DNA of 64,000 nucleotides from Anas platyrhynchos (Eukaryota > Chordata > Aves > Anseriformes > Anatidae). The position numbers and the translations under genes were made by a program. The stretch spans positions 18,065,501 through 18,129,500 of the forward strand of contig NC_092601.1 in the NCBI RefSeq assembly GCF_047663525.1, in the 5' to 3' direction. The notes beneath the pieces are model-generated. The model saw only the letters and a list, made by a program, of their open reading frames with translations, made no database searches and was not told the DNA's origin. This document shows positions 1-64,000 of this stretch, one piece after another; the stretch's first letter is position 1; every line of letters starts with the position of its first letter.

Positions 1-2165
1 GAGATGGAAGGTGGGGAGGTGACTGGCACAGGGCACTGGAGGTGCCAGGAGGTACCAGCAGCAAGGTCTCCCTGCAGAGATGGAGTGAGTTTATATAAAT
101 CATTGAGCAGATGAGAAAAGGGCATTGAGGTTGCACTGGACTGGAGGGAGCCCAGTGGCAAAGCCCAGAGCTGAACTAAGCCACTCCAGCAGGACTTTGT
201 GCACCACCTAGGAGAAGTTTGAGCCTGGCTCAGAGAGGTGCACGCTCACTGCAACAATTGCACCTGCTTGCCCGAGGTGTGAACTGGCCTTTTTTTTTTC
301 TTTTTCTTTCTTTTTTTTTTTTTTTTCTTTTTCCTCTCTAGGCTTTATTGTGCAAAAGGGGAAAAATAGAAGCAAAAATTATTAGGTAAGGTAAAAACAA
401 ATTTTACCTTTCATTCTTGGTTTATTGGTTACTGGAAAATAAGTTTTACAAACTATCTCTTGCAAAGGACTTGTTTTCAGCTAGTTTATATAGTAGCTTT
501 TGTTCACATAAAAATTTAGAAAGCTACTTTCCTCTTCTCCTTTCCCCCCCCTCCAATACATAAGGGAGGTATTACAGTGTGAAATATATCTACCGCTAGC
601 AGGGCTGTGTTGTGAAGCTAAAATGAACACAGTAAATTCTGAGAAGGAATTTGTTTAACCTATAACCTTAAAGTAATAAGTGGAGTGCTAAATGTTTTGG
701 CTCACACTGATATATTTTTATAACACTTGGCAAGGCAGCTAGGAGTCTGAAAGAAAAACTCGAGCACTGGAGAAACAGCTCCCTGCCTCTCCGAGCCTCG
801 GCCAGGCGCGGAGCCCTGTCCTCTGCGCAGGCACCGGGGGCACGCGTGGGGCCGCGTGCGCACACGTGTGGGGCCACAGCCGCCTGAAATGGGACGGTGA
901 AGCCACTGCAGCTCGACCCAGCTCACCCCCAGCCTGCTTTGGGCTGTATTAGTTGCATTTGGGTTTTTGTGGCTTGATTAAAATCCCTCCGGAGGGTTTT
1001 GGGGAGAGCACTAGGGAGCAGAGGTGGACATGGTGTGGGCCCCACGCTGCTCGGACCCCTGGAGCTGGCCAGGGGCATCCTCAGGGCCCCGCTGCTCCCC
1101 ATTTCCCCATCTGCCACTGGGAACAGCAGTTACCCTCCTCCCTCCAGCACGCACACACGTTTTCCCGAAGATTTAAGGGGGATGCAATGTGCAGGCCTGG
1201 TTTTCCTTCATTAACACCCGGCTGACATGGATTTCAATAACATCACCCCCTGCTCGTGCCACCATCAGGGCTGCGCGCGGGGGTGCCGAGCATCCCTGGG
1301 TCTCACCGCGAGCCCCCTCCGGCTCCACAGCAGCCACGGGGCAGAGGGCAGCAGCCTGACCTCAGCTCCCCAAAGCCGCAGGGAGCTGCGGAGCAGGAGT
1401 TTGCACGGCCGAGGTGCAGACCAGGATTCGGCCCATCGCCTGGCGGGGGGCCAGGGTACAGTCTAGCCTGAAGCCCGCCTGTGTACTTTGGTTGCAAACC
1501 CACGCGCCGCAGGTTAAAGCAAATCCTTCTTTCTTTCCAGACAACGTCACTCCTGTTGCACCTCGGCCCGAGGTGGTGTTTTTCCTGGGGGGAGACCAAG
1601 GGCGCAGAGCTGGAGCCGGGTGAGGTGCTGCTGGGCTGCCCCGCTCGGGCAGAGCTGGCCGGGAGCCGAGGGGCGCATGGGGGCTCCAGGGCCCCGCTGC
1701 TGGGGGGTGCAGAGGTGGGGAAGGAGGGGATTCAGCCCCAGGAACCAGCCCGAGGATTGCCAGCAGGCCAGGGCACCAGCAAAGTGGTAGCCTCGCCATG
1801 TAGATATGGGAAAATGGATTTTGGTGCCTCTGGTCCATGCAGGACACGGCCCTGAGAAGCAGAAAGCGTTGATATTCTGTGCTTAAAGATGGGGAAACCG
1901 AGGCACGGAGATATTAAGTGACCTTTTTGCAGGACACACAGGAGCCTGTGGTGGACCAGTGGGTGCCACATGTCAGGACAAGGTGACAGACCCTCTGTCA
2001 GCCCCCTGAAGCTCACGGGATTCACAAGGGGACATCTCTGAAACCAGGGTATTCCTCCTCCTGCTAGCAGCCCCCCCGGCAAACACCGTGCCTACAGAAC
2101 CAGCCCGCACCCTACCCCAGGGAGCGGGGACAGCAGCAGGAATGTTTCGTGCCCCTCATTCTCCT
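1..2165. other. intergenic, no gene seen
   Basis: Distal flank downstream of SOX8. It holds the poly-T tract and short CpG-rich patches (about 780-880, 1260-1480 and 1600-1720). Open frames up to 161 codons have Pro/Ala/Gly-rich translations with no family resemblance. Confidence 0.75.
290..335. repeat. poly-T tract
   Basis: A run of T with scattered C over about 45 bp. No retroelement body is recognisable on either side. Confidence 0.9.
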
Positions 2166-2177
2166 TTTTTTTTTTTT

Positions 2178-2545
2178 TTAATTTGGCATTATTAATCTCG
2201 GGGGGGACATAAATAACCTCGCTCGCCCCTTCCCCGCCTCCACCTCCCAGATCATTTACTATGGATTAATATTTGCTAGCTCGTTTGCACAGTAGCCTGT
2301 AGATTTTCAGCCTCCTCGCTGGAATGATGTTGACTTGCAGAGAAATTACAGGGGCTTTGCCCTGGTACAAAGCAAACAGTGTGTGCTGTAATCAGACTCA
2401 ACACCTCAGCAAATAATGAAAAGAGATATTATGTGGCTATAATTTCCATGCGGGATTAGGTGTTTGTCTTGTAAAGCATTCAGGTGCCGCTGGGTGTATA
2501 AATGAGTGTGTAATTATGGTCATCAGGTTAAACAGAGGGAGCAGG
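2178..2545. promoter_or_regulatory. candidate conserved enhancer, distal SOX8 flank
   Basis: A repeat-free AT-rich block with many developmental factor-type motifs: ATTAAT and TAATTA-like homeodomain cores, ACAAAG, and forkhead-like GCAAACA near 2370. Its texture differs from the GC-rich, low-constraint DNA on both sides and is typical of vertebrate conserved non-coding elements. Conservation itself cannot be seen here. Confidence 0.35.
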
Positions 2546-5500
2546 AATCCGACCCGGGCTCGGGCGTGCACAGATGGGCCTGGCGGTAGCTGTTAATTTG
2601 CAGCTATGAATGGCTCTTACAGGTCCTGAATATTTGAGTGACTCTGCTTCTATTTATGGTTCCCGAAAGCAGAGCCCGACCCAAGGCTCGCAGAGGTCCA
2701 CGGGAGCCTTTGCCCCGTCTCGGCACTGAGCCCCCTTCAGAACGGCTTTTGCTCATATCTGATTTTTGGCATAAATCAGATGTGTTCGATGGAGGAGAAG
2801 CACCTGGGCAGGGAGAGCGTGGGGACACCGCTGTCCCAGGGACACTTCCCCAGCAGCTCCTCGCTCTCAAGGGGTTTGGGCAGCGGGCGGGAGGGCGTGA
2901 TGGGATGGCAGCACATGCGAAATTTCCTCCTGAATTGGTGCCTTGTTCCCTAAAGCTGGAGTGGGACCAACCCATTTTCCCCAGGCCAGTTGGGAGCTGA
3001 CATTTACCACTGCAAGCTCAGGGAAAGGCACCAAAGGACGACTGAGGGGTCTGAGCGCAGGGGGTAGAAATATCCCCACAGAGAAAATGCAGGGTGGGAA
3101 CAGGCTCTTGCCAACAAACCCCAGCAGGGTCCAGCATGAGGTGACCAAAGCCCAAAAATTGAACCCATGCAACGCTCAGACTGGTCTGGGCAGGAAGAAT
3201 TGTTAGCTGCTGCTGAAGACTCCATGGAAAAGGGATGGACTCAGCCCCTCCGGATGGATGTGGGGATGCGCCCCCGACAAATACTTATACTTGGGTCCAG
3301 TACGGAGACAACCTGAGATATCTCATGGCCAAAAAGATCCAACCTTATCCCACACTCGGCTCTACAAACCTGATGAATTTTCCCCTGCATGGATTAAGCC
3401 TACCCACTCAGTCCCAAGCCAAGATGCCAGCTCCTGAGCCCTCCGTGTGCACCCGTTCAGAGGACTGGAGCCATGGGGACAAGGGTGACATCCGTGAGGC
3501 TCCTGGGCAGCCCAGCAGTGAGAGAAACAGCTTGGCAAAGGCTGGGGCATCGCGGGGACGCAGCCACCGGAGCAGGATGGAGGAGGCCGGAGGAGGAGGA
3601 GGCAGGAGGAGGAGGCTGGGCTGGTGCCCAGCGGAGGATGCGGCGCCTGCCCAGGCTCTGGCTCAGCTGCTGGAGCCAAGGGGACGATTTGCAGCCCCGG
3701 CAGCCGCCTGGAGCCATCCCGGCTGCCCAGCCTGCAGGCACACCGGGGGGGGAAAGCAGGAGAATGACAACCCCGCAGCACCCTCAGGGCCACTTTTCCT
3801 CCCCAAAATCCCACCCCATCACGGGGCTGCCCCTGTGCAGAACCCCCTGCACACGGCGGGTCAGTGTCCTTAAGCAGATGGGTGCGCAGCCCCCCCGGCA
3901 CTCGAGGGAAGCAGCCCGGCCAAAATGTCTACGCCGCGCTCACGCCTTCCCCGAAACGGAGTCGCGGCTTATTATAGCAAATGTTATTGCAGCGGCAAAG
4001 GAGGCTGCATCCAGGAGCAGGCAATATCCTGCCTGAAATGTTCAGGGACCTCTGCCATGTGCGCATTCTTCCACGGTGTAATTAGGGTGGCAGGCACTGG
4101 CGACAAGCGCGCAGTCTGCTCGGGACGGGGTTGGGTTTTTTTATTTTTTCTCTCTCTCTTTGCAGGAGATTCACCTCACATTGGGAACACACTGGTTTAT
4201 TGAACACAAAATGTTCCAGAGGAAATCATTAAAGTGGGGTGGAGTGACAGAGCGCTCCGTTAATGTCACCTAAGAGAAAAAGGGCTTCCAGAAAGGAAGA
4301 ATTCAGGAAAGCCCTGACGGCCCCACATGCTCTCGGTGAGAAACGGGGACGTGAAGCCGATGCTCTCCCGGGGAAAGTCTGCAGCAAGCTGATGGCTCCT
4401 GGGACTGGCATGAATAAAACATGGGTGAGCCCAGCAGGAGCTCATGCACCAGCCCTGCAGCACCTTGGGGGCACCCATGAGCCTGGGAGGGCCATGTCCC
4501 CACTGGGGACACTGGTGGAGGGGAGGATGCTACCCCCAATTTTCTGAAGGCCACAAAATTATTTTCAAATTAAAAGTTTTAACAATCTCTTATCAATGTT
4601 GCAAGGCTTCTGCTTGCTGCAGAGACCACGCGTGCCTCCTGTTTGGAGATGTGTGCGTTCAGGGAGGTTTTAAAGGAAAGGACATCACAGCAGGAGCCAC
4701 GGAGAGTGATGAGGCTGGGCTCTGAGCAGCCCCTGGTCACTGCATGGGTCTTATCTCTGCCCACACAAAGTCCCTGCGGCTTCGTAGGGGTGGGTTCAGC
4801 CCTCTCCCGGCAGAGACATGAGCAGCATCTCAGAATAACCTGGGGTTCACACCCCAAGATGGGGATGAACCTAGGAGCAGAGGTCTGCAGATGTCAGCTT
4901 GCACCATAGCCATCAGGGGCAGCAAGCTCCGGGGTGCTTGGGCAGAGGATGCTGTAGGTATGTGGCTGGCAGTCAGGATATTTGGTGCCCTGAAACAGTC
5001 CAGAACATGTAATAATTTACTATTTAAGTCCACTTCAGCAAGGGAAATGCAGCCCTTTAACCCAGACTAAGTAACCATAAAGCCCATCTCCTTCAATTGC
5101 AGAAGAATTAAATGGGGAAAAATTAACTACTGAGTAGGCCTGTGTTTGCTGAGGGTGTCTGGAAATAACTTCATTCATTCCGCGCTAGGTGGGTATATGG
5201 GGGAAATGCGTTACCCTGAGCGCTGCCTTTGGGTTTCACCTTAAAGCACACACTTAATATTTAGCTTGTTGTTTTCCTGTCTCCTCTCTGGGGTGACCTA
5301 GTCCCCAGGGAGAAACTTCCACAGCTATTTCGGAGCCCGAGGATGTGATTCATTTCGAGCAACCTATGCAAACACTGCACTAAGTGTCTGCCACCCCAGG
5401 AAGTGGAGGAAAGCTGTCACTCTTTAAGCTCCGTGGTGGGTGCCTAAATTCACAGCGAGTTTCTCCCACCAGCCTCATGGGTGGGTGCCACGGTGCTGCT

Positions 5501-6704
5501 GCTGGCTGCTGCCACCCCATCCATCCCCAACCTGAAATGTCTGTCCCAGGAAAAAAAGGACTGTGCCTTGGGTAGAGAAGGCACAGCCACCCCCAGGTGG
5601 CCCTGAAGCAGCCAGGCACAGCGCCTCGTCCTTTCAGCCAGCTCCGTACCTCAGCCCCAGCACCCAGGGGAGAGCTGGGGGGGCTCAGTGGGCTGCAGGG
5701 AGAGGGAAGAGCCTGCTCCCCGGTGAGGATTCGGGTGGTTTCACAGCAGCAATGTGTAATTCAGAGAGAAAATTTAGCCGGCTAGCTGCAGCAGATGCAG
5801 CTGCATTCGCACAGGGAGGAACAGGATTTTAAAAATTTGGAAAGACAAAGCCTGAAGGTCCTCATCCTCTAAACTACATCCAGCAAACCTCCGTGGGCCC
5901 GATAGCTGACATTTATATCCACCAAGGGAGCTGTAAAACTATTCCCTCCCGCCTTGGTGCAGTTCCAAGCAGCCTCTACATGGAGCGAATGATGCAAATC
6001 CGTGCCCCTCTTTTTTGCATCTCCTCTGCATGCCTCCTCTTGCACCGTGCCTCGCTGCCCCTGCTGCAGCCCTCGGGATGGGGTCAGGGCAAGCGGGCAG
6101 TGCTGCCCAGCTGGGATCGGGATGATGGGGCTGGGGCTGGGAAAGGGGGTGGGAAAGGGGGTGGTGATGTGGGCAGGGATGGGGCATTGGTGCCTTCTCG
6201 CTCAAGGAAGGATCCAGCTTCAGAGCCAGCAACGTCAGCTGGTATTTTCCTTCCTCGTCTCCTCTGTAGGAACTGACACGATTCAGCTCTGTTCATCTTT
6301 AAGAAATAAATGAAAGTTGCAGGGGGATTTCAGGAGGTCACAGAGTCTGGCTGTGGTGGGAAGGGAGGCGGAGATGGTTTCATCTCACCCTTGCTTGTGG
6401 CTGGGTGCTGTCTCTAGCATCCCTGGGAGAAAAGAAAAAGCAGATGCTCAGAGCAGAAAAAAGCCCCTTTGCTCTCAGAGCAGTCAGCTGGTGAGGAGTG
6501 ACTGCAAGGGGCATCCACAAAACCACCTGCTCCCCTGCTGTTATCCTGGGCAGGGGCCTGGGCAGCTCGGGGTTGCACAGCTGAGGGCTGGGGGCTGCAG
6601 GCAGCTCTGAGGGGAGGACAGGATCTGCTGCGAGAGCCCTGAGCCCTCCTGCAGCCACCAGCAGGCATGAGCACATCACCCCCAGGACACTGCCCCCACC
6701 GGGG
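2546..6704. other. intergenic, no gene seen
   Basis: GC-rich sequence with a (GGA)n stretch at about 3580-3625 and a G-run cluster at 6127-6162. Open frames such as 3235-3873 are GC-driven. I see no RNA gene or transposon. Confidence 0.75.
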
Positions 6705-6905
6705 TGATGACATAAATAAGAGTAATAAAACCCCGCTCTCACCGCAATAGCGAAGCCGGAGCGTGGAAGAAAGAAAAAAAAATTATGCAAAGGAGGTTTA
6801 TCGGCTGATCAGAATAACAAGTGAACTCGATCTGGAAGGGGACAGCCTTCCTGGGTAATGAGGATTATTTACACATCATTTCCCTTGCAAATCAGCCGCA
6901 CGCTC
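6705..6905. promoter_or_regulatory. candidate conserved enhancer
   Basis: An AT-rich island carrying ATAAATAAG, ATTATGCAAAG (POU-like), TGATCAGAATAACAAG (SOX-like AACAA) and TAATGAGGATTA motifs, set in GC-rich sequence. Confidence 0.3.
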
Positions 6906-7084
6906 CCGGTGCCAGCGGCACAGGGGGACGGATGCTCAGCACCCGGCTGTGCCCCTCCGAGGGGTCGAGGCGGTGCAGGGGGCTGCAGCTTTTCGGCAGC
7001 TCCGTGCAGCAGGGTGTGAGGCTTTGGCGGGTGCCTCGCAGGCATCGCTCTGCTCTCCGTGGCCGCGCTGCGTGGCTCCAGCAA

Positions 7085-7530
7085 AGCAGTTAACGTCATC
7101 CGCAGCCGCTGTCGAAGGGGGAGTTGCAAGCCGCAGAAGCGAGTTTACATTTTGGCAATTAACAGCGTTCATAGCTATTTTGCTCGTCATTAGCGGGCAG
7201 AGCATCTGTCCCGTATCACGGAGCAGCACTTGCCAGTGACCCTGAAATCCTGCGCGGCGAGGCCAGCGTCTCAGCAGGCTGGATGTCCCGCTTCCTCGGC
7301 TCCGAGGGATCGCCCATTATTGAGTGCAGCTTCCAAGCAGCGCTCAGAGAGCTGTCTCTCGGAGCTATTTGGGTCTTACCCAGGCTTTCTGGGCCAGGAC
7401 TATTCCCATATGCATGATCTATGTGTTCCAAAATATTAGCGTATTGGAAAGGTCCTAACTCAATTTCACTCCGCGTTTTCCAGACATTTATTAAAACAGT
7501 GAGCTGTGAAATTCTGCTGCGGATTCCCCC
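7085..7530. promoter_or_regulatory. candidate conserved enhancer pair
   Basis: Two complex islands, at 7085-7235 and 7290-7530. The first has TTAACGTCA (CRE-like half) and GGCAATTAACAG. The second has a CCATATGCATGATC stretch near 7406 and several TTAT/ATTA cores. Neither contains repeats. Confidence 0.3.
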
Positions 7531-9654
7531 CTGCTCAATTTGTGTCTGGGATGGAAGAGCGTGGAGAAGACCGATCCAGCGCGAACCAGCACAGGGGAAA
7601 CCCTCGCTGGGTGCTAACAGGAGCCTCTCACAGGGATCCCAGCGCGACATGTGAAACAAAAGCTGCTTCTTCTCGAGTATTCAGTGCAAGGAAACACCAC
7701 AAATATCCGGGGCCTCCTTGTCTCTGTTAGAAGGATGTTTGTGGGACTCTCTGGAGCATCACCTCACTTTTCTTGGAGTATTCTTGTGCCATGGCCAGTG
7801 CTGGGCACAGCCCTTGCCTGCAATTGTCCCTGATCTGGGGATTCTGCAGTCTTCTGCTGTCCCGTGGAAGGAGCAGAGTCCTGGAGGAGGAAGATGTACC
7901 ACAGATGTGCCCAGGCTGCCAGAAACAGAAGGGATGGGACGTCAGGGCTGGCCCATCCCAGAGCTGTGTTAACTCCCAGCACAAGCTCTTCCAGCCTCCT
8001 GGGAGCAGGGTTTCAAAGTGTCACCCGTGGGTGTGATCTGCCACCAGGGCTCCGGACCACCAACGACGGTGGAAGATCTCTGAGCTAAGGCTCCTGGTGG
8101 GCAAGCATCATTTTGTGGCTTCAGAAAAGATCCTGCCCTCCCAAATCCTGCTCCTGGTGAAGGACCAGCAGTGGGACCATGCAGGACCTCCCTCTGTTCC
8201 CACCCAGCTCTGCTGGGGGATTTTTGGCAGAACATTAGACTGGGGCTCTGTGGGAGGAGGGCTCAGCTCCAGCCACATGTGGCCGGGGTGGGCACGTGGA
8301 GCTCCACACGCCACCAGCACAGAGGAGCCACCACGGCCCCGCTGAAGATGTAGAGAAACATGAAAAAGGGGGAACAGAATTATAAAGGCCCTGTGAATAT
8401 TCTGGGTAGTAGCCCGAGTCTGGCAGGCTCAGCGTGCTGAAACCCACCACACCCACAGCCAACAATGCACATTCATCTCGGCGTTCTGGGGGGCAGAGGG
8501 CGGCTGCTCGCACGCCGGCGCTGGGACTTTGTTCCAGAGCATCGTGCTGTGGGACGGGGACGTCCCAGCACAGACATCGTCCCATTGTCCCTCTGCCCCA
8601 GCGCTCCCACAGTCCAGAGCCGGTCTCCGAAGAGCAGACAGAGGAGGTGTTTGGGGGTTGTGTTTCCAGCCCCGAGGCCATCTGCGCTACGTGGACTTGC
8701 CAAGCTCAGCACCGCTCACCCCAAAAACCTACAGAAGGATTTGCACCATTGTTAAAAATTTAGAGGCTGGCTTATTGCAGGATGTTACAGTTCAATTTCG
8801 GTGATGGGTTCTCCAGGAGTTGCTGTAATAAAGAGCTCGTTGCTTCGTGGGCTTTGGGTACCAAAGGGCCGGGACAGCAGCCACTCAGCCAGGCTCCACT
8901 CTCATCACGCTCATGCAAACCCGAAGTAACATTCCTGGTGTCAGCAAAGATGCTGCATGTTTGGAGGCTTACGAATGGAAATAGGATTTGCCCTAAGATT
9001 TCTCCCAACAATCTTTTCTCATGCAAATACGGCCATTTTGCACACAGCCTGAATACCAGATCAGCACACGTTTTACTGCTCGGGCAGTCTCACGCTTCCA
9101 AGCACACAACCTGCAGCCGTGCCGCACATGGGCACGGGGCTTTCCCTGCCCGGGACCCCACGATGCCATCCACCAGTGTTGGCTTTGCTCTCTGCAAAAG
9201 CAGATTGCAGTTGTTGCTCTATTTGCAACATCAGCCCATCAGATGGGACGGCCAAGGGCTGCTCCCGTGGGAGCATTCAGCCACGAAGCTGGGAGGAGCA
9301 GAAGAAATCAGGATGCGACGAGGAACCTGGGAAGCCCACGGGGAGCTTTGCTCCGTTTCCTGGCTGTGGATGAAGGTGCTCGAGCATCGCAGCACGGGGA
9401 GGGGACAGGAGGAATCCCCCGGCTTAGGTAACAGCCATGGGGCAGAAACGCTGGAGGAGAAAGGCATATGAAGAGGAGAAAGGCATATTTCTGCTCCGCC
9501 AGCCGTAACCAGGGCGCGCAAACCTCATTCCCCAGTCCCTTCAGGTGCTGCGAGGGACCCGAGCCGGGGGAATTCACTTTTGTCTGGCTCCCGTCGCACT
9601 GATCCCGCTGCAGCTGGGAGGGGATTTCCCGTCAGCTCCAACCCAGCTGCTTAA
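7531..9654. other. intergenic, no gene seen
   Basis: Mixed sequence. The longest open frame (8782-9471, 229 codons) shows no recognisable protein. It contains the 16-bp duplication at 9454-9488. Confidence 0.75.
9454..9488. repeat. 16-bp short direct repeat
   Basis: GAGGAGAAAGGCATAT occurs exactly twice, at 9454-9469 and 9473-9488. It is a small local duplication with no apparent function. Confidence 0.9.
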
Positions 9655-9965
9655 AAAACTCTTCCACTAAGTGAGCTAATATTTCATGAATAAATTGAAG
9701 TGGTCAAGTCCCATTTTGTGCAGAAAGCACGGTTCCCTGCCGATTAGCCTCCTTGGTACTTTCGGGGATATAAATAACTTCACAGGCTCGTTCTCTGCGC
9801 CTTTCAAAATAAAAGCAACATTCAGTTATTTGATTTTTTTTTTAATTTTATGCAAATGATCTTCTGTTCTGTGTTATTATGTAAACGAGCCAACTGAAAT
9901 GGTAATGAGGGAACCCAGAAGTATGCATATATTAACTGCCGCTATGGAGCTTTACACCTCCAGAA
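9655..9965. promoter_or_regulatory. candidate conserved enhancer with POU octamer
   Basis: A repeat-free AT-rich island with an exact octamer ATGCAAAT at 9850-9857, ATTATGTAAACGAG just downstream, ATATGCATAT-like sequence near 9922, and several TAAT cores. It lies about 12.4 kb past the SOX8 stop. Confidence 0.38.
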
Positions 9966-10585
9966 ATGGCACTGAATTGCATTTCTGAGGGAGGGACAGG
10001 TGTCCGGAGGGTGAAGATTTTATCCCAGGACTTGGTCACTTCTGAAATCCCTGTATATGAACGCTTCCTCCCCAGGAGAGCAGTCAGGCCGTCCATTTGG
10101 GGAGCGAGTCAGCATTTCAGCCAGAAATGGCTTATTTTCAGCGTGAGAAACATGGTGCCTGCAGGGGCCGTCAGCCTGGAGCAGCACTTTGTGTCCCCCC
10201 CACCACAAGTCCAGCTCAGACCCGAGCCCACTGAGGCCAGGCAGCAGCAGCAACACACGAGGACAAAGCTGGAGGAGTTTTTCTCTCCATGTGCTCCGTT
10301 GCAGAAGAAACTCTGGGGAAATCATCCCGAGGTGCACTGCACCGGGGCCTGGAGGAAAGGAGCATTTCTGGGCTTGCTGGAGCCCATGGTGGGATATGCA
10401 GGTAGGATGGTAAGTCCTGAGAATAACTTCTTGTGTGCTTGAAGTAGGAGCAAAGCCCCTTTCCAGAGGTAATGCAGGATCTAGTGAAGCCCAGGGCAAA
10501 AATCACCAGTGTGAGAGGAATTAAAACATTTCTGCTTCCTAAAGAGCATCCTGGAGTCTGCCTGCTGCATAGGACATGCCCCAAG

Positions 10586-10655
10586 CAAGAAGAAAAAAAG
10601 AAGAAAAAAAAAAGAAAAAAAAAAATAAATAAATAAATAAAAACATAAAAAAAAG
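10586..10655. repeat. A-rich simple sequence
   Basis: A-runs with scattered G followed by AAAT units. No adjoining element is recognisable. Confidence 0.85.
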
Positions 10656-11154
10656 AGAATACCAGGACAAGTAACATCTTCATTTTCTGCACTCTTCAAG
10701 AACATTCAAGGGTTTCAACCAAGATGAAAGCATCAGTTTTTACACCTTCCTAAAACACCCTGAGATAGCTGAAGCTGAGACCACGAGGGAGCAGGATCCT
10801 CAAATCCCTCCTAATCCCCGTGTTTAGCAGGGATGTTTGAAGTGATTAGAGGCGCAGCGAGCACCGTTCCCAAGAAGGTACAGCAGATGTCGGACACGGA
10901 GGTGCACTAAGCTCTCGGCTGTAGCTGGACTGCAGAAATTTTGGCCCAAATCCATCCCAACATGTCTGACCGTTGTGATTATTTGGCTCCAGACACAGCG
11001 GACTGGACCTGTAATATCACAGCACGGATCCACTTCTCGTATTTTGTGAAATTGCCACTGCATCGGGAGCTGGAGTGAAATCCAGGGGCCTCCTGAAGGC
11101 AGCGGGAGCCTTGTCCTTGATTCCAAGGCACGGGGGAGCTCCACATCTGCAGCG

Positions 11155-11350
11155 TCTGCTTGGTAATTAAACATGAACCATCAAATAATGGATAATTTAT
11201 CATAGGGAAAACTGCACCAAATGCATAGGTCTGATCCAAAAGCCCATGAAAGGCTGCCACTGAGCCGACTGGGTTTTGGAACAAGCCCATGGTGTAATAA
11301 AAAATAAATCCCTGTAATTAGGTAAAAGGGAAAATCCGAAAGATGCCATT
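11155..11350. promoter_or_regulatory. candidate conserved enhancer
   Basis: An AT-rich block with GGTAATTAAAC, ATAATGGATAATTTA, and CCTGTAATTAGG near 11311. Several paired homeodomain-type cores lie within 200 bp. Confidence 0.3.
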
Positions 11351-13180
11351 TGAGCCGTTTAGGGCTCCAAATCTGCACCCTGGGGTTAGGGCTGGGTGGC
11401 CCTGGGACCTCAGGTCAGGGCCTCATGAAACAGCAATTCCCCAGGGACCTGAGGTGCCCTGAGCCTGGACGGGATGCGGAGACGTGGCTCTGCCTGGGAT
11501 GCTGCTGCATCTGCCCTGGCCTCTGCCCGTGTTTCCCAGGGAAAGCTGCTCTGCTCTGCTCCCCCACACCAGCCCATCCTCCCCACAGGCACTCCTACAA
11601 CCGTCCTGCTCGGGCTGCTGCACCAGCCAAGACGTAGATGTCATTTTGGGCAACGCCGCAGCCTTCTCTGCTTTGTCTGTTTTCTCTGGAGTGTATTTTC
11701 CCAGAGATCCAGAAATTTATCACTTGGAAAGCACGGCACAAACAGCGGGATTTATTGCTCAGAACCAGGAAACCCTGACTTTTAAAGCATGTTTAAAGTC
11801 CATTTTTCACGCTGGGATGAGACAAACATCCCCGACATCAGCGCCAGGAGCGCATTGGGCCCCAGTGTGGAGTCGGAACGAAATCGTGCCCAAAGAGGAT
11901 ATTTGGGGTTTGGAGCTGCGTTGTGCTCCGTGCCTTTATCAGACTTGTTCCTCCCCATTTGGGAATCTTCTGACCTCAGCAGTGAGACACAGGTGATGGG
12001 GAAAGGTGTGAGAAGGGGAAAGGAGGCTGATTATTCCTCTCATCACCCGGTGGGCCTGTGACACAACAGGAGGGTGTCCAAGGAGTTGATTGAACAGAAA
12101 GCTGAAATTAGATAAAATAAACTCTTTTTTTTTTTTTCTTTTTTTTTTGGTCTCCACAGAGCCAATAGGCAGGGGCCAAAAGCAGAGCTGGGCTCAGAGG
12201 AGGATTAGACAAATCTGGGGAAAATACACAACCTCAAGGCACAGCATGCAGGCAGCACAAGTGTCTCAGCCTCTGTGACTGCTGGAGGCAGGCAGAGAAC
12301 AGGGAAGGGCTGTTTTGTACAGGCTGTGCTTGTTTCTGTGGTCTAGGGGGGGCGTTTGCTCTGCAGGGCAAACCTACATGTGCCTTCAGAGGATGCTCTT
12401 TTAGCCAGACCTTTGCTCTCCTCCCATGCAGGCATTTCTATCTTCCTTCCTTCTCCCAGGCAAATCTGAACATCTCTGTAGTTCTTTGCTGACCGTTTAG
12501 TGGTTTGTTTTTTTTTTTGTTGTTTTCTTTTTCCTTGGGGGGGTCAAAGGATTTTCTCTACATTTCCAGAAATAGAGCACAAACATCGACTACTCGGATG
12601 TTTTGTTAAGTTATTTTCATTAAAAAAAATAAACTTGCTTCCATATGGGAATTTTGTTAAGTGTTTTAGGTACATTTTTAAGTTCTCTGTATCCCATAAC
12701 CAGATGTGGAGTTCAGCCAACTGTTCCAGGGCCTGAACACGCAGATCTTAAGGGATGGTCAAAATCTGGCTCCGAAGCTCTCACCTGACTTCATTCTGAT
12801 AGACGTCGCTCCAAGCTCCTCCTCCGCAGATCTGATTTCTCCCAAATGTTGAGAATATCTGGATCCCTGCCTGAAACTTGTCCTCGTGGGTCCAGCCTTA
12901 CCCCGGCTCCATCTGGTGACCAGGAGAGGCTCCCGAAACCGGCAGACCTCCTGCGGGGCAGGTGGGCCCAGGGCAGTGAGAGCTTCAAGGGGTCAGGAGC
13001 AGGCACTGGGGGCCTGGAGAGCTCGGGACATTGCTACCCACCTAGGGAGGGGCTCATTAAATCCTCCTCGTTAGGAAAGGGCGGCGTTTGCAGGAAGAGC
13101 GAGTGGGCGGCTCGTGGCTCAGCTCCGCAGGACCGAGATGCTATGACCGCAGTGAGATTCAGCTTTGGTGGCAGAGCTGG

Positions 13181-13230
13181 GGCACGGCACAGCGTGGCAC
13201 ACCATGGCACGACACAGCACAGCATGGCAC
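13181..13230. repeat. 10-bp period minisatellite
   Basis: There are five 10-bp units with consensus ARCATGGCAC: three closely similar units and two more diverged ones (ggcacggcac and gacacagcac). Confidence 0.8.
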
Positions 13231-13710
13231 AGTGCTCAAATCCTGTGGCTGCAGCTCGGGCAGCACCGTCGCTTCCCGGCCGATCTGTCCCCAGCTTCCC
13301 CTGCTGCCTCTTTCCCAGCCACAGCACAGACAGAGGAGCATTACCAGGGTTGTTTTCCTCCTTTCACAGCATTAAGAAGTCTCCGAAGGAACCTCACAAT
13401 TTCCAGTGAAACCAGCTACCTGCCCACCTCTTTTTTTTTATTATTATTATTTTAGTTCAGTTTTGTTTGATGTGCATGCCTTTACTTTCCTGCATGAAGA
13501 GTGCTGCTAACTACCTCTTAAAATATTACAGAAGGGATGTATTCTACTGAGAATAGCATTTTTGGTAATAACCTCATTTTCCTTTTCACTTATTCTTACC
13601 TAAAAAGTTTCAGATTGCAGCTCATCCATCTCCCTGACACCCAAATCCCCTCTCACGTTTCCAAATACATATATTGTTAACCCATTATTAGCCCAGAGTA
13701 CCCAGGAAAC

Positions 13711-13782
13711 TAAAAAAAAAAAAAATTAAAAAAAAAAAAGGAAAAAAAATAAAAAAATAAAAAAAAAAAAGAGAGAGAGAAG
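13711..13782. repeat. A-rich tract ending in (GA)n
   Basis: Long A-runs broken by T and G and ending in a short GAGAGA repeat. A similar A(n)-(GA)n arrangement occurs at 15404-15432. Confidence 0.9.
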
Positions 13783-14919
13783 TGTGAGAAAGGGCCGGGA
13801 AGGCACAGGATGCTCGGGGACGTACAGTCACAAAGGCCAAGCTGGTGGCCCCATGCTGCCTGTGTGAGCCGAGACCAGTCCTCCCAGTTCATCCCCGTCT
13901 CCCAGAAGTCAGTGGGATGTTTCCTGCAGGCTGCAGGAGTGCAGGACAAGGTGCTTCAAAGGTTTTTGCTCCTCTGTCTCTCGGAATGAGAGGGTTTATC
14001 CGTGCCAGCAGCGCTCCCCGAGCCCGTGGCAGGCACCTGCTGCTGGTGAGCAGCCACGGGGTGGGCACGCATTTGGTTATCAAAACAGCACCGAGGTGGG
14101 ACAGATCCTGAGGACAGAAATATCCGTGTCGGAAATAAAATTATCCTCTGCAAGCTTCTGAGCAGCATTAAAAATGTAATTTTCAGCGTGTACAAATGTC
14201 CAGTTTGTGTCAGGGTGGGGGCTTTCTATTTTCATCGGGCTGCAAGGAATCACTTGCAGAAAAAGAAATTCCTTATCTTTGGTAAAGTTTCTTTTTTCCC
14301 CTGAAACTTTCAGCCAGCTGTGCACAGACCTGACAGTAAACTGCTATTCCTATTTGCTAACTCTTTAAAAAAAAAAACAACACTGCATTCCTCATCAAAA
14401 TCACACCTACCCAACATGCCTGGAAACTTTTTTTTTTATCCTTTCCCTCCCTTCTGTGTGTGTGGCTTTTATTATAACTCGCAGGCAACTGCTTAACATC
14501 AACAACAACAAGGAAACTTTGGCAGAAGCCGGCTCAAAGGATCCGTGTGCGGGATGTTCAATGGCCTTCCTAGCTACCAATGCTTCCAGTTGGCTGCTTT
14601 TCCTGCGGCCGCATCCTCCCGCTGCCACGCCGTGGAAGTGCCCAGAGCTCGCCGGGGCTGCTCCAGCTGCACGAGGCTTCCCCGAGTGGCCGCTCGGGGG
14701 GAACGGGGAAGCGGGAGAGAAGTTTATTCCTTCTTCTCCTTCCTATAAAGGAAGCTGCTTCTCTCAAGTCTAAATATTTACTGCCATTTCTGGACACACA
14801 CACGCGCGCGCCCAAAAATCGATAAAACTCTCCGTGGAGCGAGATTCCCATTCCCAATTATTTTGCTTCTGCTAAGTTTAAAAAATAAAAAATAAAAAAA
14901 AAAAAAATCCCAACTTTGT

Positions 14920-15330
14920 TTGTGCATTCTTATTGCAAACACAATGCCAACAATGGCTAAATAGACAGCATAATAAATAGCACCACAATGCCGACATAAA
15001 GGCCTTTCTGGTACTGCATACAAAATATAAACTGTGCCATGCCATTATTATTCCGGAGCCCTTGCTGAAACAGTGCAGTTGAAATTCCACCCCCAATGTG
15101 CACCTAATCAGCCATTCAGAGCCCCTTAATGACTTGTCAGTTCTTTGCCCTGCCATTTTCTGTCCAATTAATTCTTTTATTGTGCACCGGATAAAGGAAG
15201 ACAAAGGCCTTCCATGCAATAATGAATCATTAAAATTCAGCAGCTCCTCTCTTGTGCTCTTGGCTCCTCACCAGCAATTCAGGCTGTTTCGCATTCGTTA
15301 TGTGTGTGGTGGTTAAAATTCACTCTACCT
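14920..15330. promoter_or_regulatory. candidate SOX-responsive enhancer downstream of SOX8
   Basis: Three ACAATG motifs in the same orientation (14941, 14950 and 14985) fall within 50 bp. They are followed by TAATCAGCC, CCAATTAATTC, GACAAAGG and AATGAATCATTAA. SoxE and SoxB factors bind ACAATG/ACAAAG sites, so autoregulation by SOX8 or its relatives is plausible. It is about 7.4 kb past the SOX8 stop. Confidence 0.42.
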
Positions 15331-15403
15331 CAAACAAGACCTTTCAAAATGCTTAACCCTTTCCTGGGTGAAGACCTCCATCGCCACGCTGTGAATTCAG
15401 ACC

Positions 15404-15432
15404 AAAAAAAAAAAAAAAGAGAGAGAGAGAGA
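15404..15432. repeat. poly-A followed by (GA)n
   Basis: About 15 A residues followed by seven GA units. Confidence 0.9.
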
Positions 15433-16956
15433 TAGGAGGGGTAAGAGCGAGGGGAGGAGAAAGGCAGGCAGAGGTATTTTGGGTAAACGTTTTAATATCA
15501 CGTCTCCGGCAGTCACAATATTGCCTGCACACACATCCACAAACAAATACGGGGAGCGGGAGCCGCTGCCAGGGCGGCTGGGGAGGAGCGGAGCTGGCGG
15601 TGCGTGCGCAGGGGCGAGTCCCCTGCCCGGGCAGCGCTCCCCGACCTGTGCCGGAGCCTCGGCGGTGGCCGCTGCGCATTTGCATCGCTTTCCCTAAACC
15701 AACAGGGCCCCGGGAGCGGGTGGCGAGAGGCAGGAGGGACACACTCTTATTTTGGATTAGGAGCGGCTTGGTTTTCATTCCTAATTGGTTTAAGATAAAC
15801 TGAAAGAAGCCGGCTTTTGGACCTGAATAAGTGTGTCCAACTGGCTTTTTTTTGCGCAGGCTTCTCTAAATCAGGTCAAAACCAACACTCCAGCTAAGCC
15901 AGTGACACAGCGTGTCTGGCTGAGCCCCGCGGCCATATGGGAGCCTCTCAATAGGGGTCACCCGCAGCGCCCCGCGGCTCTTTCAAGCCGGCGCCGGGAG
16001 GGCAGAGCCCCGCTTGCAGCCACCCCGACCGTGCTTCTGCAAGCACCAAACCCTTTCTGGGCCAGCTGGTGGCCACGGCCACCCTGCCAGGCTCTCCCAT
16101 GGCAAGATCTGGCCACCCCTGGGCTGCAGCAGAAGATGGGGGTTCATTGGTTCCCAGACCTGTTAAAACTGCTTTTTTCAACATGAACTGCGTGGTGTTA
16201 TTGAAAGTCATCACCTCCCGTTTTGCTCCTCGTGCAGCACAGCTCTGAAAGAAAATAAACTCGCTTTCCACCCAGCACACAGAAACAGCTCGGGCCGCAG
16301 CCGCGCTAACACAATCTGCACTCACCCTTTACTGCCAGCACAGCACGAAGCTCCTCGGCCCCATGGTGGGAGCTGGGGGCCCGAGTGCCCACCCCGAGCC
16401 CTGCCTGGAGCAGGCACCTGGCAGTGAGAGAGGCTCTGGCACTCATGCAAAGCCGCTCCTGCACCTGGCCGCGGCAGGGATTGCCCCACGGCCCCCGCTG
16501 CCCTGGCACAGGATGGGGCTGCGGGGCGGCAGGAGGACGAGGCAATCTGTCATCAGTGCCATTTGTTGTGGTTTGGGCTCCAGGGGATTGTTTTCGGCTC
16601 CTGCTGACTCATTTGGGGAATGGCTTCGCCTCTCCAAACATCATCCTCTGCCACTTGGTGCCGTCCCTAACTCCTGCCCGTAAGGAGCACGGGGTGACCT
16701 CGGGCTGACAGCACCCGGCTCGGCTGGCAGCTGCGGGGTGGTGCGTGGCAAATCCCAACTGCCTGCAGCTCCCCGGCTCACACAGGGCCCTAAGCAGCCT
16801 CCCACTCGCTTCACTAGGATGCCACATGATAAATCCCCCAAAAACTTCATGGAGCCTCTGCAGGGTCTCTGAGGAAGAGCAGGAGGTGCTCGGGTGAGGT
16901 CTGATCTCTCTCAGGAGCTGGGTTCCTCTGGGAATCACTCACGGTATGGTTGGGAG

Positions 16957-16995
16957 TGCCAGGGAAAAGTCCCCAGCCCCAGGAATGAGAGTTTG
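16957..16995 (+). repeat. dispersed 39-bp repeat, copy A
   Basis: This segment matches 28711-28749 at 37 of 39 positions in the same orientation. The core CAGCCCCAGGAATGAGAG is identical. The family is not recognised. Confidence 0.8.
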
Positions 16996-17232
16996 GAGCC
17001 CGCCTGCTACTGAATTCATGCTTACACATTTGCCTGCAGAATTAAAAAGGCCTACAACAGTCAGACCCAAAGTCATGCTCTGAAAGGCTGAAAACAGGGC
17101 AATGTCGGAGACTTTTTCATGCCCTCACAGTCATCTTCATCTCGCCCAGCCCTGCCTTGCAGCTCCTGTGGTGGCTGAGCTGCTGCCACTGCTCTCAAAA
17201 TGTCTTTGGCTTTATATGGGAGGTGGTGTATC

Positions 17233-17432
17233 TTTTTATTTTATTTTATTTTATTTTATTTTATTTTATTTTATTTTATTTTATTTTATTTTATTTTATT
17301 TTATTTTATTTTATTATTATTTTATTTTATTTTATTTTATTTTATTTTATTTTATTTTACTCTATTTTATTTTACTCTATTTTATTTTACTCTATTTTAT
17401 TTTACTCTATTTTATTTTACTCTATTTTATTC
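17233..17432. repeat. TTTTA pentanucleotide satellite with 15-bp higher-order unit
   Basis: About 120 bp of TTTTA units, interrupted once near 17311-17320, runs into five exact copies of a 15-bp unit (TTTATTTTACTCTAT) at 17351-17425. The long Phe/Tyr/Leu/Ile open frames across it are translations of the repeat, not genes. Confidence 0.95.
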
Positions 17433-18239
17433 TGCTCCCAGACGTCAGGCAATGCGTAGTCAGAGCTGCCGGCATCCAGCCTTGCCAACAGGCCTTTGAT
17501 GAACACAGCAGAGGGAGGAGGCAGCTGCAACTCTTCTCATCTCTGCAAGGTCGGGGAAACAACATGAGGCTGGCCAGATCCATGCACTCAGGCCATGATA
17601 GCCACAGCCAGGCTGGGCACACCTTCACCATGCCCAATAGGAGCAACCTGTCTGTGCCCCCTCCCCAAAACCCACAGGGGAAGAGGATGGGATCTGCCAG
17701 GGATCCCATGGATTGTGATACTGCATGGGAAGGGACACAGATGCCAATGAATACACGGGTGCTCACACCGGTGTGGACACAACCACATTTATTAGCAATT
17801 TCCTCAGAAAAAGGCAGGGATTCTCTACCCGTCTGGTGTCTTGGGGCAGCCGGAGAGGGAAGAAGCAGAGAGCAGTAAAATGCAACTGGTTAAAAACCAA
17901 CACCCGTTGCCCACACAGAGGAGGGGCTGCAGACACACACCCAGCGCAGTAAATTAGAAAAGGGCAAAAGAAAAGCCTGGGAGCCACCCTCCCCGGGTGT
18001 CCTCCTGCAGGGCGGCGCGGGGGCTCCTGTGGGCAGGGGGCACGAGGGACCCACGCAGAGGGCTGGTAAAACCAAGCACTGCCACAGAAATGCCTTTGGA
18101 GAATTTTTTTTGCCATAAAGTGAATATCCAACTGTAAAAAACCTGTAACAAAAGTTGATATCAGTCCAGGAAAAATTATAACAAGGAGGATGGGAAGGGA
18201 CTTTTTCTTCTTTCCACCATGTAGAAGGAATGTGGATAT

Positions 18240-18700
18240 GGGCTATAAAATTAATTTCCTCTTTCTTACTAAACAGTGCCTTCTGAGCAGTTCAGATAAA
18301 TAGCAACATTCATTCTTCTCTGCACCAAAATAAAAAAGAGGAACTTTTATTGCTTGTGTATTCCTGTAATTATCTTGAGAAGCCTTTTTTGTTGACAGCC
18401 AGAGGTCAAAAGCCGGTCTTGCTTTCACCTGATCTCATAGACTTCTGCAGAGACATTCCAGATTCACGCCAACACAAGAGCCATCGGAGCCGGGCTGGGG
18501 ACACACAATGCTGCCATTCACGTCGGGAAGACGCCCGGCTCATGGAAAATCACTTCTCGTTCTGCAGGCTGTATCCACACGCAAAATGGAAGAAAGGAAC
18601 AATGCACGAAAATGCATTTGTACAAACAGCACTAATTTCAACTCAAAACGCTCTTCTCTGCATATAAACTGTGCCACAGATCGGAGTTTAAGAAAACAAA
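18240..18700. promoter_or_regulatory. candidate conserved enhancer
   Basis: An AT-rich repeat-free segment with AAATTAATTTCC, a TTTTGTTGACAG SOX-like site near 18390, TGTAATTATC and AGGTCA half-sites. It lies between the simple-repeat zone and the SOX8 3' flank. Confidence 0.3.
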
Positions 18701-19599
18701 ATGGGAGACTCATACTTTGAGTGTAAATCGAGGCGTGGGGAACGAACTTCTGGTGCCCTTCGAAATTTCCAGCACACTCTGAAGCCCGAGCGACCGGCTT
18801 AACTCGGAGCAATGAGTTTTCTCTGCCTACCACCTCCTTGGACATCCATTCGGTCGCTGAATTTTACTCGACGAATTTGCAGTGGGTATCACCCACTCTG
18901 CGGGCCGACAGAACAAAGCTGAATGCCACTATTCAGCCCCGGCTGTCCGGGGGAAGCAGCTCGCGGGGGCTCCCGAGGGCTCGCCAAGGCTCACGTTACT
19001 GCCCTTACCTGCTGAGCGCTGCGGATCCACAACGTTTTATTTCCGCAGGCGTTACTAGAAGCTAGCTTGATTTTCCAAAGCTCGGAGAGAGTGAGTGAGA
19101 ACAAAAGGCCAGTAAGCGTGGACAAAAGCGACTGGATTTAAAATCTGCATATTTTTGACACGCGTTTCCTCGGCGCTGTCACCAGGCTCGGCTGGGGACC
19201 CTGCGGCCACCCAGGGCTCGCACAGCACCCGCGCCCAGCAGGAGGGGAGCGCGTCCCGCAGTGCTCGGCCCTGCCAAGGATGTGCTCTCGCTGCTGGGCA
19301 GAGCTGTCCCCAGGCGTCCCCCGCTGCGAGGACACCACAGCTGGCACGATGCACTGCTGCAGCAAGAGAGGGGACAGCTCGGAAAGGCTTGTGGCTATGT
19401 GCAGGTCTGCCTGCAGAGCCGAGCGCTTTGCGGTGCCCTCTGGAAGCTGGTCAGGAGGAGCTGATCGTGTCCCCACGATTAATTCCTTCTGCACAGTGAG
19501 AGGACGTACCTGCAGGGACAGAGCAGGCTCCCAGGTCACGGACCCAAGCCACAGAAACCCCTCTGCCGTGAGCCAGATCCTCAGCTGGAGATGCTTTTG
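18701..19599. other. intergenic, moderately CpG-rich
   Basis: Non-repetitive DNA with a CpG-rich section at about 18780-19260. It could be regulatory or belong to an unannotated non-coding transcript, but I see no splice-consistent gene model. Confidence 0.6.
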
Positions 19600-22391
19600 G
19601 TGTGACTTTTAATTTCATTAATTTGAGTGTTTTGCAACACCATCCCACACAGATACTTGACTCTGTTTTAAATACTAATCCAGGCATCAGTGAAGTCATT
19701 GAAAGCTTTGGCATTAAACATCAAGAAGAAAGTAAAGATAAGCACTTATATTCCATCTCACTTTTTTCTTTTTTTTCCCCCCCCAAGCATGTCACTTTGG
19801 AGAGGAAGTCCTACATCTACATGCACAACAGGCAAAGCCAAAATGCATCAATTTTTCTAGCATGAGCTAGAATAAGTCTTGAAACTTGCATTGTAACTGG
19901 AGGGAGGGGAAAGAAGAAAAAAGAGTCTCCTCTGCAAGTTACTCTGCAGCTTTGGCTTATAGTGTAATAAAGTCATTTTGCCAGAAGTTTTGTAAATGAG
20001 CACAGAGAAAATGGTGTCCAGTTACAGACACTCTGGCAAGATAGGTCTTGGCAGAGGCTGCAAACAGCAGATTTGCTTTGGGACTCTGTTGTTCAGACTT
20101 TGTTAATGTTCTTGAGCTTCATTAATTGTCATCACATTTATTTTCTCCGTGTTAAAACATTTTCCACAGGGCTGCACTGCAACCAAGCCCTGAGTGTGTT
20201 TCTCAGGCAGGGGCGGCTGGATTTCCCTAATCCCAGCCCTTTCCTCCCAATTAGGGCGCAGCCTGAAAATCTCACACGGGTTTGTCTCAACTGGTGAAAC
20301 CAAACTGCAGCTTAGTTTATATAACCAAGAAAAAAAAGTCTCGAATGTAACTATTTTAATGACTGTATTTAAAAAAACCACTACATGCAACATATAATTT
20401 TGTTGCTATCATAATTAAGAGGTATTTACACGGGCTCACCAACCAGAAAACAGAATCTGTTACTGTAAAATTCCTACGTGCTGTACAGAACAAAATGAAC
20501 TCAGCTAAAACCATGCAGTCTGACCTTGCAAAGCCTTACTCATGTGAGCAGTCTCACTGAAATCCTATGAAATCCTTGGGATTACTTGCATAGAAATATA
20601 CTCCTTGAGGAAGTAAAAAAAATAAAGTCTCCTAGCAAGGCACCATTTAAATACAAGGAAAGGGAGCAAAGGGAGCAAGAATAAAAAAAAATAGAACAGA
20701 AATCCTTGGTCAACATATTTTATTCTGAGTAGCCTGTCTCTTTCAAAAGTGTTCTCCAAGTCACTTTTCGGCACAGAAATAGGCTGAAGTAGAAAGAAAA
20801 CGTAACACAGACTTGATAAAAAGCAATTTTTAATTTTATCAAATTGATCTGTACAAAAGTTAGCATTGCTTAGTCAGAAGCTAGTGAAGAGAACAGATAA
20901 GTAACAGCCAAAGTCTTTCAAACTTTATACAGAAAAATAGATTGCATAAAAATGAATTTTCTGTATTTTCCCCCGCCCCCACGACCCCAAAAGGAAATAT
21001 GCAAAAAATATTTTTAGAAAAAGAGTAGGAAATGTAGAAAAGGTAAAAAGATGATAACCTCTGAAATGTGTTTTTAGATTTACAAAGTTTTTAAAGGCAC
21101 AAGTTACCATAAAATAGATGGTTATTATATGCTCAGCATACAATGGAAGAAGTAGAAATATATCAATGAAATATTAGTCTAAAACTAAGTACCTAAATTT
21201 TTTTTTTAGTGGAGAAGATTTTAGTTTCACAGCTTGATGGATGATATCTGGTCCCTAGAAGCCAAAAATCAAAGCAGAAGTTGATAATTCCTCATTAAAT
21301 TACATCTTCCTATAAAGTAGTCCTGGTTCTGAAAGTGTACAAAGATCCTGCAATGCCTTAAATCCAATTTGAACGCCTGAAAGCAGGTAGCCAGAAAAAT
21401 ATCTTGCTCTCTGCTCCTTTTGCAATTGTTTTAGCCTCCGAATTTAATTAGTAACTTTTGCAGCAAGCCCTTAGCGTTGCACTTCCCTCCCTCCTTATTT
21501 TACATTCCCATTTGAGTTTCCTGTTCATGACCAGGTCTGCGTGAGGCAGATTCGTTCAGTCCCTCTCTCAAGCACGACTGCTGCAGCGGTTCAAAACAAA
21601 AAAACCCAAAAACCAAAGAAAATCTATAGACTCATAACACCATTTTATTGTATCATCTCCACTATTTTTATGCTCCCTCCCCGCCCCATCTTTAAAATCT
21701 TTTAAAATTCTACTTTTTGCACAAAATTACTTCATTAATTAAAAGACAAAATAATACAGAACATAAATACATATTTAACAGATTTAAAAAAAACACTTTA
21801 AGCTTCCAAAAACAAAACAAAATGTTAATTACAGCCAAACCTTGCTTAGAAGAACTCTTGACTAAAAAACAAATACTTCAGACATTTAATTGGTTGGTCC
21901 CACCAGACTCGTTTGTTCCCACAAGATTGTTACATGGAATCGCCGGGTTTTCGGTTTTCATATGCGTTGGTCCGAGTGAGTTCTTGCCCTCAAGGTTGGT
22001 CCGTTTCTCACATTGCAATAGACCCTTAAAGTCTTGAACGTCTTTCCTTTCCCCCCCGCCCCCCGCTCCATTTTTGCACTTGTCAGCTTCCACGACGAGA
22101 AAGTTCAGTTCAGTCCTCACAGAGGAGTCAAATGGTTCTGTCCTTCATTTATTCAAAAGGAATCAGTGGTCCTTTACTTTTAATTTTTTTTCCTTATTTA
22201 TTTATTTAAAGAAAAATAGAGCTCTGTCCTTTCGGAGAGTTTTGAAGCAAGGGGACATCCAGTCGCAACGAGCAGAGTTCCCAGTGGCTCAGGAGGCACT
22301 TCGGAAACTTATCGCGGCACTCCACGTTCTTCGTCTTCATTCCTTCATTAGTGCATACGTTGGGGAAGCCCTCGGGGGCTCCACGCATCCT
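19600..22391 (-). other. SOX8: SOX8 3' UTR and AT-rich downstream flank
   Basis: Base composition drops sharply in GC just past the SOX8 stop and stays AT-rich for about 2.8 kb. The proximal part to about 21620 is the likely 3' UTR. The rest could be a longer UTR or downstream enhancer DNA. It has no significant open frame and no recognisable transposon. The segment around 20085-20145 carries a SOX-like CTTTGT and a homeodomain-like TTAAT/ATTAA core. Confidence 0.45.
21644..21649 (-). terminator. SOX8: candidate SOX8 polyadenylation signal
   Basis: The plus strand reads TTTATT, so the minus-strand transcript has AATAAA. It is followed within about 10-50 nt by a U/GU-rich downstream element (minus-strand reading of 21595-21635). 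This would give a 3' UTR of about 0.75 kb. Other AATAAA candidates lie at 22201-22206 and 22148-22153 (very close to the stop) and at 20718-20723, so alternative or longer 3' ends are possible. Confidence 0.4.
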
Positions 22392-23128
22392 TTAAGGCCT
22401 CGTCAGGGTTGTATAGACCGGCTGGTCCCAGTTAGCAGTGGGGCTGTGGGCCGGCGGGATGGACAAGCCGTTGAGGATGGGCGTCGCGTAGGGGCGCCGC
22501 GAGGAGTGGAAATAGGGATACTGGTAGATGCTGGAGGGGTAGCCGGGGTAGGGGTTGTAGTAGTTGGAGCTCTGGAGGTCCGTGTAGTCACACTGGGAGC
22601 TGGAGAAGGAGGCAGCGGCCGTGGCAGTGGAGGCGGTGGTGGCACAAGCCTGGGCACTGTAGGAGCCATAGTCGGAGTGCGCGGGGGAGCCGTGGGACTG
22701 GTCACTGTAGTGGCTGGGGCTCAGCTGCTCCGTTTTGATGTGCGGCCTTTGCTGGCCTGAGTCAGCAGACGATGGCGACGCCGAGGCCGGGCTTTTGTGA
22801 GTCCACACCTGGTTGGCCCCGCCGGTGCCCGTGGCCGAGTGGGAGTAGGATGCGCCGTAGGAGCCGGCAGCAGCGTTGGGGCCGTGGTCGGCCGGCATGG
22901 CAGCATGGCCATTGAGCGGCAGGTACTGGTCAAACTCGTGCACGTCGAAGGTCTCCATGTTGTTGATGACCTCGCTGCTCAGCTCCGAGATGTCCACGTT
23001 GCTGAAGTCAATGTTCTGGCGGCCACTCTCCACGAGGCGGCGGCCCTCGTGCTTCAGCTCCTGCTTGCTGCCGTGGTGGAGGTCAGTTTTGGGGGTGGTG
23101 GGTGGGGTGGGTGGCCCATGGGTCTGGC
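22392..23128 (-). CDS. SOX8: SOX8 coding exon 3 (K2 and C-terminal transactivation domains)
   Basis: This exon encodes residues 228-472 and the TAA stop at 22392-22394. The acceptor CCTCAG|GC at 23129 restores Gly228 and continues QTHGPPTPPTTPKTDL. Residues about 245-300 are the SoxE K2 transactivation domain (VESGRQNIDFSNVDISEL, METFDVHEFDQYLPLNG). The C-terminal transactivation domain is rich in Ser, Tyr, Pro and Gln and ends in DQPVYTTLTRP, a typical SoxE terminus. Two psi-K-x-E sumoylation-type sites are visible, LKHE around residue 253 and IKTE around residue 359; SoxE factors are known to be SUMO-modified at matching places. Several overlapping open frames on both strands here only reflect the high GC content. 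Confidence 0.97.
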
Positions 23129-24002
23129 CTGAGGACAAAGGGACAGCAAGGCTTTAAGGAGAGCAGCCACAAAATACCCAGTGCCTCCATAAGGCACAAA
23201 AACCACTCATTCTTTCCCCCTCCCAATAGGGAGAGGAAGAAATTTAGATGTATAGCCCCATGTTAGAAGTGGCTGACATCCCCCTGCGACCATATCCTCA
23301 GGTGGGATAAACTGCCTGCAAAGCTTGCAGCAGGGAGATTTTGGGGAGAAGCACCCCACGGAGGTCTTTCCCTGAGGCACAACAGGACAGCCCCACTGCA
23401 CAAACCGCCCCTCGCCTGGGAGAGGAACCCAGGGGGACTCGGAGGGACCCCTCCAAGTGGGCAGCCTGAAGGCAGCTCTGCTTTCCTGGAGCAGAGCAGC
23501 TGTCCCTGCAGGCCAGGAAGGGGCCAGATCCCCAGCCAGGCTGGGCGAGAGCGCAGACGCGTCTGAAGCTGCAGGACGTTCGCAATCCTCCTGGAATCTG
23601 TCAACACGCACCCGGTGCCAATTCACAGCACTGCTGAGAAGCAGGGAGATTTGGGGGGACGCTGCATCTATGGGGCTCACTCCCCAAGCACCCTTCACAT
23701 TATTAACCCTCTCACCCTGCAATTAATTTCCACCCTTCTGGTCCTGCTGCAAAACTGGGGTCCTTTAGCACATTAGGGATTTCCTATTGCACAGTGGACT
23801 ACACGAGCACTTAGTAACTAAAACTGTGGCCACATTCACAACCTGGTGTAAAACCACAGTTCTCAGGGCTTCAGATGCGCCCAGTCCCACCAATATTCCC
23901 GCATGAGCTTGGGGGGCAGATGAGCCTGTGCCTGCTGGCAGGTTCAGGTCTCAAACCAACTTTCCCAGGACCTACAGGATTTTTGCCCACAGCGCCCTTT
24001 AC
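23129..24002 (-). other. SOX8: SOX8 intron 2
   Basis: This 874-bp phase-1 intron begins GTAAAG at 24002 and ends TTTGTCCTCAG at 23129, with a canonical pyrimidine tract. Open frames inside it (for example 23207-23722) have no recognisable protein content. I see no repeat or RNA gene. Confidence 0.9.
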
Positions 24003-24241
24003 CTGCATGATCGCCATGGTGGTGGGAGTCAGCCATGCCCCCCAGCCCGCTGTCCGCTTTGTAGATCTGCGTGCCCGCGTGGTGGCTGAGCTCAGCTCCG
24101 GAGTCGGAGTCGCTCTGCCCAGCTTTTACGCTTTTCCTCCTCCGTGGCTGGTATTTATAATCCGGGTGATCCTTTTTGTGCTGGACCCTGAGCCGCTCAG
24201 CTTCTTCCACGAACGGACGTTTCTCATTTTCACTTAACAAA
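24003..24241 (-). CDS. SOX8: SOX8 coding exon 2 (second half of HMG box)
   Basis: This exon encodes the end of codon 148 through residue 227 and the first base of codon 228. Joining exon 1 (CG) to the first base here (T) gives Arg148, followed by [20 protein letters not shown], the third helix region of the HMG box. The basic stretch RRRK (181-184) is the second nuclear localisation signal. A serine/aspartate-rich linker and a His cluster (about residues 216-226) follow. The acceptor is at 24242-24243 (CCAG|T) and the donor CAG|GTAAAG is at 24002. The acceptor is odd: an 11-A run sits between the pyrimidine tract and the AG. No stop or frameshift is seen, and phases agree with both neighbouring exons. 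Confidence 0.96.
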
Positions 24242-25404
24242 CTGGTTGGGGGTTGATTTTTTTTTTTGTAAGGAAGAGAAAAAAAGTCAAAATTAACATC
24301 ATCCTTAGAAGTTTTTAAACTGTTTTCATACTCATATCCCTGCTTCCCATGCGCTAACCAAAAAGTTCTTTGCAAAACAAATTTGCAGTAGCAAAAAACT
24401 AAATCATACTGCAAACGGGTATTAAATTTTCAATTATAGAAGTATGAAAAAAGCATCCATTACAGATAGATATTGTTGACCAGGCAAAGCAAAATCCCCC
24501 TGCCCATTTTAAATGCCACTTTTTATCCTTTAGCCAAATATTATTCCCATGTTTGTCCTACAAATGCTACCCCCTCGCCACAACCAACAGCGCTGCCCAT
24601 TTCCAGCTTTGTTTAGTCCTTACAAAGAAACCACGAAGGCAACAGCAATAGGATTACTTCTTTTTAAACTCTTCCCCCGCCCCGATCTCTCTTTGCAAAC
24701 TCCCGAGGAAGGTTCAGCCCGCAGTGGGAGCATCTCTGGCCCAAGCGGGTGGGAGAGATGCGGGTTTGGTGCAGTCAGAGCCGCTGTAACACGCGGTAAA
24801 GCACAGCTCATCGCGAGCCCTGGAAAGCTGAGCACCCAGCAAAAAGTTTGCATCAGTGGGAAGCGCTACAGATAACAAGGGAAATGAGAGAGCAGATTAA
24901 AATTACCGCTAAAGATGGGCTTGCTTAGTTTTACAGCTTGTTAAGCAGCAAGCAAGTAAAACCGGACAAAAAAAATAGGAAAAAACATCGTAAGAGACGC
25001 ACTAAGAAAAAAAATCGGAGTTTCTCGGGGACAGGGATGCTGGAAGCAAGGGCAGGAGGGGGCCGGGGCTGCACATCCCGGCTGGGGCAGGGGAAGTCCG
25101 AGGGTGCCGCAGCAGGGGCAGGACCCGCAGCGGGCTCGGCGCAGCGCCCGGCCCCGCAGCGGGGGTTTTCGGCGGCCGGCAGGCTGCGGGGGGATTCCTG
25201 CGCTGCGCTCCGGAACGGCTCGAGAATCCCCCGCGGGGCAGGCAGGCAGGCAGACAGACGCGAAGGAAAGGAAAAAAATAGAAAAAAGAAAAAGGAAGAA
25301 GGGGAAAAAAAAATAAGGAAGAAAAACAAGCAAAAGCGAGGGGAGGTCGGCGGCCGCGCACCCTGCGGGACCCGCTGAGCGCTGCGGGGCGGCTCGGGAC
25401 TCAC
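24242..25404 (-). other. SOX8: SOX8 intron 1
   Basis: This intron of about 1.16 kb splits the HMG box codon series in phase 2. It begins GTGAGT at 25404 and ends ...CCCCCAACCAG at 24242. Its promoter-proximal half (about 25020-25400) is still CpG-island sequence. A minus-strand T/C-rich tract lies at about 25260-25330. I see no coding exon or RNA gene in it. Confidence 0.9.
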
Positions 25405-25847
25405 CGCCAGAGCTTGCCCAGGGTCTTGCTGAGCTCGGCGTTGTGCAGATGCGGGTACTGGTCGGCCAGCTTCCTGCGGGCGGCCTGCGCCCACACCATG
25501 AAGGCGTTCATGGGCCGCTTGACGTGCGGCTTGGCCTTGAGCGATCCGTTGCCCCGCACGGGCATGGGCACCAGGCTCCAGTCGTAGCCCTTCAGCACCT
25601 GCGAGACGGCGTCGCGGATGCAGGCGGGGAAGCGCTCGTCCACCTCGGCCGCGTCCACCTTGGCTCCCAGCGGGGCGGCGCCGGGGGGGCGCGGGGCGGG
25701 CTGGGGGGCGCAGCCCAAGCCCTCGGAGCCGGCGGGGGACAGCGGCGAGTCCGAGTCCGAGTCCACGTGGGACATGGAGCTGGTGGTGCCCGCGGGGCTG
25801 CACGGAGCCTCCAGCGCTTTGTCGTGCTCCTCGGTCATGTTGAGCAT
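25405..25847 (-). CDS. SOX8: SOX8 coding exon 1 (dimerisation domain and first half of HMG box)
   Basis: SOX8 is a SoxE-group nuclear transcription factor (with SOX9 and SOX10) that binds and bends DNA at ACAAAG/ACAATG-type sites. This exon encodes residues 1-147 plus two bases of codon 148. The start is the ATG at 25847, giving [20 protein letters not shown], the usual SOX8 N-terminus. Residues 63-104 hold the SoxE dimerisation domain (core [21 protein letters not shown]). The HMG box begins near 107 ([20 protein letters not shown]) with its first nuclear localisation segment, and [10 protein letters not shown] (138-147) matches the SoxE nuclear export signal. The donor GCG|GTGAGT at 25404 cuts the HMG box just after residue 147, the characteristic SoxE intron position. 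The frame stays open upstream to a GTG at 26003, but no ATG lies there. The assembled protein is 472 residues, close to the usual SOX8 length, with no disruption. Confidence 0.97.
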
Positions 25848-26224
25848 TGGTGGCCGCGGGAGGGGCGGGCGGGCCGGCCGGGGATGGGGGGCGAGCAACA
25901 GGGTGGGAAGGGAAAAGGGAAGGGAAAGGGAGGGGAGGGGGGTGCGGGGCTGAGCCGCCCCGAGGGCGACCGAGTGCCCGGGCGGAGCGGCGGGGCCGCG
26001 CACCCCTCCGCGGGCTGCCGAAGGTTTAAAAAAAAAATAAAATGGAAAAAAAAAAAAAACAAATCGAGAAGTGGAAAAACGCAGGAAAAAAGCGCTGAAA
26101 CTCTGAGATTTCGGCAGGAAAAAATAAGAATATTTGGGAAAAAAAAATAATTAAGAAAATTGGAAGTCTCGCTGCAGTCCCGGCGCCCCGCTCCGCGCCC
26201 CGCGCCCGCCGCCGCGCTCCACGT

Positions 26225-26345
26225 CCAGTGCGAAGCGGGGCCCCTGGCAACAAGTGACTTTAAGGAGAGGGCGAGAGGCTCCTCCCCCGGCGCCGCTTCC
26301 CATTGGCGGAGAGGGCGGAGCTCATTTCCATAAGGGGCGTGGCCT
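26225..26345 (-). promoter_or_regulatory. SOX8: SOX8 core promoter region
   Basis: Reading on the minus strand, an inverted CCAAT box (CCATTGG at 26300-26306), a GC box (GGGCGG at 26313-26318) and a KLF/Sp1-like GGGGCGTGG (26334-26342) stand about 40-80 bp upstream of a weak TATA-like TTAAAG (plus-strand CTTTAA at 26258-26263). Together these suggest initiation near 26225-26240 and a 5' leader of roughly 0.4 kb. The transcription start is inferred from motif spacing, not observed. Confidence 0.45.
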
Positions 26346-27686
26346 TGCAGCTTTCCCGCCCTCCCGCCGCCCGGGCGCGGTGCCGCTGCTGCCCCGGGGC
26401 GCTGCGGGGGCTCCGCGCTGCGGGGGGACGGGGACGGGTTGCGAGCCCCCAGAGCCCCCCGACGGTCCCTGGTCGGCCCTGCTCGCTCTGCTGCACCCCC
26501 TCCCGAAGCCAGCCCGGCTTTTGCAGGGTTTGTGGGGAGCGTTTGGTTCTCGTTACCCGCCGATCCTGCCTCTGCTCGGAGAGGAGCGGCTCCCAAACCC
26601 CGGGTTTAGCTGCTGCTTCCCCGGGAAAAGCAAGATTTCAGCGTGAAGGGCAAGATTTACAGGAAAAAAAGTGGATATCGGGCAAATGCTTCGAGTGTTT
26701 CAGCGTTTAACAGTAATGGGAATGGGGGGAGCATGTTGTTTAATTGCTGCAGTGTATAATCAACATAAAACATGTAAACTTGAAATAAAGTCTGTGCTTT
26801 GAGTTTCAATGTAACGCCGGCTGTGTCTGTGTGTGCCAGGACGTGCGTGTCGCTCCTAGGGGAAAACGCGTGCGCTCCGATAAAGCGCAAAGCAGGTTTT
26901 TGTATTTTTTTAAAATTTCCCATTTCCTTATTAGTAGAATCTTTTAAAGATTTCAGCTTTCGGTTTCCATAGCCACAAAGCGAATTACCTTTGGGCAAAG
27001 ATTTTTTTAAAAATATAATTTTATAAAGTGTCATTGAAAAACAAAAAGCCATTAAGCCCCAAGCCATGCTACATCTGTTGGCCTCGTGAGCGAGGAATAA
27101 CTGAAGGTCTCTTCCAGGGCCCAGGCCAAAGCTTAATGAGGTTGTGGAAGGGTTTCTGTGTCCCGGGGCTTCAGACCGGCGGTTCAGCAGAGCTGCGGGA
27201 CACTTGGCAGAGCTTTTCTCAGTTGACAAATAAATAGCGTGCATTTCTGTAATGCCTGTCACTGCGGGATCTCATAGCTCATAGCGCTAAGATTACCCCA
27301 CTGCGTTTCTATGAGTCAGGTAAATTGTATTTCATTCATTTCAGAGGCGGCTGAGTCAAAGCAACGATCGCTGCTCTCAGTGCTTCTTCCAAAGGCAGCC
27401 TCTCCTGCGAGCGCCTTCCTTGGGAGATTCGAGCCTTGTTGCATGGCCGGGGCTGTGGGACAAGCTTGTGGATGTGGGGATGAGAAATGGGGCTCAGATC
27501 CTCTCCTCCCTGCCTTCAGTTATATGACACGTTCCTGTAGCAGAAGCCCCCAAGGACGGCCGGGACTGGCGACGTTGGTTTTTCCCCCCTTGCGTGCTGC
27601 TGCCTCGCACAGCTCCCCGGCTCTGCCCCAGGCAGGGAAGTGCATTTCCCAGCCCACACGCTTGAATTCCACTTTGTCAAAAGCAG

Positions 27687-27708
27687 GGAGGAGGAGGAGG
27701 AGGAGGAG
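27687..27708. repeat. (GAG)n trinucleotide repeat
   Basis: About six or seven consecutive GAG units upstream of SOX8, in the divergent interval. Confidence 0.85.
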
Positions 27709-28710
27709 AACTCTCAGGAGCTGCTTCCTCTTACTCCGGAGGTGGGCAGGGGGAAGAGGTAGTGCCTGGAAAACGGGCAGGGCACGTCCCCTGCCTCACG
27801 TCTGCTTTGGGGGTCTTGCAGAAACCATCTCATGTCCCAGCAAGAGGAGGGAGCTGCATTGCCCTGCCTCAGGCCCCCCTCTGAGCCACAACGAGTGGGT
27901 TCAAGTGGCATCATTTGTCTCACAGGGGCTCAGGCTGAAATTTTGGGCAACCAAGGGCCTGTAGTGTTTGCACAGGGATGGGCAAATGATGGAGCTGCAG
28001 GACAGGTCCTGCAGTGACACCCGTCATCCAGAGCTGGCCTAATGCTTCTCTGTCTTGCCCCAAAAAGCAGTGGTAGGGCAAAGATGCAGCAGAGCTACCG
28101 AGTGAAGCAAGGAAACTATCTGCTGGCTGGGAAGGGCACAGACATCAGAAGAGAAAGGGCACAGGAGGGGCAGAAGTGACAGGTACAGCCAGGCTGCAGC
28201 TTCAGTTCCGCAGAAAGTGCGAGCGTATTTTTATCTTAGTGATTTTGTTTGCCGGGCTCCTGCTCTGTCCTGGTTCACGCCCTTTGGTCTTAACCAGAAG
28301 GGGTTATTTCCTCACCATCCCATTATACCATGCCTCAGCGGCCAAAGAAGAAACAGACCGCACAGCCTGCTCTGGGGAGCTCGTGCTCCCTGCTCGGGGG
28401 AAGCGATAGGATGAGCCGCTTCTCAAATTTCCATACATCTTGTCACTGGCGGTCATAATTTACATCTCGATGCTCTCTGGACAGAGAGTAATGTAAGTGA
28501 TTCTTCCAACCAGCAGCTTATCAGTCTCGCAACAGCTGGGAGTGACAGCATTTGGTGCTGGTGTCTCCTGCCCTGTTTTTAAGGTGATTCGGGTTATTCT
28601 CTGACTCCCGGCTCAGCTCCAGCGCAGCCAGCAGCAGCTCTCACAGGAGCGATCTCCGCAGCTCTGCGGGGATGGCGGTGCTGTGAATCCCACTGTGATT
28701 TTCTCTGACA

Positions 28711-28749
28711 TGCCAGGAAAAAGTTCCCAGCCCCAGGAATGAGAGTTTG
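28711..28749 (+). repeat. dispersed 39-bp repeat, copy B
   Basis: Second copy of the element at 16957-16995, lying upstream of SOX8, while copy A lies downstream of it. Similarity fades quickly on both sides. Confidence 0.8.
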
Positions 28750-29662
28750 CAGACAGAGGGAGCGGTCCCCAGTCCCAACCTCGGGACCTCCAGGACAAGG
28801 GTGCAGGCCGAGGAGGGAAACACCGACATCCACACTGCCCAACGGAGGCTTAAACAGAGCACCTGAATGGGGTAGGCTTAGGGATTTGGGGTGGAACAGG
28901 GAGATAAAGAGGCTGCCTGTTCTTGGCAGAGCGGGCACATCAGGCACCTATACATGTAGGCAACGTTGCTTCGTTTTTTCTGAAGTCTGACACTGTCTCC
29001 AATAAAATTCCTGACCAGCTTGCACCAGCATTGCTTGGGATCAGGCACTAAATACCACGTCTGTGTGTTTGGCTCCATCACTTTGTCACTTGTCCCCTGG
29101 TATCTCTCAGAATCACCGTGGGCCAGGAGCACCCTGACCTCCCACCCCGGTTCCTCTCCTCTATACCTACTCTTTCTGCAGGAGCACTCATGTGCCTTGG
29201 CTTCAGACAGTCAGTGCCACACTAAAACAAGGAAGAGGACATTTTGTCATCTGTGTAAAGCAGGGAAATTGTTTTCAGAGTGTGTGGGAACTGTTGCACT
29301 CGTTGGGAAATGCTCTGCAATGTGCACTCCCTCCCTGGCCGGGGAGGTCCAGCCAAAAGGTGGGCTCTATCGCTCCATCTGACCAAGTGGCAAAGTTATC
29401 ATTTTTCAAAAATTGGCTACCTTTGAACTGCAAGCAGGTTATACATGGGAATTTCAAAGAGCAAATAGAAAGGGCTTTACAGGGAGAAGAAAAAACAATC
29501 CCTAATCAGATAAGAGTAACCTATGCATCGTGTTAAAATAAGGCTCTGACATCTGAAGGATTAATGCTCTGCCCAGAGGACACAGCAGTTCCGTGGCAGT
29601 TCAGAGATTTCTGTGAAACGAGGTTCAGTCCTTCTCAGGAAAGCTACTGATTTCTAACAGGG

Positions 29663-29701
<39 letters not shown>
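29663..29701. repeat. 39-nt uninterrupted poly-A
   Basis: A pure A run of 39 in the SOX8-LMF1 interval. There is no obvious target-site duplication or retrocopy body upstream, so I do not call a processed pseudogene. Confidence 0.95.
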
Positions 29702-29703
<2 letters not shown>

Positions 29704-31839
29704 CCTGCACTCTTTTAACTTGAAATTGTAACTTTCAGTTAATTTTAATTAAAATAGCATCTGAAGAGCAGAAAAGCTTTGCTCTGAAGAAGAGCCGTAG
29801 CACTGTGTCCAATCTTACAGTGTGCTTGTGAAGACTCCAGCACACAACCAGTGCCTGCTTGTACAACTCTAAGCCTGGATTTATATCGCTGAGCTGCTTG
29901 CAGATCAGTTTTGTTCCAAAATTTGTCATCCATTCGCATGAGATGAGCCCTGTTGCTCTGGATAATTTGGGAATCTAAGGAGTCAGATCCATTTGGAGGG
30001 GTAGAAGGGACAGAACCTGTCTGTAAATTTTAATGAGCGCTGCGGGTATTTGCTCCTCAGCATTTCCATAGCTCCCACCACTGTGCTTAGCTGTGCTCTC
30101 AAAATTCTTGGTGTCACCTGCACAGCAGGAGTGAAAAATGACCGTGTGCTCCCATCTGAGTTACTGCGTTCCAGTCACTGTGTGCTCCCACCACGGCAAG
30201 AACAAGTTTTTATTGTGCAGCCTCATCCAGAGCCCATTATTAGAGACATTTCTGTGGATTGCGAGGAGCTGGGACTCGAGGCTCTCATCCCAGTGACTGG
30301 AAGCATGCTTGCACCCCTTGCACAGCTGCTGCAGTCTGCTGAGAATAGGGTGAAAAGAGAGAGGCTTAAATATTAGTTTAATATTAGTTTTTACTGCGTT
30401 AATGGGGTGCTGAGCTCATGTGTCCCTCCTTTTTCTGGACAGGAAAAGTTTGGCAGCTGCAGGACAAAGTTAATGCAGGAACATGTCCCCCAGCAGCTCT
30501 TTCCCAACCCACGAGCATTTACCTGGCGCTGATACAAAAACCTCTGCACACCTGCACTGGGCAGGACTCTACTGACCTCTCTCCTGCTTAAAAGGCAAGT
30601 GGAGAGGAGTGCACAGGATTCCTATGTCCTGTCCTAGGTTTCAGCATGGCAGAGACATCAGTGAAAAAGGAACTTATTGTTAGAAAGCTTTAATTTCAAA
30701 GGCAATGAGTGCTTCACGAAAATCTTTACATGTTACGTTTGGCATAGAGGGGAATTTCTGCTAAAATAAAATAGCTCGTACTAACAAATGCTTTTATGAT
30801 TATTAATTTTTAATATCCCAGGGGAAAATGTTAACGAGTGGCTTGTTCTGAGTTTTCGTCGTGCAGCTCTCGCAGCCTGCCGTTGCACACTGGTGCTGGC
30901 AGCCACGGACCCGGCGGTGAACGCAATCACAAACCCGAAAGGGACAGCCGTCTCTTTCGGTCTCCGAAAACTTGTATGTGTAAAGACCAAAACCAGCAGA
31001 AAGGAAAAGATATGTCAAGGTGTAATTCCTGTTCAAACATTCTAAGATACCAGTGACATGGCAAAATTTGGTTTTGAGTGATCACCGACACTTTACGATG
31101 ACAATCACAGTTTAAAAGCCAGGTGATGCACTAGCAAGAGATCTGTTCCTTCTTCTTGCAGACTAGATGTCATTTTTTTCAAAATAATGGAGAACCGCAG
31201 TTTTATCACTTAGGATTACCGCGATTATTAATTGTTTGTCCTAGAGTACCGCTTAGGAATCCCACTTCTGAATCAACACCCCCTTGTTACAGACGCTGTA
31301 CAAATACAGTAGGAAAAAAGTAATTCTTCCTCCAAAAATCCTTTTCAGTCCTAATCCTGCTAACCCTGGAGTTAAAGATCGGATTTCCACAGGGAAGGAT
31401 CAGAGATTTTAATGGAAAAAATATTACCGCTGGAAAAATCTTGACTAGTGGAAGGAAGCTCCCAAATTCTTTGTGAGATCCCCATCTCCCATTTAGCAGA
31501 CACAGCTGAATGCTCAGTGGGATTGTGTGTAAGAGTATTATATGTAAGTGAATGTATGTTTTCTTTAGAGGAGTCCCCAAATGTTAATGCTGCTTTACAA
31601 AATAGTTATTTCTGCACACATTCGCTTTCTCTGTTTTATTTAAACCCAATTCCTGGCAGCCAGAGGGGGGAAAGACTAGACCTGAATGAACACAGAGTAA
31701 TTTAGGGTGCCAGGGACAGCAGGGTTGAGGTGCTGGTGGGGACAGCTGCTGGGTGCTGTGACAGTAAATGCTTGTTTCTCTGTCACTTTTGCAGCTGTTT
31801 GGAACACAGCAAAATAGGGTCGGGCGGGGGGACGTGGCG

Positions 31840-32330
31840 GCTCGCATTTTGTTGAATGAAGATCAGCATCAATGATGCCTCTGCGCCTGCCTGCGGGCCT
31901 GACATTTATGAATCGCTTTCCCTTTGAGACGAGGGCTCAGAGCCTCGCTCTTAAATATCTCGTTTGTGTTACTTGCTTGGTTTTTACTTTGTTTTCTTTT
32001 ATGATACCTCTGTTTGGAAAGAGGGAATGCAAGCAAAAATCACATCGTGAAAATAAAAGCTAGTAAAAAAAGTGAGCAGAAAACCAAACACAGATGACAA
32101 TCCACAAAAAGCTGCGTACCAGCGCGAAGTGCAGAACGGAGAGGAGGTAATTTAATGTTGTAATCCACCATTTTATTGTGCGCTTTCCTTTATAGCTTGA
32201 TCCATCTTCCAGTAGAGCTAAAGGGAAGGCTTCTATTGCCTTTTATGAGAGTTGGATCAGCCCGTTAGGGTAACAACATTTTTATGCAATTTAATATACT
32301 TAAACTTTGCAGCTCGTATCGATGCAAGGC
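31840..32330. promoter_or_regulatory. candidate enhancer upstream of LMF1 and SOX8
   Basis: A repeat-free block in the divergent interval with TTTATGAATCG, a T-rich stretch with CTTTGTTTTC, GGTAATTTAATG, TTTTATTGTGC and GGGTAACAACATT motifs. It lies about 6 kb upstream of SOX8 and 1.4-1.9 kb upstream of LMF1. Confidence 0.32.
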
Positions 32331-33329
32331 GCCGTTGACACACGACGTCCCCCGAGTGTGGGTCGGTTTCGTTTGCTGCTCCTTGCCGCTACTGTCCCAA
32401 CCTGCGCATCTGGCAGACCTCAGGGCGATCTTTTGCAATGGAAACCAACCGCGTTCAGCATCCCCTTCCCAGCTCCAATTATTCCCTTTTTCCTAAATCT
32501 TCAGTCTAAGCCCTCCACTTTTCCTCAGTAATTTCCTCAATTATCCAGTTTGTTTTACAGACATTGCCATTTAACGTGGAATTTGCTGTAAAAGTTTCAT
32601 AAAGACCTCACAAAGGAAACCATTAGCTTACATCTATTTAAATTTATCTAGCCAAACCTTGTGGCTAATCCAAAGGGAGAGCGAAACTGCAGTGTACCCG
32701 CGGCCTTTAACAAATAGCTTATTTTTCTTTGCCTATACAATGCACTATTATGTCGTGTGTGTGGTGTGTGTGTTTTTTTTTTTTTTGTAATGAGAACAAT
32801 GCAAGCAGCAGTGATGGGAAACTGGAAAAACAAAAGAGGCATTTATAAGGGACTGGTTTACAGTCTGAAAAGCATTGAATAATGTTACACCTGATAACAG
32901 ATACTTTCTCAGAGACCAGCGCGCAGTTTAGCAGTGCGGTATTTACTCAGGCGGGATGCACCTCTAAAACCATTGATCACGACTGCCGAGGCCACTTTAT
33001 TAAAATGTTTTTGGTTAAAGAAAAACACACAGAGCTCAGCACAGAGCCAAGTGTTTGGCGGCTATAAACTATACAAAGTAGAAATCACGGCAGCATCCGA
33101 AACAGCCGATGCGGCAAAGCGGGAGGGATTTTTGGTGAAATTGTGCATGGGGCCGGGTGCTGGGTGTTATGGGGACAGTGGGTGAGCTGCAAATTGGGGC
33201 TGGGGACCCGGGCTGGTGTGTGGCCCCGGTGTGTGACACTGAGCCGGGTGTCACCGGCACGCCTGGCACCGGCTTCTGCCAGCCCTACAGACCACGATGG
33301 AGAAATGGAGAAAGGGGTTTTCGAACCCC

Positions 33330-33430
33330 AGACTCATTAAGGTTGGAGGAGACCCCCAGGATCATCTGCTCCAACCACCACCCTACCACCACCTCCACCC
33401 ACTAAACCGTGCCCCTAAGCACCAAGTCCG
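33330..33430 (-). mobile_element. truncated CR1 LINE 3' fragment (antisense)
   Basis: The plus strand reads like the reverse complement of an avian CR1 3' region: ATTAAGGTTGGAGGAGACC, GATCATCTGCTCCAACC, then ACTAAACCGTGCCCCTAAGC. CR1 is the dominant LINE of birds, and 5'-truncated copies about 100-300 bp long are typical. No reading frame remains. It lies only about 0.3 kb upstream of the LMF1 start codon. The match is from memory of the family consensus. Confidence 0.75.
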
Positions 33431-33631
33431 AGCCAGCCCCTTCCCCTTTGCTCCTTTTCCGAAAAAATCGTGGCCACTTTTACTCCTTTTTCGACACTTC
33501 CTTCCTCATTCCCAGCGCTCAGAGCACACAAACCCCATTTTTATCCCCATTTCCCTCTCTCCCCCCCCCAACCCCCCTCCACCCACCACCCCCGGCGGGG
33601 CTGCGGGGCCGTGTGCGCGGGGGCACCTCCA

Positions 33632-33725
33632 CCCCCGAGGACCCCCGGGGGACCCTCGGGGACCCTCGAAGACCCTCGAAGGGACCCCCTTAGGACCCTT
33701 TAGTGCCCCCCCGGACCCCTTTATG
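33632..33725 (+). repeat. degenerate GGACCCTCG minisatellite in LMF1 leader/promoter
   Basis: About six imperfect copies of a 10-14 bp unit with core GGACCC (with variants GACCCTCGAA and GGACCCTTTA) run to within about 30 bp of the upstream LMF1 ATG. Confidence 0.75.
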
Positions 33726-33751
33726 CCCCCGGGGGCGGGCCGGCCGCACGC

Positions 33752-33965
33752 ATGCTCTCTGCAGGCCGCGACATGGCGGCGCCCAGCGCGGCGCTGAGGC
33801 AGCGGCGGGCGGCACCGGGTGGCGGCGGCGGCCCCGAGGCCCCGGGGAGGGCGGCAGCGGGGGCAGCAGCGGGGGCAGCGGGCGGCGGGGCCGTGCCGCC
33901 GGTATCGCCGGGCACCTTCTGGCTGACCCGCATCGTGCTGCTGCGTGCCGTCGCCCTGCTGTACC
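33752..33965 (+). CDS. LMF1: LMF1 coding exon 1 (N-terminus and first membrane segment)
   Basis: LMF1 (lipase maturation factor 1) is a multi-pass ER membrane protein needed to fold and dimerise lipoprotein lipase, hepatic lipase and endothelial lipase. This exon encodes residues 1-71 plus one base of codon 72. The diagnostic block GTFWLTRIVLLRAVALLY (54-71) matches the conserved start of the first membrane segment in vertebrate LMF1. Two in-frame ATGs exist, 33752 (weak context) and 33773 (G at -3 and G at +4, strong). I took the first because human LMF1 as I recall it also begins seven residues before a MAAP sequence; initiation at the second is quite possible. Residues about 23-50 are a Gly/Ala-rich low-complexity stretch. 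The donor is TACC|GTGAGT at 33966. Joining to exon 2 gives Leu72. Confidence 0.93.
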
Positions 33966-36900
33966 GTGAGTGTCCCGGGGCAGTGCTGCTTGCCGTGGCT
34001 CCCGGGAGAGAGGAAAAACAAAAAAAGGGGGAGCTGGATCCGAGATGGGGGCTGCAGGGTTCGCACACGGAGCCCTCGGCCCCCCGGGTGTGTGTGTGGC
34101 CGCAGGTCGTCGTGGTGCAGGGGTCGTCGCCCCGGCTCAGCCCGAAGCTGCCTCGGTTTTGGGTGGTGGGGTTTGGGGTGCTTGGGGGGGGGGCAGAAAG
34201 GGGGTGTGGGGAGAGCCCCCTGCTCTAAAAAGCAGGGACAGAGCTAGGGGGGTGCAAGGAGAGAGCCTGCACCCAGCTTTGGGTCTGAAAGTCCTTTATC
34301 AAGAGGTGTTGTGAGCTGATGCTGCGAGAGAAACTCATTTTGAGGGATGCTGGAGAGCTAAAGCGAAGGAGCTGCATGCAGGACCAGAGGATGACGGCGT
34401 CCTTTGGTGCCATCGCTGCCCCGTTGAAGGTGGTGAAGCTGCTTTTCCTCCTCAGCCCTGTGCCTTTGGCTCTCCTTTTGGCAAGCAAGGCACGGAGCCG
34501 TGCTCCGAGCCCGCCGCTGAAAAAATATTCGCAGCGAAACCCAAACTGACATGTAACACGCTACATTACAAATTTTAAACTTGCCCCAGATTTGTCCACA
34601 AAATCGTTAGGATTTGTAGGCTGCCAGCCTGCTTGGATTATTTTGCATCAAAACCATGCAGAAGTTGTAGTTTTGTATGGTTTTGACACGTGCTCTGTTT
34701 CTAGTTTGGTTTTAGCTCTCGGTGAAATGCGGGGTTACGACTCTTTCAGTCAAAATGAAAGCGATTCCGATATTCCCCCGTGTATAAATCCAGACTGCTG
34801 AGTTTCCCAGAGCTCAGTTTGCAGTTTCCTTATGAACAACTGATCAGCGTCCTCCACTGCGTGTTCTGTGGAGGCTGCTGCTTTCCGATGGTGGATTTGG
34901 GGTGTAAATGTATCGTGTCCTGGAACAGATACTGCCCCGTAGGCCGGCGGTGTGTTAGATAGGCAGGAAGGAGGGAGCAGGCTGTGGCTGCAGGGTGGAA
35001 AGTCATTGAGGCAGAGGATGGGAAGGAGCAAGGCTGATGAATGGGACCTGGTGAGTGGGGGACCTCATGTGGGACAACGAGAGTGGTGAGAGGTGAGGAG
35101 CAAGCATCGTGTTCAGTGATGCAAGTTACAGCATGGAAATTTAGAAAAAGGGCACACGAAAGCAAGAGGAGGAAGCTGAGGTGGAAGGCTGCTGACTGAA
35201 TGCATGGTGACAGCAAACAGAGGGAGAAGAGGTGGATTTGCTCAGAGAGGAGATGAGTGGAAATGCCTGGAAGTGGGGGGAGGGAACCCCAAAATGCTTC
35301 TGCAGTCCAGTGTGAGAACCCTTTTGAGAGCTATCCGTGGAGGAAGGATTGCAGGTGCCAGCAGCAGAGGCTGGAAGGAGCAGGGTAGGAGGCTGGCTCT
35401 GTGCTTTATGATGGAAGAGGTATGAGGGGATAAAAGTTTACCTGCTCGTTACGCAGCTTGTGTGTGATTGCAGTCAGGTAACAGCAATTTCTTGTCTTGG
35501 CTGAGTAACAGCCAAGTGACCCAAGGCCAGAAAGGTGGGCTGGGTTTGAGACAGGTCAGATTGCAGCTCTGGCTGTCACCTCAGTGTTGTAGGGACGCCG
35601 GCGCTGATCCTGATGTGGGGGAGATGCCGCCCAGCCGGGACCTCGGTGGGGTAGAAACTGATTGATGTGTCTGAGGTGGGGAGACCACGATCCGGCAGAT
35701 TCCTCTGTCAGAAGCTGCAAAACCGTGACATGGCTGTCGGGGTGGGATGCTCTCCAGGGAAGGTGCGTTGCCTTTTGATCTCTTCCGTGAGCCTGGGTTT
35801 AGAAACAGCAGAAAACAATTTTAAGCCTCTGTGCCAAGCACCTCTTCCACTCTCTTTTCTGAAGATGGAACCATTTACTCTTGACAGATTATTTTTTTTT
35901 CCCAGACGTGGCGATCCTGCACACACCGAGTCTCAGACTTGCTGAGGAAACGGTTGATGGCGTTGTGACAGTTTTGACATTCCTCGGTTGTGGGATGTTT
36001 TTCCCCTTCTTTCATTTCGCCCTTCTCGGTGTAACCCTTTCATTCCTGCCGTGTTAGGAAACAAAACCTCTGGGGGGGGACCTTGTCAGGGAGAACAGCC
36101 GCCCCGATGGCTGCAGCTCCTGCTTACCATGGAGCTTACTACTGAGTGTAAAAGGTGGGATGGGAGAGCAAAGGACCCCATGGATTAGTAGAGAGAAAAG
36201 CCATTTGGGGTGACAGTGACATGGAGATGACAGGCCCCCAAATCATGCTTGGCAGTTCTGTCCCTCACCTCCTTCCCTGGTGCACAAATCTGATCCTGAG
36301 GTGCTGCTTTGTTGCCTGCTGCAAGCCCAGGAGATGCTTTGCCTTTGGATCCTTCCCTCTGGTAGGAGGACAGGCAGGTGTGAAGTGTCCGTTGTGCCCT
36401 CCCTCCTCCCCTGCCCCCTTTGGTTTTTAACAACTCTCCACCTTTTATTTTTTTCTTTGAAGGGGGTTTCCAGAAGCATCCAGGGCCTGGGAAGTCCCTG
36501 GCAGAGCAGCTGTTGTCTGAGAGGCAGGTTGGAGATGGGAAGGTGGAAGAGGATCTGGTGATTCGCGGAGACCAGTGACCAAGCCCGCTGCTGCTTGCAG
36601 GAAGGGGAAGGAAGGGGAGAACGGGTGCAAGCTGGAGGTGCTCAGCGAGGTTTGCTGCTTGAGGGGAGGCCAGGGGGATTCTCCAAGCTGAGGGCTAACA
36701 CACGTAAAGTGCCTCTCTAAGTCCTGTGCCCAGCAGCCCAGACACCTCTCTGATCTGTGGAGGCATCTTTGTAGGGTGCCGCGTGCCAGTTATAACCTGG
36801 CAGACTTCCACGGATAAGACCCGTCTTCACGGGCTAATTGCAATCTCTAATTCATGGGACAGGGAGCCCTGGAGAAACGCAGTTTTGACATTTGAAGTCT

Positions 36901-39900
36901 TCCCATCGTGGTCCTGTGCTGCGTGTTCTTTATGCCAGGGAGTGACATTTTGTACGTACAGAAAGTCTTTGGGGTCTTGGTGGAGGCGCTGTTACAGGTA
37001 AATAGCTGGTCCCAAAAGCTCTTGACAACAAATGTGTGTTATTTGCTCCCTTCAGCCTCCTTCTAAATCATTTTAAGTGCCCTTTTTTGGATGATTACTA
37101 TCATCAGATCCCAGATGTAGAAGTCGAAGTAATTAGATACCACCCTTACCAATTTCAGCCATGCTTTGTAGAATGCTTTGAAATAAAAGCTATTATGTAA
37201 ATACAGTTTATCTTCCTTCTCCTCATGTATTGTTTAATAGTAGTATTTTCTTTCCCCAGAGCTAGGACTACAGGAGGTTCATGCTACTTCTTCCTCGCTC
37301 TGAAATCTAAAGCCTCCTCGGGGGAGTTCGACTTCCTGCAGGTTCCTGGCTCTCTCCTGGTGTCCTTCCTCCCCTCTCTGCCGTCTGCCCTGCTTTCCCT
37401 TGCGCTTCCCTCCGTTATTTGAAGAGGCTCCCAGTCGCTTTCAGATTGCCTAGCCAGGATGCTGGTACAGCTTCTGACACTTTCTCTGTCCTGGAAGGTT
37501 TTATTTCAGCGCAGTGCTTGTAAGCAAGTCCGCACAAAGGCAGGATGTTAGCGCTGATGGCTAGCGAGCTCCCTGCTCCCTTTTTAACTGCACGAGAGGG
37601 CCCAGTAAGCGTGGCAGAAGCAGTTTTGGTTCTGATCTAAGCACTTGCACCGTAGGAAGATGAATTAATAGCAAGCAGGGATAGTTCAAGGGAAGCGATA
37701 ACAAGAACTGAGGAGTGAACCTGTCTCCCAGCGTGCTGCTTGCCTGGAGCTGCTCGGGGGAGAGAAATCCCACAGCATCCTTTGGCTGCAGGCTGGACGG
37801 CTGCTGGTGTGCTTCTGAACAGCCTGGGTGCTGTGGGGGAATTTGTGAGCCATGTCAGAGCCCAGCCTGGTGTGTTTGCTTCCTGCTATTTCAAGCAAAG
37901 AGGCAATGGGGAGGTGCGCTCTTAAAAAGCCCCCAGATACAACCACCCCGAAGTCTTTTGCACCGCTGCTAATGGCAATAAAAAAAGTAAGAACGGACTT
38001 GGTGTGCTTACTGGTGGCTGTAGGATTGCAGGATGAAAAGGGGTTGCTTGATTTCATTATTCCTCTTTGCTTAGTACTGCACGTCCTTGCTTTTGCGTCG
38101 CAGATCTTTGCTGGGGAATTTATCCATTGAAAACTCTCACAGCAGCTAGGAGACCATGAACATTCTCCTCCTTTTTCTTGTCGGTAGTACAACCAGCATC
38201 CAGCATAAGGCTTTTTTTTTTTCATTTATTTTTTTGAATGCCTCGCTGGGTCAAAGGTGCACTTGATATATGGCTCCAGGCAGACATTTTTTTGTGTAAA
38301 ACGTAGTTTGGTTTTCATGCAAAGCTCTGTGCTTTTGCTTCATTTCTTCTTGTGGTTTGGGTTTTAAGCAAAAGTTGAGACTTCTTTTAATGGTGGGGAG
38401 AGAAAGCCATATGACCGGAAAGTCTTGGATTTCACATCTTTAAATCTTTACAGAGCATGAAGAATGGGATTCTCTCATTCTCCTACCATGACAGCCTGAG
38501 CCTGGACCTGGGGAAAGGAACTGAGGTGACAGGGCAATGTGGATAGACCAAATCATTTCAGATGGGTGACTCCTGTGCTGCATGCTCCAGTTGTGTTTAT
38601 TGGTAGCATGTGGCTTTGAACAAGGAACGCCTTCAGCTGGGGGAGAGAGGAGCCTGGGAGGGAAGGGAGAAGGTGGAGGGGGGGGGAATTAATGGAAAAA
38701 TACAGTAAAGCACCTTCCGAGGTGAGGATAAGTAGCGAAGGTCTATTAGCAGTTGGTGACAATTTACATGTATTACTTATGTAAAGATCAGCTCGCAGCA
38801 GGTAGAGGAGCGTGCTCCCATGTGAGCTGTCAAAGGCTCCGTCTGCCTCCTGAGTGGGAGGGAGCATGGGAGTCGCTGAAGCCGAGGTTTTTTTTTTTCC
38901 CCATCTGCAGAGGAGTGAATAGTCTGAAGAAAAGCAAAGTGCTCTGGGGAGAAAAGAGATTGGCATGGGTGAAGGCACCCAAATCTGGGCAGCACTGGTA
39001 AAAAAAAGTCCAGGTGGCAAGCAGCCACAGGGTGGTGGGGAAGGTGACAGGGCTTTGTTTTGGGTCTGGAGAATGTGAGATGTGCCCAGTTGTGCTGGGG
39101 GCCTGCAGGGGACACCCCTGGATTGGGAACATGTGCCCCCTTGCCTTGGCAACCTTGCCCCCATGCCCTGGTGGCAGCACAGCAAGCCCTCCAGGCAGTG
39201 CCCAGGTGGAACCACGCTCGCTGACCATGTTTTATTTACCTGCAGGGAGTGGGAAGATGGGGAGTGGAAAATCCCCAAATAAAAGGCCAAAGGTGAGAGA
39301 GCCTTCAGAGTAGGGGTTAAGGAAGAGGAACAAAAGCACAAGCTTTGGGGGCAAAAGGGACTTTTTCTTCTGACTAAACCAAGCTCAAAGTGAAGATCCC
39401 TGGAGGGATCCTTCCCTGGAGGAAGCAGTATCTGTTAGAGTCGATTTAAGGGTTCAGCTTCTGGAGAGGTGTTCAGGGAGAAGAAGCACTGACAAGCTGA
39501 TAGAGAACTTTTTTTTTTTTTTTTTCATCCCTGCTGGGTCTGTGCATCTCCTGCATTGTTGAAATCCTTTGCAAAATCCATCTTTATCTTCCCCTTTTGC
39601 ATGTTTCTGGACGGGTGACATGGGAACTGCTGCCTTCAGGGTGAAACCTCTTACAGGCTTAGCTGGTGCCATGGCAGGGTGGGTCTGGATGACCTGCTGG
39701 TGGGATTTGGGAAGCAAACGGGATGTGTCCTCCAGAGGTGCTCCCAAAGATGCTAGAGGTGAGCAGGAGCATGGCACGAGGCAGCAGCTCGGCCTGGGAA
39801 GGTCCAGGAGAAGGAGCTGGGTCAGGGACGGACCCCAAAACCCATGCGAGCCATGAATGGCGCTCGCCATCCTTGTGCCCCAGTGGTTCGGGGTGATGGA

Positions 39901-42535
39901 TCCAAGTGTAGGTGGGTCTTGGTGAGATCTGTTGCCGATGGGGTTTAGCCCTGAAATCCTTGCATGCAAAATACCAACAGTGCAGCATCTTGAAAGCAAT
40001 CGGTGTGAGGGGAACCGCTCTGGAGCCCAGGCTGTGCAGTCCCTGGATGTGCAGCTCACGCCAGCCCTATAATGCACTCGTTGCTGCTTTCAGACTCAAA
40101 AAGGCTGTGCAGTCTTTTGTACATACAATTTCTTCAATTGCTATAGTTTGCTTTTCCTAATTTGCCCTTTCCTTGTTTATCTTGCATACTGTACAGGGGT
40201 CTAATTTAGATTTTTTTAAGGAAAAAAAATTGCGTAGCAGTTATGGGTTGGGGCAGCAATTTCTGTAGCGTTTCGAGGTGAATTTGATTAGCACTTTTGG
40301 AAAACTGGGCAGCAGACTGCAGTGCTAATCAGGGGAAGTCAAGCTGTGGAGTTTTAAGGTATAGTTGGTCTTTTTTTTTTACCCAGAACTGAAAATATTG
40401 TCTGAGGCTCAGGAGCATTGTTTCTACTGGTTTTGTGTGTTAGGCTTTCTGATTACGCAGCTGTGCAGAACAAAGTATTGGTAGAAAAATACAAAACACA
40501 GAACATTTAAAATACAGAACATTAAAATCTAAGATACAGAACGTTAAATTTGCTGTACAAACCCGATTCCTTAGTGCTGCAGACAGTTTTTTCCTGTCCA
40601 TAATTGAGTAAAATATTCTGTGAGCCTTTAGCAGTGTGCGAAGTCCTTCGTGGTGTGTAAAAGATGGGTAGAAAGCGATGCAAACACTGAAAGCCTCAAC
40701 TTTGTGTTGATGCTGGGACTCAGGACCTGCTGACATTGGTGGGAACCCTCGCAGTGACCTCGGGTCTGTGAGATTGTGACTTTGTGGTGAATTCACAGTG
40801 AGACCAAAATACATGCTGTGTGCAGGGAGGTGCAGCAGGTGTTTAGGGGATTAGCTGTAGTCCGTGGGAGACTTTCCTGTGTGTCTGGGGGGAAACAGGA
40901 CATTTGTTTTCATTCCCTGGGGCTGCAGACTTGTGATTGCTGGCCTGACTTGAAGGAAATGTGGGTGCAGGCCTGAACCCGGGGTGCTGTTTCACACGGG
41001 CTTTCTACCAGGGTTCCCAGTGAGAGACAGCGACCAGCCGAGCACCAGCATTTTTTGATTGCAGAATGACAGCGTTCAGATAAGGAAGAAAACAGAATTG
41101 ATCATTAACGAAGGAGGGCTGTGGGGAGATAAATTAGCATTTTGTAAGACCTCTGCTACTGCTGCGTGTGACGTGGCTGGTGTTTGGATAATGCCTGCGA
41201 CGTGGGTAAGTGAGCTGCTGGGAACAAAACGTGTGGAGCCTAATCAGGAAATGTCGGCCTTCATTTTTTTTCCTGAGAAATGGAGATTACTGCAGTTGCA
41301 AACTGCAAATTGGTAACTAGAGGAGATGCCTAAAATATGAGATAATCCCTAGAAGCTGACCAACTTGCTCTGTAGAACATCAAATTCTAGGTCTATAATC
41401 TGTAATTAAATTGCTTATGTGCTGTTAAAAAAAGCATCTGGCTCTTCTAAGATTGTCCAGTGCAAGATAGATCCTATACAAGACAGCCATAGCGACATGT
41501 AAAAAGTAGCAATTTAGAGAATGGGAAAATATTAAATCTTTGTATTTCCAACCTACCAATATGTGAGAGGATCCAGAAGGTCAACCCGTACCATAAGTCC
41601 TGGCCTTTGCTATTGCAGTGTTTAACCATTACACTGCCAGGCAAACAAAGGTGTGTTTTGGGCACTGCTGGGATGCTGTGCATGAGTTTAAGCTGTCTTA
41701 TTAACCACCTCGTGAAATATTAAGTGTATTTAAAATGAGGACAAATTCCAATACTTGATAAAGGCACAGGTAATGCTTCGTAAAGATGGAAGTAGGCTGT
41801 CCCCTGAAGTCAAAGCATAACATTGCGGATAAAATCTATCTGCCATGGGCTGTACGTGCTGGGAATAGTGTATATTATGTCACCACCACCACTGTTTGTG
41901 ACACTGCAAAGTATTTTGTGAAACTGAAATGCCAGGGGTCAGAAAGTACGGCTGTGGGCACCCTTCTGGCTGCTTAAATCGTGCTCCCCGGTATCTACAT
42001 GTGGGTTTCTTGGTGTATCCTCTACAAACATGTTTTGTCGGAAGCAAATTCCAGCTGAACGTCTTGGAATTAATGCATTGCTTTCACTCTGCATCTGCAA
42101 TGCAATTAAGCTGTTTTCCTCATCCGCATTAGGAGATTAACAGCATATGTGAGTAACGCGGGGTCATGCGGAGTCTGACGGAGCAGGGCTGAGCCTCCTG
42201 CTTGTGTGCGGGGTCAGGTCGCGTGCTCGCGGGGAGATTTTCCCAGAAGCGTGGTGTTGAGCTTGCCTGAAGCAAGAGGCACGTCCCTTACAGCAGCTGA
42301 GGAGAAATTTTATCTCAAAACAGATGCTGTGCCATTTCCTGGTGTGAAGGCAGAGACAAAATTCCTCTGCCTTCAGCGTCGTGGTTAATAGGAGTGACTG
42401 TGTTGTAGTGTAGTGGAGATGAGGACACGAACAAATTCCTTCACAACACCCAAATATTCTTCTGTAACTTTGGACTCAAAAGGTACATTTCTGGGTAATT
42501 CCTAATACATTTTTTTTTTCTCTCTGTTCTCCTAG
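33966..42535 (+). other. LMF1: LMF1 intron 1 (8.57 kb)
   Basis: This intron begins GTGAGT and ends CTCCTAG. It holds no recognisable exon of another gene. Longest open frames (for example 38553-39341 on the minus strand) have low-complexity Pro/Ser/Leu translations with no family resemblance. A short AT-rich, repeat-free piece at about 37060-37220 could be regulatory. A threefold short repeat lies at about 40490-40550. The rest is ordinary intronic sequence. Confidence 0.85.
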
Positions 42536-42845
42536 TTGTGGCCTTCCTGGTGGCATACCATCAAAACAAGCAGCTGATAGGAGAAAAGGGGCTGCTCCCA
42601 TGTAAACTCTACCTGCAGAGCGTCAAAAAGTATTTCAAAGGGAAGATAAACCTAGATGCTCTGAGCTATGCACCAACAATCATCTGGTTTCTGGACTGGT
42701 CAGACATGGACAGCATCTTGGACAACATCTCTCTGGTCGGCCTGGCAACTTCAGCCTTTGTGCTGGTGACTGGGTGTGCGAACATGGTCCTCATGGCTGT
42801 CCTGTGGGCTCTCTACCTCTCCTTGGTCAACGTTGGACAGATCTG
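42536..42845 (+). CDS. LMF1: LMF1 coding exon 2
   Basis: This exon encodes codon 72 (completed) to two bases of codon 175. The sequence VAFLVAYHQNKQLIGEKGLL PC, then TIIWFLDWSDM and LVTGCANMVLMAVLWALYLS, closely follows human LMF1. It contains the end of membrane segment 1 (about 55-79), a lumenal loop, and two hydrophobic segments at about 135-150 and 154-172. The acceptor is TTCTCCTAG|TT at 42535 after a long pyrimidine tract. The donor is CTG|GTAGGT at 42846; reading through it would give a TAG stop directly after Trp175, so splicing here is required. The exon is 310 nt, phases 1 and 2. LMF1 in human is 567 residues, so this and exon 1 cover under a third of the protein. Confidence 0.95.
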
Positions 42846-45802
42846 GTAGGTTAACAGTCTCTCTGCCTTGTTTTTAATCCGTAATTTCTTCTTGTTCATT
42901 GTACACGTTGATTTTCTATTATGCTTTGAGGTTGGTAATCTGGCAAGGAGTGATGTGGGCATGTGAGAGAAGGGAGAAGGGAAGGTCTGTGGTGTAGACT
43001 TTGGTTTTAAACAATAATAAAATTTGTCAGTGCCCCAACTGGATGATAGGCTTCAGCTGGTCCTCATGATAAGGCCCCAAAGATACACCCTAAAGGAATG
43101 GGCCCTTGGGAAACCCAGCTTTGTTAGCTCACCTCATCAGGTACCTGCACCTCTGCCTGCGTGGAGCTGGTGCAGTAAATGGGGAGCTAAAAGGTCACGC
43201 CATGAAGAGGTGTCCATGTCACCAGCGTGGTCTGGCTTCGCAGCACGTGGTAGGGCACCCTCATTATAGATGGGATCAGTGAATTTAATTTGAAGGATTT
43301 GCATGTGGTGGAGCAGCCCTGCATCTAGTCCTGTCCCATTCATTCCTCTCCTACTCCAGATGGTATGTAAGTGGGTGAAGGATAACAGCTTGGGTTTTCT
43401 GAAAAGCTCTGTTCTCCAAGCTCTTAACTCAGTATGAACTTAAGACCGTGAAAAGAAGCCACAGTTTGAAAAAAAGTTGCTTTCTGCTGCCCGTTTCCAA
43501 GTTATTCCCAAATTGCTTGTCTCTTTTTCTAGATATGTTACTACAGGGTAAGAATTCAAGCATCATCCTGCTCCCAGCGATACAAGGGTCTCTGCCCTTG
43601 TAGCAGCAAAATCTGGATGTGTTGCTTGACTTCTGTTTGGGGGTGGGATGGGGTGGGAATAATGCTCCCCCCGCTGCCAAAGCACAGCGTGATTCTAGCT
43701 GGAGGGTGGGCCTCTGGTGGTGGGAGGCTGAAGGCTTGACCTGGCCCTTCAGGAGCAGGCTAACTAAGAAATTAGCATAACGAGCTTTGTTAGTGCTCAT
43801 AGGGCAATCTGGAGTGCTCAGCATACTGGTGTGGCATTCGCAGAGTTAAGATTTCAATTTTAAAAAACAACCAAAAAAAACCAGACTGGAGTGTGTTCTG
43901 TCCCCTGCTGGGCAGGCTCGTCCTGCACTGCTCCTCTGCTCCCAGTCGCCTGTCCTGGTAAAGGTGGGCTCAAGGTGGGGGTGTGGACCCTCTGCAGGTG
44001 CTGGGGGGTCCTGAGGTTTTGCTGAAAGGGATCCACTCGTGCCCACGTAGCTCTGAGTGGCTGTTCTGTCTCTCAGGTCTTTGAGGGAGAAGTGAAAGGA
44101 CAAGGGGATAGAGGGGAGTCCCCTGGTGTGCTGAACCACCACCAGTGTCCAGCAGACCACATCCAAATGCCTCCTCCCGAGGGGGTTTTGAAGCTCAGGA
44201 CCAGGCACTGGGGCTCTTTGCAGCTCCGAAGGCAATGAGCTGGCCAGCAGGAATGCAGGCAGAGCCCAGAGCTTGCATTCTGTGGATGCTGTGGTTGAAA
44301 GGAATTGCCTCTTGATTTTTGAGATAAGGCTTTTTTTTTTTTTCTTTTTTTTTTTCTTTTCCTCCTTTGCTACTTCAGATTCAGAGTTTGCAAGTTCCGC
44401 TGCCCCAAGCGGGTGGCTCTGGGTATGCAGCAACAACACCGAGGGAACGGGGCAGGCTCTTTTGGGGGAAGGGGTGAGAGAAAAGGTGGGTGGGGAGGAA
44501 AGGTGGTGCTGCCTCAGCTTCTTCTCAGTTGTGGCATCAAATGCTTTAAACAGGAAATTAGGTTCCTTCTCCTAGGGGTGGGAGAAAGGAATCAAAGCAA
44601 CCCAGCAGTACAATTCAGTCATCTGTGGTTACGTTTTTCATTAGATCCTCTGAAATGGGTCACTGGGTGGTCAAAAACATATTATTATTGTGCATATAGT
44701 GTGACATTCAATTCCCTGGAGAAGGGGATGCTGGGTGCAGTGCAAGGAAATTGGGGGAGAGAGAAGAGGGGGGTTGTAAATAATTTCTCATCATCCTCCA
44801 GAGATTTGTGGTGGCTTCTGGTAGGGGCTGAAAGTACCTGAGATCTGGAGAACTGCTGATCGCAGGTGGCAGTGCTGGCCTTGGAACTGAGGTGGCTTTG
44901 AAACTTTCTGCACTGATTTTCAGATGGTGTTAGGTGGTCTTTTAATGTTGGCTCCCAAGTGTGGACAGTTGGAGAGGTTTTGATGGGGTCTGGCTCTTCT
45001 CCAAAGCATCTGTTGAAGACCTCGGTGACTTCTTACAGGGCAAAAGATAACATTATCAGGTTTTCCTGTTTAGGGTTACAGGATGACTCGATGAAGGTGT
45101 CTGAGATAAGAAATTCCCCCTGCAGCCCCATTATTTGTGGTTGCTGAGCACCTAAAGGTGCTCTGCAGGTGCTGAGTCCTGTGGACCAGCACTGCTGGGC
45201 ACAGACCCCTGGGCTGATCCAGCAAACGCTCCTCAGCTGCTGAGGGGGAAACCAGTTCGAGGAAGATACGGGAGGACAAGGAAGAACAGAGTTCTCTTTA
45301 AGCCCGTGAGGAACAATTTATTCTTTTTATTGCCTTTTTTTTTTTTTTTTCCGTTTTAATTTTAAACACTTCTATTTGTTTTGGGCTGGAGTCTCCAGAC
45401 CCCGAGTGCTGCTGAAGGAGCGAGTCTTTCAACTGCTGTCCAGCTGGCTTGGGCTCAGAGTCAGGGAAGCTTTGGAAGGGCAGCCTGTCCCCTGGGAGAG
45501 GCAGGACACATCGCCTGCCCCCCTGCTTCTGCCGGCCACCTCCTCTGAGCCACAGCAGCTGGGGAATGTGCTGCGTGCCCAGGGAGCTGAGCCCACCGTG
45601 ACAATACCACAAGGGAAGAGATGAAGGCCCCTGAGCATCTGATAACACCTTTGCTTGGTTCTTAGAAATGCACTCACATTAAAAAAAATAGGATTTAAAA
45701 TCTGGAAGGAGAAAGGTGCCTGACTGGATGGTGAAGGCAGGTAGCTAATGACTGTGGGAGATGAGGTTTGGGGGGCTATGAGGCCACTTGGGTCACATCC
45801 TC

Positions 45803-45832
45803 GGAAGAATCACAGAATTACAGAATCAGCAG
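45803..45832 (-). mobile_element. possible CR1 terminal fragment
   Basis: The sequence GAATCACAGAATTACAGAATC resembles the reverse complement of the CR1 3'-terminal repeat (tandem ATTCTATG-like units). Nothing clearly CR1-like follows it, so it may be a very short decayed fragment or chance. Confidence 0.35.
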
Positions 45833-48800
45833 AGAACAGCAGGGCCACGTACTAGAGGATGGAGCTGCCCTTCTGGATGGTCCCTGGTACTTTGAGCACG
45901 CAGTGGGTTGTAAAAGCCACTGTGTGTGCAGGGAAGAAAGCTGTGCCTGCAGCGGTTGGTGTGAGGTCTGTGATGGACTTCCCAGGATAAGGAGTGCTTT
46001 GGGAACCTCAGAAGCTGAGAAGTGGGGCCAGGATGCTGTCCTGGCCCTAAACCCTTGACTTTGCTTGTTTGCGGTGTGAATTGTATGAAATAAGGTGTGC
46101 TTCGGTTGTGCTCAAAACTAGCGTAGCTTTTAGACATTAACTTTGGTACCTCTAAAATGTAGGGCTGAGCCCACCTTTGCCAAATTTTAAGTGGGCAGCT
46201 TCTGTAATTCTGGGTGTTTTGTTCCCCAAAAAGCTGTGATATTCAGGGTCTGCTCAGGCCAAACGTGGACTTACTGCCTGGGTCACAGGGCATGCACGTA
46301 ACGGTGCCGCTGGTATCACGAGCTCAGCAGGTCTGTCTTAAGATGCTGGAGTTTTCTTCCCTCTGCAATTCTGAACTTTTCCTTTTGAAGTAGGAGGAGG
46401 CTGTCAGGCATCCAGAAGCACTGCAAGAGCACAAAAGAATACTTAATGTCTGACCCATGGGCTGGGTGAAGTGCTTAATTGCTGTGCTGGTTTTCTTGCA
46501 GTTGTTGTAGACTGTTCTTCATTTCAGTAAAGTAACAAGAGTAAAAAGTGGTCCCAGTTTAACTGAAGCTTTTTAATGAAACTAGAGATGCCTAAAAAAA
46601 AATGTAATGGGAACCTCATACTTTAGTGTCCACGTTTTTTAGACTGCAAGTCCTGCTTGTCTCGGTCCAGTCACTAGAGGAATGCCCTGTAGGTCCAGGA
46701 CGAGTGGCTTTGCCTTTCTCCCTGCTCCTTCCCTCCTGAGTATTAATGTGAAAGATTGTAATAGATTTGAACAAGAATGGGAAAAGCTGCCCCTTTGTTT
46801 AAAAGGAAAAATACTTGTTGCGGGTGACCTCGCGAAGCCTCCAGTTGTGGTTTTATTCCCCGTGGGTTGTGCCGGGGCACACGTCTGCAGGGATGGGCCA
46901 TCAGCAGAACAGGTCCTTTGTCAGGCCGGGCTCTCTGGGAGAGGTGTTCTAGCAGAAGTTAAATCATTTTTTGTACCAGAATAGCTAATGCACTTCCAAA
47001 GTGAATTCGTAATTCTGGAATAAAATCACTTTTATCCCACAGTAAGGTGTCTCCAGAGAGCTATTACATTTTCTTATATAAACAAACTCTTAAACTACTT
47101 TGCCACTGATCTCCTGTTTCTTCTTCTGTTGTTTCCTCAGAGAACCACCCCCCTGCCACCCAACATTCAAATGTCATCTGAAAACCCTTTCCTTTCCCAT
47201 GGTTATTGCATTTTTCATTTTACGAAACATCGTCCGCTGCTAGAGAAGCATTCAGTGGTACGGCTTGTAAGACACTTGATACAAAAGCTAGAATTGTGGT
47301 TTTTAAATCCTATTGCCTTTTTCCCTTTCATGACTAAGATTCTGGTAGAGTTACAAGAGCTCAAGGGAATATGTTAAACAAGCCAATAAATAAAACGTTA
47401 TAGCATGAGGTGGCTGCAGCATTCTGTTCACTGTGTTCTTCCCTGGTGGAAAATGTTGGTGGAGCTACTGCTAACAGATATTTAGGATAAAACAAGACTA
47501 TGCAGGCATGCTTTTCTGCAGGGAAAATGGATCTGAGCAGTGCTTCAGCACTGTACAACCCCAGAGGGTGCTGGCAAGTCCTGTTGGAGCTGTGCTCAGG
47601 TGCCCTTTGAAGGCTGCATGCCAAGGTGGCTTCCAAGAAGTTGCAGATGCTTCAGCACTTTGCTAGAGAGGACATGTGTCTGTCTTCTGTCTTTCTGCCC
47701 CCAAATGCTTGCTTTTTTATGTTTAGCTGATTGAACATAATATTAATAGCTTTTAACTTCTAATATTAAGAGCTTAATAGAGGGGCAGGTATACTGCAGG
47801 TCATGAAAGCGTGTCTCTGAGGTGTGTAATTTAATTGCCATTAAATTACCATCCTCAGAAGTTCATTTACAATAGAGAATGAAGAAAGCCTTGTATGTCA
47901 TGGAGGTTTTGTGTTTTATAGGTCTCATTAAAAACCACTTGACCTATGCAGGACTTTAATCACAGTGTTCTGTCTGCTAGCAGATGAACTAGTGAACGGT
48001 TCGTGTTGAACTCCATTAAATGCTAGGGGGCTGATGAGATGCTCCAGGCTGTATTTTTCCCTCTCCAGGAGGGCTTTAGTAGCCATCAGATGTATCTCTT
48101 CCCAATTTTCTTTCCTCTTTTATGTCTATAGCTTTGGTGTATTTTATTATTTTTTATTTTATTTTATTTAAAGTACTTGGGTTTTTGTCTAGTGTCTTCC
48201 CATTCAGTAAAAGCTGGGAACAGAGATTTTCTAAGCTTGTAAATCAAGCAACGTGTGAACTGTGGGCTGGATTTGGCAACTTCATTCCCAAATTTGCTGG
48301 TTTGTGACCCTCTTATGATGAGGGCATAGCGCTTACAGGGATGGCCATTTTAAGACGAGAAGAGACCCAGCCTGACGTGCAAAATTCAGATGGAAGAATC
48401 ACCCGCTGAGCCTCCAGCAAACCAGAGCCACCTCAAGTGTGAATGGTGATATCTACACAGGCTTGGTGCGTTTGAGCTAATGCACACTTTATTCAGCAGC
48501 GTGGGTAGTTCGCTGAGGCTTTCGTGACTGCCCCTGAGCAAGCAAACACTGAAAGATCGCGAGCTGTGCAAGCAGGGAGCAGGAACGTGGGTGTCCTGGG
48601 TTTCACTGGTGTGCTCGGTTCGCTTGGAAAGTTTGCTGAGACTTCTGTATAGGCAGGAGTGGCTGTGCTGAGCTGTGCGTAACTGTATTTAATGATGTGA
48701 TCTTGGCAGGGTCTTTATATTATTTATATTAGTCCATGTCCTGCCTGTCTGGAAGGAATACAAGGGTTGCACTAAAGGACTAGGGTTTAATTAATGTTAG

Positions 48801-49299
48801 TTTTTCCAATTTTAAGCTTTGAAACGCAAGCAAAACTTAATATCATGCCTGAATCCAGCATGCAATTTTGAGTATTGTAAAAAGTGTCTGGGTTTTTAGG
48901 TAAATCACATTCACAATTACCACCTTGGTGGGTATGCTAAGCTGGAGTCACTTGAGCTTTGCAAATAACCCTTGCTGCAACCTGGCTTTATTTTTCTAGC
49001 TCTCCCAAGTATCCCAAGGACAACAACAACAAGGAAACGCAGACTATCTCATTCCTTTATCTGGTCTTTGCCTTGGCCATAAACCTCAGGAATGTCTTTG
49101 TTACTGTGTGGATCGCAGCCTCGCATCACTTTATTCCAAGCTTCCCTCCCTCCTTCCCCAGAAAGAAAAGAATTATCTCTAGAAACGTGAACCAAGAGTT
49201 GCAGGATCTCGGGGGGTCATCCTTCCTGTCGAGGAAGCTGCTTTTTGGCACTTCCTCCTCCTGCAGAAGAGAGGCAGCGGATCAGTTTCAAAGAGCGCT

Positions 49300-49480
49300 G
49301 TGAGCAGACGCGAGGGGCTGATACGACACGTTAATGAACACGGAGATTAATGCCATGTGACACCGCTGCCTGCACTACAACTGGGAACTAATGAGGCTAA
49401 CGAGAACCATATTTTTGTTCGAGAGATTAAAATTTAATCACGGCTGATGTCAGAAATGAATCATTTCACGTTCTCCCCCC
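49300..49480. promoter_or_regulatory. candidate enhancer in LMF1 intron 2
   Basis: Contains ACACGTTAATGAAC, GAGATTAATGCC, CTAATGAGGCTAACG, ATTAAAATTTAATC and TGAATCATTTC in quick succession, giving a dense set of homeodomain/LIM-type TAAT cores without repeats. Confidence 0.35.
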
Positions 49481-50199
49481 CCCTGCCCCCAGCGTGTTTA
49501 AGGCTTCCCCTCCTGGCCTCGGGCTGGCTTTTTGGCTCGGCAGCCCCTGAGAGGGCCCAGCCCCTCGCTGCCCCCTTGGCGTGGAGGCCGGGCCGTGTCT
49601 CTGCTCTTCTTCCTCGGTCCCTCAGAGCCGTGAGCATGGGTTTGGAGCATCAGGCTGCTGACGGCTGGCATTTGAAGGCCGCTTAATGGGGAAACACAGG
49701 GCTGGGTCAGAGCAAGGAGCATGGTCGGGTGTCCCGGGAGGCCTGAGCACATCCCTGCTGTGCCTTCTCCAGAAACCTTGCATTAGTCTGAGTGTGGGCT
49801 GAGATGACAGGCACAGATCCACCTGGTGAAGCTGCTGAGTCTGGTGGAGGCAGGAATTGAAGCTCTGCACGAGCTGCTGGTGGGAGCAGTGCTGCCAAAC
49901 ACCTCACAGGCCAGCATGGGACTCATTGGTGGCATCTTAGGCCACATCGGTCTGGTTGTTGCCTGCTTCCACGGGTGCATTTCTGGAGAAGAACTGACCC
50001 ATGGCGAGTCCAGCTTGCCATTGAAATGCTCTGAAAAGTGAGAGAAGTGGTTTTGATCAGATGGTGTGCCAGGGTGTCTTGAGCAACTGCAGCATGGGAG
50101 ATTGCAGCATCTGTCGGAGATGTTAATTTCTGTAGCAGGTAGCGCCTCTGTGATTGGTTTCATCTAAATAATAGGGATGCCTGTAGGAATTTATCAAGA

Positions 50200-50324
50200 G
50201 GAATAATAATAATAATTAAAGGAATTATAATAATATTATTATAATATTATAATATTATAATATTATAATTAATATTAATATTATAATATTATAATTATAA
50301 TAAAGGAATAATAATAATAATTAA
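50200..50324. repeat. palindromic AT-rich repeat flanked by 20-bp direct repeats
   Basis: Two exact 20-bp copies, each GG followed by five AAT units and TAA, lie at 50200-50219 and 50305-50324. Between them are near-pure A/T sequences built from ATATTATA palindromes. It has no coding content. Confidence 0.9.
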
Positions 50325-50879
50325 GAGGAATTAATCTCTTAAATTGGTTGTATCTAGTGTTTTCACTTGCTATAGTTACTGGCTTTGCTTCGCTCAAAAA
50401 TAACACCTTTGGAGGATTTTTTTTTAATTTCTATCTTTTGTAAAATAATCAAAGGCTAAATAAAATCACTAATTGACTATGAGAGAAGGAGTTGGTCTCT
50501 GTCCACACCAAAGCATCACACCGAGAGTCCCCTGGGATGTGCACGGGGCGCTGACCGGTGCTGCTGTGCGCATCCCCTGTGTCCCATTGCTCTCTGTGCC
50601 CCTCGTGCCACTGCGTGTGCTCTGCATTCGTGGCCTCTGAGGCTGGCTGGTGGCTTTGTAATCTTGTTAGTTAATCCCGGTAATCGCTTCTGTCTAAGCA
50701 TCGGGGCTGCTACCTGCTCACGGTACGAGGATAACACAGAAAAGCAGTGGTGTGTGTCTGCTGCTCCGCTTCGCAGGAAGCCTGACAAAATGATTTAACC
50801 TCGTAGGGCGCAGTGCTTTGATAGCAGAGCGAATGTTAGCACAAGGCAAGGAGGGATTTTCTTTCGCCTCCTCTCTGCT

Positions 50880-51300
50880 TCCCCTGCTCTGAACTTGATT
50901 TCACGAGAAGAGATGTTAAAACATCAGAAGCAATTAGGACGGGATATGGGGTAAAGCATCTGCACGGGGAGCTGTGTATGCTGTACGGACAGCTAATAAC
51001 ATCCCACTGGTTCCTTTGCATAAGCTGTCTCTAGCTTCCAATCACTTCTGCAAATCACAGCCGATGAGAAAATGAGAGCACAGAAATTATCAGAAGATTA
51101 TGTGGTTAGTGGCATGGCTGCGCGGTGTCTGATGTACCACGGGGCTTTGCCAGAGACTGAGACAAATATTTTTTTAATTGCTTATTATCTGGCACATCCA
51201 ATTGCCAGCTGTATGCAGTATGGAGACTTGGGTATTGATTCCACAGCTGAAAGATTTAGGAAAAGAATGAATAATGTTTTTTCATGATCTCTTTTAACTG
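50880..51300. promoter_or_regulatory. candidate enhancer in LMF1 intron 2
   Basis: A complex AT-rich island with AGCAATTAGGACG, GCTAATAAC, CCTTTGCATAAG (POU/SOX-like), AATTGCTTATTATC and TCCAATTGCC. No open frame of note. Confidence 0.33.
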
Positions 51301-54300
51301 TAACTTGCCAAATAGCTTCATGCACCCAGTCTGGTCCAGCACACGTTCATGTTGCTTAACTCATCTAACTTCTCAAACAGCTGTGGTTGGAAAGAATGTT
51401 AATGCAGCGATTGGTGCAGCCGAAAAGCAATCAAGGCTTAGGGAAGGGTCCAAGCCCTGGTGGGATCTCTGTTTACTAACTTCCCTAAGGGTCTCAATCC
51501 AGAAAGTTATTCCTGAGAGCTGTGCTTGCGACCAGTGGGGCTGGCTCTTTTCTGGGTTGGGGTTACCCCATCACGGCAGTGATCTGGGGGCTGAGCCCTT
51601 ACTGGAGACGTGTCCCAGATCTGCCTGGGCAAACTGCGGGGCTGTGCTGGGGAACAGGAGGACAGCAGCTGCAGGAACAGAGCTCTCTCTCCTGGGGGAA
51701 GGGTCTGTGGGGTAAAGTAGGTGGAAATTTGCATTAGGATAGCTCGTGTCTTCGTGAACTTAGCGTAGAAGAAGCTGCCGTGCTGTCACCAAATCCTGTA
51801 GCCATGCTACAGACTGCATTTAATGGGGAATTGCGTTCAGTTTCTGAATGGTCGTCAGTGCGGGGCCAACCTTTGGAGAGAAATTAATGCAATTAAATGA
51901 TTTTTTCTTCAAGAAATGGTATTACTGAAATGCAGTTTTCCTCAGATTTTACCTGTCAGCATGCAGGCAGCTGGCACACAAAACCTTTCTGCTGCGGTGT
52001 CTGACCAAGCCGGGCTGCAGCCCTCCTGTGCCTCGTGTTCCAGGGCACGGACGTATTCCAGCTGATGCTGCCCTCTTCATCTTCCATCAGGGCCTCTTGT
52101 GCTGGCTCTGCACATGCTTTTGTTCACAAAAAGTGGCTGTGCAGGGGAGCACAGGGATTTTAGCAGGTCTGCGGGCGAAGCAGGGCTAGGAGGCTGCGGG
52201 GCGCTTTGCTGTCCCCATGCTGCTTCCCTCTCCCTTTCGCACGTTTCCTGCCTTAAATTTGCAGCCTGCTTTAAGGAGCAGCTCAGAGCGGGCTTCTCGA
52301 GGCTGCCATTTCAGCGTCTGGTTTTGGCACTGGGAGGATTTAACCAAAGCAGACTTCGCTCGAATTTGGCAAATTCTGCCGTCATGTACGCCAGGGCTCG
52401 TAATAACTGCAACGTCGGAAATGAGCGCAGACAGAAAACTTGGCGGGTGCCGGCCCTTAGTTGGGTAGCTCACATTTGGTCTTTAACTAAGCCTCGCTCC
52501 GTGCCTTGCAAGGGGAAAATAAAAGGGTGTATGGCCACTTGGAGGGCTCGCCATGGGATGTGTGTGATGGGGAGTGGTTGCGCGAGCACCTGGCGTTGCT
52601 GCAGGATGGCTTTGCCCTCCCTCATCCTCTGCTTCGCTCCAGCTCTGCTCAAGCACCTTTCCCAGCACCACGTGCAAACTGAGGCACAAAGCTCCTCTTC
52701 CAGCCATTTTTGTAAACGTTATCCCTGTTCCTTCCATTTAAATGTGGATGTTGTAATTACAGAGCGCAGAATCCCAGTTTTTAGAGATCTGCGACCACAA
52801 TAAAGCGAATCCAGAAACCAGCCGAGTGGTTTCATTTACTACCATTCTAGCTTATTTCCTCCCCCCGCAACCACTGTGCAATGCTGAAGGCTTGGCAGCA
52901 ACTGAAACCAGCTGTCAGAAATGTTTCTTACCCCCGCACTTTTAAGTTAATGATGTTCTGAAATTAATGGTGCACTAGACTAATTCTGTCATCTCGTTTT
53001 GATGGGCTCGCAGCCTCTTGGTCTCTTGCGAGTGGTATTTGCCAACTGGCTCCTTTGTTTGGAGGCAGTGCGCTTAGGAAGTGGGTTCCCAAGTGCAAGG
53101 TACCACGTGTGTGTGTATATGAAGATGTGTGTACGTGTATAAAAATAGAGATATTAAAAAGATGGTTTTAGTCCTGAAGTGTTTACGGCTTTAGTTTGGT
53201 TAGCGTGCTGTGGTTCCCCAAACGAGATTTCAGGCACGTAGGCCAGTAGCTTTTCGGGGTGTCACGCACACGACAGCAGTGGGTGAGGGTTCCTCTCTGT
53301 GCCTTTGGGAGGTGTCAGCCAGCAGTGTGTCTGCCCGTGGTGCTGTGCAGGAAGAGGCACAGCCCTGGAAGCAGCACAGAAAGCTGGAGGAGCTGGGCTG
53401 GCGAGGGAAGGGAGAGCTGGGAAAGGAGACAAGTCTTTGAGTGCCTGGAAGTAGCAGACGAGATGGAAATCAGGTCAGTTTTCTGTGCTTTTGTAGTTTC
53501 GCCCTTTTTTCTCGCCTAATGCGCTGCCTGGATTGACGGCAGGCAGCTCCTCCAGCTTTCCCTCTCACTAAAGTCTCAGAAAGAAGCTTCGAGCTCCGTC
53601 CATTGTGTGTGCGTTTGGTTTCCAGCTGTGGTCTGAGGTTGCTGGTACCTCCTAGAGAGCAGCCCACCGCCTTCAATCCTCGCTGGGCACGCAGGGGGAG
53701 TTGTAACATCTCCATCCCTCCCCAGCAATGAGTACCCCCATCCGTAATCTCTCCTTGGTTTGCAGAAGCTCTGCAGAGCTGCTGTGGAAACATCTCTCCA
53801 GCAGACACCGGAGCCTGGTGGAGAATGGAAATCACATCTGCACTGCCCAAATCCTTTCCCCCATCCCGAGCTATGCAGCCCAGAGGATGAGAGGTTCGTA
53901 ATGGAGATGAAAGTTGACATCTGGGTTCACTTTCCGTAGAGGATGTTCTCCACGGAGAACAGTGAGAAGCTGTTAACACCCGCTGCAGATTGGGGATGCA
54001 GCAGTGAGTTATCCTGCCTGGGGAAATCGCTGCAGTTGGAAGAGTCTTGTGGGGTCGGGCACTGCCAGGCTGAGAGGCAGGGAGGACGAGTTTTTCATTG
54101 TTAGAAATACAGACGCGTTTTCCTAGAAAGCACTGGGACGTGCAAAATTAAAAGTTCCTGTCTTTTAATACCATTCATTAGTAGGCTCCATGCAGAATGT
54201 TGTCACTATTTACAGTCCCTGTTCCAAGCAACTCTTACATTAACCAATTTGTGCAGCTGTGGGGTAGGTAAGTGGAGAAAGAATGTGAAGTTATCAGGTA

Positions 54301-56722
54301 AATGTGGCCAGCCTGCTTTTCCTCCGTGCGCAAACAGAAGCAATCATCCTGCGTGCTTTGCATGCTGAGCAAAGGGTGTAGTTACACAGAAAAAGGAGGG
54401 ACTCCTTCCCCTGCAGGAGCTGGTACGCCCCAAGGAGCAGGGTGATGGCTTTGTTGCACGGCTCAGGTGGTTTTGGTTGAGTTGGGGCTCATGCAGAATG
54501 GAGCCGTGCCTTCAAGCCAACGTGGCTTGGTGCTGGAGAATGCCCTGGTTGGGACCAAAGTAGCTTGCTGCAGTCTGGACCGTGCAGTGCTACAAGTTTT
54601 TGCTTTCCAGGAATATATTGGACCTGTACTGGTGTTAATCGGCATGAGAATGGGATGGAAACAACTCAACTTCAATATTTGATGGTGTTTATGATTCCCA
54701 GCTGATGCTCACAGTCTCTCTGAGCGTGACATGAGATTTGCCTCTAATGACAAGTCATTGCTAATTACGATGTTTCTCCAACCGGAGAACAGAAATGACA
54801 TCACACTTGCATTTGATTTAGAAAATATGAATGGAATGTGCTTTGAATTCGCAAGATTTCTGGGTTTTGACAATATGCAGATCAAAAGTCGCTCTATTGA
54901 AGTTTTCCGAGCCTCTCAAAATGAAATCCATGTTCTTTTGTCACCGTGTGTCAGTAATGTTTCAAACTCCAGGCAGGCAGGGAGTGACGAGATAAATATA
55001 TATTTAATAAACACTTCTGTTTACTCTGTATAAGCAAGGAAGAGGACTTAGGAAATGGAAAAACAGCAATTAGGTTCCAAACTAGGGTCTGAAGTCCAGG
55101 GGAATTAGGTACCTGCCTGCTTGTACCTATAAAAAATATCCCTGCGAGAAGCCCTGCTGCTTTTATGTATTTGGAGTTGGCCATTTTCTTTGGTTTCCTT
55201 GGCATTTGTATTGCAAGCTTCTTCAGAGAAATAAATTCACAAGTGTTTGCCTGTCATCACATGACAAGTTATGGAGCCTAGATTGATGTAATCAGCAACA
55301 GACACACGTCAGAAAACTATGTGGTTCAGAAGAATACAATATTTTATTAATTCCTCATTTTGTGCATGTCTCTGTGTGTGTGTTTTAAATGAGCCTCAGG
55401 GGGTTCTTTACTTCTGCCAAGAAATAAGAATAATTCCTACAAGTTTGTGTTGAACTGCGCCACAACTGTGGTGGAGAACAGGGAAGTCAGGTTGCCCTTA
55501 ATGACAGATATCTTCATAAAGAGACACTTTTATTAACAACCTTACAACTTATTGTGCATCTCAAAGTTACTGCTCTCTACACATCAGTAGCCCTGTTTGA
55601 AATGGTTAAGTATCAAGTAAAATATTTAGATTGATAGTTTGTGTTGTTGTTTTTTTTTTTTTTAATAACTATTTGAGGTACCTGTGTATGGTATAAGATT
55701 TGTGAATAGGATACTTTCGGTAAGAGAAAATTTTCTGAAAATAGAAAATATTTAGAGGACTTTTGGTTTTGGGTAGAGGTTGTTTTTCCTTTTTTGTTTC
55801 TTTTATTTTTTTGGGGGGGTGTAGGTCAGATAAAAAATATAAAACCCTGGACTGAAGCCCTAATGGGAGGAAACCTATTAGGGAATGTGCCCCAGCTTCA
55901 GCTAACGGCCTTGCAAACACAAATCCTGTCCAGCTCCTGGTGTTGTGGGGCTGGCAGCAACATCCACAACCCCAACATCCCTGCCCTGTGCTCGCAGATG
56001 GGTGCTGCTGGAGCTGTGGCTTTGCGAGCAAAAGAAAGCAGCGAAATAGGCTTCAGGAGACATCCCGTTTATCAGGATGCTAAGCAGCTAAGGCTGAAGG
56101 AAATCTCAATGAGGAAATTAATTTGAATAAAAAAGAATTACATGATGCACCGGGGTGCATTGATGTGAAGGTGGTACAGCAGGCACGTGCCGCTTTGAAG
56201 CACGGGGGATTGCTAAGCAGAAGTGCACAGCACTCAACTGGCACATGACACGGTGCTAGACTTCTCTGTGCTTTAGAAAAAGGGGAAAAAAAGTTTATCA
56301 GCAGGAGGCAACTTCTTGCTTTTTGGGCGAGGAGCTGCTCCTTGTGAAGCCAGCTCAGCCCAGGTGTTACCAGCTGGGATTTGGGATGACACTGTCTCTT
56401 TTGGGAATGCTGCTTTAGCATCTTTACAAAAAGATAGGTGGCTGGTTGCTTGGAGTGCTGAATAACAGCTTAATTCTTCCCCAAAAGGGTTTAATTGGCT
56501 CTTGTCTTTCCAGTCAGCAGGGCAGTTTGAGAAGCAATTTGCCATTTAGTGCCTCTGGGTTGCACGTTGCGTGGCTCAGACATGTTTTCATACTCCCTGA
56601 CAGATGTTTTGAAATTCAAAACCTGTGTGAAGTTTGAAATAAAAGTAATAATGAGGCATAAGTCCCCATGTTTGAACAACTGAGTTTAATTTTTTTTGCT
56701 TTTTCTCCATTTTGTTTTGCAG

Positions 56723-56733
56723 GTATTCCTTTG
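56723..56733 (+). CDS. LMF1: LMF1 11-nt micro-exon (exon 3)
   Basis: A strong pyrimidine tract and TTTTGCAG are followed by GTATTCCTTTG and then a near-consensus donor GTAAGT. With exon 2 ending in TG, the first base completes Trp175; TAT TCC TTT then encode Tyr-Ser-Phe, and the last G starts a Gly codon. This gives ...VNVGQIWYSFG, the order expected from human LMF1 (VNVGHVWYSFGWE). Phase in (2) and phase out (1) both fit. Reading past the donor meets TGA after two codons, so the exon must be spliced on both sides. No later LMF1 exon is recognisable between here and the window end. Confidence 0.85.
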
Positions 56734-59700
56734 GTAAGTGAATAAAAATGAGAAAAATTCTGCAGTAATAATTTATTGGTGCATTTGTGGGTATGTAGTT
56801 TTTACATTACTCTAGCTTTCTTTCTCCCTCTGTCAAACGTTTAAGTTACAATTGTCTTTATTCTCTGCCTTTCATTGTTTTTCTCTGCCTATATGTCAGA
56901 AATGGAAGGAAAGGAAAACTGGAAGTAATTCTGTAAATTGAGACCGAGGGAGTCTTGGTGGAAGGGTTGTGTAGCCACCAGCAGCATCATTCAGAGGGTG
57001 ATTAAAGATGAATGGTTAAATAAGCCCAAGGCTACCAAACGAAATGAGATCTGAAGGACATCTGCTGGGAGGGAATCTGCATCTCTGAAATTGTAATTCC
57101 CTTTCTGCTAATGATTCGTATGAACATCAAGAGCCTCATACTCATTTTATCCTTTTTCCTGCTTGTGCAAGATGTAACTATTGCTTCCTTGGAGTTCTGG
57201 GAGATTGACTTGTGCTTTGCACAGGTTTGATTTTGTTTCAGCATTAAATATTCCAACCTACAGTCAGAGTCTTAATGGAAATTTAGAAATCTAAGTAGAA
57301 AAATTGTTCCTCTCTGTGGAAATATTAAGAAAACAGCTAGAGTACTTCCGACTTTTTGGGGTGAGGAACGATGGTATGGCATAATGTCCCAAAACAGCAT
57401 CTTTTGCTATGCCTGTTCATGCTTTCCGCTTGGTCTTCGGTCCCTCGGATAGGTGAGGTGGAGAGGAAACCAGTCACAAATAAAAATTTTGGTCTATTAT
57501 AAGGCACCAGAGTAAAGTCCGTTTGTGTTGTGTGTATTACTGAGGCTTGCAAATCTGATAAGCAGGTATGCCTCCCCTGCAGGGATTTGTATCCATCTCC
57601 CTGTGTAGGTTGGTCATTTTAATAAGTGGATTTAACATTTGGGTGTATGTGAGATCAGAAAGATGATGCTTTACCAAGTGGAGAAGCAGAAGAGTACGGA
57701 GAATTGTTCTCACTCCCATGTATTTTAGCTAATCGTTCCAAGCAGAACGAGGAGATTTTAACCAGCTGCATTTCACAATACGAATGTTCACTGTAGTGGA
57801 GTTACTGAGGACACCCATCACAGTTTTAACCCAAGTTATTTGTCTTCTGTGTGTTTTCCACTTTCGCCGATAGCTGTAGAAAAACTGCTTTTCCTAAGTG
57901 CTATTTTACATTTCTGTCCCTTTGTGTGCCGACCGGAGAGCCACCCTGTGAGGGCTCCTGAAGTCCTTTGTACGCAGTAGGGACTCTCCCTTTTTTTTTT
58001 GGCTTAAGGACTATTTCTGAATAAGATGAATGAGATGTAAATCTTGAGCTACTTTTGTTAGAGTACAGGAAAACCACAATATTTTTGTTATAATATAGCT
58101 GAAACAACAACACTCCTCCATTGCTGTAGAAGTACATTAAATATTGCTGAGCTCTGGAAGCCTTATTCTTTGGTAGCATCTACTTCAAAGCGGGATTTTT
58201 TTTTTTTTTAATAAAAAAAAAATAATTCCTGGAGAGGTCTTTGTAAATGCTGACTGTTTCCTATTCCCCTCCAGGAAGTGTGCTTTTTTGATACATCTTA
58301 GGATGGATTTTGGTAGCCTCTATTAAAACTGCAGGCTGTCCCTATGAATTTTAAAGAACTCCAGAGCCTGGAAATAACAACAAGCTGTTAGGCCAAATGG
58401 GATCAACTGGTATTGCCACAGGTTTTGCTCTTTGCTCTCACTGCTGTCAGGTAACAGTTATTAAAAACACTCCTCACTTAGGGAACGAGCTGTGAAACAG
58501 CCCTGCTGCGGTGTTCACGGCGTGCAGCACCGGCCGTGTCGGACCGCTCGCCTTCGACAGGCGAAGAGATGCCCTGCAATGCTGATCCTGCACGGGATCA
58601 GCATTTATTGTTATTCTAAATGTGGCTTTAGATGTGGCACGGCATGTTTTGGTGAGCACACGGCAGTTTTGCATCGGGTCCCTCCCCGCGGACAGGCACT
58701 GCTCAGGTGGGCCAGGTCCCTGCCGTGCATGACCTGATGGCTCTTTCTTGTCCCTATTTTCTGCAACTCAGTGCTCTGGAGGTCGAGCATGGACTATGCT
58801 CCAGTGGGACTGCTTGCTGGCCAGAGCACCCTGAACTGTTTCAGTCCTGCCAAGCTGAGCTGAAGCTGATGGGAGTCTCAGGAGGCTGGAGGTGCTGCCT
58901 GCCCTCCGCAGAGCACGCCTTGGGGCCGTACTGCTCCTGGGGAGCTGAGGTGGTATGGCAGAGCCATCCTCAGCCTGAATCTCCTCCCTGGGCTCCTCTG
59001 TCCCGAGGGCTTTCCTTCCTGGCCCTTTTTGTTTGAGTGCCTTGACTCGTTTTGGCACCTTGAGGCTGGTTCAGCTCCAGAAACAGCAAGTCTCGCTCTG
59101 TCTGAAGGTTGCAGCTGTGATGCTGGGGCTAGAAAGAACCAGCAAGGTCAAGTTGTTATCTTTCTTAAAATTAAGGACATCTTTTTCTGCTGGCGTAGAA
59201 TAAGACTAAAGCTACTTCAGCAGATCCGTGGTGTTGACAGCTTTGCTGTTTCTGACCCCCTCTGAGCCAGGGTGTGCTCCTCTAGAACAGTAGTTCCCGA
59301 TGATGCTTCTGTCTGAGATGCCCCCAGGGACGTTGTTTTTCAGTGTGCGGGACTGATTTCATGTGGTGATTTATTATCTCTGCTTGAACAGAGGCTTTGA
59401 AAAAGATGATGCTCTCTTGCAGGCTTTCTTGCCCTCTTCCTTTTGTTCTGCCTTCCTCTTGCGTTAAGTAGCCCCAGATATTCAGAAGACAGCTTGACAG
59501 CACGATGTATGGCCTGAGATGCTACAGCAGTGCTGCTGGATGTGTGAGAGACAGCGGAGGGCTAAGCAGAGCTGCAGAAAGGCTGCAAAGGTTGTGCAGT
59601 TTGTAACGGAGAGCCGAGTCTCTCCGTGGAGCAGAAATCCAGGTGTGCTGTGGGAAAATGATGCAACCCTTCAGGGAGATTCTGACTCTACACTGCTGTC

Positions 59701-60979
59701 TCCGTGGTCATCGGATACCTCTCAGCAGCAATGTGAATTCCTAGCAAGGAATGTGCAGGAAAGACAGAAATGTGCCTGTTTACCTTCTGGCTATCAATGG
59801 GATCGTTAAACAGAAAGGATTGAGAAACAGCTGATCTTATTTGACTCTTGATGCACAAAAGTGTCCTGTTGGGAGCCAAAGCAAATGTTTCCTTGGGGAT
59901 GGTTCCAGAGAGCCTTGCTTCTACGATCATTGCAGGCCAACTGTATGGCTAGAATTGGAAGCATATTTTACAAATAAGAGGTTTTTTTGTCCTCTGACAG
60001 TAAAATGTTGGTATTTTTGGTGTGGAGAGAAGGCAGTCAGAGGTTCGCTGAATTTCAAATTAAACTCCCAGTTTTTACCATCATCTGCAAACAAGGAATA
60101 AGCAAATAATTTAGTTCGTACCTCTGCCAGCCCCCCAGTTTTGTTGCCTCTGTTATCTCAGAATTTAAGATGAAATGTGTTTTGATTAGGAGTGGAATAA
60201 AAAGTTGAGAGCAGAGCGTATGTAATTCTCCATTACTTGCTAAATCCTCACTCTTTACTTCAATGCAAATTGTTCCGAGGAGGATTCTTTTTTAAAAGGT
60301 CTTCAGGGATCTTGAATTTTAGATGTGCATTGACATGAAATGAAATGTTAGAGTGCACAGCTGGGGTTCTGGCTTTTGCAGTACAAGATGGAGATGTTTC
60401 TCCTTTGTGGGAACGTGTTCCCAAGGAAGGGGCGAAGTTTTCCTGTTAGTTGCACTATGTTAGCGAGCAGCGCAGGGGGTGCAGAATAAAATGAGAGCGA
60501 GTTGGAAGGACCAAGGTCAAACTTCAGGTCTGAAGCATGCTTTAAAGGCTTGCTGGGATGGGGACGGGTCTGGGCTGTACTGTGCCTGCAACCAAGCCAT
60601 TCATTCCTGCAGACCCATCTGAGGTGTCTGTTGGTGGGTTTGAGATCTCAGAGGTGTTAGAGCGAGGGAATTCACCAGGAGAGGCTTTGTTTGTGTGCAC
60701 TAGCACGTGGCAGCACTCGTTGTGGTTGGCACATAGGAGAGGCACGGGCAGGAGGACGTGGAGGACGCCTTGGTCCCCGTTACTCCTGGAGAACTTTGTT
60801 CTCCTCGCAGCACGAGGCTGGCGAGCCCCTGGGGATCTCTGCAGGGCTGGGCACCCACATGGCCCTCGGTGCTATTTATTCGTCCTGCCCCCCGGCTGCG
60901 ATGGGAGGGACGGGGCTGGCTTAGCGACTGTTCCTGTTCCTGGCTATTATCGTGATCTGCTGTTCCTATTTCTCGTGTA

Positions 60980-61530
60980 AGAGTGGGAAACTTTTCTCTC
61001 TGTCTTATTAAATCTATTTTTCAAGCTGTCACTTAACCAGGTCTAGTGACAGAGTCGGATGTTTATGTGGCCCTGGACACTTGAACTCTGGTGTTTTCAA
61101 TCACAACAGCACCTTTTGCCAGCCGTTGTGAATTAAATACTCCTCGTGACCTTTTACCCTCGCCGCTCTTAAATTCATGCTTTAAAAACAGCTTAATGAG
61201 GGGTTTACTGGCCCAATTGGAAGTTTTTATTAAAACCTATTAGTGTGCTAGAGTAGCCTGCCTGAAGGAAACGATTAGCCCAAAGCAACTAAACTTGGAG
61301 CTGGCCCCTAGCCACACCAGGTTTTCACTAAACTGTTTCCAGACCCACGTTAACCCTAACACTGCAGCCTGCATGGTATTCATATCCTCTGCTTTAATTT
61401 ATAGCTTGTCTGATTCTCTCCCCAGCCTTTCTCCGTGTTCGCGAAAGCATTTTGGTTTAATGTAATTAGAGCTGCATTAAAGGGCAGCGTGCCTTCATCC
61501 AGGCCCCTCTCGTTTGCGAACCCTAATTAA
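60980..61530. promoter_or_regulatory. candidate enhancer in LMF1 intron 3
   Basis: A 550-bp repeat-free block rich in TTAAT/TAATT cores (for example GTTTAATGTAATTAGAG near 61456 and CCCTAATTAAG at the end). It has an 8-bp perfect inverted repeat CTGTCACT...AGTGACAG at 61026-61052 and a CTTAATGAGGGG motif near 61191. It is the longest such island inside LMF1 in this window. Confidence 0.38.
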
Positions 61531-62459
61531 GCAGAAGTGCCCCCCGCAGCCCTCCGCTGGCCGGGTGAGGTGTGTGCCCCTGCTTGGACGTGGCCGTGGT
61601 GCTCCTGGGACCCTGGCCCTTGCTCCCTTCCCACGAGGAGCATCTCAGCACCAAGCTGGAGGTGTTGGTGGAGCCCCGGGGTTAAAGCAGAGCTGGGTAA
61701 GGGGAGGACACGGCCTCGGGACAGCACTCGGAGCAGGAGGGTGGGAATCCTGGCTGGCTTCTGCCTCCAGCCACCCCTCGGATCCCAGTGTGTTTGCTCC
61801 AAGTCTGCATTCTGTTTTTAAGCCTGGGCCCGTGGTTCCTGCCAGGTTTAAATATACATTTTGCAACGCTGCTGAAGCCCTGTAGCCCTTATCTTAGTGT
61901 TCCTGTGCTAATGTGCCCGTGCAGCTGAGAGAAGCAGGCCAGAGCTCCAGCTTCAGCTGAAACAACTCCTCCAGAAGCTGCTCTGGAAGTCCCACAAGTG
62001 CTGAGCAGCCGTCACCTTCTTGCTGCTCCTCCAGCATCCCTGCCCCTGCCCTGCTCATTCAGGCTAACGGCAGCATCTCCCTCGAAAGCCACAAGATCTT
62101 TGGAGATGGGGCTTCCAGTTCTTTTTTAGATATTTTTCATACCATATCTTGCCTGTTTGTGGATGTCAGCAGCTACTGAGCTGACAGCATGAAACTCTGC
62201 ACAATTTTGTGACCTGTATTTAACGTTTTGCTGCTGTGTCTGCTGAACTGGCTGTCCTTGTGTTCCTGGTACAGCCCCAGTGCCCAGGGAGTCACTGCTG
62301 TATATACTGAACGAAGCTTGACAAGCTTCCTATTTTTCCATCAGTTATTATTAAGCACAAAACAAAAAGCACGGTCCCTCTCCACACCACGCGCTTCCTG
62401 AGTGTCACCTCCTGTCTTTATTTTTACTGGCATATGGATGCACCAACCTTGGGAGGCAC

Positions 62460-62610
62460 CTTTTAAAAAGAATGTTTAAGGAAAAATCTGCCATTAAAGT
62501 TATTACAGTAAAGTACTGCCTTTGATTGCGGCAATTATGCAAATGATTTTAAGGGATAAAATACTTCTTAACAAGGACTGATGTAAATGGTGGTGCTGGA
62601 ACGAGTGCAT
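62460..62610. promoter_or_regulatory. candidate enhancer with POU octamer in LMF1 intron 3
   Basis: Holds an exact octamer ATGCAAAT at 62537-62544 in the context TTATGCAAATGATTTT, plus GCCATTAAAGTTATTAC. The octamer context is shared with the island at 9655-9965. Confidence 0.33.
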
Positions 62611-64000
62611 AACTTCTTCAAACACAATCTTTCTGTGCAAGTAATTTTCTCTCAGCGGTTTGCCATGTTGCCTGGATGTCGACCTGTGTAACCAATGACT
62701 GGCCTGCGGATGTGATTTTATTTTCTCTTGATACAGGAATGTAAGTGGGTGGAATGGGAACGCTGGTCTTGCAGAAACTGGGAAGCCCTTTCCCTAAGCA
62801 AATTGTTTCTCCACAGCTCTTGTGGCTGACTTTTGTCCTAGCTTTAATAAAAAGGAAACAAACAGAAATGCTTTTTGCAGGCACAGATATTCCTCCGAAA
62901 AAATGAGGTTGGATTGGGTGACTAGCAAGAGTGGGGCTCCTGTTGATTAAGGATTCTGCACTAATGCATTGCTGAGGTTAAGTTAAATGAAGCTTTCTCC
63001 AGTATTACTTTTAAAGCAGAGAAGTTGGATCCTTGTCTCCATGGTTTGGAAAAACATTGTCCATACTTTAAGATAGTGATCTGCTGCTGGTGTGGCTGAG
63101 ACTTGCCTCCTACTTCAGTCTGATTGCAAAAAATGTGGATGGGCAGTCCGTGCCTTGGCTTTGGACTGGGCTGGGGATGTGCTCACCATGTAATGGATTT
63201 GTTGCTGTTAGCCCTCCTGCAGCTGGCATGTAACAACATAACCCCCCGAAACCTTTATAAATTCATTGGTGAGCAGCAGTGAACGTGCCAGCAGCGTGGC
63301 AGCGTGCCCATGTACGATGTGGTGGCATCCCTTTGTAAGGTAGCTGAGCTGCCTCATCCCCTTGAAACCCCAGTATTAAAGGTGTGGTGGAAATGCAAAG
63401 TGTGTGTGTGTGTATCTTCGTTAGGGATGTGTCTGGTCTGCTTGAAAATCTGTTGTGGGGTGACAGCTGCAGGAATTAAAGATGTGGCAGCAAAAAGAGG
63501 CCTTGGAGGTCCAGTGACACAGATGTCAGGTATGGCTCTTGAGCTGCGGAAAACTGCAGGGCATTTTGTTCAGTCTGGGCTGCAGGAATGGACGCAGTCT
63601 GCATGGAGATGCAGCAAGCCTCTGTCCCTGCCAGCAGCAGCGACAGGGACCTCCCTGTTCAGGCGGTGCTGGGCTCACACGTAGCGCTTGGATGCTCTCA
63701 CGCGGATCCAACACCAGTGCCCAGCTTGGCTGGAGCAGGTGTAGTAATTTGCAATTATAATCATGGCTTCTGCTTTTGCAAATCTGTGTGCAAATAGCAA
63801 GGGTATTGTATGCAAAGCTTTACAACCCCTGCATTTTCTTCTAAAATACATTCTCCCTTTCAGGGGTGTAGGGGTGGTTCTCCCTTACTAAGGGATTTAG
63901 TGTACTTACTGCAATGGTATCAGTGTCTGCTTAGATTTTTGTCCTTCTAACAAGATTGACCAAAGGAAAGGTATAGGAGTGTCTTTATTTTAGATCTGGG

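Follow-up and report, generated by a model that had tools for sequence, protein, structure and literature searches.

In vertebrates, constitutive micro-exons are set apart by stronger splice sites and a higher T content just upstream, whereas TGCATG marks alternative ones (PMC4317164). They tend towards short flanking introns, and their numbers drop sharply with size, which those of alternative micro-exons do not. The residues encoded by alternative micro-exons tend towards disordered regions (PMC4317164).

For one micro-exon of 4 nt, in MPC1, constitutive inclusion has been established in the cells tested, and a 67-nt upstream element together with a 6-nt downstream element is sufficient (PMC9929638). 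The length of this exon is not a multiple of three (non-3n), and its introns of >12 kb and >3 kb are an exception to the short-intron tendency. Four other non-3n micro-exons were incompletely included in HeLa reporters, according to the same study. What defines a vertebrate recursive-splice (RS) exon is that joining it to the preceding exon rebuilds a strong donor at the junction, with a MaxEnt score of at least 5.52 in human (PMC6224609). Here we compare these systems with an 11-nt exon of LMF1 in a 64,000-nt stretch of the duck genome (Anas platyrhynchos, NC_092601.1, positions 18,065,501 to 18,129,500; hereafter the window).

LMF1 exons in the window

Judged by their similarity to lipase maturation factor (LMF) proteins, exons 1 and 2 belong to LMF1, a member of the lipase maturation factor family (Table 1). 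With the ATG at 33773 as the start, the coding segments amount to 193+310+11 = 514 nt, which places a Thr at residue 143 and makes codon 172 the split Gly codon; in this numbering, both residues are those reported for human LMF1. An in-frame ATG at 33752, 21 nt further upstream, is an alternative start. Exon 2 terminates in ...CAG ATC TG at 42845, followed by the donor GTAGGT. Another candidate donor for this exon, TAG/GTTAAC (slashes mark junctions), was rejected; it carries an in-frame stop ahead of the junction and scores 2.0 bits. Donor scores in bits were obtained throughout with an approximate donor matrix, not with MaxEntScan.

Table 1. LMF1 features in the window
Feature	Position	Strand	Description
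LMF1 exon 1, coding part	33773..33965	+	193 nt; ends in phase 1; donor GTGAGT
LMF1 exon 2	42536..42845	+	310 nt; acceptor TTCTCCTAG; donor CTG/GTAGGT
Micro-exon 3' splice region	56685..56722	+	pyrimidine-rich tract, AG-free stretch, branch-point candidate
LMF1 micro-exon	56723..56733	+	GTATTCCTTTG; 11 nt; last base of Trp168, Tyr-Ser-Phe, first base of Gly172
Inner GTATTC, proposed recursive donor	56723..56728	+	weak, probably unused; approximate matrix
Micro-exon donor GTAAGT	56734..56739	+	with TTG, 9.1 bits (9.12), approximate matrix

The micro-exon is directly preceded by TTTTGCAG and directly followed by GTAAGT. It joins exon 2 in phase to give Q-I-W-Y-S-F-G (QIW/YSF/G). Reading through instead of splicing leads to stops on both sides, as had been claimed, with W-stop after exon 2 and G-K-stop after the micro-exon. 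The original prediction had also put the micro-exon exactly in phase with both exon 2 and the exon that follows. The exon 2 side of this claim holds, whereas the other side is unconfirmed, no following exon having been located within the window. A motif search of the window for the expected GWE..LLE continuation found no such exon, and it was absent among the 40 best tblastn matches when the window was searched with four homologues. We therefore infer the 3' junction of the micro-exon. The flanking introns measure 13,877 nt upstream and at least 7,267 nt downstream.

The acceptor tract of the micro-exon contains 17 pyrimidines in 20 positions (85%) between -22 and -3. By the same kind of count, made with no acceptor matrix, the exon 2 acceptor tract is richer (19/20, 95%). 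The sequence upstream of the micro-exon is free of AG from -40 to -2, and one yUnAy branch-point candidate, TTAAT, lies within 80 nt, with its A at 56689. The donor outscores those of exons 1 and 2, the other LMF1 exons located here, and 0.4% of the window's 3355 GT sites on the + strand match or exceed its score.

Eleven LMF1 exons are given in PMC7068683, which assigns c.428 to exon 2 and c.746 to exon 6; exon 7 is the sole LMF1 exon named in the portion of PMC6421687 covered, and an LMF1 splicing event (id 33029) is tabulated with its exon unnamed in that of PMC8931337. Coordinates of LMF1 exon 3 were not found in the portions of the LMF1 literature searched, nor was LMF1 exon information in those of PMC8143378 and PMC7885394. 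The c.514G in PMC11171636 concerns a different gene. No published description of an LMF1 micro-exon was found under LMF1 or among the matches listed for its older names.

Intron-less prokaryotic relatives

With a permissive limit, tblastn of the joined 171-aa product returned four prokaryotic genes; the best match, at E 2e-5, is annotated as a lipase maturation factor family protein. The prokaryotic LMF proteins align across the join without a break: all four alignments reach the last residue of the product, the Phe encoded by the micro-exon, and the motif in these homologues reads FYGYGWE, WYGFGWE, FYGFGWE, and WYGFGWE. In the reverse direction, the four prokaryotic LMF proteins found exon 2 at E values of 3.9e-11 to 7.7e-8 in a search confined to the window.

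The motif [WF]Y[GSA][FY]GWE is unbroken in 84 of 85 intron-less prokaryotic loci, and 21 of the 85 carry the exact WYSFGWE. One archaeal homologue, from Halobellus, reads FFDYTYD and is without the motif. The genome loci are the best 80 of 582 relatives from a contig search with an alignment of the four prokaryotic proteins; all 80 are Streptomyces and thus are not independent witnesses. A plasmid search with the protein part after the motif as query gave five records. Because the motif is contained in one of the two search patterns, we split the counts by pattern; it is also present in all 48 genome loci unmatched by the motif-based pattern. The contig search with the joined LMF1 product as query found no relatives, and no relative was found in the PDB at E values up to 1.

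All four prokaryotic proteins match PF06762, and in each the domain starts at the Tyr of the motif. Neither exon 2 nor the three exons joined together gave an LMF1 match in Pfam, the joined product having one sub-threshold BSD match, and NCBIfam gave nothing useful for the joined product. This lack of an LMF1 match in Pfam is what a PF06762 domain beginning at the micro-exon would lead one to expect. Exons for the complete PF06762 and PF25179 domains were not located in the window.

The splice sites, the phase with exon 2, and the intron-less homologues bear out the predicted 11-nt exon, and we regard it as very probably real. These homologues are also the chief support for the claim that missing it would lose the frame for the rest of LMF1. 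Intron-less prokaryotic relatives offer cheap support for a micro-exon without RNA.

Probable constitutive inclusion and its alternatives

On sequence grounds, the micro-exon is highly likely to be obligate and constitutively included, such that skipping would destroy LMF1. We propose that the 11-nt exon is defined through a 5' splice site close to consensus and a U-rich 3' splice site in which AG is lacking over a long stretch; together these would compensate for the little room that the exon leaves for exonic enhancers. Its inclusion would complete Trp168, add Tyr-Ser-Phe, and supply the base with which Gly172 begins, residues that are predicted to open the motif [WF]Y-x-[FY]-G-W-E of the Pfam LMF1 core domain. 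Skipping would remove 11 nt, shift the frame, and eliminate the core and C-terminal domains. The skipped form would then be a null transcript, probably an NMD target, rather than a useful isoform. The exon is at most 30 nt long, has canonical splice sites, and is in phase at the upstream junction, as in constitutive micro-exons, and its 5' splice site TTG/GTAAGT is strong at 9.12 bits on the approximate matrix. The tendency of this class towards short flanking introns is not shared by the LMF1 micro-exon.

Its long introns would also suit a micro-exon that is real but alternative between tissues (neuronal and dependent on SRRM4, PTBP1, or RBFOX), with the LMF1 level tuned by NMD. The very small, non-3n exon is consistent with this, as are two UGC triplets within 30 nt upstream, starting at -26 and -5, and a run rich in pyrimidines some 75-100 nt downstream. 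UGC is an SRRM4-type enhancer element. The high-scoring donor and the U-rich tract right at the acceptor argue against such regulation. The 300 nt flanking the exon on each side contain no TGCATG, though there is a single copy of the shorter TGCAT, 46 nt downstream. Furthermore, the encoded residues belong to a conserved core motif, contrary to the disordered-region tendency described in PMC4317164, and skipping would shift the frame ahead of the core domain. Tissue-dependent inclusion therefore appears improbable.

The original prediction had proposed a recursive splice site acting as a regulated off-switch. Here, exon 2 would join the micro-exon, the inner GT would then remove the micro-exon together with intron 3, and the skipped, frame-shifted mRNA would silence the gene. 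The micro-exon does start with GT right after the acceptor CAG, which is the layout of an RS site, and PMC6224609 describes skipping of annotated, mainly constitutive exons upon depletion of the exon junction complex. The GT start results from the split Trp codon, which ends in G, and the Tyr codon TAT; it is also not rare, as 10 of the 111 AG-N11-GT strings in the region begin in this way. GTATTC scores 4.26 bits in its genomic context (approximate matrix, not MaxEntScan). Rebuilt at the junction of exon 2 and the micro-exon, CTG/GTATTC lacks the consensus at +4, +5, and +6 and reaches 2.26 bits on the approximate matrix, about 7 bits below the 9.12 of the competing real donor 11 nt downstream; these bits are not MaxEnt scores and do not refer to the human threshold of 5.52. 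This score is equalled or surpassed by 22.9% of the window's 3355 GT sites on the + strand, and LMF1 is mentioned 0 times in the main text of PMC6224609. Because the rebuilt donor looks weak, we reject recursive splicing as the main reading and consider it very improbable.

Chance matches were assessed with shuffled sequence. The pattern AG/G-TAY-NNN-TWY-G/GT has a single match in the window, where 100 shuffles gave 0.04 on average (4 of 100 with a match), and a stricter form had 0 matches in 100 shuffles. From intron 2 onward the pattern again occurs once. The possibility that YSFG is encoded by a different exon beyond the window and that 56723-56733 is a random AG...GT match draws on the downstream exon not being visible in the window and on the 111 AG-N11-GT strings, and we consider it negligible: from intron 2 onward, in-phase candidates with family residues appear in 4 of 2000 shuffles (strict, middle residue G, S, or A) or 14 of 2000 (loose), the micro-exon also has a donor in the top 0.4% and an 85% pyrimidine tract, and the sole other + strand YSFG string past 30000, at 48127, is ruled out as an exon by having no AG ahead of it.

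Gly172 and comparison with known systems

A Gly to Arg change requires the first codon base, and p.Gly172Arg is therefore a change at c.514. If the junction is conserved, the human variant would hit the base with which the 11-nt exon ends. Loss of LPL activity has been reported for human p.Gly172Arg in an expression assay. It is conceivable, though we think it rather unlikely, that the micro-exon is a fragile point of LMF1 dose control, and that p.Gly172Arg could cause skipping and hence a null allele, beyond the reported loss of LPL activity. As the micro-exon donor probably interrupts the codon for Gly172, first-base variants deserve testing for splicing as well as protein effects. A predictor that misses the 11 nt loses the frame after LMF1 residue 167, so vertebrate LMF1 models need checking at this point. 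LMF1 is a lipase helper protein, and its 11-base exon is ordinary yet easily missed.

Like the constitutive micro-exons of vertebrates described in PMC4317164 and MPC1 exon 2 in PMC9929638, the 11-nt LMF1 exon is tiny and coding, with a high-scoring donor and a pyrimidine-rich acceptor tract. With MPC1 it further shares a non-3n length and a frame shift upon loss. Flanking introns as long as these are unusual for the constitutive class, though MPC1 has them too. The LMF1 exon resembles the annotated RS-exons that the exon junction complex represses (PMC6224609) in beginning with GT after an AG acceptor, whereas the strong RS-5'ss that defines such exons is apparently missing, the rebuilt donor looking weak. 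Within the lipase maturation factor family (PF06762, PF25179), exons 1 and 2 and the micro-exon correspond to the N-terminal part and the first PF06762 residues, and the motif is common to the LMF1 micro-exon join and the prokaryotic members. In the prokaryotic LMF genes examined, the motif lies in one uninterrupted frame; in duck LMF1, by contrast, its codons are distributed over exon 2, the micro-exon, and a presumed exon outside the window.

The micro-exon in the LMF1 reading frame

The start of LMF1 is read on the forward strand of the window as exon 1, exon 2 and an 11-nt string, the micro-exon. At the junction with exon 2, CAG ATC TG|G TAT TCC TTT G encodes Q-I-W-Y-S-F-G. Exon 2 read through into its own intron gives Trp and then a stop, and the micro-exon read past its donor gives Gly-Lys-stop. 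The string, its Y-S-F-G join with exon 2 and the stops in both read-throughs, as described in the original prediction, were all reproduced from the sequence. Exact phase had also been claimed towards the next exon; it holds on the exon 2 side, and the next exon was not found in the window. A search of the remaining 7,267 bases for the motifs expected to follow did not reveal this exon, nor was it among the 40 best matches when the window was searched by tblastn with four prokaryotic lipase maturation factor (LMF) proteins.

Features read in the window
Feature	Position	Strand	Length	Remarks
LMF1 exon 1	ATG 33773, end 33965	+	193 nt	
LMF1 exon 2	42536-42845	+	310 nt	
LMF1 micro-exon GTATTCCTTTG	56723-56733	+	11 nt	5' flank ...TTTTGTTTTGCAG, 3' flank GTAAGT
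SOX gene	22392-26003	-		Sox_N and split HMG box (Pfam)
Two overlapping ORFs	17102-17878	+		different frames, long FILFY-type peptide repeats

The SOX gene, probably SOX8 by its neighbourhood, is found on the strand opposite to LMF1 and upstream of it, in a divergent arrangement. The peptide repeats of the two overlapping ORFs suggest a TTTTAT-like simple repeat in the DNA rather than a gene.

A permissive search pattern, AG|G-TAY-NNN-TWY-G|GT, had a single match in the 64 kb, where 100 shuffles averaged 0.04. In the stretch that starts with intron 2 and runs to the end of the window there was likewise a single match, with any match in 14 of 2000 shuffles; a stricter form, with Gly, Ser or Ala as the middle residue, was matched in 4 of 2000. 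The same interval holds 111 AG-N11-GT strings, 10 of them starting with GT, so this class is common, whereas in-phase coding is uncommon.

The encoded motif in prokaryotic homologues

The strongest evidence for the micro-exon is homology. With the joined product (the 171-residue translation of the three exons) as query, tblastn at a permissive limit returned four plasmid-borne prokaryotic genes (E 2e-5, 5e-5, 2e-3 and 2e-2), one annotated 'lipase maturation factor family protein'. All four alignments reach the last residue of the query, which is encoded by the micro-exon. In these intron-less genes the motif region reads GQIFYGYGWE, GQVWYGFGWE, GQTFYGFGWE and GQTWYGFGWE. Each of the four proteins matched PF06762 (LMF1) and PF25179 (LMF1_C) in Pfam, with PF06762 starting at the motif Tyr; because it starts only there, neither exon 2 nor the joined product matched an LMF model.

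A prokaryotic genome scan with an alignment of the four proteins gave, as the best 80 of at least 582 relatives, only Streptomyces loci. Together with five plasmid loci, 84 of these 85 contain [WF]Y[GSA][FY]GWE, and 21 have exactly WYSFGWE. One of the two genome search patterns contained the motif, and the loci were therefore split by pattern: 48 of the 80 genome loci match the other pattern and not the motif-containing one, and all 48 carry the motif. Being closely related, the 80 Streptomyces loci are not 80 independent witnesses. The sole exception among the 85, from the halophilic archaeon Halobellus ramosii (FFDYTYD near residue 120), is possibly a divergent paralogue. Judged by the motif, the micro-exon is very probably an old piece of coding sequence. 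The five plasmid loci, from actinobacteria and haloarchaea, show LMF family genes on replicons with a plasmid classification.

Agreement with human LMF1 numbering

Counted from the ATG, the coding length of the three exons is 514 nt. Thr stands at residue 143, and codon 172 is split after base 514, its first base being G where the homologues have Gly. Human LMF1 is reported to have 11 exons, with p.Thr143Met (c.428) in exon 2 and c.746 in exon 6, which places exons 3 to 5 between these positions; p.Gly172Arg is also reported (PMC7068683). Thr143 and Gly172 both match, so duck and human numbering agree at both residues. Since Gly to Arg needs an altered first codon base, p.Gly172Arg falls at c.514; should human LMF1 share the junction, this position would be the final base of the micro-exon. 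PMC7068683 cites the variant as one of four in LMF1 that reduced LPL activity when assayed by another group. No description of the micro-exon was found in the literature searched, and it may already be present in reference annotations. The remaining interest lies in the annotation risk posed by an 11-nt exon and in a testable splicing angle on Gly172.

Recursive splicing and constitutive inclusion

The original prediction saw the layout of a recursive splice site in the micro-exon, and in its skipping a possible regulated off-switch. An NMD-type off-switch is possible in principle and found no support in this analysis. The exon does start with a donor-like GT, a consequence of its codons: G closes the split Trp codon and T opens the Tyr codon. 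The rebuilt donor CTG|GTATTC carries T at +4, T at +5 and C at +6 and scored 2.3 bits, 7 below the competing real donor 11 nt away (9.1 bits), and 22.9% of GT sites in the window score at least as high, on a donor matrix other than MaxEntScan. Vertebrate recursive-splice exons (RS-exons) are described as rebuilding a strong donor on joining to the preceding exon, where the LMF1 micro-exon has a low-scoring one; the same source reports that 3.6% of human exons pass MaxEnt 5.52, 93.8% of these being constitutive, and that, for hundreds of RS-exons, recursive splicing is repressed by the exon junction complex (PMC6224609). The donor scores are thus an indication against recursive splicing, distinct from the published MaxEnt test. 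Skipping would shift the frame ahead of the core domain, making a functional short isoform very unlikely.

The micro-exon is very probably real and constitutive. Its donor, TTG|GTAAGT, outscores those of exon 2 (8.0 bits) and exon 1 (5.8 bits) and ranks in the top 0.4% of the 3355 GT sites of the window (same matrix). Pyrimidines occupy 17 of 20 positions from -22 to -3 (19 of 20 for exon 2), AG is absent between -40 and -2, and there is one yUnAy branch-point candidate, with its A at 56689. The exon would probably be defined through this pyrimidine-rich, AG-free 3' side together with the high-scoring donor. TGCATG was not found within 300 nt on either side. The flanking introns are long (13,877 nt upstream, at least 7,267 nt downstream).

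Stronger splice sites and a higher T content just upstream are reported for constitutive micro-exons, which also become scarcer with decreasing size, and TGCATG for alternative ones, as a mark of that class (PMC4317164); in mouse, the strongest splice signals belong to constitutively included micro-exons (PMC7821500). In MPC1, the cells tested included a 4-nt non-3n exon, NMD block notwithstanding, and 67 nt of upstream and 6 nt of downstream sequence were enough to define it; four other non-3n micro-exons were incompletely included in HeLa reporters (PMC9929638). The LMF1 micro-exon differs from the constitutive class in its long introns and in its very small size, at which constitutive examples become rarer, but resembles it in donor score and absence of TGCATG, and may do so in its pyrimidine tract.
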